Origin: Myrmaecium sp. VS I D KN 1
Lineage: Eukaryota > Ascomycota > Dothideomycetes > Valsariales > Valsariaceae
DNA: 64,000 nt
Direction of reading: 5' to 3'
Assembly (NCBI GenBank): GCA_019775845.1
Contig: JADQAV010000009.1
Span: 62,001-126,000, forward strand
The stretch's first letter is position 1, and every line of letters begins with the position of its first letter. Shown piece by piece: positions 1-64,000 of the stretch. The translations under genes and the position numbers were made by a program. The notes beneath the pieces were generated by a model. That model had not been told where the DNA came from. It searched no databases and was given only the letters and a program-made list of their open reading frames with translations.

Positions 1-2060
1 TCATTGACATGAAGGACGACAGCATTGAGGGTATCTACGACACCCTGAAGACTTGTGCAATGATTTCAAAGACCGCTGGCGGTATTGGATTGAACGTGCA
101 CCGCATTCGTGCGACCGGCTCTTACATTGGTGGTACCAACGGTACTTCGAACGGTCTTGTCCCCATGCTGCGGGTCTACAACAACACTGCCCGTTATGTG
201 GACCAGGGTGGCAACAAGCGTCCCGGTGCTTTTGCCATCTACCTTGAGCCCTGGCACGCCGATGTGTTCTCCTTCCTTGACCTCCGTAAGAACCACGGTA
301 AGGAGGAGGTTCGCGCCCGTGATTTGTTCTACGCCCTCTGGATTCCCGATTTGTTCATGAAGCGTGTCGAGCAAAACGGCGAGTGGACCCTCTTCTGCCC
401 CAACGAGGCTCCCGGTCTGTCCGAGGTCTACGGCGAGGAGTTCGAGGAGCTTTACGAGCGTTACGTCCGCGAGGGTCGTGGCCGTGAGACTGTTCGTGCT
501 CAGAAGCTTTGGTACGCCATCCTCGAGGCGCAGACCGAAACCGGAAACCCCTTCATGCTTTACAAGGATGCTTGCAACCGCAAGAGCAACCAGAAGAACC
601 TGGGAACCATCAAGAGCTCCAACCTGTGCACTGAGATCATCGAGTACACTGCCCCCGATGAGGTTGCCGTGTGCAACCTGGCTTCGCTAGCTCTGCCTAC
701 TTATGTCGACATGGCCCGGGGCGAGTTCGACTTCAAGAAGCTTCACGAGGTCACTCAGATCGTGACCCGCAACCTGAACAAGATCATCGAGAGGAACCAC
801 TACCCCGTGCCTGAGGCCAGGAAGAGCAACTTCAGGCACCGGCCGATCGGTCTTGGTGTCCAGGGTCTCGCCGATGCCTTCCTTGCTTTGCGCCTGCCCT
901 TCGACTCTCCAGAGGCTAAGAAGCTCAACATCCAGATCTTTGAGACCATCTACCATGCTGCCCTTACCGCCTCTTGCGACCTTGCTGCACAGCTCGGTCC
1001 CTACGAGACTTACGAGGGTTCTCCCGTGTCTCAGGGCATCCTCCAATACGACATGTGGGATGTCACGCCCACCGACCTGTGGGACTGGGATTCGCTGAAG
1101 GCCAAGATCGCTCAGCATGGTGTCCGCAACAGCTTGCTCGTTGCCCCCATGCCCACTGCCAGTACCAGTCAGATTCTTGGGTTCAACGAGTGCTTTGAGC
1201 CCTACACTTCCAACATCTACTCCCGCCGTGTTCTGGCTGGCGAGTTCCAGGTCGTCAACCCCTGGTTGCTGAAGGACCTTGTCGACATGGGCCTCTGGTC
1301 GGACAACATGAAGAACCGTATCATCGCTGAGGGTGGTAGCATCCAGCGTATCCCCAACATCCCCGATGACATCAAGGCTCTCTACAAGACCGTCTGGGAA
1401 ATCTCTCAGCGTACCATCGTCCAGATGGCAGCTGACCGTGGCGCCTTCATCGATCAGTCTCAGTCCCTCAACATTCATATGAAGGAGCCTACCATGGGCA
1501 AGATCACCAGCATGCACTTTGCGGGTTGGAAGCTGGGTCTCAAGACCGGCATGTACTACCTCCGTACCATGGCTGCGTCTGCACCCATCCAGTTCACTGT
1601 CGACCAGGAGGCTTTGAAGGTCGAGGATACCAACGTTGCTCGCAACCTTCCCAGAAAGCGCGCTTTTGGCTCTCCCGCCCCTTCCTCCGTCCCGCGTCCT
1701 ATGTACATGGCAAAGACGCCCAACGGCGTTAGCGAGTCTGCCAACGGTGTGCCTACGCCATCCACTACCCCTCCGCCGGCCTCCGAGCCGAAGCGCGTGG
1801 CTTCGCAGGCTCGGGACCCGTACGCGGCGCCCCCTTTCAAGGCCGATCCCGAGGAGGGCGAGAGCCCCAAGCTCTTGTCCACGGACCCTCACCCGGATCA
1901 GAATGGCCTGCCTGACGAGCAGCTTCCCGAGGCTGCCACCAAGCGTCAGGAAGAGGACAAGGACGACGACAGCAAGGACCGTGAGGGCGACATCTACGCC
2001 GATGCCGTCCTGGCCTGCTCCATCGAGAACCCGGAGTCCTGCATCATGTGCTCCGGTTAA
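1..2060 (+). CDS. rnr1: Ribonucleoside-diphosphate reductase large subunit, 5'-truncated by window edge
   Basis: Class Ia ribonucleotide reductase alpha subunit, which reduces ribonucleoside diphosphates to deoxy forms for DNA synthesis in the cytosol. The frame is already open at base 3, so the gene starts upstream; about 685 residues remain of a protein usually near 850-900. Visible motifs are the active-site NLCTE block near residue 210 of the visible part, GVQGLADAF, and the MPTAST...NECFEP block holding the catalytic Cys/Glu pair. The C-terminus ends CIMCSG, the CxxC pair that passes electrons to the active site. Between barrel and tail lies a roughly 120-residue Pro/Ser/Asp-rich linker. 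No intron is needed in the visible part. It converges with swc4. Confidence 0.97.
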
Positions 2061-2827
2061 AGCTTTGGTATTCGATGTTGGTCTCTGGTTCTGGTTTGAA
2101 TGAGGTTCATGGCGTCGGATGGTCCCCTTCCTTTTTCTGTGCGTACAGGGTTTCTTTTATGGGTCGGTCAGTCATCTTCAACCTCGGGATGTGGTTGGCG
2201 GTGAAAATGGGTTTCTTTCTTGTATAACGAATGCATCTGCGTTATGGCTCTTATGGGTTTCCAGTATTAATGTCCCCCTCTCCGAGCTTTGGAACGGGTA
2301 CGATTCATAATTAGATAGATGATCATTTCCTCATCACAGAATGGAGAAAAGAATTACATACATCCCAGTTTATGCATTGTGTCGCCCCTCTTCTTCTTGC
2401 CATTCATACGTATCTCTCGGCGGTGTTGCTGAGGTTGCATCATTCTTCTTTCGACGTGCCGCGTAAACAAAGGCAAATTAGAGAAAGAGAAAAGTAGAGA
2501 ACCCAAATCTGTGCCAACATGCATGGCATGGCACGGCATAACATTGCATAGCCATACCCTCCACATATCGCTCTATCTAGCTTAGCATTCATGGAACCGG
2601 GCCGGGCCTCCTCACCATGAGTATGATCAAGCCATCAGCAAACGCATTCCCATGCCAAAGAAAAGGAAGAATAAAACGAAACGCCGTCGCTAATACACAA
2701 AACCCGATATGAAAACCAAGAGAGGGGCACCTCGAGAGGAAAAGGAACGTTCCTCTCGACGAAGCGAGAACCGGAAAAGCGGTGGAAAGGAAAAGGCGAC
2801 TCCACTTCTTTTTCTTCTGCGTATCCT
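2061..2827. other. Convergent 3' intergenic region
   Basis: This stretch lies between the stop codons of rnr1 and swc4 and should hold both 3' UTRs. It is AT-richer than the flanking genes and carries several AATAAA-like and T-rich stretches. I see no coding signal in it. Confidence 0.7.
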
Positions 2828-5036
2828 TCATTTTCTCATCCGCTTCCCCCCCGCCGCGCTCCCGTCGCTCAGCACGCTCGCGCTGCGCTTCTGGCCCGCC
2901 TGGCCAGCAGCCGCAGCGCCGGCATCATCGCCGGGGGTCGACGTCTCAGCGGCCGCTGCTGCTGTTGATGTTGTTGGCGGCTGCGGCGGTGGTGGTGCTG
3001 GGTCCTGATCAGCGGGCCGAGGGGCTGGGGTCGAGGGTTAGTATCCCGCTGTCCGGAAAAGAGGACGGAAGACGTACCATCCGTTGTATCTCCCCCCTGC
3101 TCCCCCTCCTCCTTCTTCGTCCCCGGCTCAGCAGCGACCTTGCCCTCACCTTCCTTCTCAGCACCATCAGCCCCCTCCGCCTCACCCTCCTTTCCCCGCT
3201 TCTCCGCCTCCACCCGCTCCCTCTCCGCCTCAAGGACCTTCACCTCCGCCTCCTCCTTCTCCCGGACCTTGCGCAAGTCCAGCAAGCGACCCACCTTCCC
3301 GATCAAGCCCTCGAACGCATGCGTGACCTTGTTCGTCGGCAGCGCGATCGCCTCGGGGACCCCCAGCTCCGCCAGCACCCCCGCGATCTTCTGCGTCTGC
3401 ACCTGGCTCTTCGCCTGCCGCAGCTTCAGCACCTTGTCCGTCCGGAACGTCACCCCGGACGTCAGCCGCTCGTGCGTCGTGATCCCGAACCGGTACTCGG
3501 CCCGCTGCGGCAGCTGCCGGATCGGCCCGGAGGGCGTCGCCGAGCTGGTCCCGCCGCTGCCCGCGCCGCCGCCCGCCGCTGCCGCCGCTGCCGCGGAGGA
3601 TCCGCCTTTCTTGGTGGATGCCCCGCCCGCGCCCGAGGTGATGGAGTCGCGGTGGCCGTGGGTGTTTCCAGCGGCGCCGTTGGCCGGGCTGCCGATGAGA
3701 TCGTTCGCGTTGAGCGAAAGGCGGGAGGCGTTGTTGGGGCCGGCCGCGCGTTTCCGGGAGCGGTCCTGCTGGAAGAGCTGTTGGAAGAGCTGCTGGAGGG
3801 CCTGGGAGGACTGGAAGTGGTGGGTGGTGGAGGCGGTGGTGGTGGTGGTGCCGTTGGCACCGTTCGCGCCATTCGCGCCGTTCTGGTTCTGGTTCTGCGG
3901 CGTCGAGGTCTGCGGGATCTCGAGCCGGGCCCGGATCTCGGCGCGCTCGGCGTCGAGGCGGACGGCGGAGATGTTGATCCGTTGGAGCTCGGCGAGCAGG
4001 AACTCCTCCTCCTTGATCTCGTCCAGGGAGCGGGAGAGCAGGGCGGTCGCCAGCTTCTTCCTGTTCGTCTCCAGGACCGGGTCGAATCGGGAGAGCGTCT
4101 CGTGCAGGGCGAACTCGGCCGCGTCCATGTTCGAGATGGGCGTCTGAAACTCCATGCACTTGGCGCAAATGCTGTAGTATCTCGCCTTCATGTCTTCCAT
4201 CGTCCGCGGCTTCGGCGCGGCGGACGCCAACGTGAGGGCGGTGCTATCACCCTGTGTATTCTCCGTTTTGGTCGGCGGTTGCCAATCGTACCGATCCGCG
4301 ATGATCGCCCAGCGCTGGTAGTACTCCTTCACCAGCCCAATCAGGTAGTCCGTCTCCTCCTTGCTCCAGTCGTCGCTCCGCAGATAGAGATCGTACTGCT
4401 CGTCCGTATATTGCGGTCCGGGGATCTGAAAGTTGTACTTCGCGAACTCGTAATCCGTCTCCACGGGGACATCCTGCGCCGCGCCGTCCACCTCCATCCG
4501 CTCCTCAGCAGCAGCAGCACCACCACCCTCCTCCCCTCCCACATTCGGTCGATTCACCGGTTTCCGCCGCCAATGCTTCAAGATCAATCCATCGCTACGC
4601 GCCGGGTTGACGAACGGCACCCGTACCCTGTAGGTCGAACGCGTCAGCACATCCAAGTCCCCGGGGAGGCCCTTCTTCTCACCGCAAAGCCTTACCAAGG
4701 TTTCGCCGGCCCCAAGCTCTTCACTCGCTTGCTCTTATACAGCTTATTCTCATCCAGGATCGCGATCGGCGGCGCCCGCTCGCCCATCAGGGCCGCGACT
4801 TCTCGGTTGATGCCAGCTGCCAACGAAAGAAGGAAGAAAAAAACGGCCAATGTCAGCTGCCCGTGACCAAAAGCAAAATCAATCCGACTTGACGTACACA
4901 TGCGCGGCTTGGGGAACGTCGGTTTGGCCTTCGGTTTCGGGATGGGCGGCGCCTTGGCCGCCGCCGCCGTCGTCGTCGTCGTCACCGCGTCGCCGGGCAG
5001 GCCCAGCATGTCCTGCATGTCCTTGCGACTCGCCAT
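2828..5036 (-). CDS. swc4: SWR1-complex protein 4 / DMAP1 homologue (Swc4)
   Basis: Subunit shared by the SWR1 (H2A.Z exchange) and NuA4 (histone acetyltransferase) complexes, acting in the nucleus. Model: exons 5036-4898, 4816-4696, 4627-3078 and 3024-2828; introns of 81, 68 and 53 nt with GTACGT, GTAAGG and GTACGT donors. The spliced CDS is 2007 nt, 668 residues, and phases close. The second splice gives the family-typical sequence PWVRVPFVNPARSDG. A SANT-type segment lies near residues 172-203 (DDWSKEETDYL...). A Gly/Ala/Ser low-complexity middle and a Glu/Lys-rich stretch follow. The last splice, with a CTAAC branch site, restores a basic C-terminus with QKRSASVLSDGS and KRMRK, as in other fungal Swc4. 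Reading on without that intron gives a non-homologous tail. Confidence 0.93.
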
Positions 5037-7732
5037 TCTGTGCGGAGAGTGGTGCGCGGAGGCGCGCAGTATCGAGCGGCGAGGAGACTTGTTGGACGGT
5101 GGAGGGGCGTTGCAAACTGATGGCTGTGAATCTGTGGATCTGTGGTGATGGGCATTCTCGGGCGGAGGGCAGAAAGCGCGGCGAACGGGCTGGTCACGTG
5201 CGCCAATACGAGAGGATTGACACCTCAGGCCAATAACTCGAACACATCTGGAGCGGGCAAATCCGGCCATCTCCGCCCGGGCAGCGGAAACCTGAAGCAG
5301 CTGGGCAGGGCAGCCCCCCCGGGCGAGCAATCCGTCACGGCGGCTCCCGCCCCTGCCCGCCGCATTTCCACCGACCGGGGTTCGCGGCCGTCCAGGGCAC
5401 ACCCCCAGTGCCCCCTTGCGAGAGGACAGCCTTGACATCGACTCTTCCCAGCCAGATCTGCCATCGGGATCCAATCAGCCTCACCAGTCCATCCCCCCCT
5501 TGTGATTCGTCCTCCTCCATCCAACCTCATTCATCATCGTCATCAAACATCATCTATCCATTCCTACACTCTCTAATATTTACCAACTCAAGCAATAAAT
5601 CTACAGCCCCCATCTCAATTCCAAATCCTGCGATCCCACCTTTTTTCCCACTCTCCTCCTGCCTAACCCCCACCAGACCCCGGGTCACATGCCAGCCCAC
5701 CAGCCAGTCCGTCAGCCTAGCCTCTGTTCTTCTCGTTCATTTTCCCCCCACATATGTACATGCAACACGATCACTCTCCCTCTCCGATCCCGAGGAAGTC
5801 CAACACATCCCGCTCCATCGAGACACACACGGGTGGCACATCATCGCAGATCGCATGTCCTGGGCCAAGTCATGTCGAGTAAAGACACTAGGAAATAGAG
5901 AAAGACAGACAAGAGAATGAGATGACAGTGACTGACCCCCTCTCCCCCTCCTTTTTCCCCGGTCGTCCGCCCGCGAACAGAAAACAATGTCACCACCAAC
6001 TCACCTTTGCCCCCATCCCCCCTCTTCAAACCAGGGCTAACGAAGCTTTCCCCTTCTCATCGAGGCGGTGGTGCATGCCGCTGCCACAATGGCACTGTCA
6101 CTGTCACTTCCCCATACATTAAGTATGGAAGAGAAAAACCCCCACCCCTTCTCCTCCTCTATAGACCCTTAGACCAATGCCCACACCCAAGGCCGACGAA
6201 GTCATCCGTCCTCCTTTCTTCCGCAGGGATTAAGGCACGTACGGAGTCCGGCGTGAACAGGGACACCAAGGCCAGGCCAGGCCAGGTGTAGGTGAGGAGT
6301 GGGAATAGAATCATAGTTGTAAAGTGTAGTATGTATACACAATGACGATGGATGATGCATGGCGGATCATGATTCGGCGACGCAATATGACATGCGCATG
6401 TCCTTTGCTAGGTAATGGTAAGGTCGTGCTGAAATCCCAGGTGTAGTTGGATGGAAAGGAGAGAGAAAGAATGGAGGGATGCAGCTCCTCCAGACCTTCT
6501 CACTCAAGCCATCATATGGAGTTCATGGACCACCCGACGTGGTTCTTGGAAGAGCGAGCGAGTCAGATCAAGTGCATGTCACTTCGAATCTCCAATCAGC
6601 ATGCCATCTTAACAATCATCATACTTATGATATTCTCGGCGAGGACAAGCAAGCTGATGGGGTGTGAGGAATCGATGAAATAAGGTTTTTTTAAGTTAGA
6701 TGAGAAGAGAAGGAAAACAGGGGTTGGCTGCTTACGTTTTATGTGTTTTCGTTTCGATGTTTTGGAGTTTCCAGTAGTTCCAACAACAACGAATTGTTGC
6801 AACGAAACGTACGGGTTGCTCAACAGCCCTCGGTATTCACGCATGGAGGTCAAGCATCGGGAGAAAAAAGGGAGCATGACGAAAACGGATGCGGAGAAGA
6901 GGAGGGCGAGACGTTCAGTTACACATGAGAATATCATCTCCACACCTCCCGAAGAAGGGGTGAACAACAAACAAATAAACATTGAGAAGAAGTGTCAGCA
7001 GGCATTGCTCGCGGTATACGTTCGCAGGTCAAGTTAGGTTACATTTCGTCGTCTGGTGGTATCGTGCTGTGCTAACATAGAACGAAGATGGAAAACGTAG
7101 GAAAGGAAAAACGAGCATCAAAGAAATGAAGCGAAATTTTGGAGAACAGAAAAGAGCACTAAAGCTGAATGGTTACCGCGTCCCGGGCGGCCGGCTGACG
7201 GGCAGGCAGGCGAGCGAGCAAGCTGTCTGGCTGGCTGTTGGACGGGCTAACAGGCTGGCTGGTATACGTATGTTATATGCAGGTCCGGATTGGTTTTCGT
7301 CGGCCGAAGCAATCAAAAGCGCGCCCGTCGTGGGGCCCGCACAGCTGGGTAGTGGTGGCGACCTGCATGCGCGCATGCATGCAGCACCCACGCGCGAACT
7401 CCAGTTTATGCACGCAATCTGAGCAAGTGCAAAAAAAGAGAGAAAAAGGTCCCGCTGCGAGATCACGCAGGGGTCGAACGATGGCGGGACGGGTAAAAAG
7501 AAATGAAACGGAAGAACCAAGGAAATCGCCCCGAGGTCAGAAAGAAGAGACGAACGTTATCCTCCCTGGATTTCGGTAGATCTGAGGAAGGAGAGAGAAG
7601 AGAGGGGTTTGTCTCCTACTTCCCCGGACCCCCTCTCTCCCCTTCCGATTTGACTTCACCGAATTATATCAGCGGCTTTTGGCCTTTCCTTGCTTTTTTC
7701 CTTTGCCCTTCCAGCTGCGTTCCTTTTCCCGT
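5037..7732. other. Intergenic region, no supported gene
   Basis: About 2.7 kb between the swc4 start and the 3' end of the TmpA-like gene. It begins with the swc4 promoter (a CACGTG core near 5193), passes through a pyrimidine-rich stretch (5500-5780) that looks like a leader, then mixed sequence. Open frames here (for example 5408-5920) are low-complexity Ser/Pro/His and lack a conserved look. A 16-bp palindrome alternating GCATGC and GCGC sits at 7364-7379. A non-coding transcript is possible but unproven. Confidence 0.5.
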
Positions 7733-9295
7733 TCAGGAATCCCAAATCGGCCCAAACGCTGGGATCCCCTTGCTTTCCATGGCGTGGACAATCTTTCTCG
7801 TTAGCGGAGGGTTGCTGATGACGAAGACGGCCTCGGCCCTTTCCTGCAGGTACAGGTGATGCACCAGGTTCACCATGTCTGGCCTGCCCGTCCGCTTGGT
7901 ATCAACGATCAGCGCCCCCGGTTCTAATGCGCGAACCAAATCAACCACGTCCCGACCGAACGTATTTAGCGGATCGGGCGTGCTCCACAGCAGTCGAACG
8001 GGCTGCTGCTGCTGCTGCGTGCTGCACCGGCTGCGGCGCGCAAGGAAGCTCAGGCAAGGGCCGATCCCGGACCCGGTGGTCACGATGATGCAGCTGCGGA
8101 AGATTTGCGCCATGGATAACACGCCGGTACGTGGCAGGCCCCTGACCCAGTAAGCAGTCCGTGGGTTCTGTATCGTATCTCGAGTCCAGTCGCCCGCGTT
8201 CGAGATGATCATTGAGGTGCCTCCGCTCTTCGAATCAGCCGAGGGGAAGGTGGCGAAGGTGTGCCACTGCAGCAGCGGAGATGTGGAGAGGGCGAGTGCC
8301 CGGAAAGGTTTGAGCTCCGCCTTGAAGTGCATCCTAACAGCGTGGTCCGAGAGGACTTCGGGAATCACCTCAACCTTTTTCAACCGCAGCCAGGGCAGAA
8401 TGATGTGGAATGTCGCCACCAGCAAGAACCAGAAGGAAGGTAGCTTCACCAACACCAGCCCTGGATTCTCTTTCGTGGAGATGCTCAACGAGTGGACGAG
8501 CAGACCCAATTCGGCCCAGAACAGACCGACCACTGTCCACCCGACTAGTCGATGCGTAAGCTCGAAGCTGTTGTGTGACCTGACCCGAAGCCGCGGGTAG
8601 GCGAAGACGAGGATGATGACAAGCAGCACCAGGATAACGTAGGTGAGAACGAGTTCGGGGATTAAGGACTTGTCGCCGATGGAGAGCCGATAGGCAAGGA
8701 AGCCCGAGAAGAGGACGAACCACATCGTAGCAGCCACTGCGGTGCCCGAGTGTATGCCCCCGTGTTCGTGCGACTTCGCCACGAATCGCCGAAGCTTCAG
8801 TGGGGCAGCTACTGGCACCAGCCAGCACAGCTCGAAAAGAGAGTTGACGATGTAGTCCACTCTGATGAGCACAGCGACCAGCAGATTGGCGGCGGCTGCC
8901 GTGGCCATGTGAACTAACTGTAGCTCCTTGTAGTCCCTGCATGTGAGGAGAAGGGCAAGTAGGCCTGCGACGTTGGCGAGGAAGACGATGGAAAACAAAC
9001 GACGGTAGACGTTCAAGAGGTGAAACCGCCATCGAGTTAGCCACGGTGGGTATTGCTTCCGGCCTGGCTGCTTCTCGACCGCAATGGCTTCCTTATCCAC
9101 AATGATACCGTCGGCGTTCGGGATGTATGCTGCCGGGGGAAGTGCCACCTCCAAGACAGAGGCGTTCTTGAAGGACAAGTCATAGTCGGGTACGGACAAT
9201 GTGGAGGTGCTGGTGGTCGGGGACGCCAGCCTGGTCTCATACGCCTTGAACTCGGAGGCCGTGAAGCCAGCATTGGGTGGTGATTGTGAAGACAT
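7733..9295 (-). CDS. TmpA-like multi-pass membrane flavo-oxidoreductase
   Basis: Single-exon 520-residue protein when started at the ATG at 9295 (MSSQSPPNAG). The frame stays open to 9535, but those 80 residues look like untranslated sequence. After a soluble N-terminus of about 90 residues come six or seven hydrophobic segments up to roughly residue 340, then a C-terminal ferric-reductase-like FAD/NAD(P)-binding region with VTTGSGIGPCLSFLARR as the probable nucleotide-binding loop. The layout matches the fungal TmpA group, which in Aspergillus nidulans affects conidiation, and the membrane and reductase half of TmpL. The usual bis-histidine haem spacing of true ferric reductases is not obvious, so redox chemistry at haem is uncertain. 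The annotation rests on topology and recall. Confidence 0.75.
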   Translation of the reverse strand: MSSQSPPNAGFTASEFKAYETRLASPTTSTSTLSVPDYDLSFKNASVLEVALPPAAYIPNADGIIVDKEAIAVEKQPGRKQYPPWLTRWRFHLLNVYRRLFSIVFLANVAGLLALLLTCRDYKELQLVHMATAAAANLLVAVLIRVDYIVNSLFELCWLVPVAAPLKLRRFVAKSHEHGGIHSGTAVAATMWFVLFSGFLAYRLSIGDKSLIPELVLTYVILVLLVIILVFAYPRLRVRSHNSFELTHRLVGWTVVGLFWAELGLLVHSLSISTKENPGLVLVKLPSFWFLLVATFHIILPWLRLKKVEVIPEVLSDHAVRMHFKAELKPFRALALSTSPLLQWHTFATFPSADSKSGGTSMIISNAGDWTRDTIQNPRTAYWVRGLPRTGVLSMAQIFRSCIIVTTGSGIGPCLSFLARRSRCSTQQQQQPVRLLWSTPDPLNTFGRDVVDLVRALEPGALIVDTKRTGRPDMVNLVHHLYLQERAEAVFVISNPPLTRKIVHAMESKGIPAFGPIWDS

Positions 9296-10367
9296 ATCGA
9301 GTGGATGTGAGTAACACAGCGAGCATGACCATCGAGAGGCTTCTCGAGGTAGATATACGTCTCGCCGGTCCGTCGACGAGGCCGCATCGCGTTCAAAGAG
9401 TTTTGCCTCCAAAGCACAACCCTTCTCCGGCCCACGCTTAGCGTCCGGACGGTTTATGGAATAGGTGATGGTGGCATAGTGAAAATTTCGTAGGCGTTCG
9501 TGATTCAACGTCAGAGAGCCTCCACCGGAGACCAATAGCGCACTCTATCTGAGCCAAGGTGGTGATGAAATGTCTCTCAAAGTGCCGAGTCAAGCTGATT
9601 CCAGACGATCCTGGTCCGATATCCAGGAAACTCACAGCTTACCGCTTGAGCTTTGGGTTCTCGGATCATCGTGAGGCAGCCTGACCGATGAGATGCTTAC
9701 CGTGACCGTTTACGAAGGGATATACAAATATTGAACTAATCACGGTGGAGAAGCCGCGAATAGCCTGAGTGATTGGTGGGGGACGGTATTGCCATTTTCA
9801 ATTTCCAACGGCATCCACACCAGATGGATGGGTTGATTTATGTTAATAAGGTTAGGTCACGCAGCTGCGTAGAATATAGGGCGAAGGTGAGGATCCGCTT
9901 TGGTCCTTCGCTGACCAGCCGGCGCCGAAGTCAGGTTGGATCCTCGTCATGTGTTCTTCGTAAGGCGAGCCAGGACGTTCGAATGAAGCGGTCAAAGACA
10001 AATGGACAAGGCCGCGGGGATGAGGCGGCGTAGATCAGTCTATCGATCCGGCGAAAGGTGGCTAGAGTGGGAGATGGGTCGGCCAAATTCAGCTGTGATG
10101 GGACTTCTTTGATGTCTGCATCTACAACGATAACTTAGCGCGAGGGCGGCGGGGAGCCACTGGATCTACCGGCGCGAAGCCGAGGGGAGCGGAACGAGAT
10201 TGCGGTACCAGTGGTGGGCCTGAGGCCGCGAGCCCGCGAGTCCGGGGAATGGATCTTCGATGAACAAGTTGGCGGATGATTGGGCCGAGGGAAGGGTAAT
10301 GGAGGGTACAAACCCGGCTGAAGGTAAGGTGTGAGCGGCGGAGGGAGGAAGTAGTGCGAATAAGCTC

Positions 10368-10433
10368 GAGGTTGGCTCGAAGTCGGCCTGAGGTAGGCTC
10401 GAGGTCGGCCTGAGGTCGGCTTGAGGTAGCCTC
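10368..10433. repeat. 11-bp tandem repeat, six copies
   Basis: Six head-to-tail units with consensus GAGGTCGGCYT; units differ at one to three positions. The array is exactly 66 bp. The 11-bp period is close to one DNA helical turn. It lies in the divergent intergenic region, not in a supported gene. Confidence 0.85.
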
Positions 10434-11469
10434 GTCGCTGGGTTCGGGTCAGTCAAAGGGAGGGAGGCTGCAGGGTGAGGTGTCAGTTCGCTAGGCGGTG
10501 CAACAAACCGCGTGCAAGCAAGCAAGCACCGCCGATGCGCTGCAGGCTATCGAGATGGTGGAGGGGCATGGCTTGGGAGAGATGCGCAAGTGCGGTTGCC
10601 AGCCCAGCTGCACCAGTTCCAGCAGCTGCAGCTCATCGCGCGTCTAGTGGGCACCACCCGTGGCCGCATGCAGAATCGAGCCGATGCAGATTGTCCTCTC
10701 CTCGCCGGTCGCTGGCCGCTGGACGGAGGTCGCTGGCCAGAATGGCGAGCGCCTGCGCTGAGTCCGGGCTCCACTCGATAACCCATATCCAGGTTGATAC
10801 GATGCCCGTTGCCATGGCCGGTGGTGGGCGAGCGTCGGGTACAGTAGGCGAGTGCGAGTGTCATGATTGTCATGATGACTTAGCGGCCAGGCTGTTGCGG
10901 ATAGGTGGTTGGCGACGGGCGCACGGCATCATCACCGGCTGCCGGGCCGGGACAGCACCGCCCTGCGATCCACCTCTCGTCTCTCGCCTCTTGCCTCTCA
11001 CCTCGCGACCGGACCAGAGACTAGAGAGACAGTGAGTCGCCGGGCGGTAGATTGCGCTCTCGTCCGTAGCGAGGAGCGGTGCAACTTGCGCATGAGGTGG
11101 ATGCCGCATGTGTACTATAGCAGTACCTCCTCCTAGCACGCTCTAATGCTCCTACCTACGTAGCTGCTTGACGCTGGATTGCTGGATGGGGCGAGTAAGT
11201 CGAGCACCTACTCTACCTACATACGTACCTAGTACCTTCTTACCCGACCTATGTTGCCCGGGTAAAGGAAGTGCCTAGGTAAGTGATGTGAGTAGGTAAA
11301 TAGTAGGTACCGCAGGCGAACTGTAACTAGCCGACGTTTTGGGCCTTGATGAGCAGGCCCCGCCATCCTGCCTGTCCTGATGCGCCCGCTTGAGCGCCGA
11401 TCGCGCTGACGGATCTGGCGGCCGTGCCTGGAACGGGCAGGAAAGCGTGCGTGAGTGAGTGCAATGAGG

Positions 11470-11500
<31 letters not shown>
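11470..11500. repeat. GCGT microsatellite
   Basis: About seven perfect GCGT units (CGTG/CGCA register) in intergenic DNA. Confidence 0.9.
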
Positions 11501-11501
<1 letters not shown>

Positions 11502-12674
11502 AGACGCCCAGGGCCAAACGAGAGGGGGGAGGGTGAGAAATTGGAATAGAACGGACAAGCCATGTGCATGGCAGCTGTGGCAGGGTCAGCGATGGGCAGC
11601 ATGGGCAGCACGGGCAGCGGCGGGGAGGCGCCTTAGGTTGTTGGCCAAGGTCGGGGGGGAGAGGGCGGCAGGGTGCTGAGTGCTGAGCGCTGAGCGCCGG
11701 TGGGCAAGGACGACCGCGGATCATGGGCGGAGGATGGGCGGTGGGCGCAGGGGAGCAGGCGAGCAGGGATGCGCCCATGCACACCATGCACCACCACCCA
11801 CGCACCCACACCGGGCCATGACCAACAGCCAGGAAGGACCGCCGGCGCCATCGATCCACCGCTCATCGCTCATCGCTCCTCGACCATCGCCCATCGCCAG
11901 CTTGGCTTGCTGGGGAGGGAGACAGGGGGAGAAGAGGTGATATGAAAAGGGGCGGAAGGGGGTGGAAGCAGACCAAACCAGTTCGAGGGCACAGCTCACG
12001 AAGTACCCAGGTACCCCACTCCCTTACCATTTGTACAGGGCGTGCAGCGTGAGGAAAGGGGGAAAGGCCAGCGCGGGTCCACCCACGCACCCACGCTCCC
12101 ACCATCGCTCGGGCAAATCGTCGTGGGAAGGGGCGAGCCGTGTATTCTCCGAGCTCGGGCCACGATTGGGCGGTGGTCGCTCTCCGCTTCTACGCGAGCC
12201 GTGATTGCCTCTTCCCCCCAAGGCTGTTCGCTCATCTCGGCAGTGATCGCCGGGAGCCTCCAGGATTGCGGATATCCAGCAGATGACGAGAGCGACGAGG
12301 GGAGCGAGGAAAACGAACCACCCGTGATGAGCCAATATGTCCCCGTCAGACTATCGCCGTGTCCACACTTGCTCTGTCCTGCCTTGCCGATGTGCCAAAG
12401 GGCTATCGCCGTGCGCCAAAAAGCGCTCTCCCTGCTTCCCCGGTGACAAATTCTCCCCTTTCAACCACCATGTTCGTGCTTAGCGGCCGCTCATCCTGAC
12501 ATCAAACGGACTGGACCCCCTCCTCTTCATCCAGGCTCCATTCGTATGTGCAGCCTCGGCCATGCTCAGCGACGAGGTTGCCACCTCTCTCGCCATGGGC
12601 GGTATATAATATACCTGCCGTTGTATCGCTGATATCCGGACCGCACACAGGCCGTCTTGTTTGATTCTTTCATC

Positions 12675-14551
12675 ATGGTCATGGATCTCTGCACCTGGAC
12701 CTTTGCCAACGTGCCTGCCCAACCGGATGAGCCAGTGAGTCCAGACCGGCTATCCGGCATTTCCCTCTTCCGATGACTGACGTGCCTGAGCAGCTCCTCG
12801 TAGACGCCTGCCAACCTTCGCGGTCGCTCTCATTCAATGCCTTGCGCTGCTCCGCCCGGAAGCTTGCCAAAGGCGTGTGTACTCTCGGTATCAGGCCGGG
12901 AGATTGTGTCTGCGTCTTAGCCTTCAACGATGTGCGTCCATTTCCAAGCTCTTTCCCCGCCCTTCCATATTCTCGTGCCTCCATGGATATTCGCTTCCAC
13001 CTCTTTGAATGAAACCGATAAGCCAGTTCACTAATCCAGTCGCAGATCCATTACAGTACTCTTTACTTCGGCATCATCGGCGCCGGCGCACGCTTCCTCG
13101 GTCTCAATCCCTCATTCACCGAGGATGAGTTGAGTCATTACTTCCAGCTCGCGAAGCCGAAAGCGGTGATTGTGGAGCCGAGGATGCTCGAAGCCACTTG
13201 CTCGGCTGCCAAACACATTGGGCTTCCTTCTTCGAGCATCTTCCTGTTCGATATCCACGAAGATTGTGCTGCGTCGACATACCCATCCTGGACCTCCTTG
13301 CTTGAACATGGCGAGACGGATTGGGTGCAACCGGAGGATCCGGACACGGCGACCTGCCACTATGCTCTGACAAGTGGGACGTCTGGGCTGCCCAAGGCTG
13401 CCCTACTGCCTCATTCTTACCACGTATCCCAAGCTCAAGCACGCCTCTCCAATCCATCTCTTCCGTACAAGCCGGTACGGTTGACACCTCTTCCTCCTTT
13501 TCATGTCTTCGCAACACCCATCATTCCTTCCAGCATCCACGAAAACATAACAACATACGTCATGCGACGCTACGAGGCCTCCTCCTTCCTTGCGGCTATT
13601 TCCAAATTTTCCGTCTCTGAAACTTTCGTTGCTCCATCCATCATCACCTCTCTCCCGCAGGTTTCCGGGTGCACATCAGAAGCCTTAAAGTCCATTCGCC
13701 AGATATGGTTCGGCGGCGCTAGCATCAAGCACGCCAACCGCCTGCCACTGCTCTCGCTTCTTCAGCCATCAGCGCAGATAAATCCTGTGTGGGGAATGAC
13801 GGAAGCCGGCTGGGTGACGCAAGCCGTTTGGCCCGAGTCTTCTTGCGACGACAGCACCGGCCGCCCGTTGCCTGGCTATACGCTTAAGGTGGTCGATGAT
13901 TCTGACAGGATTATTACCAAGGCCGGTGTACATGGGGAAATCTTAGCCAAGTGTCCACATCCCATGCTTGGGTATTTGGAGAATGAAAAGGCCACCGCTG
14001 AGGCTTTCACGGCCGATGGCTACGTGAGAACGGGAGATGTGGGCGTGATTGACGAGGAAGGTCGCGTCTACTTGGTGGACCGGAAGAAAGATCTCATCAA
14101 GGTCCGCGGGTGGCAGGTCAGCCCTTCCGAAATAGTGTCCAAGCTGCTACAACATCCGGAAGTCCTCGATGCTGCTGTTGTCGGTGTCAAGGCGGAAGAC
14201 GGGGTCGACGAGTGGCCGAGGGCTTATGTGGTGCGGAGAGCAGCAAGCGACGTGACACAGGAGGCAGTGAAGTCGTGGTTGAAGGGGCATCTCGCAGGGT
14301 ACAAGATTCCGAAAGAGATTATCTTCCGGAATGCTCTGCCACGAAGTGCCACAGGCAAGATCGTGAAGAAGGAGTTGGATGCCAGCGAGGAGGAACAGAA
14401 GGGGAAGACGAGGATGGGCGCCGCCGGAGGATCTTGGTCTTCCACTTACCCGGAGCGATCCAGCAAGCTCTGGGTTGCGTGCAAGTGGGTCGCCCTGTGG
14501 TGCTGGGCGCGCCTGCCATCACGCTTTTTGGGCAAGCTGACGGCGGCGTAA
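12675..14551 (+). CDS. Adenylate-forming ligase (acyl-CoA/4-coumarate-CoA ligase-like)
   Basis: ANL-superfamily enzyme expected to adenylate a carboxylic acid and probably load it on CoA; the substrate is unknown. Exons 12675-12734, 12794-12931 and 13046-14551; introns of 59 and 114 nt, GTGAGT and GTGCGT donors, phases 0. The product is 567 residues. Motifs: the P-loop-like TSGTSGLPKAA near residue 175, GMTEAGW, the YVRTGDVG adenylate-binding block, the hinge and CoA-loop region KVRGWQVSPSE, and the catalytic-lysine motif PRSATGKIVKKEL near the end. A hydrophobic tail (WVALWCWARLPSRFLG) follows, and there is no C-terminal SKL, so peroxisomal import through PTS1 is not predicted. It is divergent from the TmpA-like gene. 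Confidence 0.88.
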
Positions 14552-17147
14552 GGCCTCGGGCGACTGTGGAGTCGCCAGGCTACCGACCAGGCGGCTTGGA
14601 GGGCAAACTTTAGATTCTGACGTTTCGGGTATGGATACATACCGAATTGGGCGTTTTTTAAGCGCGCGTCCTGGGTTTTAGGCGTTAAGGTTGATCGTAC
14701 ACGCATGTCGATCGGTTAATGTTTCGTTTGTAGATATGTAGGAGCAGTAATGATAGGAGAGCTGGTACTCTGGCCGAATTGCTTATAATTACTGCACGGA
14801 CGACTTTTCTGCGAAGAATGTGAGCGTTGGGCGTTGAAGTAAGGAGGTGAGGTGGGAGGTCGTCGACTTTCTCCTTCTCTTCTAGGGAGAACGGTAGACG
14901 CCAGGCTCCAGAGAGTTTAGTCCGACGGAGAGATGGGGTCTGGAACGGGAAGGCACCCGAACTTGACCTCTTGCACCGGAGAAAGAAGACGGATTATGGA
15001 GATGATATGAAGGGTGAAGGGCTCGAAGGGCGCGCATGCGCGACAGAAAAGAAGTTGAGGTTGGGGGAAGCGGTGAGGGAGGTACCTTACCTACCTTATG
15101 CATGAGTATGTGCCTTAGTAGGCGAGGCGAGGCGAGGCAAGGCAGGCAGGCAGGCAAGGCGTGGGTGGCTTGACGAACGACGGCTGCCGTGCATGCGTAC
15201 CTGCACAACCCTCTCTTATATACCCGACCTCAAGGAACGCGTTAGCAGGGGAAGGGCGGGTCAGCGCCTCTGGATCGTAGCTTCGCAACTGACTGATGAC
15301 AGGGCCGGGCGGAGGCTGCAAGGCGTTCTGGGGGCGGTTTCAGAGTCAGGTCCTCTCGCTACTCCAAACAGGACGGAGGGGGCGGAGCTGGACAGGAGGT
15401 CGCGAGGGCGTCGAACATTTGGAACGAAGAGGACATGCGAAGATGATGAGGAGGAGCTGAGAGGAGTTCGAGGCAGAGAGCGAAGGAAAGAAGGAGAAGA
15501 AAAAGAGAAGAAAGAGATCGGAGGAGGTCAGTGAAGTACTAAATGGTACATTATGCCTGTACCTTCCCTCCTAGACCGCTTCCCTCTCTTCCTTCCTTCC
15601 CCGGTATGCATTGATGAATTCATGAGGTCACCATCCGGGCGAGGACGGAATTGCGAGAAAAGATGAGCATCGCCATGGTCTTTATGAGCCGTCCTTTCCT
15701 TCCTTTTTCCTCCGCCCTTTTAGCTGCCTCACTACCTAACCTCCCAGCCGCGAGCGGGGGTGCCGGGTGAGGTTGGGACGGGTGTGCGCTGCGCTGCAGT
15801 GCAGGTGGTCCTCCGCCTCCGCCGTTCACGGAGGATATACCGGACATGGAAAGATCCTCCCCCCATCAACACCCTCACATCACCAAAACACCCCCCCCTG
15901 CTCACACTTGGATTCCCTGCCACCCACGTTGACTTCGGGCTCTCTTCCTGCGAACGAAGAAAGAATGCACAAAAGAACGCTACGGTAGGCTCGTCCAGGT
16001 TTTCGGTTCCCCTGCGCGCGGCAAGTCATCCGCATCCCAGCAGCTGCTGCAGCCCAGGGAGCAGGGAGCCCCCCGGCGCGCGAGCGCGCACCACGCTACC
16101 TTTCCCGCTGTCAGTCCCCCCGTTCACACCCCACCCGCCTGCCACACGGCACCGCCCCCGCCTTACCGACATCGTTGCAGGGCATCCCCGTCCTCAGATC
16201 TTCGCTAGTGAATGGGTGGGAGCGCGGAGGTGGGGTGTTGGTGCCTGTCTGCCTGTCTGCCTGCCTGCCCTCGCTGCACGCTCAACCGCGTCCGTGCGCG
16301 TTCACAGAAAAACCATTGTCAGATAGAATCGACCAAAGAGAGAAGAAAAGAAAAGAAGAGGACAAAGAGAAGAAGAAAAAAAACACGAAGGAATTATACC
16401 CTTATCCTTTTCCCCCTTTTTTTCCTCTTCCCCGGTTCCTCGGAAGAGTCTTCCCACTTCACCCCGAATACTTCAAAAGAAATTCCAAAAAAGCAAAAAT
16501 AAATGCCCAAATGGGATTCCATCGCCCTTCATAAAGAACCCCATCACTATCGTGGTAAACCGCAAAGGAGGGTTACGACACGACCGTAGTAGCCCATCAT
16601 CACGACACAACTGGTGGCACACTTCCTTCGTTCATGTTCATGGGTAGGTAAGGATCTTGTCTTCTCCTTCTTTTACCCCCATTGGAATAGAATATAGAAA
16701 CCACAGAGGCAAAAAGAAAACCAAAAGAAGGAGAAGCAAAAAATGGAAGCATGAATACTAGAGGGGTATCAACTCTGAGGTAATAAGGTATAACAAACTG
16801 CCACCCAGAGGGGGTATCTTTTCTTTTTTCTCCTTATATGGGGGGAGGTACTCAATTTGGGATCGACCGCACGCCATACCGACCCATCCTCTCACGGTGT
16901 CTTCCTCCCACCCATCATCACATCGGACGAATTGTTCATCATGGCCATGGAGCACCGGCTGCTGCAGAGGAAACCGCCAACAGAAAAGAATAATTTCTGT
17001 ATTAGCGACCATTAGTCAATGCCGTGCGGTGCGATCAAGCTGGAAGACACAACAACGAAAACGAGTCAGAAAAAAGGGGATAAATAGAACAAAAAAAGCA
17101 AAACCAACCTCAAAACCAGCACCAACACCGCCCCAGAACACACATCC
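14552..17147. other. Intergenic region, no supported gene
   Basis: About 2.6 kb. It contains TACCTTACCTACC near 15083, iterated GGCGA and GGCAG units (15119-15160), purine-rich (15420-15530) and pyrimidine-rich stretches, and a run of A-rich sequence at 16320-16390. Short frames here have biased composition only. The right part is probably the 3' region of the small gene at 17148-17699. Confidence 0.5.
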
Positions 17148-17699
17148 TCAAAACCTAACGCGGCGACGCGCACTCAGCCTCGAAGGCGGCACAGGCACCG
17201 TCTGCGAAGACGGCGTGCTGACGCTGCCATTGCGAGCGTATTTCGACGACGTCGACGGGCCATCCAAGCAACCCAGACGACGCCAGGGGCTCTTCCGCCG
17301 GCGGCCCCGCCGCTCGCGGGCTTTCTGGGTGTGCACGTGGGACTGCAGGTTCGACTGGGTGAGCGGAGTGCTCATCGCGGGCGGCGGCGGCGGGTAGGCG
17401 TCGGCGCGAGCGTCCTTTTTCGTGCGGTGGAAGAGGCCGCCGCCGCCACGAGCAGTGGTGGTGCCGGGGGCGGTGCGAGCGTGACGCAGCGACATCGTGG
17501 CCGAGCGCAGGCGCTGCCGTGCTCGGACGGTGCGGCCGGGGGTGCGGATCAGGTCGAGGTACTCCCTTGCGCGCTTTTCGGCTCGAGTGAGGAAGGGATG
17601 GCGATGTTGGAGGGAAGAATAGCTTTGCGAGCGCGGGACGCTGGGTCGTCTGGACTCTGTTGGCGCTGGGGTTGGGCGATGTCGGCCGAATGATACCAT
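17148..17699 (-). CDS. Hypothetical small, strongly basic protein
   Basis: A 183-residue single-exon frame with a good start context (caaaaATGG). The product is Arg/Ser/Pro-rich: an N-terminal part with AEKRAREYLDLIRTPGRT, a Gly run, then RERRGRRRKSPWRR and a basic end. I recognise no domain. Overlapping frames in the same DNA are also long because the region is GC-rich, so the choice of frame rests on start context and on this frame looking least like a repeat. It could be a fungal-lineage nuclear protein or a chance frame. Confidence 0.4.
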   Translation of the reverse strand: MVSFGRHRPTPAPTESRRPSVPRSQSYSSLQHRHPFLTRAEKRAREYLDLIRTPGRTVRARQRLRSATMSLRHARTAPGTTTARGGGGLFHRTKKDARADAYPPPPPAMSTPLTQSNLQSHVHTQKARERRGRRRKSPWRRLGCLDGPSTSSKYARNGSVSTPSSQTVPVPPSRLSARRRVRF

Positions 17700-18937
17700 T
17701 TTTGCGGACCGCCTTGGGTGGAGATATACCTGACGGCGGTGGTAGGATGTTTGGTAAGGGTGGTGATGGAGGATCGGGGCCGCAAGGCGAGCGGATGTGA
17801 TGGAGGTCGCGGGGAGATCTGGTTGTCATGACGGCTGACGACGCCCGAGATGTTGGTCCATGGAAAATATAGCGGAGGCAGGTGCGTCTGGAAGCAGACC
17901 GGTGTCTGCCCATTCACCATCATCGCGCAGCCATGAGTACTGTATGCAGGAGCGAGTCGCGCGGAGATGGTTCCTCGGCAGCTGGCTGAGCTACCTCATG
18001 GGGAGTAGTTGATAGGTAAGTCGAGTACCTAAAAGTCATTCACATCGAAATAAACGACTGAGGTCTCTCGGGTAACTGGCTGATTAAACATCCCCTGTAA
18101 GAAACTGGAAATGCCGACTCCGTTCTCTGCTCACTGCACGATACTGCTCTTGACCTCTTTCGGCGCGCCATCAGGAAGCCGAGCGGATTGCGGGAAGAAG
18201 CGAGCGCACGGGCCGTTGGCAATTGTCTCGATGACGTAGTAGCAGATGTCAACCATGTCACCACCACGGCTGGCCTTGAAGCTATCGTGGATGCATAAAC
18301 TCACGACGGGACTTCTTCTGTATGTTCACAGCAGTGTCCAGTTCCCTGCAGTAGGTTGGCACAGAACTCTGCTCAGATAGCAGCCTCGTAAGTTCACAGC
18401 ACAGAAAATAAGTATATGCACGATTCCGACGTATCGAACTTTAAGTGCAAGGTCTTCGAGGCATCGGCTTCCTTGAGTGAGAGAACATAAGTTACATTCT
18501 GGATGTAGCATTAAAAGTGATAATACGGTGCAGATAAAGTCGCGGTAGGTCAGTTCGAAGGTGATGTAGACCGATATGTGACTGAAGAGGCCTGTAAGAA
18601 TATACCAATCGAGCGAGAGTGAATGCGACTCCACATGGATAGATTCAGACGGGAGGGAACTCGTTATGCTCATTCTTCGATTTCCGATCGAGAATCCCGT
18701 ACCGCGGGCGATCGGGGTTTGCAATGGAATGTCAGCGGCCCACGAGGGAAACTCCTCTCGTACTATCGTAAATGACCCGTGGTGATGTAATGCGGGTGGG
18801 ATCGGCCATACAAAAGGCTTGACCACCTCACAAACACAACACCATTCTCCAGATTCGCTGCAAAAACCTCCTTCAATCTCCTGCAATTCCAAGAACCTAC
18901 AATCCTCCGTTCGAAAAAGTCATTACAAACAGCAAAG
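17700..18937. other. Promoter/intergenic region upstream of the SDR gene
   Basis: About 1.2 kb, less GC-rich than its neighbours. A 188-codon frame on the minus strand (18326-18892) crosses the likely SDR promoter; it has Cys and aromatic residues scattered without pattern and I do not accept it as a gene. Otherwise I see nothing specific. Confidence 0.5.
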
Positions 18938-19961
18938 ATGTCTGACAAGTCCCAGTTCGAGTCCGGTATGCATATGCCTACCCATCACATCCCCGTAGCA
19001 GCCCGCTGACAGTGGATTGTTGCGCAGGCTACCAAATCAAGCCACAACACCAGGACCTTCCCGGCTTGGAGTCCAAGTTGGATCCGGCTCCCCAAGATGA
19101 ATACCTCCCCACCCCCGAAGGTGGCTACCAGAAGTACAAGCCTGCCGGCAAGTTAGAGGGAAAGAAGGCTATCATCACCGGAGGTGACTCCGGCATTGGA
19201 CGTGCGACCGCAATCCTCTATGCTATGGAGGGTGCCGACAGCTTCATCGCTTACCTGCCCGAGGAGGAGTCCGATGCGCAAGAAACAAAGAAGCGCGTTG
19301 AGAAGTACGGCCGTCAATGTCATCTCTTCGCCACGGATCTCACCAAGCGTGAGAACTGCAAGGCCGTCATCGACAATGCCTTGAAGGCGATGGGCCAGAT
19401 CGACATCCTCGTCAACAATGTACGTTGCTTCCGATAAGCTATGCTGCAAAAAGCCGCAAGGCAGAGTACTGACGTCTCGTGAAACAGGCCGCCTACCAAA
19501 TGATGGTCGAGGACATCAAAGACCTCTCCGAGGACCAATGGGTCCACACCTTCAACACCAACATCCACCCGTACTTCTACCTCGCCAAGTACGCCCTGCC
19601 GCACATGAAGCCCGGCTCCAGCATCCTCAACAACGCCTCCATCAACGCCTACATCGGCCGGCCGGATCTGCTCGACTACACCGCCACCAAGGGCGCCATC
19701 GTCTCCTTCACCCGCGGCCTCAGCAACCAGTACTGCGGCCGCGGCATCCGCGTCAACGCCGTCGCCCCCGGCCCCGTCTGGACGCCCCTCATCCCCGCCA
19801 CCATGACCGAGGAGGCCCAGAAGCAGTTCACCAGCCCCATCGGCCGGCCCTCGCAGCCGAGCGAGATCGCGACCTGCTTCGTCTTCTTGGCCAGCTTGGA
19901 CTCCGCCTCTATCACCGGTCAGACGCTGCACCCGAACGGCGGTGTGGTGGTCCAGGGTTAA
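18938..19961 (+). CDS. Short-chain dehydrogenase/reductase (YghA-type)
   Basis: Classical-fold NAD(P)-dependent oxidoreductase of the group related to bacterial YghA and plant/fungal glucose/ribitol dehydrogenase-like proteins. Exons 18938-18965, 19028-19419 and 19488-19961, introns 62 and 68 nt, 297 residues. The cofactor loop TGGDSGIG sits at residues 60-67, the NNA motif at 139-141, and the catalytic set at Ser191, Tyr204 and Lys208 (YTATK). VAPGPVWTPL follows, typical for the family. The N-terminal extension of about 45 residues ending PEGGYQKYKPAGKL is a hallmark of this subgroup. The substrate cannot be read from sequence; a general or stress-linked role is likely. Confidence 0.92.
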
Positions 19962-20616
19962 GTAGGGGACGATGTGAGCGGACTGTGGTGGAAACGGATG
20001 AATCTTTTTAACGACCTTAATGCCGAGGGATTTTCATGATCGGCCGTGCTTTCAATGAATCAAGCACGGATATGTTGCCTTGTGTATAATATATCTCTTT
20101 CTCTTCTTTCCAACAATAAAAACTAGCCTTTTCATTCCGTACTTCGCGTCCTTGACCTCGAACATGCCCCAGCATCAAAGAGAAAGGAATCCAGATGGAA
20201 TCACGTAAAGCAGAGACCATTGTTCAAGTGGTAACTTCATTTTCGCTAGCGGTTGAAGAGTACAAAGACAGAACGATAAAGAAACCCCAGAAACGCATAC
20301 ACACAGTCCTACGAATACTTCTACTAAACACGGGCAAAAAAAGAGCAACGGGAAACCGGGTGCACACCCAAGCACACCAACCCACCCGGTCCCCCCCATC
20401 ATCCTGACCGACTGATAATCTTCTCCCCGTCAACGTTGCGCCCATTTCATTCCCCCGAGTTCAGCCAGGCCCTGCGTGTCACGCACACGTTCGGTCTCTC
20501 ACCAACCCCCAAATCCCCTCCGAGACAAACCCTTCTCCAAAACATACATACGCATGCAACGCTCTCCCCCGCGTTCTCCATACCAAGCAAATACCATCCC
20601 ATTTCGCTCTTCACGT
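19962..20616. other. Convergent 3' intergenic region
   Basis: Lies between the stops of the SDR gene and sec23. It holds both 3' UTRs, with AATAAA near 20116. No coding signal is seen. Confidence 0.65.
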
Positions 20617-23224
<2,608 letters not shown>

Positions 23225-25228
23225 TGTGGGAAAACGGTCGATACGGCAAGAATGCGGTCAAGGTTCCCCGGACTTGCAACTAGGGCCCAGCTCTCGATGG
23301 CGGGGGGGGGAGAGCGTGGTTTGGTGGTCGAGGCGCGGCAAGAAGGAGAGAGACTCCGAGATCAAGGTAGATATCGGAGGGCGGACTGAAGCCTCTTGCA
23401 ATAATTCACGATATGGACGAGGTCGGGAGGTGATCGGAGGGGATATTCGCAGCGTGCCAGAGGGAAGAGAGCCACCTTGACCTTGGAACGAAACGGGCCA
23501 CCTTGGAGTTCCAGGGCCGTAGCCGGATGCGGTATCGCGCGGTTACAGGCTTGGCGGGCGGGTCGGAGCCTCCCCCTCGTACACAAAACCGCCGTCCTCC
23601 TCCGACGAATTTTCTTTCCTCTCCATCCACGCCAGCATCGAAAAACAATAATTCACATTACTGTTACGGCGGCTTCCTGCCACACCACTGGCGAGGCCGT
23701 TTTCGCGCTGAGCGGAGAGGAGGTTTCGACCCATGGCTGGGCGCCTGGTTTGGAAGGGTCATTCTGACCCTCGTGAGAAATTGGGAATCAGCAGAGGTTA
23801 CATTGCCGTTCGTTACTTGAATGTCATTTTATTCATTGTACTTGTCCACATACGATCTGATATTGATCATTCCACAGATTGATTGCCGTCTTGCTTTGCT
23901 TGTTGTGAACCGCATTCCGTGTAAGGGTGAGCTCCATGCTGCTCCGCTGCAAGATATACCACAAGTCCTGTTCCGTCACAGCGATGCTGTTACGGTGCGA
24001 GTAGTGATTGCATGGCTCCTGAATCCGTAGGACGGATCACAGATAGCGGTCCGTCGTTCTCTGGTCCTCATTTAACTTTCCCTATACCTGATTAATCAAA
24101 GAAGGCTTCGAATTTCATTTTTTGTGAATAATTTCCTTTTCTTCCTCTTCTCACACAGTACAATCTCAGAGTCCAGCCCTGTGTGAACGATTCATGCTTC
24201 GTCTACATTTCTTCTTTCGAAATCGCTTGTATCAATACGTCATGGCTGTTTGTTCCGTCCATATTTCCATTACCGCTGCTGGCGGACACAGACAGCTGCA
24301 TCGAACGACTGTTCGCGGGTCAAGCGGTTAGAGAGTTGCAATATGACTCTTCCTGGCTGCTTTTTCGAGGGTCGTCCAGTCAAGCACACAAACGTCGATA
24401 AAGCTCTCATCTGCACTCATATATACGGGTTTCTGGCCTTATTTCACCGTTTTACTCCTATATATGCGACTCAATTCTCTCCAGTCTCTCTGTCTACTTT
24501 CCTGCCGATTCTTTGATGCTGCGTTGAGACAGCCGACATCACTTTCCATTTGTCCTCTCAATCAATCAAAGCTCAACTATCTTGACTTTAAACTTCCTAC
24601 TTGCACGTGCTGCTTGCCCATTTGCACGCTCGATCAGGCCTATTAGCTGCTGCGGAAAAATAGTGGGTCAGGCAGACGGCGAGCGCAGGCACTACGGTCC
24701 TTGACGGAGAGGCGACTAGCGAGGGGGGAATCGGGATATGGCATCCTGCCATACTGCGAAGGGCCACTCTACGAAGAAGGCCCAAATATTCCACAACACT
24801 GCGGTACAATCGCCCTAAAAACCATGGCAAGTTGTTCAGCATGCTGAGTTGCCTATATCTGATGCTTTCTTTGAACCTTCCTGCCCTCGTTTGGTGATGG
24901 CCTATGTCGCTGTTCTCTCACCTGTTGCGGTCGATTTCTTGGGCAAGGCTGTACGGCTTCACCTTCCCTTCGTCACTGTCGGTCTCAAGCAGAGTCAACC
25001 ACTGCCTGACAATATGAAGAGGCATGCAGGAAGCGAACGTCGCCTATCCTCCACTATATAAAGGCCTCCTTCCTCCTCACTCTCTTTCCTTTCCTTCCTC
25101 TTCGTCCAACCGCCCATCCTCGTTCCTCCGCTTCTTCTCTTCTCTTTCAGCCAGACCAGCACATTTTGATAATCACTGCTAGTCCCTTCCCATACCTGCT
25201 CAGCAAATTTTGATAATCCCTGCGAGCT
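23225..25228. other. Divergent promoter region
   Basis: About 2 kb between sec23 and the Myb-like gene. The middle (23820-24650) is AT-richer, without a conserved frame. A pyrimidine-rich leader (25065-25160) precedes the right-hand gene. Confidence 0.55.
25157..25226 (+). repeat. Duplicated 26-bp leader element
   Basis: Two copies of CAGCAMATTTTGATAATC followed by MCTGCKAG, at 25157-25182 and 25201-25226, with three mismatches in 26 bp and a 44-bp period. The second copy ends two bases before the start codon at 25229, so both probably lie in the 5' UTR or core promoter. Confidence 0.8.
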
Positions 25229-27542
25229 ATGAATTCCCGCTTCAACAACTACCCCGAAGAGCTGCTGGCGGCTACTTCGACCATTGAACCGTGGGCCCTC
25301 TGGATGGGCGAGCCCTCCGCGTTGCCTGGTGCACCGGAGCTTGACCACGTTCCTCTTTCTGCTGAGCACAAGCGGTTCGTCGTCGAGGATGCTGACGAAT
25401 ATGCCTACTACACCCATTATCCGGGACCGTTCGTTCAGTCGGTGGACGTCGGTGACGCTCAGTTGAACCGGTTCAACTGCCAGCCACTCCAGCCTGCCTT
25501 CACTAATGACGCCGAATACCGGAAGTACTGCCCCGACCCCTCCGAAGAGTTTCTGAAGTTCTGCCAGCAGACCGGGAATAGCCAGGTCCTGCAGCTTTGG
25601 AACCAGTTTCAGCAAAACCATCCCTCGGCTTCTTCAGCTTCTACCTCATCGATTCCAAACCCTGGATATGGCGGCGCCTCTACTTCTGCAGCATCGTCCG
25701 CTTCGTCCGTCATTGCAACGGACGACCAGGCTGTACTACTGACCGCTCCGGCTCATCATCCCAGCACCGGCGGCAAGTCCGTCTCAATTGACTGGGAAGC
25801 TGAAGGTACGCTGTCGATCCTAACGTGTCTAAACCACACCATCGAATCTCTCTCTGACATGCCATACAGAATACTCGGAGGCAGACTCAAGCCCGAGCGC
25901 ATACTCTAGCCCATGTCCAACCCCGACCCCAAGTCCGTCCCCCAGTCCGCCACCAAGTCCCACACCTGCCCGTCGTCGGAGGCAGCGCGCCAACAAGCGC
26001 GCACTGAAGACGTCGGCGCAAGCCACCGGACCGACCACCGCCGACGAAGCTCCTCGCCAGAGCTACGGCGGGAAGTCCTACGGTGGCAAGAGTGTGGGCG
26101 GCAAGTCATATGGCGGCAAGTCATACAATGGAGAATCGTCCAACGGAAAGCGCGTCGGCGGCAAGAGCGTGGGCGGCAAGTCCCACGGCGGAGATTCTGA
26201 CGACGAAGAGAGCGTCAGCAGGCCTTCCTATGGTGGAAAGAGAGTCGGCGGCAAGAGCTACGGCGGGAAGAACCTCGCCAGCATTGCACCCCGCCCGACC
26301 ACGGGCGGCAAGGGCCCTCGCAAGTCGGTTGGGGGCAAGGCGCCCCGCAAGTCGGTCTCCGGAAAACCGCCTCGCAAGTTGGTGGGCGGAAAAGCACCTC
26401 GCAAGACCGTCGGCGGAAAGGCACCCCGCAAGACCGTCGGCGGAAAAGCGCCTCGCAAGGCACCCGTGTCCGCCACACCTTCATCCTCCTCGGAGCCTCC
26501 CGCAAACAACGACCCGAACGGGCCGGCCATCCTGCCTCTGAACCCACGCCCAGCCCACATGACGGCGGCGCAGATCGCCGCAACCGTGGCCAGCCTGCCG
26601 ACGCTGCGCACGCCGAACAAGTGGGAGCCGGCGGAGAACGGGGCGTGCCTGCAGGGGATGCTGGAGGCGTACTACCTGCGCCCGCAGCACGGCGCCGGCG
26701 CCGGCATCGAACAGCGCTTCCGCGACGTCGCCGCCCGGATGGCGGAGCTTCTGGGTGGCCGCCACGCCGGCCGGACTGGCGCGGCTGTTAAGAATCAGTG
26801 GAATCGGTACCTTCGTGTCTTGTCTGGTTTCGATGAGCGGAAGGTCACGGGTGGCAGCTTGAGTGTGAGCCGCCTTAATGGCACGGTGGATGTGGTCACC
26901 GTCGCTGGACCGGCGGTGCCGCTTGCCACTGAGCAGCCAATGGAGGTGGAGAGTGAGAATGATGCTGAGGCTGTGGAGTATGACTGCGTCGATTATGAAA
27001 GCGAGATCAGCGAGGATGAATACAGCATGGACGAGTCTGAATGCGACGGTGATGAAGCCGAGATCGAGGTCGACGAATGCAGCGAGGATGATGAGGCTGC
27101 TGAGGAAGGAGGTTATGAGGAGTATGAGGAAGAGGAGGAGGAAGAGTATGAAGAGTATCCAGAAGGATATGAAGAGTATGGAGAAGGGTATGGTGAGTAT
27201 GAGGAGTATGACGAAGAAGAAGAGGAGGAGGAAGAAGTGAGGCCCAGGAAAAGGGCGAGGTTTGTTACTCCGGCGCTGGCGTCGGAGGACAACGAGGAAG
27301 AGGAGGAGGATAACAAGAGTTATCTGGACAACCAAGATGAAGAGGAAGAGGAAGACCACTACGAAGACGATGCTAATGCCTATTATGACACCGAGGCTTC
27401 CTCGTCTGCTCCCATGGCGTCTTCAGGCCTGGCAAGTACAAGCGATGAAGACCTGACTGCTGCGCAGACTTTGGCAGATGATGAGGCCCTAGCCAGAGCC
27501 CTTATGGCTGAAGAACTCGGTCTCAGGAAGAGGAAGAGGTAG
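25229..27542 (+). CDS. Myb/SANT-like protein with histone H3-tail-like repeats and acidic tail
   Basis: Not a family I can name. Exons 25229-25805 and 25870-27542, 64-nt intron with GTACG donor, 749 residues. Order: a Tyr/Pro/Glu-rich N-terminus (1-120), Ser-rich stretch, Pro/Ser linker with a basic RRRRQRANKR patch, YGGKS-type repeats (257-327), six 9-residue units of the form GGKAPRKTV (338-389), a Myb/SANT-like region (about 440-510: KWEPAEN...IEQRFRDVAARM...GRTGAAVKNQWNRYLR), then an Asp/Glu/Tyr-rich tail with a PRKRARF patch. The composition suggests a nuclear, DNA- or chromatin-associated protein. The H3-like units match H3 residues 8-18 at 9 of 11 positions. Function and homologues are unknown to me; that it is one gene rests on matching exon phase and the continuous frame. 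Confidence 0.82.
26304..26459 (+). repeat. 27-bp coding tandem repeat (H3-tail-like units)
   Basis: Five full 27-bp units and a final 21-bp unit encode GGKGPRKSV, GGKAPRKSV, SGKPPRKLV, GGKAPRKTV, GGKAPRKTV and GGKAPRK. All six keep GKxP and PRK. Copies differ at many synonymous third positions (for example AAG/AAA, CCC/CCT, GCA/GCG). Confidence 0.9.
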
Positions 27543-28246
27543 AGGTTGGTGAGGAGAGCATGATTGAGGCTTCGTGGTTTTGGTGTGGAAAAGTAATGCC
27601 TACGGGCAAAAAGTCTGGTTTCTTTTCACTTTTCTTTTTTTTTTTTTTCCCTTTTTTCTTTTCAACTCTCTATCATACAGTGGCAGAACAGCTGCTACTC
27701 AGCTCAAGAGCTAGTATCATGATGATAGGAGAGAGAAGAGTCCCGTAGTTAATCAAGTCAGATTTATATACTACGTCTTCTTCGTAAAGTTCGTAAAGTG
27801 TGAATGTTGACTAGTGAAGGTAGAGATAGTCTGAAGGTAGAGTCAACCCATATCCTCGGGTTGGTAGTAGGAATAGACATACTCTTCTTCTTCAGTTCTA
27901 CCTGATGCAGTATGAAATCACTGAGATAGTGCTATAGACGATTGTGAATGATGGGACTTGAAGTTCACAAAGTTCTGGAGACAGCCGCACGGGCCAAGCC
28001 AACCACGCGCTCAGGCCGTCCCCTGAACTCGACCGGGATTTGGCAACGTCGCTCGGAGATCGCTGAGGCCCTCTCGGACGTGCCTCTCTGGTCGAACATC
28101 CCCGGCCAAACCAAAACATTCACGACTAGGTACCTCTGGACACTCTCCGCCAACAAATACTACGCTTGTCCACCCTTCCAACATCCATCACCGCTTGCCG
28201 CAGCACCAGTCGAGTCGAACGGACGAACGGACACGAGAGAGCCAGA
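27543..28246. other. Intergenic region
   Basis: Holds the 3' UTR of the Myb-like gene, with a T-run near 27635-27660, and the promoter and 5' UTR of the p24 gene. No coding signal seen. Confidence 0.6.
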
Positions 28247-29180
28247 ATGGCGCGGTTCACACCCTCCTCTCTGAGCATGGCTTGGACATACCTCGCGCTC
28301 GCCGCGCTGGTCCTGCCGACGCAGGCCCTCTACTTCTTCATCGACGGTCCCGTGCAGAAGTGCTTCTTCGAGGAGCTGCCCAAGGACACATTGGTAGTCG
28401 GTGCGTGAGCACTGCTCATCCCCATCCGTCCCCCCAACATGCCTCGGGAGCCCGCAGCCACGACACCGGACGCTCGCATAACCCCCCCAACCCCAAACAA
28501 GGAGATGGGAACCCCCCACCGCTAACGCTTCCCCATCCGAACCACGCAGGCACCTACGAAGCCCAACAGTGGGACGAGCAAGCCCGCAGCTACCGGCCCT
28601 CGCCCGAGCTGGGCATCTACATCACGGTCGAGGAGACGTTCGACAACGACCACCGGGTGGTGGCGCAGCGGGGCGCGGCCAAGGGCAAGTTCACCTTCTC
28701 GGCCGCCGACAGCGGCGAGCACCGGCTCTGCTTCACGCCCACCGGCACGGCCGCCCACGTCGGCTGGCTCGCCGGCGGCCAGCCCGTCGGCGGCGTCCGC
28801 TTCGCCCTCGACATGGCCATCGGCGAGACCAGCAAGATTGAGACGGACGACAAGGGCAAGATCAAGGACATCGAGCAGAAGGTCCGCGACCTCAACTCCC
28901 GCCTGCAGGACATTCGCCGCGAGCAGGTCTTTCAGCGGGTACGTCTTTTCTCTTTCCCCCGCACTTCCCATCCACCCAAGACCATAATTAGCTAACCGCG
29001 TCCCTTTTTTGTTCTTTTTTTTTCCTCCAGGAACGCGAAGCCGAGTTCCGCGACCAGTCCGAGAGCACCAACGCCCGCGTCGTCCGCTGGACGCTGATCC
29101 AGCTCGCCGTCCTCGGCGTCACCTGCGCCTGGCAGCTCAGCCACCTCCGCTCCTTCTTCATCAAGCAGAAGCTCACTTGA
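28247..29180 (+). CDS. p24-family (emp24/gp25L) cargo receptor
   Basis: Type I membrane protein of COPII/COPI vesicles, cycling between ER and Golgi and sorting cargo such as GPI proteins. Exons 28247-28400, 28550-28938 and 29031-29180; 149- and 92-nt introns; 230 residues. Features: signal peptide with a hydrophobic core ending near ALYF, a GOLD domain with the conserved cysteine pair (QKCFFEEL and HRLCFTP), a coiled-coil stretch ([19 protein letters not shown]), one transmembrane segment, and a short tail FFIKQKLT with the FF signal for coat binding. It resembles the Erp1/Erp5/Erp6 branch more than Erv25. It shares a pathway, though not an operon, with the nearby sec23. Confidence 0.92.
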
Positions 29181-30434
29181 GCGAGGGGAGGCGAGGGAGG
29201 GAAGGTCGGAATTGGGAAATGGTCATTGTGGGGAACAGGATGTACTTTTTGATGGGTTAAAAGGCTATGTGTTTTTGGGGGGGAGCTGAAAAAGAGGACT
29301 CCAGTCAGTCAGTTGGTACAATGCTGGCTTTGAAATGAAGGGTGGGAAGCAAGTGGTCAGAGAAAGGGGAATTGGCATGATTTGAAGCGATTTTTCGTCA
29401 TGGATCGAGTTTGTTTCCTTGTGTTTTTCTCTTTGCCGAAAAACGTCTACGTACCCGTTTATCTTTGCCTTTTTTTCCCACTGTTACGCTCTAAGACCTT
29501 TGGCGTGGTGAAAGAGTGAGTAAGAGCGGGAGGTGGAAAGGAATGATCGATTGCCGTTTGAAGACCGGCTAGGTCTGCGGGGAAGATATTCTCTCGTCTC
29601 TCATCGAAAGATAAAGAAATCAGAAAGAGAACGTCATGAGAGAGCGTTATCCACCCGTGATCGGACGGATGGGATATATGGACAGATAAATGGGCAGGCT
29701 GGTTCGACCAAACCCATCCTTCCAACGGTGGTCACGAAGCAAGCAATCACAAAGTCGAAGGAAGTAAATCATGTCATTATTATATTTTAGTTATGATCTG
29801 TGCCGTATCATTTATATCCCGCCACCTTTCTTTTAGGAGGCCGCAGCAGCAGCAGCAACAAACCCGCAGACTGATCTTGATCCGGATGTATAGAGAGGAG
29901 AGATGAGCAAAAGAAAAAAACCAAAGAGGATATCCCAGCGAGCGAGCGCAGCAGCCTTACAGTAGAAGAAAAAAAAAAAAAAAAAAAAAAAAAAACACAT
30001 GGACCGTGACGTGCTGTGAGTGAGAGATGATGATAATGGTCGCCGAGAGAGAAAGAGAGTACGAAAAATCCATGCTGAACACTAAGACTTGTTTGTTTGC
30101 CTCAACTTCGCATCTTCCTTCTCCCGCTTTTCAACCCGTCCAGTCTCCGACATGATGTGAAGAAGAAAAGAAAAGAGCTTGCCGATATCCCTTCCCCGTT
30201 TCCTCCCGGACCGCCCGAGATGGTGTGAAAGATTAGAAAGAAAAAAGAGAACGCTTGCCGAACTCCGCTCCGACATGACTCCAGAGAACGCCCATTTCTT
30301 GCTTCTTCCTCCGTCCCAATGGTGAAACAAAGCACCGAAACAAGCACCGCAACAGACATGACACCCTTCACGTTTCGCGTTTTAACACCGTAAGAGGAAA
30401 AAAAGAAGGTTCAAAACAAATCAAGGTCCAACGC
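29181..30434. other. Convergent 3' intergenic region
   Basis: About 1.25 kb between the stops of the p24 gene and hemB. It contains a 27-base A run at 29969-29995 and purine-rich stretches. No coding signal. Confidence 0.6.
29969..29995. repeat. Poly(A) homopolymer run
   Basis: Uninterrupted run of 27 A. No LINE/SINE body or target-site duplication is apparent beside it, so it looks like a plain homopolymer. Confidence 0.85.
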
Positions 30435-31622
<1,188 letters not shown>

Positions 31623-32493
31623 GGCGGCGGCGGCGGGAACCGGGATCTGGCGTGGGGGCGGAGGAGAGATTGGGCGTGCAATTGGAGAGGAAGAGAGGTT
31701 GGTGGGAGTAAAAAGAGCAGGGAGGAAATTGATCTGAAGGGAGGAGGAAGAGGAGGAGAGAGGGAGGAGAGGAAGAATAAGAAAAGCGGCCGGAGGGGGG
31801 AGAAGGATGACGGGCAGGACGGATGACCTATGAGAGGGTGCGGGAACGGAGCGGATTACCTTTTGTCGCAGATTATGTTGCAGATGGATCCGGCCAGGTT
31901 CGGCAAGCGCTCGGGGAGCCCTTCGGTGGCGTCCGGAGGGGCTCAACCGGTGGCACGGCAAAGTGGCACAGATGGCACAGGTGGCTTGCCCCGAGGCTGC
32001 CGCTGGTCTGGAGCAGCCTGAGGCCGACGCATCCATCGCATCCCTCGAAGCCTTCCAATCCACCAATCATCTTATTGTGCTCGGGCTGTCATATGTCAAC
32101 CCAACGGCTAATCACGTGATCAAACATCTATCCGAACCTCATCTCTTCCGCTTCAACTGTTTACTTCGGCCGGTCCGGCATAAGAGGCCACAGTAGCAAC
32201 GCCAACAACCGCAATTGTCGCCCGTTCACGAATTTTGGAAGGATGAAGAGCCCGCCCACACTGAACTTCCTCTTGGAAATCCCTAATCAATTCGGATGGA
32301 AAATAATTGTGAAAATAACCGTGCGGATGATGAAGGTGCTCGTTCCAGCATGCTGGGCTACGAATGGACGCATTGGCTTCCTCCCATCTCAATAATTAAC
32401 TCGTAGTGCCCCCCGAACCTCTAAAGGCGGACGCGTTCGCCTCTCACCAATAAACGCAGTACCTCCTCTAAGAATTGCCCAGGTAGAATGAAC
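31623..32493. other. hemB promoter and intergenic region
   Basis: About 870 bp between hemB and the 3' end of the next minus-strand gene. The part near hemB is CT-rich on the coding strand. A CCAATCA motif (about 32063-32069) and an ATCACGTGAT palindrome (32111-32120) lie 440-500 bp upstream of the hemB start. Confidence 0.55.
32111..32120. promoter_or_regulatory. E-box palindrome ATCACGTGAT
   Basis: Perfect 10-bp palindrome with a CACGTG core, the type bound by bHLH factors such as Cbf1/CpcF-like proteins. It sits about 490 bp upstream of hemB. Function is inferred only from the motif. Confidence 0.3.
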
Positions 32494-33081
32494 CTACAGT
32501 ACTTTCCCATTCCCATTGCCTACATCCTCATGAAATCCCAACGGAAACATCCGCGCCATCAACGGTGAACCAACAGTGCCCATCTGCAGCAAGAACCTCA
32601 TGCGTTCGACCATCATCACCCGCATCCGCACCGGGTGCGAGTGAAGCGCGCCCACCGGTTCGGTCCCTAGGGCGAGCACCCGCGACAGCCGGTCCAGCCG
32701 CCTCTCCAGCGTCACGAGCCTGTCCAGCCGCCTCTCGAGCACCTCGAGCTTTGCCTGCAGACGCGCGACGAAGTGTAGCTGCCGTGCGCGGTGCCGTACG
32801 AAACCAGGAAACGCGAGGATGGCGGCGGCTACGGTGGACGCCAAGGAGATGCAGGTGCCGAGGAGAGGGAGGGATGTCAGACAGCTCTGAGGGTCCTCGG
32901 TACCGAGCAATGGTGTGTGGAGACTTGCGGCGATGGTTGGTAGGACGTAAAAGTAGGCGAGTATTCGCTTGATGGGAGTCTGATTGTATCGGCGGGGAGT
33001 ACGTGTGGGGTGAGTGTGGCTTCGGAGGAAGGCGTCAGCCGGAATAACCGCGAGGCAGCTTGGTGGACTGGGAGCAGACAT
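32494..33081 (-). CDS. Hypothetical protein with two hydrophobic segments and a coiled coil
   Basis: Single-exon frame of 195 residues. Two hydrophobic stretches (about 40-60, RILAYFYVLPTIAAS; about 75-95, CISLASTVAAAILAFPGF) are followed by a heptad-like segment with ERRLDRL written twice, then a Met/Arg-rich end. This arrangement suggests a small membrane protein with a cytosolic coiled coil. I do not recognise a family. No overlapping gene explains the frame. Confidence 0.5.
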   Translation of the reverse strand: MSAPSPPSCLAVIPADAFLRSHTHPTRTPRRYNQTPIKRILAYFYVLPTIAASLHTPLLGTEDPQSCLTSLPLLGTCISLASTVAAAILAFPGFVRHRARQLHFVARLQAKLEVLERRLDRLVTLERRLDRLSRVLALGTEPVGALHSHPVRMRVMMVERMRFLLQMGTVGSPLMARMFPLGFHEDVGNGNGKVL

Positions 33082-34250
33082 GCTCGTAGAGAGTGTAAAA
33101 TTCTATTTCGTAAGACGGCTCCAAATGATACGGTTGCATAAGTGATCTGCGATAATTGATCACAAGCAAAGATGGCGGTATCTCGTCTACCCTTGCGCCC
33201 TTTTTACATCTGTAAGGTACGGAATCGCGCTCGTTGTTGCCGGATTCGCAGGGGAGGAAGGTACAGGGGGGGCTGCTCCAAGTTGGGCTTAGACAGCATA
33301 AGGTAGGCGGGCACGCTGTGTTGGCCACTCGCTGTCGCTTACCAGTTCGCAGGGGGGAAGAGGACGACCGCTTGCTTCCCCCACAATGGAAGTTTTGGCG
33401 CTGGCTTCCAGCTGCCGCTGGCAACGCGGGAAGTGACGAGAGACCCCGGGGAGGCAGGAACCAGTCTGTCGGCCTGGATTGAGCTTGCCGCAGATGGTGA
33501 GCGGTTTCTGGGATAGGCAGGCCGCCCGCCTCGACACTTTGCTCTTTCTCCCGAGCCAGGGATGCCTGGATATCTGATGGATTCGTGGTCAACACTCCAT
33601 GGGCCTAAGTGATCGGTGTTCCCTCGAATGCCGCCCTACGTGCCTGCATGATTGGGACTCCCTCGAGTGCCGCTCCATGTGCCTGCGCAATTGATATCTC
33701 CTCAAACGCCGCTCTACGTGCCTGCACGGTCGGCGTTTCCTCGAGTGCCAGATCCGAAGCCCGGGTCCGTAATGCGTGAGTCGACGCCCCTTACGAATCG
33801 CGCGGCCGTACATGTTCTTGGGGACCAATGGAACATGTGCCTTCCCCGGTGTCCACTCTAAACATGTCCCCTGCCGGTTTTTGACATATGACAGGCGTAT
33901 GGCAGACCCTCTGTCCCCTCCCCAATCGAATGTTCCGCGAATTCAACCTTTCGAAGAGTCCGGCGGCGCTCTTTCATCGTGAGTACCCTAAAGGCGCGGT
34001 TAGCTTGTAGCAAAGAGAGAGGCATGTCCGCTGTGCCTTCCCCAAGTCCATGGAGGCCATCTCACCATCGTATAAAGAACTGGGCCTCGTCTCTTTCTCT
34101 TCATCCAGTCTCCATTCATCCAATCTCTCCTCATCCAGTCCCCAATCATCCAATCTCCCTTCATTCACCACCGGGGACATCATTACTCCTCCAAGCAGTA
34201 TATATCAGGGCTTCACCATTCAGTCCCAATATATACTGCCATTAGTTACC
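33082..34250. other. Intergenic region with tandem repeats
   Basis: About 1.2 kb, no supported gene. It holds the 39-bp array at 33601-33751 and a series of CATCCARTCTCC-like units at 34105-34160 just upstream of the next gene. Confidence 0.55.
33601..33751. repeat. 39-bp diverged tandem repeat, about four copies
   Basis: Units start at 33601, 33640, 33679 and 33718 and share GTGCCTGC and TCCCTCGAGTGCCGCTC cores; the period is exactly 39 bp. Because 39 is a multiple of three, both strands stay open across it and would encode 13-residue repeats. Confidence 0.85.
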
Positions 34251-35108
34251 ATGCCTTCCTCAGATGCCACGCCCTATCTGGCACTGAGGCATCCGGCCAC
34301 CTCAACGGCCCCCTCATCTACCGTGGACGTCACCACCATGGTAACCTCGGGAGCAACATTCGGTTTTGTTCCGTAAGTCCCCTGAACTATCTCTTCGGAG
34401 ATCCAAACACTCCTTCGAGCCGTCACTAACTTTCGCAGTGGGCGTGGAACCAACAACCACGCACGGGACAGGTGCGCCACCCAGCCTTGGAGGGTGTCAA
34501 ATCACTGGCGGGCAGAGCCACAGTGCACGCAAACACCCTCCCCGCCCGGTGCCTGGAAGGAGCGTCCGTCAGCAAGGCCCCGGAAGGCAAGGCCCCTTAG
34601 AACCCGGAGGCCCCAAAAGGGAGACATCCTCTATCTCCCTCCGCATGACGCGATCTCCAGTGAGTCGTGCATTTGGGGCTTCGAGGGCATCACCAAGGGG
34701 TTCTTCAACCATCCGATCCTTTGCTCCGGGGTCGATGACGACGCGGGCACCATAAGTTTCCTTCCCTGCACGAGCTTCGGCAGGGAAGGGCTTATGAAGA
34801 AGGCTGGGTGGGCCAAGTCCTTGCAGGCGCGGAACATGGAGGTCGGCACGTGCCTGCCCTACCGCACGGGCGCCTTCAGGGAACGGACGTGGGTGAATGT
34901 CGAAACCGAGTACACCATCGAGCGGGCGAACGTGGAGGCGTTCGCCCAAGTCATCCAGCTCGAGTACCGCTCGGATCGCATCGCCCAGTGCCGCGGAACC
35001 GTTCGTTCCCTGAGGGCCCAGGAGGACATGGAGGCAGGGACGAAAGGGTCCTGTGGAGTCTGGCGAGGACAACCCACGCTCCTTCCCGCAGTCATGCTCA
35101 GACAGTAG
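34251..35108 (+). CDS. Hypothetical protein, possible fungal-specific family
   Basis: Two-exon model, 34251-34372 and 34439-35108, with a 66-nt intron (GTAAGT donor, CACTAAC branch site); phases agree and give 263 residues. The first 100 residues are low-complexity and basic. The better-looking part starts at KGDILYLPPHDA, with a Trp-Gly-Phe segment, SFGREGLMKKAGW and a Glu-rich stretch. This resembles fungal hypothetical proteins I recall with a GDI-x-x-LPPHD signature, but I cannot name a function. The start lies just downstream of CATCCA repeats. Confidence 0.5.
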
Positions 35109-36582
35109 CTCTCAATCGCTACAAAGACTGCGGGAAGGATCCATGTCTGTCTGGATGCCTCAGGCCAACAGACATGTCGACCAGCTCCACGCCTCCCGTT
35201 CTCCTGCGACTTCCCCGTCCCGCGCTCGGGATCATCAAACCCCCCAGGCTCCTCGGTAGGAAGTTCTGCGCGGGTACTCGAGACGGGACGATGATTCCGG
35301 CCTTTGGACTTGATGGTTCCGTTGGGTGATGAGGTGGATTTCTTCTTTTTTCGTTGGGTTTCCTTTGGATGGCGCGATACCGTTCTGTTTGATTTCTTTT
35401 TGATACCCCCGTTGGATACCCCGTCTCCCGAGTATAATGTCTTCCATCTACTCTTGTCTGATCTGCTATACTGCTTACGCCTCTTCATGTGGCGAGCATA
35501 TACTCCAGATCATCTTGCAACATTAATCCATCCTTCTCCATCATGCTGAGGACTTCATGCACCCGTGACCTATGTTGAGTTAGAAGTGAGATCCGGATGT
35601 TGAGACGTCTGATGGAGCCACGGACCACGCCGATGTGTGACCGGCGGGTGAGCTTGGTCCCATAGTTCCAAATGGGCAGCAACGTCACATGTGCTGGCCG
35701 GACTTGCGATCCACCTCAATGAGCACAGGTCCTCGCGGGATAAAAATCTGACTGCGGCGGGGATTTGACGCGCCAGTTCCGTGGCGGTGCGAAATCGCGC
35801 AAGGCACCCGTAGAAGTAAACCACGACTGCTGCCATGTTCTCTCCAGGCAGCAATCATAACGTAGAAATCGAAGGACGAGTATTTCCTCGCCAGCACAAG
35901 AGCAAGGTAGCGAGGCCTTATATATCTGAATAACTTTCTGCGCGAGGTGTCCCGAATCCGCCACCGGGGCGGATGCTGGACACTCTGGGCAGCTGTAGCC
36001 GAAAACTCAGACAAGGAAGTAAAGAGTTTGACGAGATGGGCAAAAGATGGGGCTTGGACTGGATAGCATTAGGCGGAGACGAAGCGCTGGACGAGGGCAA
36101 AGACCGGTTGAAGTCCTTGCGGTCTCTGTTTCTGGTCTTGATTTACCTGTTCGCAATGATTGACTGGGGCTTCGAGGCCGCTTTGGGCATAAATATCAGC
36201 CTTCTTGATGCTTTCACTCGATGCCGGTTTCGCTAGCGACAGACACATCGACAGGTGTCGACGGTTGGAAGACTACGAGAGCCATCCTGCGGACTGCACT
36301 TAACAAGGCTTTGCAAACGGGAGGGATAGAGATGGCTGCGATAAAACGGGGACGATCGAACAAACGGGTGTGAACACGTGTGGGGTGTGAACGTGCAAAT
36401 GGAAGCCTTGTAGCCTGGAATTCCAGAAAAAATGCGGTCTCTCTCCCGAACCAATCGGAAACGCCGCATGCGCCGCCAGCGGGCGGTGCCAAGCCCATCC
36501 TCCCCCAGCTTTCCCATCCAGAAAATCATAACCGCATGTAACTATTATCACGTCCATCCACAACTCAACCACGCCGCCCACA
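35109..36582. other. Intergenic region, possible decayed coding sequence
   Basis: About 1.5 kb. Minus-strand frames at 35570-35854 and 35685-36014 and a plus-strand frame at 35973-36236 have protein-like composition, but they overlap, are short, and do not make a convincing spliced gene. This could be a degraded gene or nothing. The right end is the uL3m promoter. Confidence 0.4.
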
Positions 36583-37808
36583 ATGCCACCGAAGGCGCCC
36601 ATATCCTGGGGCTCCATGCCCTTCTTCTCTTCGACATGCCTTCGGGCTACGGCTGCGGCCAGCACGACTCCCTTTCTCTTCACCGCGACCACCACCACCA
36701 CCACCACCACCGCCATTCCCTCCCGAACCATCAAGTCCATCGCGGGCCACCCGAAGCCCTCCCGCTTCAACAAGCACCCGGACCTGCCGGTCCTCGGCTC
36801 GAGCAGCACGGCGGCGCTGGCCCGGAAGCTGGCGGCGGACACGCTGCCCCTGCGCACCGGCGCCCTCGCCGTCAAGCGCGGCATGACCGCCCTGTACGAC
36901 CCGGAGACCGGCAAGCGGACCCCCTGCACCGTCCTCCAGCTGGACCGATGCGAGGTGGTTGGGGTGAAGACGCGGCCGAAGCACGGCTACTGGGCCGTCC
37001 AGGTCGGCGCCGGCGCCAAGCACCCCAGCAACGTGCCCCGCCCGGAGCTGGGCGAGTACCGCGCCGCGGGCGTCGCCCCGAAGCGCTGGGTGAGCGAGTT
37101 CCGCGTCCGGGACGAGCACGGCATGCTCCCGACCGGCATGGCGATCGGGGCGGGCTGGTTCAAGGAGGGCCAGTTCGTGGACACGCGGAGCAAGAGTCGG
37201 GGCATGGGTTTCGAGGGTGTAAGTCGTCTTCGTCCTCTTTCACCTCCTCCCGTCGACGTGGCGGTCTCACTCGCACACATATCGCGCGGAGATGACGGCG
37301 GAAAAGGAAAAGCTTAGGACTGACCACAAACCCGCGGACAGGGCATGAAACGCCACGGCTTCGGCGGCCAGCCGGCCTCGCACGGTAACTCCCTCACCCA
37401 CCGCGCCATGGGTTCCGCCGGCGGCTCCCAGGGCAGCGGCTCCCGCGTCCTGCCCGGCAAGCGCATGCCCGGTCGCATGGGCGGCGAGCGCCGCACCATT
37501 CAGAACCTGAAAGTCATGCAGGTCGACGAGGAGAACGGCATCGTGGTCGTGTCCGGTACGTCGTACATCGTTTTGCTTAAAACTCTCCGCCGGGGGGGGG
37601 GGGGGGGGGGGGGNNCCCCCCCCCCCCCCCCCCCCCCCCCCCCAAGTTTGGATTCTTTTTGCTAACGCGATTCGTGATAGGACCCGTCGCTGGCCCGAAG
37701 GGCAGCATCGTCAAGATCCAAGACGCGATCAAGAAGCCGTGGCCCGAGGTCGAGCCGCCGATAATAGCGAAGGCGGCTGTGGAGGCGGCGCAGACTGCTG
37801 CTGCTTGA
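36583..37808 (+). CDS. Mitochondrial large-subunit ribosomal protein uL3m
   Basis: Homologue of yeast Mrpl9, bacterial L3-type, imported to the mitochondrial matrix. Exons 36583-37218, 37342-37555 and 37681-37808, 325 residues. The N-terminus is rich in Ser/Thr/Ala with a basic stretch, including eight Thr in a row, and fits a targeting peptide. The L3 core has GALAVKRGMTALYD, the hallmark GMKRHGFGGQPASHG (Gln222 in the loop modified in bacteria) and RMPGRMG. Intron 2 (37556-37680) contains a poly(G)-NN-poly(C) stretch, an assembly gap that does not touch coding sequence. The gene converges with med5. Confidence 0.95.
37592..37643. other. Assembly gap: G run, NN, C run
   Basis: Twenty-two G, two undetermined bases, then 28 C, inside intron 2 of the uL3m gene. 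The two homopolymers are reverse complements, so the true sequence and length are unknown. Confidence 0.95.
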
Positions 37809-38393
37809 GGTGTTTGATAAGCAGCGGAGGATTGGAGGATGGTGGTTGGACGACGCGAAGCGGGGCGAGAGAGGACGGCTTGTATATCTTACCCTGTATT
37901 ACACACACACATACGCGCGGGGGGAGAGCGGGAAAGGATGGGGGGAAGGAGTAGGGGGATCACATCCGGGAATGGAAGCCGGAACCGAGCATCACCGTCA
38001 AGCGTTTTTTTCACTGTCTTTCGATTCGATTTACGCAATTTATCTGCCTCTTCTTTTTTTGTATCTCACCGACGCGGAACCGGTGAAAGGAAAAGGAAAA
38101 GGATATACGACGGGGGGAAGCACAGATAGGAAAATTGTTATGCAATGCAGATCGTGCAACTTCTAAATTTAAATCCATGCGCTGTGTTCTAAATGAGTAA
38201 AAGATATCAGTTAAATAAGATCCAACGGAATCTCCCAAGATCATACAACAAGCATAAGAATGCGCTTAACATCCCAAGTCCTCCCCGATGCCACAAAGTG
38301 CAACATACCTTACCTAGGTACCTTATTGTTCCCGAAAGCGCGGACACGCCCCGACCCGGACGCCAAGCGAAGAGAAAAGCCAGCCCAGCACGC
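37809..38393. other. Convergent 3' intergenic region
   Basis: Between the stops of the uL3m gene and med5. It carries a perfect TACCTAGGTA palindrome at 38311-38320. No coding signal. Confidence 0.65.
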
Positions 38394-41300
38394 TCAAAGA
38401 TCCTTGCTCCAATCCATATCCTCATCCAAATCCAAGCCGTCGAAGATGTCGCCCATGCCCCCGCCGCCGGTGCCCAGCATGTCGTTGCCCAAGCCGTTGC
38501 CCAGGTCGAGCCCGCCCGTGCCGCCATCCACCGCTCCCGCGCCGCCTCCCAAGTCCATCCCCGCACCGCCATCCGTCCTGCCCAGGTCCAGCTGGTGCTG
38601 GTGTTGCTGCTGATGCGGATGGAGTGAATGGCCCAAGCCCACGCCTCCGGTGTCCGCGGCGTTCAGATTATCCATCTCCATGGCCATCATCGGATCTGTC
38701 GCCTGTCCCATGGCCCCGGCGTTGACATTGACGTTAACGCTGACGTCCGGCAAGGGGGCCACGTCCACGGCAAGTTGTGCCTCGACCCTACGGTGAAGGC
38801 GCACGATCGTTTCGGCAGTCAAGGGGTCCGTGGCGACACACTCGGCCGCGCTGTCGAACTCCGCTTTCAGCATCTCTCGGAGGTTCTGCTGGCGTCGGAT
38901 TGGTTGCGGTGCTGACGTTGGGGAGCCGATCCATGTGATAGGAAGGGGACTGTCGATGGTGCATGGAGCACAAATGATGGATGTGGCGATGTCGAGAGCG
39001 GCGGCTCCTTGGCCGGCCTCTGTTTGGGCCTTTACCTCTTCGATGATAGCACGCAGGACTTTCTTCGCTTTGTTGAGCTTCAGGGCAGAGATGACAAGGC
39101 GGTGGGTGTAGGCGGGAGGCGTGGGCGAGATGCCTGAAGTGGAGTTCCAGAGGACGAGCTGCTGGATCATGCCTTTGATGGACAGCTGAATGTTACTGCG
39201 TGGCGCGCCAGTCCATTGCCGAAGCTCGGAAGGCGAGCTTAAAGCGGTGCGCTCATAGTAGACATGTGGCTTGATAGCTTCGATGAGGGACTCCAGGGCT
39301 TGTCGCGCGGGGTCTCTTCTCCGTAGCGTTCTAAGGCAATGATCAAGCGGTCGAGCGACGATTGCTAAAATGGTCCCGTGCATCGACTGCGCGTCTCCAG
39401 AGATAGACGACGGACATATCATTCTCCGTAACAATTGTACAGTGATGTCAAGATCATCTTGCCGTTGCAGAGCGTGTGTGGTCAACCAGCTCAAGGCGCC
39501 CACAAGGGATGGAAGGAGAAAGGTTTCAAGCAGGTCTTTAAGTGTGTCAGCATGGTAATTACTGCGCGATTCGGGCAACACGAGACTCACAATCGATGCC
39601 GCCTTTGACTGTCTCCAATGTCAAGACACCGGACGAGCATGCAAACACGGTTTGACTGATGATAGTCGGAACAAGAAGGTAAAACTCCTGTGGACGGCAA
39701 GAAGACATGATCTCGTCGCCCATTGTCTGGTCGAACAGACCGCGAAACCAGCTCAGCATGTGACGATCCTGTTCCTCAGTCAACTGATCCGGGTTAAGGC
39801 TAACATAGCCGCTCTCGAGCAGCTGGGAGACAAAGTTGTCCGGAGGGAGTCCGATATCATGCCGTGTGAGCTCGAAACGATGCACGAATGCCAGGACAAG
39901 TAGTAAGATGGCACCGAACTCATCATATATCGGTTGGTATTCGCCTGGAGAGAGTTATGAGCATCCATCCAGCCAACTAGCGCACTTGCAACCTACCTTG
40001 GTCGTCCTCGTAACGCCATTGATCTAAGAGTTCACACACAGGATGTAGTATGCTCGCGGGAGAGGTGAACTGCAACATGATATCCAAAGCCTGAGGCCTT
40101 CGCGAGAGAGAATTGCAGACTGTCTTCAGAGACATGGTCTCCTTGGAAGCACAGAGGTTCCGGATGACCTGGACAATTGTTAGTCTCCCATAGTCCCGAC
40201 TGATGTGAGGGAATTAACCTCAGTTATTGCCTCGACAATGCCTACAGCATTGCCATCAATCCTTTCAAGGTCATTTAGCAGTTTATCTGTGCGCTCGATA
40301 TTGGCAGAGCATTGCGCCACGAGGTCATCCTTCATGAGCTTCCCAGTTTCCGGGAGCCCTGACATCGGAGGTTCTCCCAGTAGGCGTGGTATGTTCTGCA
40401 CCGCTACCAGCCCATGGAGGGCGCACGCTATCAAGAAGTCTTGACGAACATCTGATAGAAGACTTCCACTTCCTGTCATGTCGAATGCTTGTGAAAAGGA
40501 GGGGAACGCATTAGTGTCTACGTGACTGAGTGCCTGTGTGATACAAAACTCCGGCGTGAGTGGTGCGAACATCGAGGGAGCGATCAGCGTGAGTAAGATC
40601 GGTATTTTGTTGACGAGGAAGGATTTATAGCTAAGTATGGCGTGGTTATGTTCGTTGCGATACATGGCGTTGGACAACACGTCGAACGAGGCTGTGATTA
40701 GGTCTATAGACATGTTCTGGATGTCGCCTTTATACCGCATATGCAGGTAGTTGATGATGATGTGGTCATCGGTGAGAGGACGGCCGACGAGCAGAGCATT
40801 CAGGAAAATGTATAACCCTGCCCGTGTATTGATTAACGGCAGGTCAATGACAGATTCAAGTTGGATAGCCGCCACTTCTAGGTTTCCGCTCTGGTTCGCT
40901 CCTTCAACATCTCCGTTCGGTTCCTCTATCAGACCATGATGCTTCTGCTCTATCTCTAGCCTCTGAGATATGTGAAGAGCATTTGCCGTCTGGGTCTGCG
41001 CGAGAAACGGGATGAACATGGAGATCGAACGGATCAGGTTCTTGCGGATGTTGTTTGGCAAGGACGTAGCAATAACCTCCATTACCTTAGGGTTCTCGAG
41101 TAATGTGATGGCAAGCTGGCCAAGGCCTTCACGAACCCCAATCGCTTGCTGCGTTGGATGATGGACGCCGCCGGCCATCGCTTGCATGACCGAGTCGCTG
41201 TTATGGGAGGTGACCATGGCGGACATCCACATGGCCACGATGTCCAGGGCCTTTCGAGCTTCATCGGACGACCGTGGCCGGTCTCCCGGCCGGAAGGTAC

Positions 41301-41670
41301 TCGTTAGACGGCCTAGGATGAGCTCGTCCAACTCGGCTGGGCTGGTATGCCGGATTGATAGGTCCTCTGCGGAGTCATCCTTGGCGGCAGGTTCCGTAGG
41401 TCTGTCCCGAGAATACTTGAAAGCCACGATGAGCACATCGGCCGCATCCACCAGATTGGCTGATAATAGTGAATCCAGGTAGGCAATGACCAATGGATCC
41501 GAAGTGCTTGACGTACGCCGTCGAGGGCGGAGAAGGGCGTCCGCGATCTTACGGCCTTTCAATGGAGCTCGCTCATGCAATTGAGGCGCCAGAGACTGGA
41601 ACCTCTCGGACCGCACTCGCAATTTGAAGCAGCGGTCCAAGAATGCGGTCCATTGCTGCGAGTAATCCAT
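38394..41670 (-). CDS. med5: Mediator complex subunit 5 (Med5/Nut1)
   Basis: Tail-module subunit of the RNA polymerase II Mediator. Exons 41670-40219, 40168-39997, 39944-39591 and 39535-38394; introns 50, 52 and 55 nt; CDS 3120 nt, 1039 residues, phases closed. The joins produce family-like text such as DDQGEYQPIYDEFGAILLLV and KGGIDYLLETFLLPSLVGAL. Most of the protein is alpha-helical HEAT-like sequence without motifs. The last 130 residues are low complexity (VNVNVNAG, a Gln/His run, Gly/Asp-rich repeats) and end in acidic DLDEDMDWSKDL. The three minor introns are near the lower fungal size limit. Confidence 0.94.
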
Positions 41671-42435
41671 GGGGGCACAGACGCGGCCGGTTGCAGCGGT
41701 GGAGGATACTAGAGTTCAGAGGACCAGCCGTTGCATCGAGTCGTCATCGGTCGCCAGTTTTGAGAAGCATGTCCCGTCCCAGTGTAACGGATCACCAAGA
41801 TATTTGACGGACGGATTCAAGGAGTGCTCAGACGCAATGAGGTCCCGTCGGACTACGGATACGTGGTGTACAGGCCGGAGATGAACTCAAAAGGTGGACG
41901 GTTGGGGTGGCAGGGCAGCGCAGGGCAGCAGGGCCGCAGGGCTTCCCTTCCCGGAGGATGCAAGCGCCAGGGTCCACTCAAGGTTTGCAGCGTTTGCAGT
42001 CCCCGTTGCGGAGCCCCCTCCACCGGCCCTCGCCAATGAGAGAAAAATCCGGAAGAGAGAAAGGAAAAAAAAAGAAAAACAAAACAATAGACATGTGTTA
42101 CACAGACAAATTCCCCCGGATGTCCGCCGTGCATGCTCGTGTCCAGCTCACTCTGTCACTCTCCTCCAACCGCCAAACAGAAATCGGTCAATATATCGTA
42201 GTCAAAGAGACCCTCGTAGGTCTCAGTCGTATGCCATGCCAACGTCCACCAAAATCCAACGCAGCCGAATCAAACAAATGAACAAAAATGAAAAGCAGCG
42301 CATCTCTGCTGGTTAGAACGCCATGTTGCCCCGTATGTTTTTACGCCATGTGCTCCTCCCGAGGTCTGGCCCGCATCCCTCCGACGCAATGCCCAAAAAG
42401 CAGCACCTGCTCCTCTCGTGTCGCTAACTCAACCG
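41671..42435. other. Intergenic region
   Basis: The med5 promoter and the 3' region of the next minus-strand gene. An A-rich purine run lies near 42045-42085. No coding signal accepted. Confidence 0.6.
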
Positions 42436-43161
42436 TCACACTCGACCGCCTTCTGCACTTGCATCGTCCATGGTGTCCGGCGCTCTGGGTCCAACCATCC
42501 AGTCCTCCATCGCCAGCCACTGGCTCCACGTCTTCTCCGCCGCCTCAATTTCGGCCAGCTGTACGTTCTGCAGCGGCTTGAGGAAGGGCACCGTTTCGTG
42601 AGGCGACATGTCGTACTGATATTTGACCTTGGCCCAGCCGACGCTCTTCGCGGCGAAGAGGTAATTTCGGCGCTCGCACTCCTGCACCGGGCCGATGCCC
42701 TTGCGCCAGTCGTCGCCGAAGAAGCCGTGGAGGACGCCTTCGCGGTCGAAGCCCGTGACCACCAGTCGTCTGATATAGGGGACCAGGGACACCCAGACCG
42801 GCTGGCCTTGGCGCTGGGACGCAGGTACTGGGCCATGCCGGGGATGCGGCAGAACGTACGAAGAAGGGCCGGTCGCGTGCGGAGACTGCCCGCTCGAGCT
42901 GAAGACGGGGTGCTCGCTCCACTGAAACGGTAAGCAGATGTTGATCAAAGCGGCCAACGCCTGCACGCTTCCTTCGTGCTGCGCATGGTCGAGGAAGTAT
43001 CGCTGGCAGCTCTGGTAGGCGGGATGCCATTCGAAGATGTCGAACTGGGGGTCGCCGGGCGGGGGTTCGGTCGAACTTTCTGCGCCGGCCGTGAGGTGGC
43101 CTCCCCTCGCCGTGTAGGAAGGGTAGCCATTGGCCGGACCCGAGAAAAAGGAGCCTGACAT
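42436..43161 (-). CDS. Conserved fungal protein of unknown function
   Basis: Single-exon, 241 residues. After a Gly/Ser/Pro-rich N-terminus comes a conserved-looking core beginning FEWHPAYQSCQRYFLDHAQH, then PVWVSLVPYIRRLVVTG, GFFGDDWRKGIGPV and KVKYQYDMSPHETVP. I recall close homologues in many Pezizomycotina that are annotated, without good support, as an apoptosis-inhibitor-like protein. There is no signal peptide or membrane segment. No function should be inferred from that name. Confidence 0.8.
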   Translation of the reverse strand: MSGSFFSGPANGYPSYTARGGHLTAGAESSTEPPPGDPQFDIFEWHPAYQSCQRYFLDHAQHEGSVQALAALINICLPFQWSEHPVFSSSGQSPHATGPSSYVLPHPRHGPVPASQRQGQPVWVSLVPYIRRLVVTGFDREGVLHGFFGDDWRKGIGPVQECERRNYLFAAKSVGWAKVKYQYDMSPHETVPFLKPLQNVQLAEIEAAEKTWSQWLAMEDWMVGPRAPDTMDDASAEGGRV

Positions 43162-46100
43162 TGCTGCCCTACCGTCGGGTCAGCAGCTGTGAAGGGGAAA
43201 CGAACGGGAAATATATATAAAATCGGGAGCGATCTGGCTCTGACGTAGAGTGGAGAGGGGGGTCATGACGGGGAAGAGGAGTTACAGCAGAGAGAACAGC
43301 GGTACCTTTTGGCATGAGCAGAGATTGGGAGTTGGCTGAGCACGAGAAAGAATGGGCCGACTCTAAAGAGGGATATGCAGGCGGACCACGGATTGGCAGA
43401 GGATAGCAACGTAAGGTATGGTAGCGTAGGGCAGACTGTCAAAAGTAGCGTTAGGCGTTTCAATTTGTCTCTAGGGTCTCTGTATCTCGGTTTTAGTTGC
43501 GACTAGGGGGGCGGGGAGCACATGAGGTTTATATCCATCCTCGCTCGACGCTCCCGCCCCGAGGACGTGGTCCGGAGCGGGCGTTGGCGAGCGGGCTTGA
43601 GCGCCGCCGACGAAGGCCTCCAGCCTACTAGTTAGTACGCACCGTGAACGACTGGCAATCTTCGCGGCCGGGGTGTGATATTGAGGATTGCAGACTCGGT
43701 CAAGCCTCGAACCTGACCAGCTGGCGCCACAGGTTTAGGGCCCAGGGGACCGGCGGATCTGCCGCAAAAGTGCATCCGCCGCGTCTCTCGGGAGTGCGTG
43801 GGTCGTTGTGGCTGTGGCTGCCGACCCTGTCGCGACAAGGGCGAACAACCCTTGGGCTCTCTCTCTCTCACACCCTGCCGGCTACCTAGTGACTGACCTA
43901 CCTAGTGACCTGCCTTAGCGTCACCGTGTTGCGCCAGCCGCTCCCAACGACGAGACGCCATACAAGCTTCGCCGGTCGTCAGCCGTCAGCCATCAATATC
44001 GCCGGCCGCTCATTCGGTCGGTCATGGCAGATGCCGTCGCGGTGAACACAGCAGGGGGGTGGGGTGGAGGCATCGCGGCGCAGGAAGACGGCCAGAGGAC
44101 CGCCAGCGGATACAGATGAAGAGGCAGAGGCAGAGGCAGAGGCACAGAGGAGGGGGGGGCTGGCTCCTCCACCGGCCCTCGGAGGCCCCCGCGCACCTGC
44201 AGCAGCTCAGCTGGACACCGCCGAACCTGGGAAGACACGACGGGAAGGGGCTCGAAAGGACGAAAGGGAAAGGATGAGAAGAAAAAAAAACCCAAATTGA
44301 TACGTATCGTTTGTCCCCCCTCAAGCCCCCCAAGCACGACAAACACGACCACGGCCAGGTACCCCGGAAAAAACGCTGGCCAATGCTTGCTCGCTTGGCT
44401 GACCAGAGGCCTCGGAGGCGACGAGGAGTCGAGAACGCGGGACCCTGACTGGAAGGGACACCCCCATGCCCCCCTTGCGCTACGCTCAGATCTGCGTAAC
44501 TCGTTTCGGTGGCATCTCCATGCCGCCAGCTTCGTACCGAATCACCCCCCCAAAGTTCCAGGCCGCGTTCCTGATAGCAGGCCCCCTCCCCTCCGCAAAA
44601 GGGGGTTCAAATCCCCAACGAGCGACGAACGACGAGGAAAGCAGCGCAAGCAGCACCGTCCGTACCCCGTCGTGTTCGTCAGGAGACCCCTTTCCCCCCC
44701 GTGTCCACTTACCACGCGGTCCCCTCAAAAAACCTCCAACATGCTTTCCCCCGGTCGTAAGAGGTATGAAAGGGGTAATCACTCCAGGACCATCGCAGGG
44801 CCCGGACCGATATTGGAACTGCCCTGTACAGTGAGCACGGGGCCGACGCGCCGGATGGTCGGTGAATGTCCAATCATCCCGCCTATCGCCCACCCTTTTC
44901 AGCCTTCTTTTGCTTCGGAATGCGCCTGGCTGCTGCCGACCCGGCAACGTGGACGGGGGGGCGGTTCCGAGTAGCTAGCAGGTATCTCCGTTCAGCTGAA
45001 AGCTGAACCGCTTGGACTTGTTCCGTCCGTCAGTCAGTCAAAGGAGCCGCCGTATGTCCGAACCACGTTCCCGTCAAATCACGGGTGAAGGAGGAGGGCT
45101 GGGCTGGCTGGCTTCAACAGCCGAACGGCCCTTTCAGCTAGTCTCACCCGGCACCCCGGCGACCTGTGCCTGGGGACGGCTCTCACGTCTAACGCGGCCG
45201 AAATGCATGTCATTCCAAAGTATCCATGTCGCCGGGTTGCGGTGGCTTTTCCCTGCGACGTGGTTCGCTCTGCGGTAGCACGGCTGGTATTTTTTTTCCC
45301 TCCCTTCTCCCCTTCGCCGGGCAGAGCTCGGTCCAACACGGTTCGACGTCGGTCGTGTGAGAACGACGTCACGTTCGCCCATTTTTTTCCCCCCAACTTC
45401 ACACCGCCGCGAAATAATAGAGGGGTGTTGATTGGCAGCTCCCAATCAAAAGACCTCACACAGCCCCGATTACCCCGGAAGGAAGTCCCATCTTTCTGAC
45501 TTCATCGGGACCACTTAAATCGTAATGTTGCAGTGACTATCTCGGACAACCCCATGGAGCAGTTAGACCTTCCCTGAAGATGTGTCACTCCTCTTCAACG
45601 CCGACATATTCGGCCAGGGGGACGGCCGTTCTCTTTCCGAGCGGCTTCATCCGACAGAAATTTTGCAGCCACGATCTTTCTTTTTGAGTTTCCGTCCCGC
45701 GTCGGCGAACGAGCGACTGGCCCCCGTCCGATTTTTAGGGAGCTAGCAGGCTTACGGAGTGCCTACCTTAGTGCCAGAACAATGAATGAAGGGATTAAGG
45801 CGTCGTGGTGATGGTCGTTTAGTCGTTTTATCGCAGCCGAAACCTTCTAAACGGGGTTCGAGATATTCTCCGTGGTGGCGAGACGATCTGGAGCCCGCAG
45901 GAACGTGGTCAGGGGTTCGAACTGGCGCTAGGGAGCCACAAGCGACGGCTAAGAAACGATGCGTATAGGCAATTCGGGGTTACAGAAGTATGTACTTCTC
46001 TTCATACAAGGGAGATGGAAGAACGGGATTGCAAACGCGATGGGATTTTCGAAACTTATTACAGTGATCACTGGTCCATTCTACAGTAAGAGGTTACTGA

Positions 46101-46574
46101 AGTCGTTATATATGGACTGCATCTGTCAACTTTCGCAACAGAAAGGCTTCACAAACCGCCTCATCTGGACTTCAAGAGCTATATCAATGACTGCAATATA
46201 TTACAGCGGAAGCCCTTACGAGCGAATGATTCGATGGCGATTGTATCAGGCTGGTAACGATTCGAGCCGCGCCTGGGGCGGCCAGGCTACGTTCAGGCGC
46301 CAAGGCTTCGACGGCTTTCTCAGTCTCGACCCTTTTGATGTAAGCGAATCCCAGCTACCTATCGGAGCGTTGCGTGCGTGCTATGATAGCCAAACGCTTA
46401 GCTCTGGTGAACTTGAACCCCTCAACAACAACGACGACCGGGGAGCACACACCTCACCGATATACAGCAATTTCCTGATCCGGTCTTCACGAAGAGCGCC
46501 TAGTCCTCCAACTGCCTACGCACGCCTTTTTCCTTTGCCTTCTTTTCTTTCCTCCGAATCCACGCACTTTCGAC
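43162..46574. other. Long gene-poor region
   Basis: About 3.4 kb without a supported gene. The left part is the promoter of the gene ending at 43161, with TACCTA motifs at 43884-43903. Frames at 44297-44974 and 45959-46603 are long enough to notice but have no recognisable composition; the latter runs into the aldo-keto reductase start. A perfect tRNA-type B-box match at 44602-44616 lacks the rest of a tRNA. Confidence 0.45.
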
Positions 46575-48176
46575 ATGGCGCCTCAGCAATTTTCCCTCGC
46601 TAGCCGCGTCAAGGTACAGCAGCGTCCATCCCCGTGCCCCCCTCCGTGCGTCCGTCCAGCCAGACCCCCGTCCCGACTGACATCATCCCCAAGCTCTCCA
46701 ATGGTCTCTCCATGCCGGCCATCCACCTGGGTGTCTATCTCACCTCGGGCAACGAGACGAAACAGGCAGTGAAGAATGCACTAGAGGTAAGTGCAGTGGT
46801 TCTCATCTCGCCCGTCCCGCTTTCCTCACGATACCCTACATCGATGACCCCCGATTCGGATATGCTGAAACCGCCTCTAGGCAGGCTATCGGGCGTATGT
46901 TGGCCCCAGACATGGGCATTGTGATTTTCCCCTTGCGGCAGACTCTGGCTAACGACCGCATGCATCGATTAGCATTGACTCCGCCCAGATGTATGTTGAG
47001 GGACCCCCTTCAGCTCTCCCCAATTTTCTTCCGTTGCGCGCTCGGCATCCGCTCGGGCTGAAGCTGATTTGAAATTGTCGTGCAGGTACCACAACGAACG
47101 TGAGGTTGGACAAGCGATCCAAGAGTTCCTCGACAGCGACGCCAACGGCGCTGGGCTTAAGCGAGAGGACATCCACTTCACGAGCAAGCTGGCGTCGAAT
47201 GGCAGCTACGATGCCGCCCGCAAATCCATCAAGCAGTCCGTCAAGGCGTGTGGGCTTGGCTACATTGACCTCTTCCTGCTGCACAGTCCCTACGGCGGCA
47301 AGCAAGCCCGGCTGGAGAGCTGGCGCGCCGTCGAGGATGCGATCCAGGACGGCGAGGTCAAGATCGGAGGCGTCTCGAACTACGGAGTGAAACATGCAAG
47401 TCCGCCCTTTCCGCTTTTCCCCCATTCGTGTATTTGATTATGCCGCCCGCCGAATCTGCAAGGCTTGCCGCAGTACCGACCATTGACAGCATGCTCCTAT
47501 GCTGCAAACATCGGTTTGCCTTACTGGCCTCGTTGCGAGCAGAAGAGCGGGCGAACCACGTTCACAACCTTATTGGGAAGGGCACACAAGGCTGACAGCC
47601 GTTGTCAATTCTAGCTCGAAGAGCTGCTCGCTTCCAAACCACGCATCCCGCCCGCGGTCAACCAGATCGAAGTCCACCCGTTCAACACCCGGACCGACAT
47701 CACGTCCTTCTGCCAGCAGCACGGCATCGTCGTGGAAGCGTACGCGCCGCTGGCGCGCGCGCTGCGCATGAAGCACCCCACCATCGTCGCGCTGTCGACG
47801 AAATACTCGTGCACACCCGCGCAGCTGCTGGTGCGCTGGAGCCTGCAGCACGGCTACGTGCCCCTCCCCAAGAGCGTGAAGAAGCAGCGCATCGTCGAGA
47901 ACGCCGACGTGGGATTCTTCGAAATCGAGGAGGCGGACATGCGCACGCTGGATGGGTTGGATGAGTACCTAGTGACCGGTGAGTACTAACTAGCGGCAGT
48001 TCGCGCCGGTCCCCCCTCCCGACCAACCCCCATCTTCGCGATCACAACGTGGGTGAGACAGGTTGCCCGCGCCGTGGAGTCGTGTGGAGTTGCGTTGTGT
48101 GTTGTGCCCGAGCTGTCCTCTAACGAAAACGCTACGGCCGTCTCTCGCAGATTGGGATCCGACCGACTGCCCTTGA
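46575..48176 (+). CDS. Aldo-keto reductase
   Basis: NADPH-dependent carbonyl reductase of the AKR superfamily (TIM barrel, cytosolic); substrate unknown. Seven exons: 46575-46613, 46664-46786, 46881-46894, 46973-46990, 47086-47395, 47615-47978 and 48151-48176; 297 residues, phases closed. Exons 3 and 4 are 14 and 18 nt and together spell AGYRAIDSAQMYHNE with catalytic Asp and Tyr. The catalytic Lys is in FTSKLA and the His in LLHSPYG. Intron 5 (219 nt) has a GC donor (CAT|GCAAGT). The last exon gives the usual AKR ending [10 protein letters not shown]; ignoring it leaves a shorter end, VTGEY. Exon 1 is the least certain. Confidence 0.88.
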
Positions 48177-49452
48177 GCGGGGTCCCCAACTAGTTCCCCA
48201 GGGCAGCACACATGCGGATTCTTTGCCCGGATAGAGATCCTTTGCGCATCCGCCGGAGTAGTGGAGGGCGAATGCTTATCAGATCGGGAGCGGAGTGTGA
48301 ATATGTTGGTTGGCGACGACGGAGGGGGTGGGTTGGCGCTGTCTTGGCGAGGCGAGGCGATCTGTTTGTTTGCCTGAAATAGCTAGCGGTCCGCAACATG
48401 TTTACACAATGTGAGGAAGCATTGCCATGATGGGATAGATATGCGTGACGGGTAGCATTGGATGTGTGGGGTGAATGGTGGTAGTATGGGGGAAGTGGGA
48501 TTGGGAGTGCGAGGTTGCACCTGTGTTCTCCCCGAGGACGCAGGCAAATCGGTGCGTCCGCAGTCGGAGAGCTGGAGAGGTGCTGGCTTTCATGTGACCG
48601 GCCACCGGAGCCGGACGCGGGTCAACCTGCCCACGTCGCACGTCGCACTTCGTCCCGGAACCGTCCAGGGCAGCGGCTGAGTCAGCCAAACTCTTAGTCA
48701 AGGGAAACGTCGGCCGGGCGGCGGATGACCGCGAGCAATTGGCAATGCGCCCCGACGAACGGGCGGGACAGTCCTTTCCCGACCAATCAGAACGATCCAT
48801 TCCTTATCTCTCTGGACCCTGTTCCGCCCTCCGCCCCCCCCCCCGCCGCCGCCGACGGCCAGGACGACGAAAAAAAATTAATTGTATGTGTGAGAAGGGC
48901 TTTCTGCTTCGTCCGCTGGGTGTGATTTTACCACCACCACTACCACCCACTCACCCGGCCGCTGGTCGTCCCAGTCGTCCCATCGTCGATTGGCGGGCGG
49001 GGGGCTGTGGCAGGACGATGTCGGAGCCGCGAAGCGCCAAATCGGTCCCGAGTTCTGTTCCGAAAGGAAGGTCTGCCTGAGCGTGTCCGGAGCGATTCGC
49101 GTGAAATACTACCTACGTACCTACTCCTACATGCTGTACATAGTAGTAGATGTTGCCTGAGCTACGGAGCACACACACACACCCTGACGTCCGTCCCGCT
49201 TGACCCGCACTCGCCCGGTTGTTGGTCGCTCGCCCGTCCTCCTCCTCCTCCTCCTCCATAATAAATTCCCTCGCCCACCGCCCTCCCCTCTCCCCCTCCC
49301 CCTCCTTCTTCTTCTCCTCCTTCTCTTCACACACACCTCTCTGCCCTCCTCACCCGGTCCTCTTCTCCCCAGACACTCGGCTCTCCAACTCTCTCCACCA
49401 CTCCACATCCATCCCATTCGCATCTCGACCTTCATACCCCGCCACCGTCACC
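48177..49452. other. gdhA promoter region
   Basis: About 1.3 kb between the AKR stop and gdhA. It carries ACCAATCAG at 48781-48789 (CCAAT-box type), TACCTA motifs at 49110-49126, an AC run and a long pyrimidine-rich leader from about 49235 to 49400 just before the start codon, typical of strongly expressed fungal genes. Confidence 0.6.
48781..48789 (+). promoter_or_regulatory. CCAAT box upstream of gdhA
   Basis: ACCAATCAG fits the CCAAT-binding-complex site CCAATCA, about 670 bp before the gdhA start. CCAAT regulation of gdhA is known in Aspergillus nidulans; here it is inferred from the motif only. Confidence 0.35.
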
Positions 49453-50899
49453 ATGTCTAACCTTCCCCACGAGCCCGAGTTCCAGCAGGCCTACAACGGT
49501 GAGTCATGACATGCCATACCCTCCCCCTCCCATTGACCACCATTCGCCATGGGCAAGGCCGGTTGCTGATTCTCCTGTGCCCGCAGAGCTTGTCTCGACC
49601 CTGGAGGCCTCCACCATCTTCCAGAAGAACCCCGAGTACAGGCGTGCCCTCCAGGTCGCCTCCGTCCCCGAGCGTGTCATCCAGTTCCGCGTGGTCTGGG
49701 AGAACGACAAGGGCGAGGTCCAGGTCAACCGCGGCTTCCGCGTCCAGTTCAACTCCGCCCTCGGCCCCTACAAGGGCGGCCTCCGCTTCCACCCCACCGT
49801 CAACCTCTCCATCCTCAAGTTCTTGGGCTTCGAGCAGATCTTCAAGAATGCCCTGACCGGCCTCAACATGGGCGGTGGCAAGGGTGGCTCCGACTTCGAC
49901 CCCAAGGGCAAGTCCGACTCCGAGATCCGCCGGTTCTGCGTCGCCTTCATGCGCGAGCTCAGCAAGCACATCGGCGCCGACACCGACGTGCCCGCCGGTG
50001 ACATTGGTGTCGGTGGCCGCGAGGTTGGCTACATGTTCGGTGCCTACCGCATGGCCCGCAACCGGTGGGAGGGTGTCCTGACCGGCAAGGGTGGCAGCTG
50101 GGGTGGTTCCCTCATCCGCCCCGAGGCCACCGGTTACGGTCTGGTCTACTACGTCGAGCACATGATCGCCTACGCCTCCGGCGGCAAGGAGTCCTTCAAG
50201 GGCAAGCGCGTGGCCATCTCCGGCTCCGGCAACGTCGCCCAGTACGCCGCCCTCAAGGTCATCGAGCTCGGCGGTACCGTCGTCTCGCTGTCCGACAGCA
50301 AGGGCTCCGTCATCGCCACGGACGAGACCGGCTTCACCCCCGACATGATCGAGAGCATCGCCCAGCTCAAGCTCGACCGCAAGTCGCTCGCCGAGCACGA
50401 CAACAAGCACTTCCAGTACCTCGACGGCGCCCGCCCCTGGAAGCACGTCGGCAAGGTCGACGTCGCCCTCCCCTCCGCGACCCAGAACGAGGTCTCCGGC
50501 GACGAGGCCGAGGCCCTCATCGCTGCCGGCTGCAAGTTCATCGCCGAGGGCTCCAACATGGGCTGCACCCAGGAGGCCATCGACATCTTCGAGGCGCACC
50601 GCCGCGAGAAGAAGGGCGAGGCCATCTGGTACGCGCCCGGCAAGGCGGCCAACGCCGGCGGCGTCGCCGTCTCCGGCTTGGAGATGGCCCAGAACTCGGC
50701 CCGCGTCCGGTGGACGGCCGAGGAGGTCGACCAGCGCCTCAAGGTCATCATGAAGGACTGCTTCGACAACTGCTTGGAGACCGCCAAGGAGTACATCACC
50801 CCCGCTGAGGGTGAGTTCCCCAGCCTCGTCGGTGGCGCCAACGTGGCTGGCTTCAAGAAGGTCGCTCAGGCCATGCGTGACCAGGGTGACTTCTGGTGA
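49453..50899 (+). CDS. gdhA: NADP-specific glutamate dehydrogenase
   Basis: Makes glutamate from 2-oxoglutarate and ammonium with NADPH; the main ammonium-assimilating enzyme of the cytosol. Exons 49453-49498 and 49587-50899, one 88-nt intron after codon 15, 452 residues. The catalytic lysine is Lys114 in [32 protein letters not shown] and the Rossmann motif [13 protein letters not shown] near residue 230 are intact. The C-terminus [15 protein letters not shown] matches the hexameric fungal enzyme. Codon use is strongly C-ending, as expected for high expression, which also leaves a long open frame on the opposite strand. I see no second intron. Confidence 0.97.
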
Positions 50900-51869
50900 A
50901 TTATCCGAATACTCAGAAGCCTCACCAAAAGAGAACACAAATAAAAGAAAAAAAGATTTTGGGCAAAAAAAAAAAGAGATGGGATTGGATGGTTGGTTCG
51001 GTGGTTGTTTTTTCTTCCCATTATTATGATGATGATGATGATGAATTATCTTCCACGCTGAGTAAGCAGTCAGCAAAGCAAGCGGCTGCTTTGGGAAAGA
51101 AGAAGAATCCGGATATGGGTTTCTTTCCTCCTTTTCTTATCTTTTTCATTGTATATAGATTTTTTCTTACAGATCAAACATTTTTCTTCGTAAGCTCAGC
51201 TCTTCTCTCGCGCCTGCCATACTTCCTTCCTTCCTTCTTCTTTTGGTGTTCTACCGTCTGTTGCAGGTGTGATGACCGATATAATTCACTGTACATGCCC
51301 ACCGAGAGGAAGGGGGATCAAAAATGCCTGCGATCAAAGAAAAAGAAGAACGCTGACGTCCGTCCGTTCATCTTCCTTCCGCTCTGGTCCGCATGGCAGG
51401 GCAGTACGGCGAGGTACTAGGTACTACTTCTCCCGCCTGCCCTGGTTGTTGGTCGATGGAGGGAGGGAGCGAGTCTGGGTATCCGTACGGTACTTACTGT
51501 GAGCGGTAGCTTCTTTCAGCTCCTTCTTCCTCTTTCTCGACTTTCGGCCTCTTCCTCCTTCTTGTGGACGTATCAGGGTCCTTGTTCTTTGCTTTCATGT
51601 TCATGTCCATGTCCATGTCGCATGCTTCCATGCCGTTCCTTTCCCTTCTCTTTTCCTTGGTGTTAATTGATATGTGCTGCCTACATACCTACTGTACTGG
51701 TAGGTACCTACCTATCACTTAACTTCCAGGTCTAGCTACGTGCCCTCTTTCCTCCTTCTTACCTGATCAGCAAGCGGAATTGGACGAGCTTTTGGTTTTC
51801 TAGGATTTGGCCAAGTAGTCTGCCTCAGCCTCGTGAGGGGTAGGTGATAAGGTAGCAGTGATGGAATGA

Positions 51870-51918
<49 letters not shown>

Positions 51919-54302
51919 GGCTTCGCATAGCATGGGATTCAACAATGGGACGTGAGAGTGCGCGTTATAGTGAGTGGCCAGTCGGTCGATCGGTCGGATA
52001 ATACAGTACAGTAGGTACGGTCAGGTAAGTAGGTTAATAGGTACTGTAGGTGCATCTATAGCACCGCTCCACTCCCTATCAACTCCCCTCCCCCTTACCC
52101 CTCTCCTCTTCACCTACCCCGGTCTGTCAGTGCGACGATCTCCAACCAACCGATGTGGACAGTTCATCCGCTAGGACGGTTTTGTACCTTGCTGCCCCTC
52201 CTTCCGTCCATCCTTCCCTTCCCTCCCTACCCTTCCGTCCCTCCCTCCCGCTAGCTAGCTAGCTAGCCGCCGGCCCGTTGCTGTACTGTATGTACTGTGC
52301 CGCATCCGTGCAGACCGTTCGTTGGCGGATGGATGGTGAGGTGGGAGGGGAAGGGAGGAAAGAAATGGTAGGTAGTGATGAGTGACGTGATTGCACGTTC
52401 AATGCCATTCCCCAGCCGCCGTTGAAAGGGAAACACCTTGTCCAGGCTAGATCGTTCGACGGTGACGGCAACAGCAACGGCAACGGCACCGGCGATGGCG
52501 GCCGACAAGCACATGCTAGGAGTGCAAGGTACCGGGTCGTGGCGTTCGCTGTCAACTGTCACATTCTGGATCGGGTATCTGGGTGTGTGATATTGTCCGG
52601 GGGGGCCCTGCTTCTCGATAATCCGCCGTCGCGGATCCCGCCCTCCTCTTTCTTTTGTTTTTTCTTCCTCGTGCATGACCAGGAAAAAAATAATGAAGGA
52701 TGAAGGAATAATCTTAAATCGGTTGTCCAAACCAGCCAACCAGCTAACTCACCTATGATCGATCGCATTCTGGTGTTGTCTGTTAGTTTGGGAGGGGCAG
52801 GTAAGTTGTGCTATTTGATTGATTCCTTCTCTCTGCTAGGCTCGAGTGGAAGGCGAGGAAGGGGAGAGAGGGGGAGCTGGATCCAAAAAGATCAATCCAG
52901 ACTTGTTCATACGTACATCGATATGATAGATAGACTGCTGCTCGCCGGCTAGTAGCCGGCGATTCTAGCATCCAGCATCCAGCATCTGGCCGGGCATTTC
53001 GACTAGAACGACGCCGTGCATCATGCTGCATTTGTGCGGACGCGCTCCAATGGGATTTTGTCGATTGTTGGTTTCAATATCTTCGACTTCCCATGCGGGT
53101 GGAGAGAGTGAAGGAATGGAGGAGTGAAGGAGAGGAGGAGAAGAACCGCCTCGCGCCTTCCAAGACTAGCTGCATCGGCCATCCGTCATTTTCTTCGGGA
53201 AAACGGTTTCGCATGTGGTGACGTCGGAATTTTCACTTGTTCTTCATGCGTGTCCTTCTCCATCCGTACAGTTCACCGTCTGCACGTCGGAAGGGAGTCG
53301 TCGACGTTGACGTCCGGCTACTGCAGTCTCATCCACTCATTATGTATTCGGACCTTACAACATCTCCTGCTAACCTGCGCCCGGACCGGGGGGAAGAGCG
53401 GGATGGGAACCGGTGCCGTCGGGTGCAGTTGACGGCGGGTCCTTACTCGTCCCCCAACCGAACGGGTTCGGTCGGTTCGTCTCGAGGCTGAAGGAAGGAG
53501 TGTGGTGGCAGGTGCTGGTGGTGTGCCAGCCTGCCAACCTGCCAGCCTGGCTCAACACGTTAAAGTTAGCTCAAACACTTAGTTCGCCGTAACCGATTGG
53601 CCAACGAAACCTTGCCCCATCGCCAGCAACGACTACTGAAATACCTAATGCATTCCCACTGTACCTAGATATGTCGGTATGTATAGGTATGTAGGTTCCT
53701 GCTTCCCTCCGATGCGCGCGGCCGGCTTTGCTTTTCTCGGTCCGGTCTGCATGCGTGAGATGCCCTGGAATGCGCCGACCCGACGGGCGTGACTGCGGTG
53801 GATCAGGAAAAGAAGCTTTCAAGATTTGGCTTTATCCCCGCCGGGTGGTGTCACTGGTGGTGGTCGGTCAAGGTAGGTCGGTACTGTAGGTCGTAGTTGT
53901 CGTCACTGCTGCCCGTGGGCCTAGGAGTAGGGTGTGTCCTTCCTTCCTGCTGTATAAGGTAGGTAAGGTTTTGTATGGAGTACTATGTCAGTAGCACGGT
54001 CAAAGTATATATTAACGACAGATATCCACCACCCCGACGCACTCTCTTTTTTTCTCGTCCTCCTCTTCCCCCTTGTTCGTCCCATCATCCCATTTGCATC
54101 TGCATCTCCACGACGTCCTTCGGACCTTCCTCGCAAGCACTAGCTTGACCCCTGCACCTTGATATATTCGATCGTCTTGATATCGTCGCCCGGGTTGTTT
54201 GTCAATCTCCAACTCAAACTCACATAACGGGTTACGGGAAACGCCTCGGGTAAACGGTTGCTGCAGTGTACCTCCACAACTCCCACCTCCCCCTGTTCTG
54301 CC
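50900..54302. other. Long intergenic region with microsatellites
   Basis: About 3.4 kb. It contains the gdhA 3' UTR, a GAT microsatellite (51870-51918), a CTAG run (52250-52267) and many TACCTA/TAGGTA motifs (51690-51715, 52008-52045, 53640-53690, 53865-53960). Short frames are not supported. Confidence 0.55.
51870..51918. repeat. GAT microsatellite
   Basis: About 16 perfect GAT units; intergenic. Confidence 0.92.
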
Positions 54303-54821
54303 ATGCCAGTCCCCACTCCCCCCGGCGACCACGACAAGTCGACGGGCACGACAGCCACGGCGACCACGGCGTCCACGACGGCCAGGACGACCACGACGGT
54401 CAGGACGACCACGACCACGACGACCGTGACGACCGCGACGACCACACCGAGGACAAACGGCGATTCAAGGAACAATGACACACCGAGGATAAATGGCACT
54501 GAGCCCCGCCTTACTATCCGCGAAGCGCTCGACATCGTCCGGGACAGCGAGGAGAGCGTGGACGAGACGACGGCCGCCTTCCTCGAGCGGCAACTGGACG
54601 CGCTCTGGAGGCGGCTTAACGCGCAGCCGAACAGCTACAACTTCACCCTGGAAGAGTTCTCGCTCTTCAACTTCTACCGGTCCCGCTTCCCGAACTCCGA
54701 GGTCGCCCGCCGGGCCATCGCGCGCTACTGGGACAACCTGCCCGACCCGGGTCCGAATGCGGCGCCTCCCACGCCCGGTTCCTCGGGAAGTAGTACGGAA
54801 CATACGGATAGTAGTACTTAA
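54303..54821 (+). CDS. Hypothetical small protein with Thr-rich N-terminus
   Basis: Single exon, 172 residues, ATG at 54303. Residues about 12-60 are Thr/Ala-rich and come from an imperfect ACGACC/ACCACG repeat. The second half is ordinary sequence that looks folded: RLTIREALDIVRDSEES, an amphipathic helix FLERQLDALWRRLNAQ, then FTLEEFSLFNFYRSRFP and RRAIARYWDNLP. There is no signal peptide. I recall similar short fungal proteins of unknown function but cannot name a domain. Confidence 0.6.
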   Translation: MPVPTPPGDHDKSTGTTATATTASTTARTTTTVRTTTTTTTVTTATTTPRTNGDSRNNDTPRINGTEPRLTIREALDIVRDSEESVDETTAAFLERQLDALWRRLNAQPNSYNFTLEEFSLFNFYRSRFPNSEVARRAIARYWDNLPDPGPNAAPPTPGSSGSSTEHTDSST

Positions 54822-55151
54822 GTCAAGTCAAATCTCAGTCCCAATCCGATGAGGTACTTACGCCTTCCTGTCTTGTCGGTAGTCAAGGTGCGCGCGGCGC
54901 CATGTTCCGCTTCGGGAAGTGCGAACGTCGACGCTAACTTCGTTTAAGTAGGTGACAAGACATACCGAGGTTTCCCGAGCTGCTTCACAGAACGAACGTT
55001 GTGCCGGCTGCTTTTCAACCCCAACAAGCCATTGAGCAACAGCTACTTTTCTAGAAGCCTTCCTTTATTAATTGATCTCTCTCTTTGACATATTCACAGA
55101 TCACTGGGCGGGCGATCCGTCGTCGTGTTTTCTTTTTCGTTTGTCACGAAG
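54822..55151. other. Short intergenic region
   Basis: About 330 bp between two plus-strand genes, probably 3' UTR and promoter. Nothing else seen. Confidence 0.6.
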
Positions 55152-57208
55152 ATGGCTTCCGCTGCGGAGAAGGGCTTATCGTTCGATGAAACTCATCATC
55201 ATCATCATGTCCCCAGCCCCGGGTTTTTCAAGCCTCGACGGGTATCCGTACGCATTTCTCACCTGTGTTTCACTTTAGCGGCAATTTTGCTTTTCATCGT
55301 CACCGGCTGGTCTCGCGAGGATGGGGCCGGGGACGGGCTGCTCACCAGGGAGGTGTCTGAGCCTGCTGCCGCATCGCCGCCGTTGGAGGTGATCGAGGTC
55401 ACCCCGCCGGTGTCGATCCCCGCGTCGGGAACGCGCCAGCAGACGTTAATGGAGCATTCTTTTGCGTATAGCTATGGGCAGCCTTTTATAGGTAAGTCGG
55501 AATTTTGTCTAATCATAGTGGGGTAAAGACCGACCGTATATGGAGAATCCTCACTGAATGCATGACAGGCATGTACATCCCGCCAGCCTGTGACTTCAAC
55601 CGAGTCGTCTTCAACTTCAGTGTTCTCTCTGCTGGACGACAGTACGACAGGCTCGGAATCATGTACTTCAATGATACGGAGATCTTCCGCACCTCCACCG
55701 CAGAACCGACCACGACCGGAATTCATTGGGAATATTTGAAAGACATGTCAAATTACCTTGCATTGTTCAAGCAGCCTCAGAAGATCATCTTTGACCTCGG
55801 CAACCTCATCAACGATGTGTACACCGCTCCGTTCAACTGCACCCTCACCGCGACTTTCTTTAGCGAAGCCGACACGCCGGAGCCAGCCGATGTCATCATC
55901 CCCGTATCCGCGCGCAAGTCCGCCTCGGACGAGCCCAGTGCCTTTAGCCTTCCTGACACCGCGGCCGTCAACAACCTTACGCTTCCACAGAACGTGCGCA
56001 AAGCGTTCTTCACGATTTCTGCGTGCGGGCAGTCGGCCGAGGAGTTCTGGTGGAACAATGTCCCTTCGTCAACGACGGAAACTTTCGACGGCACCACCTT
56101 GTACGGCTTCTCTCCGTTTCGCGAGGTTCAGCTGTACATCGACGGCACGCTTGCCGGCGTGGCGTGGCCCTTCCCCGTCATCTTCACCGGCGGCGTGGCG
56201 CCCGGCTTCTGGCGCCCGGTAGTGGGGATCGATGCGTTCGACTTGCGGGAGGACGAGATCGACATCACACCGTTTCTCCCATTGCTGTGCGATAACCAGG
56301 ACCATTCGTTCGAAATCCGGATTGCCGGTCTGGCGGTCAACGGGTCGCTGACCAGCACCGTTGGCTCCTATTGGGTGGTGACAGGAAAGATCTTTTTGTG
56401 GTTGGATGAAGAGGGCTCGGTGACTTCGGGGACGACACCGGTCATTCAGGCTCCGCCTCCTTCGATCTCACAGGCAATTACGGTGGGAACGAGTTCCAAT
56501 GGTACCAACATGACTCTCCAGTATGCCGTCCAGGCCAGTCGACAATTGTCTGTAGTTTCTATCGTCACGACCACCGCAGGGAACCGGACCGTGTCCTGGG
56601 ACCAGAATCTCAGCTTCCTCAACCGGGGCAACCTCACCGACCAAGGCAACGACCAGCTGAACGAGCAGCGCACCTCCGGCACCCATTCCGCCCCCGGATA
56701 CCGCAAGACGTACCGCTACCCGCTCTGGTGCTGGGCCGCGTATGCGACCGAGCCGACCAGCGGCAACTTCACTATCGATGCCGCCATCGACCGAGGCAAA
56801 TCCGTCCGGCAGATCGGCGACGGCGCGTTCTCCAACGGCCTCCATTCCCTCAACCTGGATGAGGATTCGTCAAACTTCATCGGCGCCGACATGACGACCC
56901 GGCAAAACGGCACGGCGACCTATCTCTCCGTCCCCTCCCAGTCGATCTCGTTCAGCTCGGGCGAGACAGCACAAGATCTCGTCTTCGCCGGCGTGCCCTC
57001 ATCTGAGGATGCTGGCGTCGTCGAGCTGTATCACCGCCATGTGCTCGCGCTGAATGGCTCGCTCGTCGAAGACGAGGAGACCCTCCGCGGACGTCGGGTC
57101 GAGACCGTTGTGGCCCAGGGCGGACACCCGCCTGCGGACTTCGTGCCGAGGGTGCGCGTCCATGATGTTTTAGGACGGGGACCGGCAGGGATGGCGGATG
57201 TAGTGTGA
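55152..57208 (+). CDS. PNGase A-type peptide N-glycanase (membrane-anchored)
   Basis: Member of the family of almond PNGase A, which removes N-glycans from glycopeptides. Exons 55152-55491 and 55569-57208, 77-nt intron, 659 residues. A short cytosolic N-terminus with five His in a row is followed by one membrane segment (about 35-53), making a type II anchor with the rest in the secretory pathway or outside. The family core shows FNFSVLSAGRQYDRLGIMYF, EIFRTSTAEPT and the later PGFWRPVVGIDAFD and WVVTGKIFLWLD. Many NxS/T sites are present. Catalytic residues of this family are not established well enough for me to mark. Confidence 0.85.
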
Positions 57209-57726
57209 TCGCTTTTCTGTTTCTGATTAATTCCTTTTCTTTCTTAGCGGTGTTATTGTGGTTTTTCTGGAGATGGAGTGGAGGAGAGAAATGAAGGCGT
57301 TTTTCTTTTCTTCAGCTTAACAGATGGATAGATTACATCACCTCACATCGTGCATGCTCGCATGCATCCGTCCTTGTCTGCTATTCTCTCTCCCTCTGTG
57401 AATTGGAAGCATGCACATGCCCTGCTGTGTCCCTTTTTATCCTGGCCAGTTGCCCCCAGTGCGGGGGTTACTTAGCGAGGCCCCTCCCCCGGAACTGCCT
57501 GAACCGGCGACCCGCTTCTCCACTTTCTTCTCCGCCTTTCCCCTCCTCGTCCTTCCTGCAGCTTCCCCTTCCCCCCGGCACGGGGGGAAGTGATAAGCTT
57601 GCAGAAGGATGGCATACCTTATGTTCCTCTTTACCGCTAATCCATTCTTCTTCCTTTCCTCCTTTCTTCTTTCCCTTCTTCTTCTCATCGAGTTTCGTCT
57701 TTCCCATTCTCCTACTCCTACGCCCC
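57209..57726. other. Intergenic region
   Basis: The 3' UTR of the PNGase-like gene and a strongly pyrimidine-rich leader (57500-57720) before the transporter start. Confidence 0.6.
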
Positions 57727-59465
57727 ATGCCCTCTCATCTCCCTTTCACCTACAATGATGATGTCGATCATGAAGAGGAGGACAAGGCTAGCTTGCTGAG
57801 CCTTGCTACCTTGGCCGCTGACGAGGGCGACGAGGATAAAGAGGATAATAGCCGACCTGCTACATCGTCATCTTCCTCCTCTTCTTCTTCTTCCTCCTCT
57901 CCGTCCTCGTTCTTACCGCTAGACAACCGAGGAAATGCTCGACCCTGCTGTGGACGCGGTCGGAGGAGTCGAGCCGCCCCCTTCGGCTTCCCCTTCGGCT
58001 TCAGCTCCGCCTGCAGCGGCTCCGCCTTCTGGACGCGCAACAAATCCGTCCTGCTCGTGCTGCTGAGCCAGCTGTTCGGCACGGCGATGAACGTGTTGAC
58101 GAGGGTGCTGGAGGTGGAGGGGAACGAGGGTACATCTCACTTTTCTGCTCCCGATTGTCTTTCCATCCGTGCTAAAAGGGAGATATATATCCAGGCCGCG
58201 GCTTCCATCCCTTCCAGATCCTCTTCGTCCGCATGGGCATCACCCTCGTCCTCGCCGCGCTGTACATGTGGTGGCGGCGGACGCCGGATTTCCCCTGGGG
58301 CGCGCGGGAGGTGCGCGGCTTGCTCGTGCTCCGTGGGATCGGGGGGTTTTTCGGGGTGTTTGGGATGTACTGTGAGTCTTCTCGTTCCAGCCACGCCCTG
58401 TAACCCCTGGTCTTCGTCGTCGTCGCTGACGAACTGGACCCCCCAGACTCACTGCTCTACCTCCCCCTCGCCGACGCAACCGTCATCACCTTCATGGCCC
58501 CCTCCCTCGCCTGCTGGGCCTGCAGCCTCCTCATCCACGAGCCCTTCACTCGCCCGGAGCGGATCGCCACCCTCATCTCCCTTCTCGGCATCATCCTCAT
58601 CGCCCGCCCCGTCTCCCTCTTCTTCCCTTCCTCCCCCAATTCCACCAACCTCCTCCCACCCCTAACCAACACCACCCTCCCCCCCGCCACCACCCCAGAC
58701 GCAAGCAACTACACCGCCGTCACCCCGACCCAACGCCTCACCGCCGTCGCCGTCGCCCTCCTCGGCGTCCTCGGCGCCGCCTGCGCCTACACGACCATCC
58801 GCTGCATCGGCCCGCGCGCCCACCCCCTGCTCTCCGTCAGCTACTTCGCCGCCTGGTGCACGCTCGTCAGCGGCGCCATGATGGCCCTGCTGCCGCGCGA
58901 CGAGGTCGGCGGCGGCTTCATGCTACCTGCGAGCGCCCGCGACTGGGCGTACCTCCTCGCCCTCGGCGGAGCCGGGTTCGTCATGCAGTTCCTCCTCGCC
59001 GCTGGGTTGGGTGGTGGTGGTGGTGGCGGCGATAGCCGCGCCAGCGGTAGCCGCGGTGGTGGAGGTGCAGGAGGTGCAGGAGGAGGAGGAGGAGGAGGAG
59101 GAGGAGGAGGAGGTGCAGGAGGAGGTGCAGGAAGAGCAAGCCCCGGCGGCCGCGCAACCCACATGCTGTACTCCCAGATGCTGTACGCGTTCGCGGCGGA
59201 TTGGCTGGTGTTCGGCGTCGCGCCTGCGCCGGTCAGCGTGCTGGGCGCGGCGCTGGTGCTGGGGGCGGGGGTGTGGGTTGCGCTGCGGAAGGAAGGTGGT
59301 GGTGAGGGGGGTAAGGTGGGTGGTGGGAGTGGGACAGTGGGGGTGGGGGATGAGGAGAGGGGGTTGATGGTGGATGATGTGGTGGGGGAGGGGGATGGGG
59401 ATGGGGAGGGGGCGGAGATGGAGATGGTGGAGAGGAGGTGGGGGGTTGGTGGGGGGGCAGGGTGA
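57727..59465 (+). CDS. DMT/EamA (SLC35-like) membrane transporter
   Basis: Multi-pass transporter of the drug/metabolite superfamily. Exons 57727-58129, 58195-58371 and 58447-59465, introns 65 and 75 nt, 532 residues. An acidic, Ser-rich cytosolic N-terminus of about 95 residues precedes roughly ten hydrophobic helices, with the two EamA repeats: FHPFQILFVRMGITLVLAAL, then YLPLADATVITFMAPSLACW and RIATLISLLGIILIARPVSL. A Gly-rich insertion of about 50 residues (380-430) interrupts the second half between membrane segments. The C-terminus is Gly/Glu/Asp-rich. The substrate is unknown; fungal relatives include vacuolar and Golgi transporters. Confidence 0.87.
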
Positions 59466-59991
59466 GGGTGTGAGAAGTTCTTGTTGTTCGGTTTTTTTTC
59501 CCCTTCCCCTTGGAGTCTGGGGGCGCTTCGGAGCAGAGAGAGGTGAAGAGTTCTTATCTTCTTCCTCCCTCTATCTATGTGACGGATACTGATGACGATG
59601 ATGACGACGAAGAAGAAGAAAAGAAGAGAAGAAGAAGAGAAAGGGAGGGTAACTTCATCCCTCTCCCTGGACCGAAGAATTCACCGTATCAATACAGAGT
59701 ATCACCTTTCGGATCCCTCCTCCGTTCTTCCTCCTTCCCCCTTCAGCTGGAGGCGCGAGAGCCTGTATCAACCTGGCGTGTCTTGACGGCTTACCTACCT
59801 AACTAACCTACTTACCCTGACCCACTTGTCTACCCATCTACCCCTCGACAAATCCGATTGTACTTAGTAAAAAAGGAAACGGGAAAACGAAAATCTCTTC
59901 GTTCTCGTCGCCATCGCGGTGAACTATGGTGAGGGATGTGTGGCTCAGATTGGATGGATCGCTGGATGAGGATTTAGAGGAGAAGAAGAGT

Positions 59992-60057
<66 letters not shown>

Positions 60058-60660
60058 AGAAGAAGAGTGAGATGAAGAAAGAAGCAGAGAGGTATTTAGA
60101 ACGATAGCTACCCCAGCCTTAAGCCCTCTCTCTCCCTGCCTCTTCCCTTTTCCCTTCATTTTCCGACGCCTATCGCCACCCTATTTCCTGAGGAAGAAAG
60201 GCAAAAATTCCTAATAACAAAAAAAACTAGATGATGTATATTTCCCCTTCTCCCCCTCCACCCCCCACCTCCAAAAATCTCAAGATGAAGTAAAAGATGA
60301 AGAAGAGAAAGAAGGAAGACCAAGACCGGAGGGTGGGATAGAAAGGAAGAAAATAAAAGAAAAGAAGAAGAAAACGTAATGTACAGAATGCCGCTCCATG
60401 TAAATGCTGCCCACATACGGGAGAAGAGAAAGAAGAAAGGAGAAAGATCAAAAAGGGGGAAGAGAAGAGAAGGGAAGAAAGGACAGAGGAAGGAGAAAAG
60501 GGAAAAGAGGAGGTCATAAGATGCTCCCTCTTTCTCCCCTTTTCTTTATCTCCTTTCCCTCACTTTTCTTTCCTTGGTACAACGTCACAATGCTCAAATC
60601 ACATCTCGCGTGGTCCATCCACGACGGATCGACCACAAGATGTCGACTTCTCCTGCTTTT
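59466..60660. other. Convergent intergenic region with simple repeats
   Basis: About 1.2 kb between the stops of the transporter and the Zn2Cys6 fusion gene. It holds a TACCTACC motif near 59791, a TA/TG microsatellite (59991-60055) and long purine-rich runs (60280-60515). No coding signal. Confidence 0.6.
59991..60055. repeat. Compound TA/TG microsatellite
   Basis: A run of TA units followed directly by a run of about 18 TG units. Confidence 0.92.
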
Positions 60661-63150
60661 TCACGTCCGGCCAATCGCGCCTTGCGTGATGACGGCAGGC
60701 GAGCCGGCAACGACGACACCCGGTGCGACATTCTGCAGTTTCCAAGTCCAAGTCAGTTTTTCATCTTCATAACGGGGAAGGAAAAAGAAGCCGAATGCAC
60801 CGAGGGAAGGGAGAAAGAAAGGAAGAAAGAACTCACACTCGTCACCACACTACCCGCCTCAACGGTACTCCCCTTCCCAATGCGGACGCCAGGGAGGATG
60901 GTAGCGCCACCACCGACGAAAACGTCCTCCTCCAGGACGACATTCTGCGCGAGCTGGACGCCGCGGCTGCCGCGGCGATGGCGGAGGTCGTTGCTGACGG
61001 AGCCGCCGAGGATGCGGACGTGCGGGCCGAGCACGCAGCGGTCCCCGATCACGACGGGACACGGGTCGAGGAAGGTGCAGCCGGGCCCGATGGCGACCTC
61101 GTCCCCGAGGTGCACGTTGTACCCGTACGCGCACTCGAACGGACCCTCCACCTCGACCGCGCGGCCCAGGCTGCCCGACTGGCCCGGCGCCCAGGCCGCC
61201 TCGAGGATCGCCCGGAAGAGCCGCATCCGCTCCGGTCGGGAGACTCCCGCCAGCGGGTTCGTCGCCTGGTTGAACCGGGCCACGGCCGCTTGGCACTGCT
61301 CTCGCTCCTCGACGAGCTCGTCTGCGTAGGGCTGGTACAGCTCTCCGCTCAGCATCTTCTCCTTCTCGCTCTTGACGAGCGCGGCGGGCGGCGGTGGTGG
61401 CGGTGGTGGAGGCAGGGCGTGCGGTTGGAAGTCCATGGCGGACGTCGTGCTCGGGAGCGATGTGGGCGCTGCTGCGGTGGTCGAGGCTGCGCGACTGGTG
61501 CTATCGACGGTCCTGTAGCAGCATCCATGTCAGCATGACGAGGGGACGCGGAAGATGTCTCACGTTGGAGAGCGAAGTATCAGGACGACTTACGATAGGA
61601 TGGGATGGGAGTAAACGGGTGGAGCGGTCGCTCGTTTCGCCGAAGTAGGCGTCAGCGGTTCCACCGCATCTCTCGTCGAACCAGTCGCGTGGGCGGGCGC
61701 CACCGGGGTCTGCGCGTACGGCCTGCCGCTGGCTGGCTGCTGGCTCTCCGCTCGACCCGGTACATCTCCCCACGCGCCCGTCCAGGGGCTCCGACGGGCG
61801 TGGTCATCGGTTGCTTCGGCGATGGGCGGCAGCGACAGGGTGCCACCGACGGGGCGAGCAGCGGCATCCTTGGGCGTCTCGCGAGCTTGACTGGGTCCAG
61901 CGTCAGCAACCGCCATTCCTTCCCGAAGCGTGAGGAGCGTTTACCTTTGCGGCCGAACGGTCCGATCGGCAGATCCATCCTTGGACTGCAACAGTACCGG
62001 TCCCTTGCTGCTGGGGGTTCCGGGCCAGGGGCCCCGGGGCTTGTAACCCCCGCACAGGAACCCACCACGCGTACAGTTGGCACCTGGCGGTCGGGGTTAG
62101 CACACTCTTCCGTTACGGGATGTGATTGGGTCAGCAGGGAGCAGTCCGTCTTACATTCGGGAAAGAGTTCATCGCACTTTTTCTTCCGCGCCCGGCAGGT
62201 GACGCAGCCGGTCTTGACGCGTTTGGAGAATTGCTGAGGGAAACGGTTTAGCCGCGGAGGGTTTCGTGAGGATGCACATGAGCTCGAAGGCTCTTGGGCT
62301 AACTTACCCTCTTTCGCTTCTTGGGTTCTCCCTGTCCGCCCACGCGAGCGATGTCGTGTCCGTTGGATTGCTCGACCGAGTTCAACGTCGACTGGCTCAT
62401 CGAAACATCACCGTCATCGTCTGGCGTGCGACGCTTGGACGAGGCTTCCGGGCTCGTGCTCATGCTCTCGCTGGAGCTATGTGTTGCGGCTCTCTGGTGA
62501 GCGTGTGGTGTGTCGTCGTGATTCATGATGTCTCTTCCCCACCGGTGGACCTGGATGCCCTCTGGGCTCGAAGGGTTCAGAGATGATTCCATATGATCCC
62601 GGTCCGCTTGTGACGCCGGCGTAGGTCTTTCGCTTTGATTCATAATGTCTCTTCCCCATCCCTGAGCCCGATTCTCCTCCTTGAACGGCGGAGAAGTCGG
62701 ATCCACGGGCGAAGTGGAATTGGCTTTGATCGTCGGAGATGTGGACGGCGTGTGGACTTTGCTGATGTCGGCTTTCTCCTCTGTGTGCACGCCGTACGCC
62801 TTTCGGTCGGCGGTCGCCATCTTCTGCTCGCCGAATCCATTGGTGGCGATCGGAGGTTTGCTGTCGACGGGCGGCGTGGCATTGGCGATATCGTTGCAAA
62901 GATGATGAGGAGGAGGAGGGGGAGGATGGAGATGATGGCTTTCGTGTAGGGACTGGAACTGGAATTTTCGATCGTTGTCCCCTTCCGAGCCTTCCCACGA
63001 GTTCGGCGGGCTTTGCTCGGTCATCACGCGCGGCCTCTGCTGCGGAGTGCGGTCGTTGACGGGCGTGAATCCAAAAGAGGCCGGCTCGGTGAGCCTTTGA
63101 CCGTAGTCCACCCCGACCCTCACAGGTTCTCGCACAACAGCGGCCGACAT
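60661..63150 (-). CDS. Zn2Cys6 regulator fused to sugar O-acetyltransferase-like domain
   Basis: Exons 63150-62308, 62233-62155, 62083-61945, 61890-61594, 61512-60837 and 60732-60661; introns 54-104 nt; 2106 nt, 701 residues, all phases closed. Residues 1-281 are disordered and Pro/Ser/His-rich, ending in basic PKKRKR. The binuclear zinc cluster is complete: Cys291, 294, 301, 308, 311 and 318, spacing C2C6C6C2C6C, assembled from two exons. A linker leads to a Mac-type (maltose acetyltransferase N-terminal) segment at about 500-560 (SEKEKMLSGELYQPYADEL) and hexapeptide left-handed beta-helix repeats to the end (IGPGCTF, VFVGGGATILPGV). Fusions of this design are known in other filamentous fungi. 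The start at 63150 (MSAAVVREP) is preferred over 63351. Confidence 0.88.
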
Positions 63151-64000
63151 CGTCTGGTGCGGGCGGGATTCGTGTTCTTCCACGTAGGGGGAGCTTGCTC
63201 TGCGTCGACGTAGTAAAGTGGGAGTCCCGAGCGGTCGTTGTCGACTGTCGTTGTCCGTTGACCGGGTCCTGCTTCTTTCGTACAGCAACGGCACTAGCGG
63301 GATAATCTCAGCCTCGTCAGGGACACTTCCTAACGAGCGATGCCAACACACGGATAACCAATGAGAACAGCGTCCGGCACGAGAGATATATCGACTGGGG
63401 CTCGGGTACGCTTCTTCTACCGTTTTTCTTTTTCTTCGTTTCCGGCACAGTTCGCCCGTCGAAGCGTCCGTCCGTTAGCACGGTAAGGATGGACCTGCAG
63501 GGGGTAGGAGATCCGATTCGTGCGCTCTGACAGGCTGACCGGGTGAGGCGTAGCGCACACGGCGGAACCACGATTGGAAAAAACCTTTCAAGGGGAAGCG
63601 AGGCAGGAAAACGGAAGGTTCTGAACACGGGAGACGGGAGCAACCCGGTGGACTGACGGCAAAGTCTCTTTCTCTTTTCCTCCTTTTCTCTTTGACGAAG
63701 AAGCAGCCTTCCCCAGACTCGGTGGACGAAAGCGGTCGCGGTGGAGCGAGGCGGCCGGGACCAGCGCGGGTGGCTCGCCTATGCACGCAGCTGGAGCAGC
63801 CCGGTGGATCGAGCTCGAGCGGGCTCTTCGGAAGAGAGACCAGGGCAACCGGGGACCGGGCGGAATGGCAACGATGGCCGCGATGGCCGCTCGAGGACCG
63901 TAACTGTCTCTCTGCGCGTTCCGAGGAAGGAGGAGTCGAAGGGTGAAGGGGGAGCGATGGTCGAGTGAGCCCACGATGGAACCGGACGAGGGGCCGTCAG
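63151..64000. other. Upstream region of the Zn2Cys6 fusion gene
   Basis: The promoter and 5' UTR of the fusion gene. The same frame stays open up to 63351 but the extra residues look non-coding. No gene is visible on the plus strand before the window ends. Confidence 0.55.

Follow-up and report, generated by a model that had tools for sequence, protein, structure and literature searches.

A predicted protein of the ascomycete Myrmaecium sp. contains six tandem units of the form [GS]-G-K-x-P-R-K, repeated every nine residues, which resemble the tail of histone H3 around K14 and K18 beyond chance expectation, with 8 to 10 of 11 positions identical to the organism's own H3 at six junctions. As far as the sequence allows a judgement, the array is at present a resemblance with modest evidence of constraint. 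That it constitutes a multivalent array for Gcn5-type acetylation, the explanation we prefer, falls somewhat short of an even chance, and the reading as an ordinary basic linker stands level with it. The gene lies on the plus strand of a window of 64,000 nucleotides, the window being the whole stretch of DNA that was analysed, and has the following features:

25229-27542, plus strand: predicted gene of 749 amino acids; coding sequence in two exons, 25229-25805 and 25870-27542, with the ATG at 25229 and the frame of exon 2 open throughout
25806-25869, plus strand: GT-AG intron of 64 nt, GTACGC...ATACAG
25971-26000, plus strand: basic cluster RRRRQRANKR, residues 227-236, read from the sequence
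26061-26270, plus strand: interrupted array of 5-residue units of the type S-[YV]-G-G-K, residues 257-326, with GGK but without APRK
26286-26312, plus strand: degenerate 9-residue unit APRPTTGGK, residues 332-340, read from the sequence and overlapping the first GGK of the H3-like array
26304-26459, plus strand: H3-like array of six [GS]-G-K-x-P-R-K units with a period of nine, residues 338-389, from translation and TRF
26553-26876, plus strand: Myb/SANT-like helical domain, residues 421-528, with 50-53% identity to one paralogue and below the Pfam cut-off
26868-27452, plus strand: acidic tail, residues 526-720, with a net charge of -75 and 82 D/E
27525-27539, plus strand: C-terminal basic RKRKR, read from the sequence

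The intron is one of four in-frame GT/AG pairs and was picked on its splice sites; another choice shifts the residue numbering and leaves the frame of the array unaffected. TATATA is found at 25055, upstream of the ATG. The N-terminal part of about 190 residues is without a Pfam match, and a search of the organism's own genome with the N-terminal 192 residues returned the protein itself and one match at E 0.104, but no second copy. Between this part and the upstream repeat array lies a Ser/Pro-rich stretch with RRRRQRANKR, which we take to resemble a nuclear localisation signal; besides the array, the protein has three basic clusters of this kind (residues 227-236, 651-656, and 745-749) and is probably nuclear. 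The linker containing the array is probably disordered, as judged from a charge-hydropathy sum, and carries a net charge of +19 over residues 332-390, so that intramolecular pairing with the acidic tail is possible. The stretch encoding the acidic tail includes a 21-nt repeat at 27141-27201, and the C-terminal DDEALARALMAEELG (window 27477-27521, residues 729-743) presumably resembles a degenerate ubiquitin-interacting motif.

Translation of 26304-26459 yields the units GGKGPRKSV, GGKAPRKSV, SGKPPRKLV, GGKAPRKTV, GGKAPRKTV, and GGKAPRK, which bears out the first-pass annotation both in its coordinates and in its description of residues 338-389 as six 9-residue units. By TRF, the array has a period of 27 and 5.5 copies (26310-26459); repeats with a 15-nt period adjoin it, and a repeat with a 21-nt period occurs in the same gene. 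The annotation had also matched the array to histone H3 8-18 at 9 of 11 positions and proposed a comparison with the organism's own H3 (gene at G000 C17:41524, L001). In this comparison the best junction, RKSVGGKAPRK (residues 343-353), is identical to H3 8-18 at 10 of 11 positions, three further junctions (starting at residues 361, 370, and 379) at 9, and two (334 and 352) at 8; the earlier observation is thus confirmed and is a little stronger than stated. Both G-K-x-P, with G, A, or P as the variable residue, and P-R-K occur in all six units, as had been claimed; unit 3 reads SGKPPRK. The lysine of the GGK segment is always K and never R (6/6). The asserted K9/K14/K18 spacing holds for K14 and K18, whose counterparts number six each; of K9-like lysines leading into GGK or SGK there are five, as the first junction, RPTTGGKGPRK, has P at the K9 place. 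Since the distance from K9 to K18 in H3 is nine residues, the K18-like lysine of one unit is at the same time the K9-like lysine of the next.

How readily such a likeness might arise was estimated by permutation. The figures hold for this one array, compared with the tails of H3 and H4 only, and are uncorrected for its having been singled out from the many features of the whole window. A permuted unit of nine residues reached at least 9 of 11 matches to own H3 in 0.0625% of 40,000 permutations, each scored by its highest 11-residue identity with the 30 windows that cover residues 1-40 of own H3, and in 0.070% of 60,000 when 20 own H4 tail windows were added (0.0625% with the H4 trimmed of two intron-derived residues). 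When S-V-G-G-K was kept constant, since it already occurs in the upstream array, four residues drawn at random sufficed in 0.16% with the composition of residues 180-420 and in 0.55% with that of residues 331-390. Across the genome (25.66 Mb in 66 contigs), a six-frame search with a DNA pattern for GGKxPRK produced eight matches, against four for a reversed control pattern. Five of the eight lie in the array and one in H3; of the other two, one is GGKEPRK, within a 183-codon frame before its likely start codon, and one actually reads GGKTPSK. Exact GGKAPRK was found in two genes, those of H3 and of the array protein, although a copy split by an intron would escape this search. No further array of this kind was found in the own genome, where the array as query returned itself and a stretch overlapping its own start (E 5.55), and the upstream array returned itself and one match at E 0.196. 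Histone H3 peptides ranked first in a PDB sequence search with residues 178-521, at a non-significant E of about 0.1, which agrees with the resemblance. The doubled pattern GGKxPRK-xx-GGKxPRK had no match in genome_contigs, an H3-free prokaryote/virus comparison in which fewer than one was expected by chance and which is hence uninformative; GKxPRK-xxx-GKxPRK had none in genome_contigs and viral_contigs, which is equally uninformative, the permuted control also giving none in viral_contigs. Among 25 pattern matches of the array and 22 of the Myb-like domain in viral_contigs, none was confirmed as a relative.

Comparison of the six units with one another points to some constraint on the G-K-x-P core. 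All 25 pairwise differences in the columns G2, K3, and P5 are synonymous, a count that overstates the evidence because the units are related duplicates; with a minimum of three independent changes in columns 2, 3, and 5, the probability of all being synonymous is 0.02, and with six it is 0.0005. The N/S ratio of the columns x, S, and V is 0.44 (0.60 if two codons after the array are counted), and over the units, flank excluded, pS is 0.51 and pN 0.12. That synonymous codons differ between units, as had been noted from the letters, is correct for G, K, A, and P, but R-K is encoded by CGC AAG in all six, so that its conservation is silent on selection. The GGK of the upstream array, examined as a control, is conserved as well (N/S ratio 0.29 over 12 triples) in an array that is not H3-like, so a conserved GGK is no specific mark of H3 mimicry. 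A shuffle test of unit differences gave 0/20,000, a figure that cannot serve as a p-value, since the copies share their departures from the consensus.

The array most likely arose by convergence, and there is no clear sign of a derivation from the H3 gene. Between K9 and K18, each unit shares 2 to 5 of 10 codons with own H3. The closest DNA alignment to own H3 without gaps, located at the 10/11 junction, agrees at 24 of 30 bases, a level that closely similar peptides encoded by GC-rich codons could reach in any case. The S-[YV]-G-G-K repeats, together with APRQSYGGK at residues 253-261, suggest that an APR(K) segment was added to a GGK repeat, with amplification following. The sole family member found in the own genome is a paralogue (L020 802-2505, minus strand; domain at G000 C60:31641-31934, on a 50.7-kb contig) that has the Myb-like domain in common, at 50 to 53% identity, and in which the H3-like array was not found. 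It carries a different Lys-rich stretch, KKPAKKTS...KAPGRPKP, after the Myb-like domain and thus on the other side than the array; its KAPGRPKP part is presumably AT-hook-like. The paralogue does without it, so the array is no general requirement of this domain family.

The label "Myb-like" given to the domain in the first-pass annotation corresponds to a sub-threshold Pfam assignment, and the best PDB profile match is c-Myb at E 0.56. Against PF00249, the window protein scored 13.2 bits over the whole sequence (E 0.1) and 16.2 bits for the domain (E 0.012), with a cut-off of 24.4; the paralogue scored 17.4 bits against PF13837 (E 0.006, cut-off 27), its domain alone giving E 0.00046. Neither the window protein nor the full paralogue thus has a Myb/SANT match above the Pfam cut-off. 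Folding of the domain from a single sequence was poor (pLDDT 53.9), and a two-sequence model predicted four helices (7-16, 28-44, 54-68, and 78-93; pLDDT 73.8, pTM 0.70). Foldseek returned 67 matches at E <= 10 for this model, none at E <= 0.001, with no Myb chain in the best 50 of the 67. DNA binding by the Myb-like domain is plausible but unproven.

The genome's short introns, histone genes, DIM-5, and HP1-like gene suggest a filamentous ascomycete. Pfam matches were obtained for six of ten long frames scanned in the window, namely a ribonucleotide reductase, a DMAP1-type SANT protein, an AMP-binding enzyme, Sec23/24, Mediator Med5, and PNGase A, which are ordinary cellular genes. The DMAP1-type SANT/Myb-like gene (window 2869-4698, minus strand; PF16282, E 4.8e-28) is another chromatin gene. 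A tandem repeat, CACGACGAC, with periods of 9 and 24, occupies window positions 54347-54454. At L002 2067-2318 (minus strand), GGR/GGI repeats, RGGIRGGRVGGRIAGGRP, occur in an open frame near an H3-like exon; this exon may encode a CENP-A-like protein, with the GGR/GGI frame as its N-terminal tail.

The first-pass annotation had proposed that the protein is a multivalent substrate or decoy for histone modifiers and readers, both of the Gcn5 and of the H3K9 type. The Gcn5-type half of this interpretation agrees with the data. G-K-x-P is a reported H3-recognition motif of GCN5, according to the available parts of two sources (PMC3344931, PMC4964394); it is present in 6/6 units with x variable, and the changes at G, K, and P are synonymous. 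The same organism encodes a Gcn5 with HAT and bromodomain (L022; E 3.7e-161 against a histone acetyltransferase of solved structure and 7.7e-70 against a chain named GCN5), which is among at least 11 bromodomain matches in the genome. Speaking against this reading are the conserved GGK of the upstream array, the paralogue in which the array was not found, the dependence among duplicated units, the invariant R-K codons, and the non-significant E of the H3 peptides in the PDB search. An ordinary linker rich in Gly, Pro, and Lys, serving by charge and flexibility in contacts with DNA or RNA, with the acidic tail, or in nuclear import, and resembling H3 by coincidence through descent from an older S-[YV]-G-G-K repeat, has the same chance of being right, just below even. 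Such a linker is consistent with an upstream array (257-326) that is not H3-like beyond GGK (best match 5 of 11), with the opposition of +19 in the array and -75 in the tail, and with the paralogue, where a different basic stretch on the other side of the domain takes no such form. However, charge alone requires neither P after the variable residue (6/6) nor K, never R, at GGK; the three other NLS-like clusters could serve import without the array; and the permuted-unit null of 0.0625-0.070% argues against coincidence. Neutral low-complexity expansion by slippage, with a motif devoid of function, is improbable: the period-27 array called by TRF, the neighbouring repeats with a 15-nt period, the repeat with a 21-nt period in the same gene, and the identical CGC AAG of the six units, which suggests recent or homogenised copies, would all be in keeping with it, but pS lies far above pN (flank excluded), and the residue changes in columns x, S, and V but not in G2, K3, and P5.

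The H3K9 half of the earlier interpretation fits poorly. It would have DIM-5 methylate the K9-like lysines and HP1 bind them, so that heterochromatin factors are recruited or titrated. R-K-[S/T]-V-G is indeed found at three of the five K9-like junctions (343, 370, and 379), and the own genome has both a DIM-5 (E 3.7e-61 to the solved DIM-5) and an HP1-like gene, whose chromodomain (E 1.1e-7) extends across in-frame stops taken as an intron and whose chromoshadow domain gives E 5.9e-08. However, the K9-like lysines lie in P-R-K-[S/T/L]-V-[G/S] and not in A-R-K-S-T-G as in H3: V replaces T11 at all five K9-like junctions, so that the R-K-S-T-G context of a DIM-5 site including T11 does not occur, L is found at +1 at one junction and S in place of G12 at one, and the A7 place is taken by P in all six P-R-K segments. 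The ligand of HP1 is A-R-K with a small residue at A7, and the pocket for this residue would not suit P; no unit of the array provides that context. For Neurospora DIM-5 in vitro, only R8-G12 of H3 are required, R8A and G12P abolish activity, and S10A and T11A greatly reduce it, as reported in the available part of the study (PMC3248561). In the same part, A7M is described in the text as without significant effect on DIM-5, yet Table 2 marks a loss (PMC3248561); P at A7 may be harmless for this enzyme. Human SUV39H1 accepts at +2, besides T, only small residues such as A, G, and S, according to the accessible portion of a further source (PMC8303541). With V in place of T11 throughout, the array is expected to be a poor DIM-5 substrate, the variant described for DIM-5 in the available text being T11A and not T11V. 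The H3K9 pathway is thus present in the organism while the site looks poor, and the H3K9 reading is unlikely, with a very slim chance.

Under the Gcn5-type reading, a probably disordered basic linker would have acquired repeated copies of G-K-x-P-R-K, the motif around the K14/K18 acetyl acceptors of H3, and the SAGA acetyltransferase Gcn5 would acetylate several of the GKxP lysines. Acetylation would lower the positive charge and might thereby change the interaction of the array with DNA or with the acidic tail of the same protein. The acetylated array could then act as a multi-site ligand for bromodomains—those of Gcn5 itself, of chromatin remodellers, or of BET factors—wherever the Myb-like domain sits. 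The sequence itself shows the array, its fit to own H3, the synonymous changes at G, K, and P, and the genes for Gcn5 and other bromodomain proteins; acetylation and reader binding are inferred, as are nuclear location, disorder, and DNA binding. The most far-reaching form of this reading, in which a DNA-binding fungal protein carries in cis its own multivalent tail of the H3 K14/K18 type, acetylated by SAGA at up to six GKxP sites to provide a graded, cooperative, and nucleosome-independent bromodomain docking platform, is tentative and rather doubtful.

Compared with own H3 8-18, to which it is alike at 10 of 11 positions at the best junction, the array differs by V for T11, P for A7, its six copies, and its location in a non-histone protein. 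The automethylation sites of G9a and GLP lie in an A-R-K-T context, which the array does not have. They, too, are H3-like motifs in chromatin proteins, where they create an HP1 binding site, but only one or two K9-type sites occur per protein (G9a K185 and K239; GLP K205), as described in the available part of the source (PMC9768651). EZHIP/CATACOMB, a mammalian H3K27M-like inhibitor of PRC2, is likewise a non-histone protein with an H3-like stretch and with tandem repeats elsewhere; unlike the array, according to the accessible text, it has one mimic motif apart from its repeats, mimics K27M, and inhibits PRC2 (PMC12713659). The histone-mimicking linker of BAZ2B and K72ac of the hepatitis delta antigen, a bromodomain ligand, are further cases of a histone-like segment outside the histones, either interacting with a histone reader or located next to one, but these are animal or viral, and the available portions of the sources mention no tandem array (PMC5663869, PMC13377155). 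FgSge1 of Fusarium graminearum is a fungal DNA-binding protein that recruits SAGA/Gcn5 to promoters, but it acts via Ada2 binding, and no H3-like array is mentioned in the accessible part of the report (PMC13205826).

In the open-licence literature, no account of a GGKAPRK repeat in a fungus was found, nor were VGGKAPRK, APRKTVGG, and APRKSVGG; no H3-like tandem-repeat histone mimic of this kind appeared among the matches listed, as judged from titles and the beginnings of abstracts. We know of no earlier tandem, repeat-built mimic of a histone tail. The array is compact enough for a direct peptide assay, and it would test whether recruitment of bromodomain complexes is possible without nucleosomes. 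Known cellular histone mimics, as far as described in the available parts of the sources (PMC12713659, PMC9768651), have one or two sites per protein; a tandem array would let valence vary. If its function is real, the array would be a new form of an already known histone mimicry.
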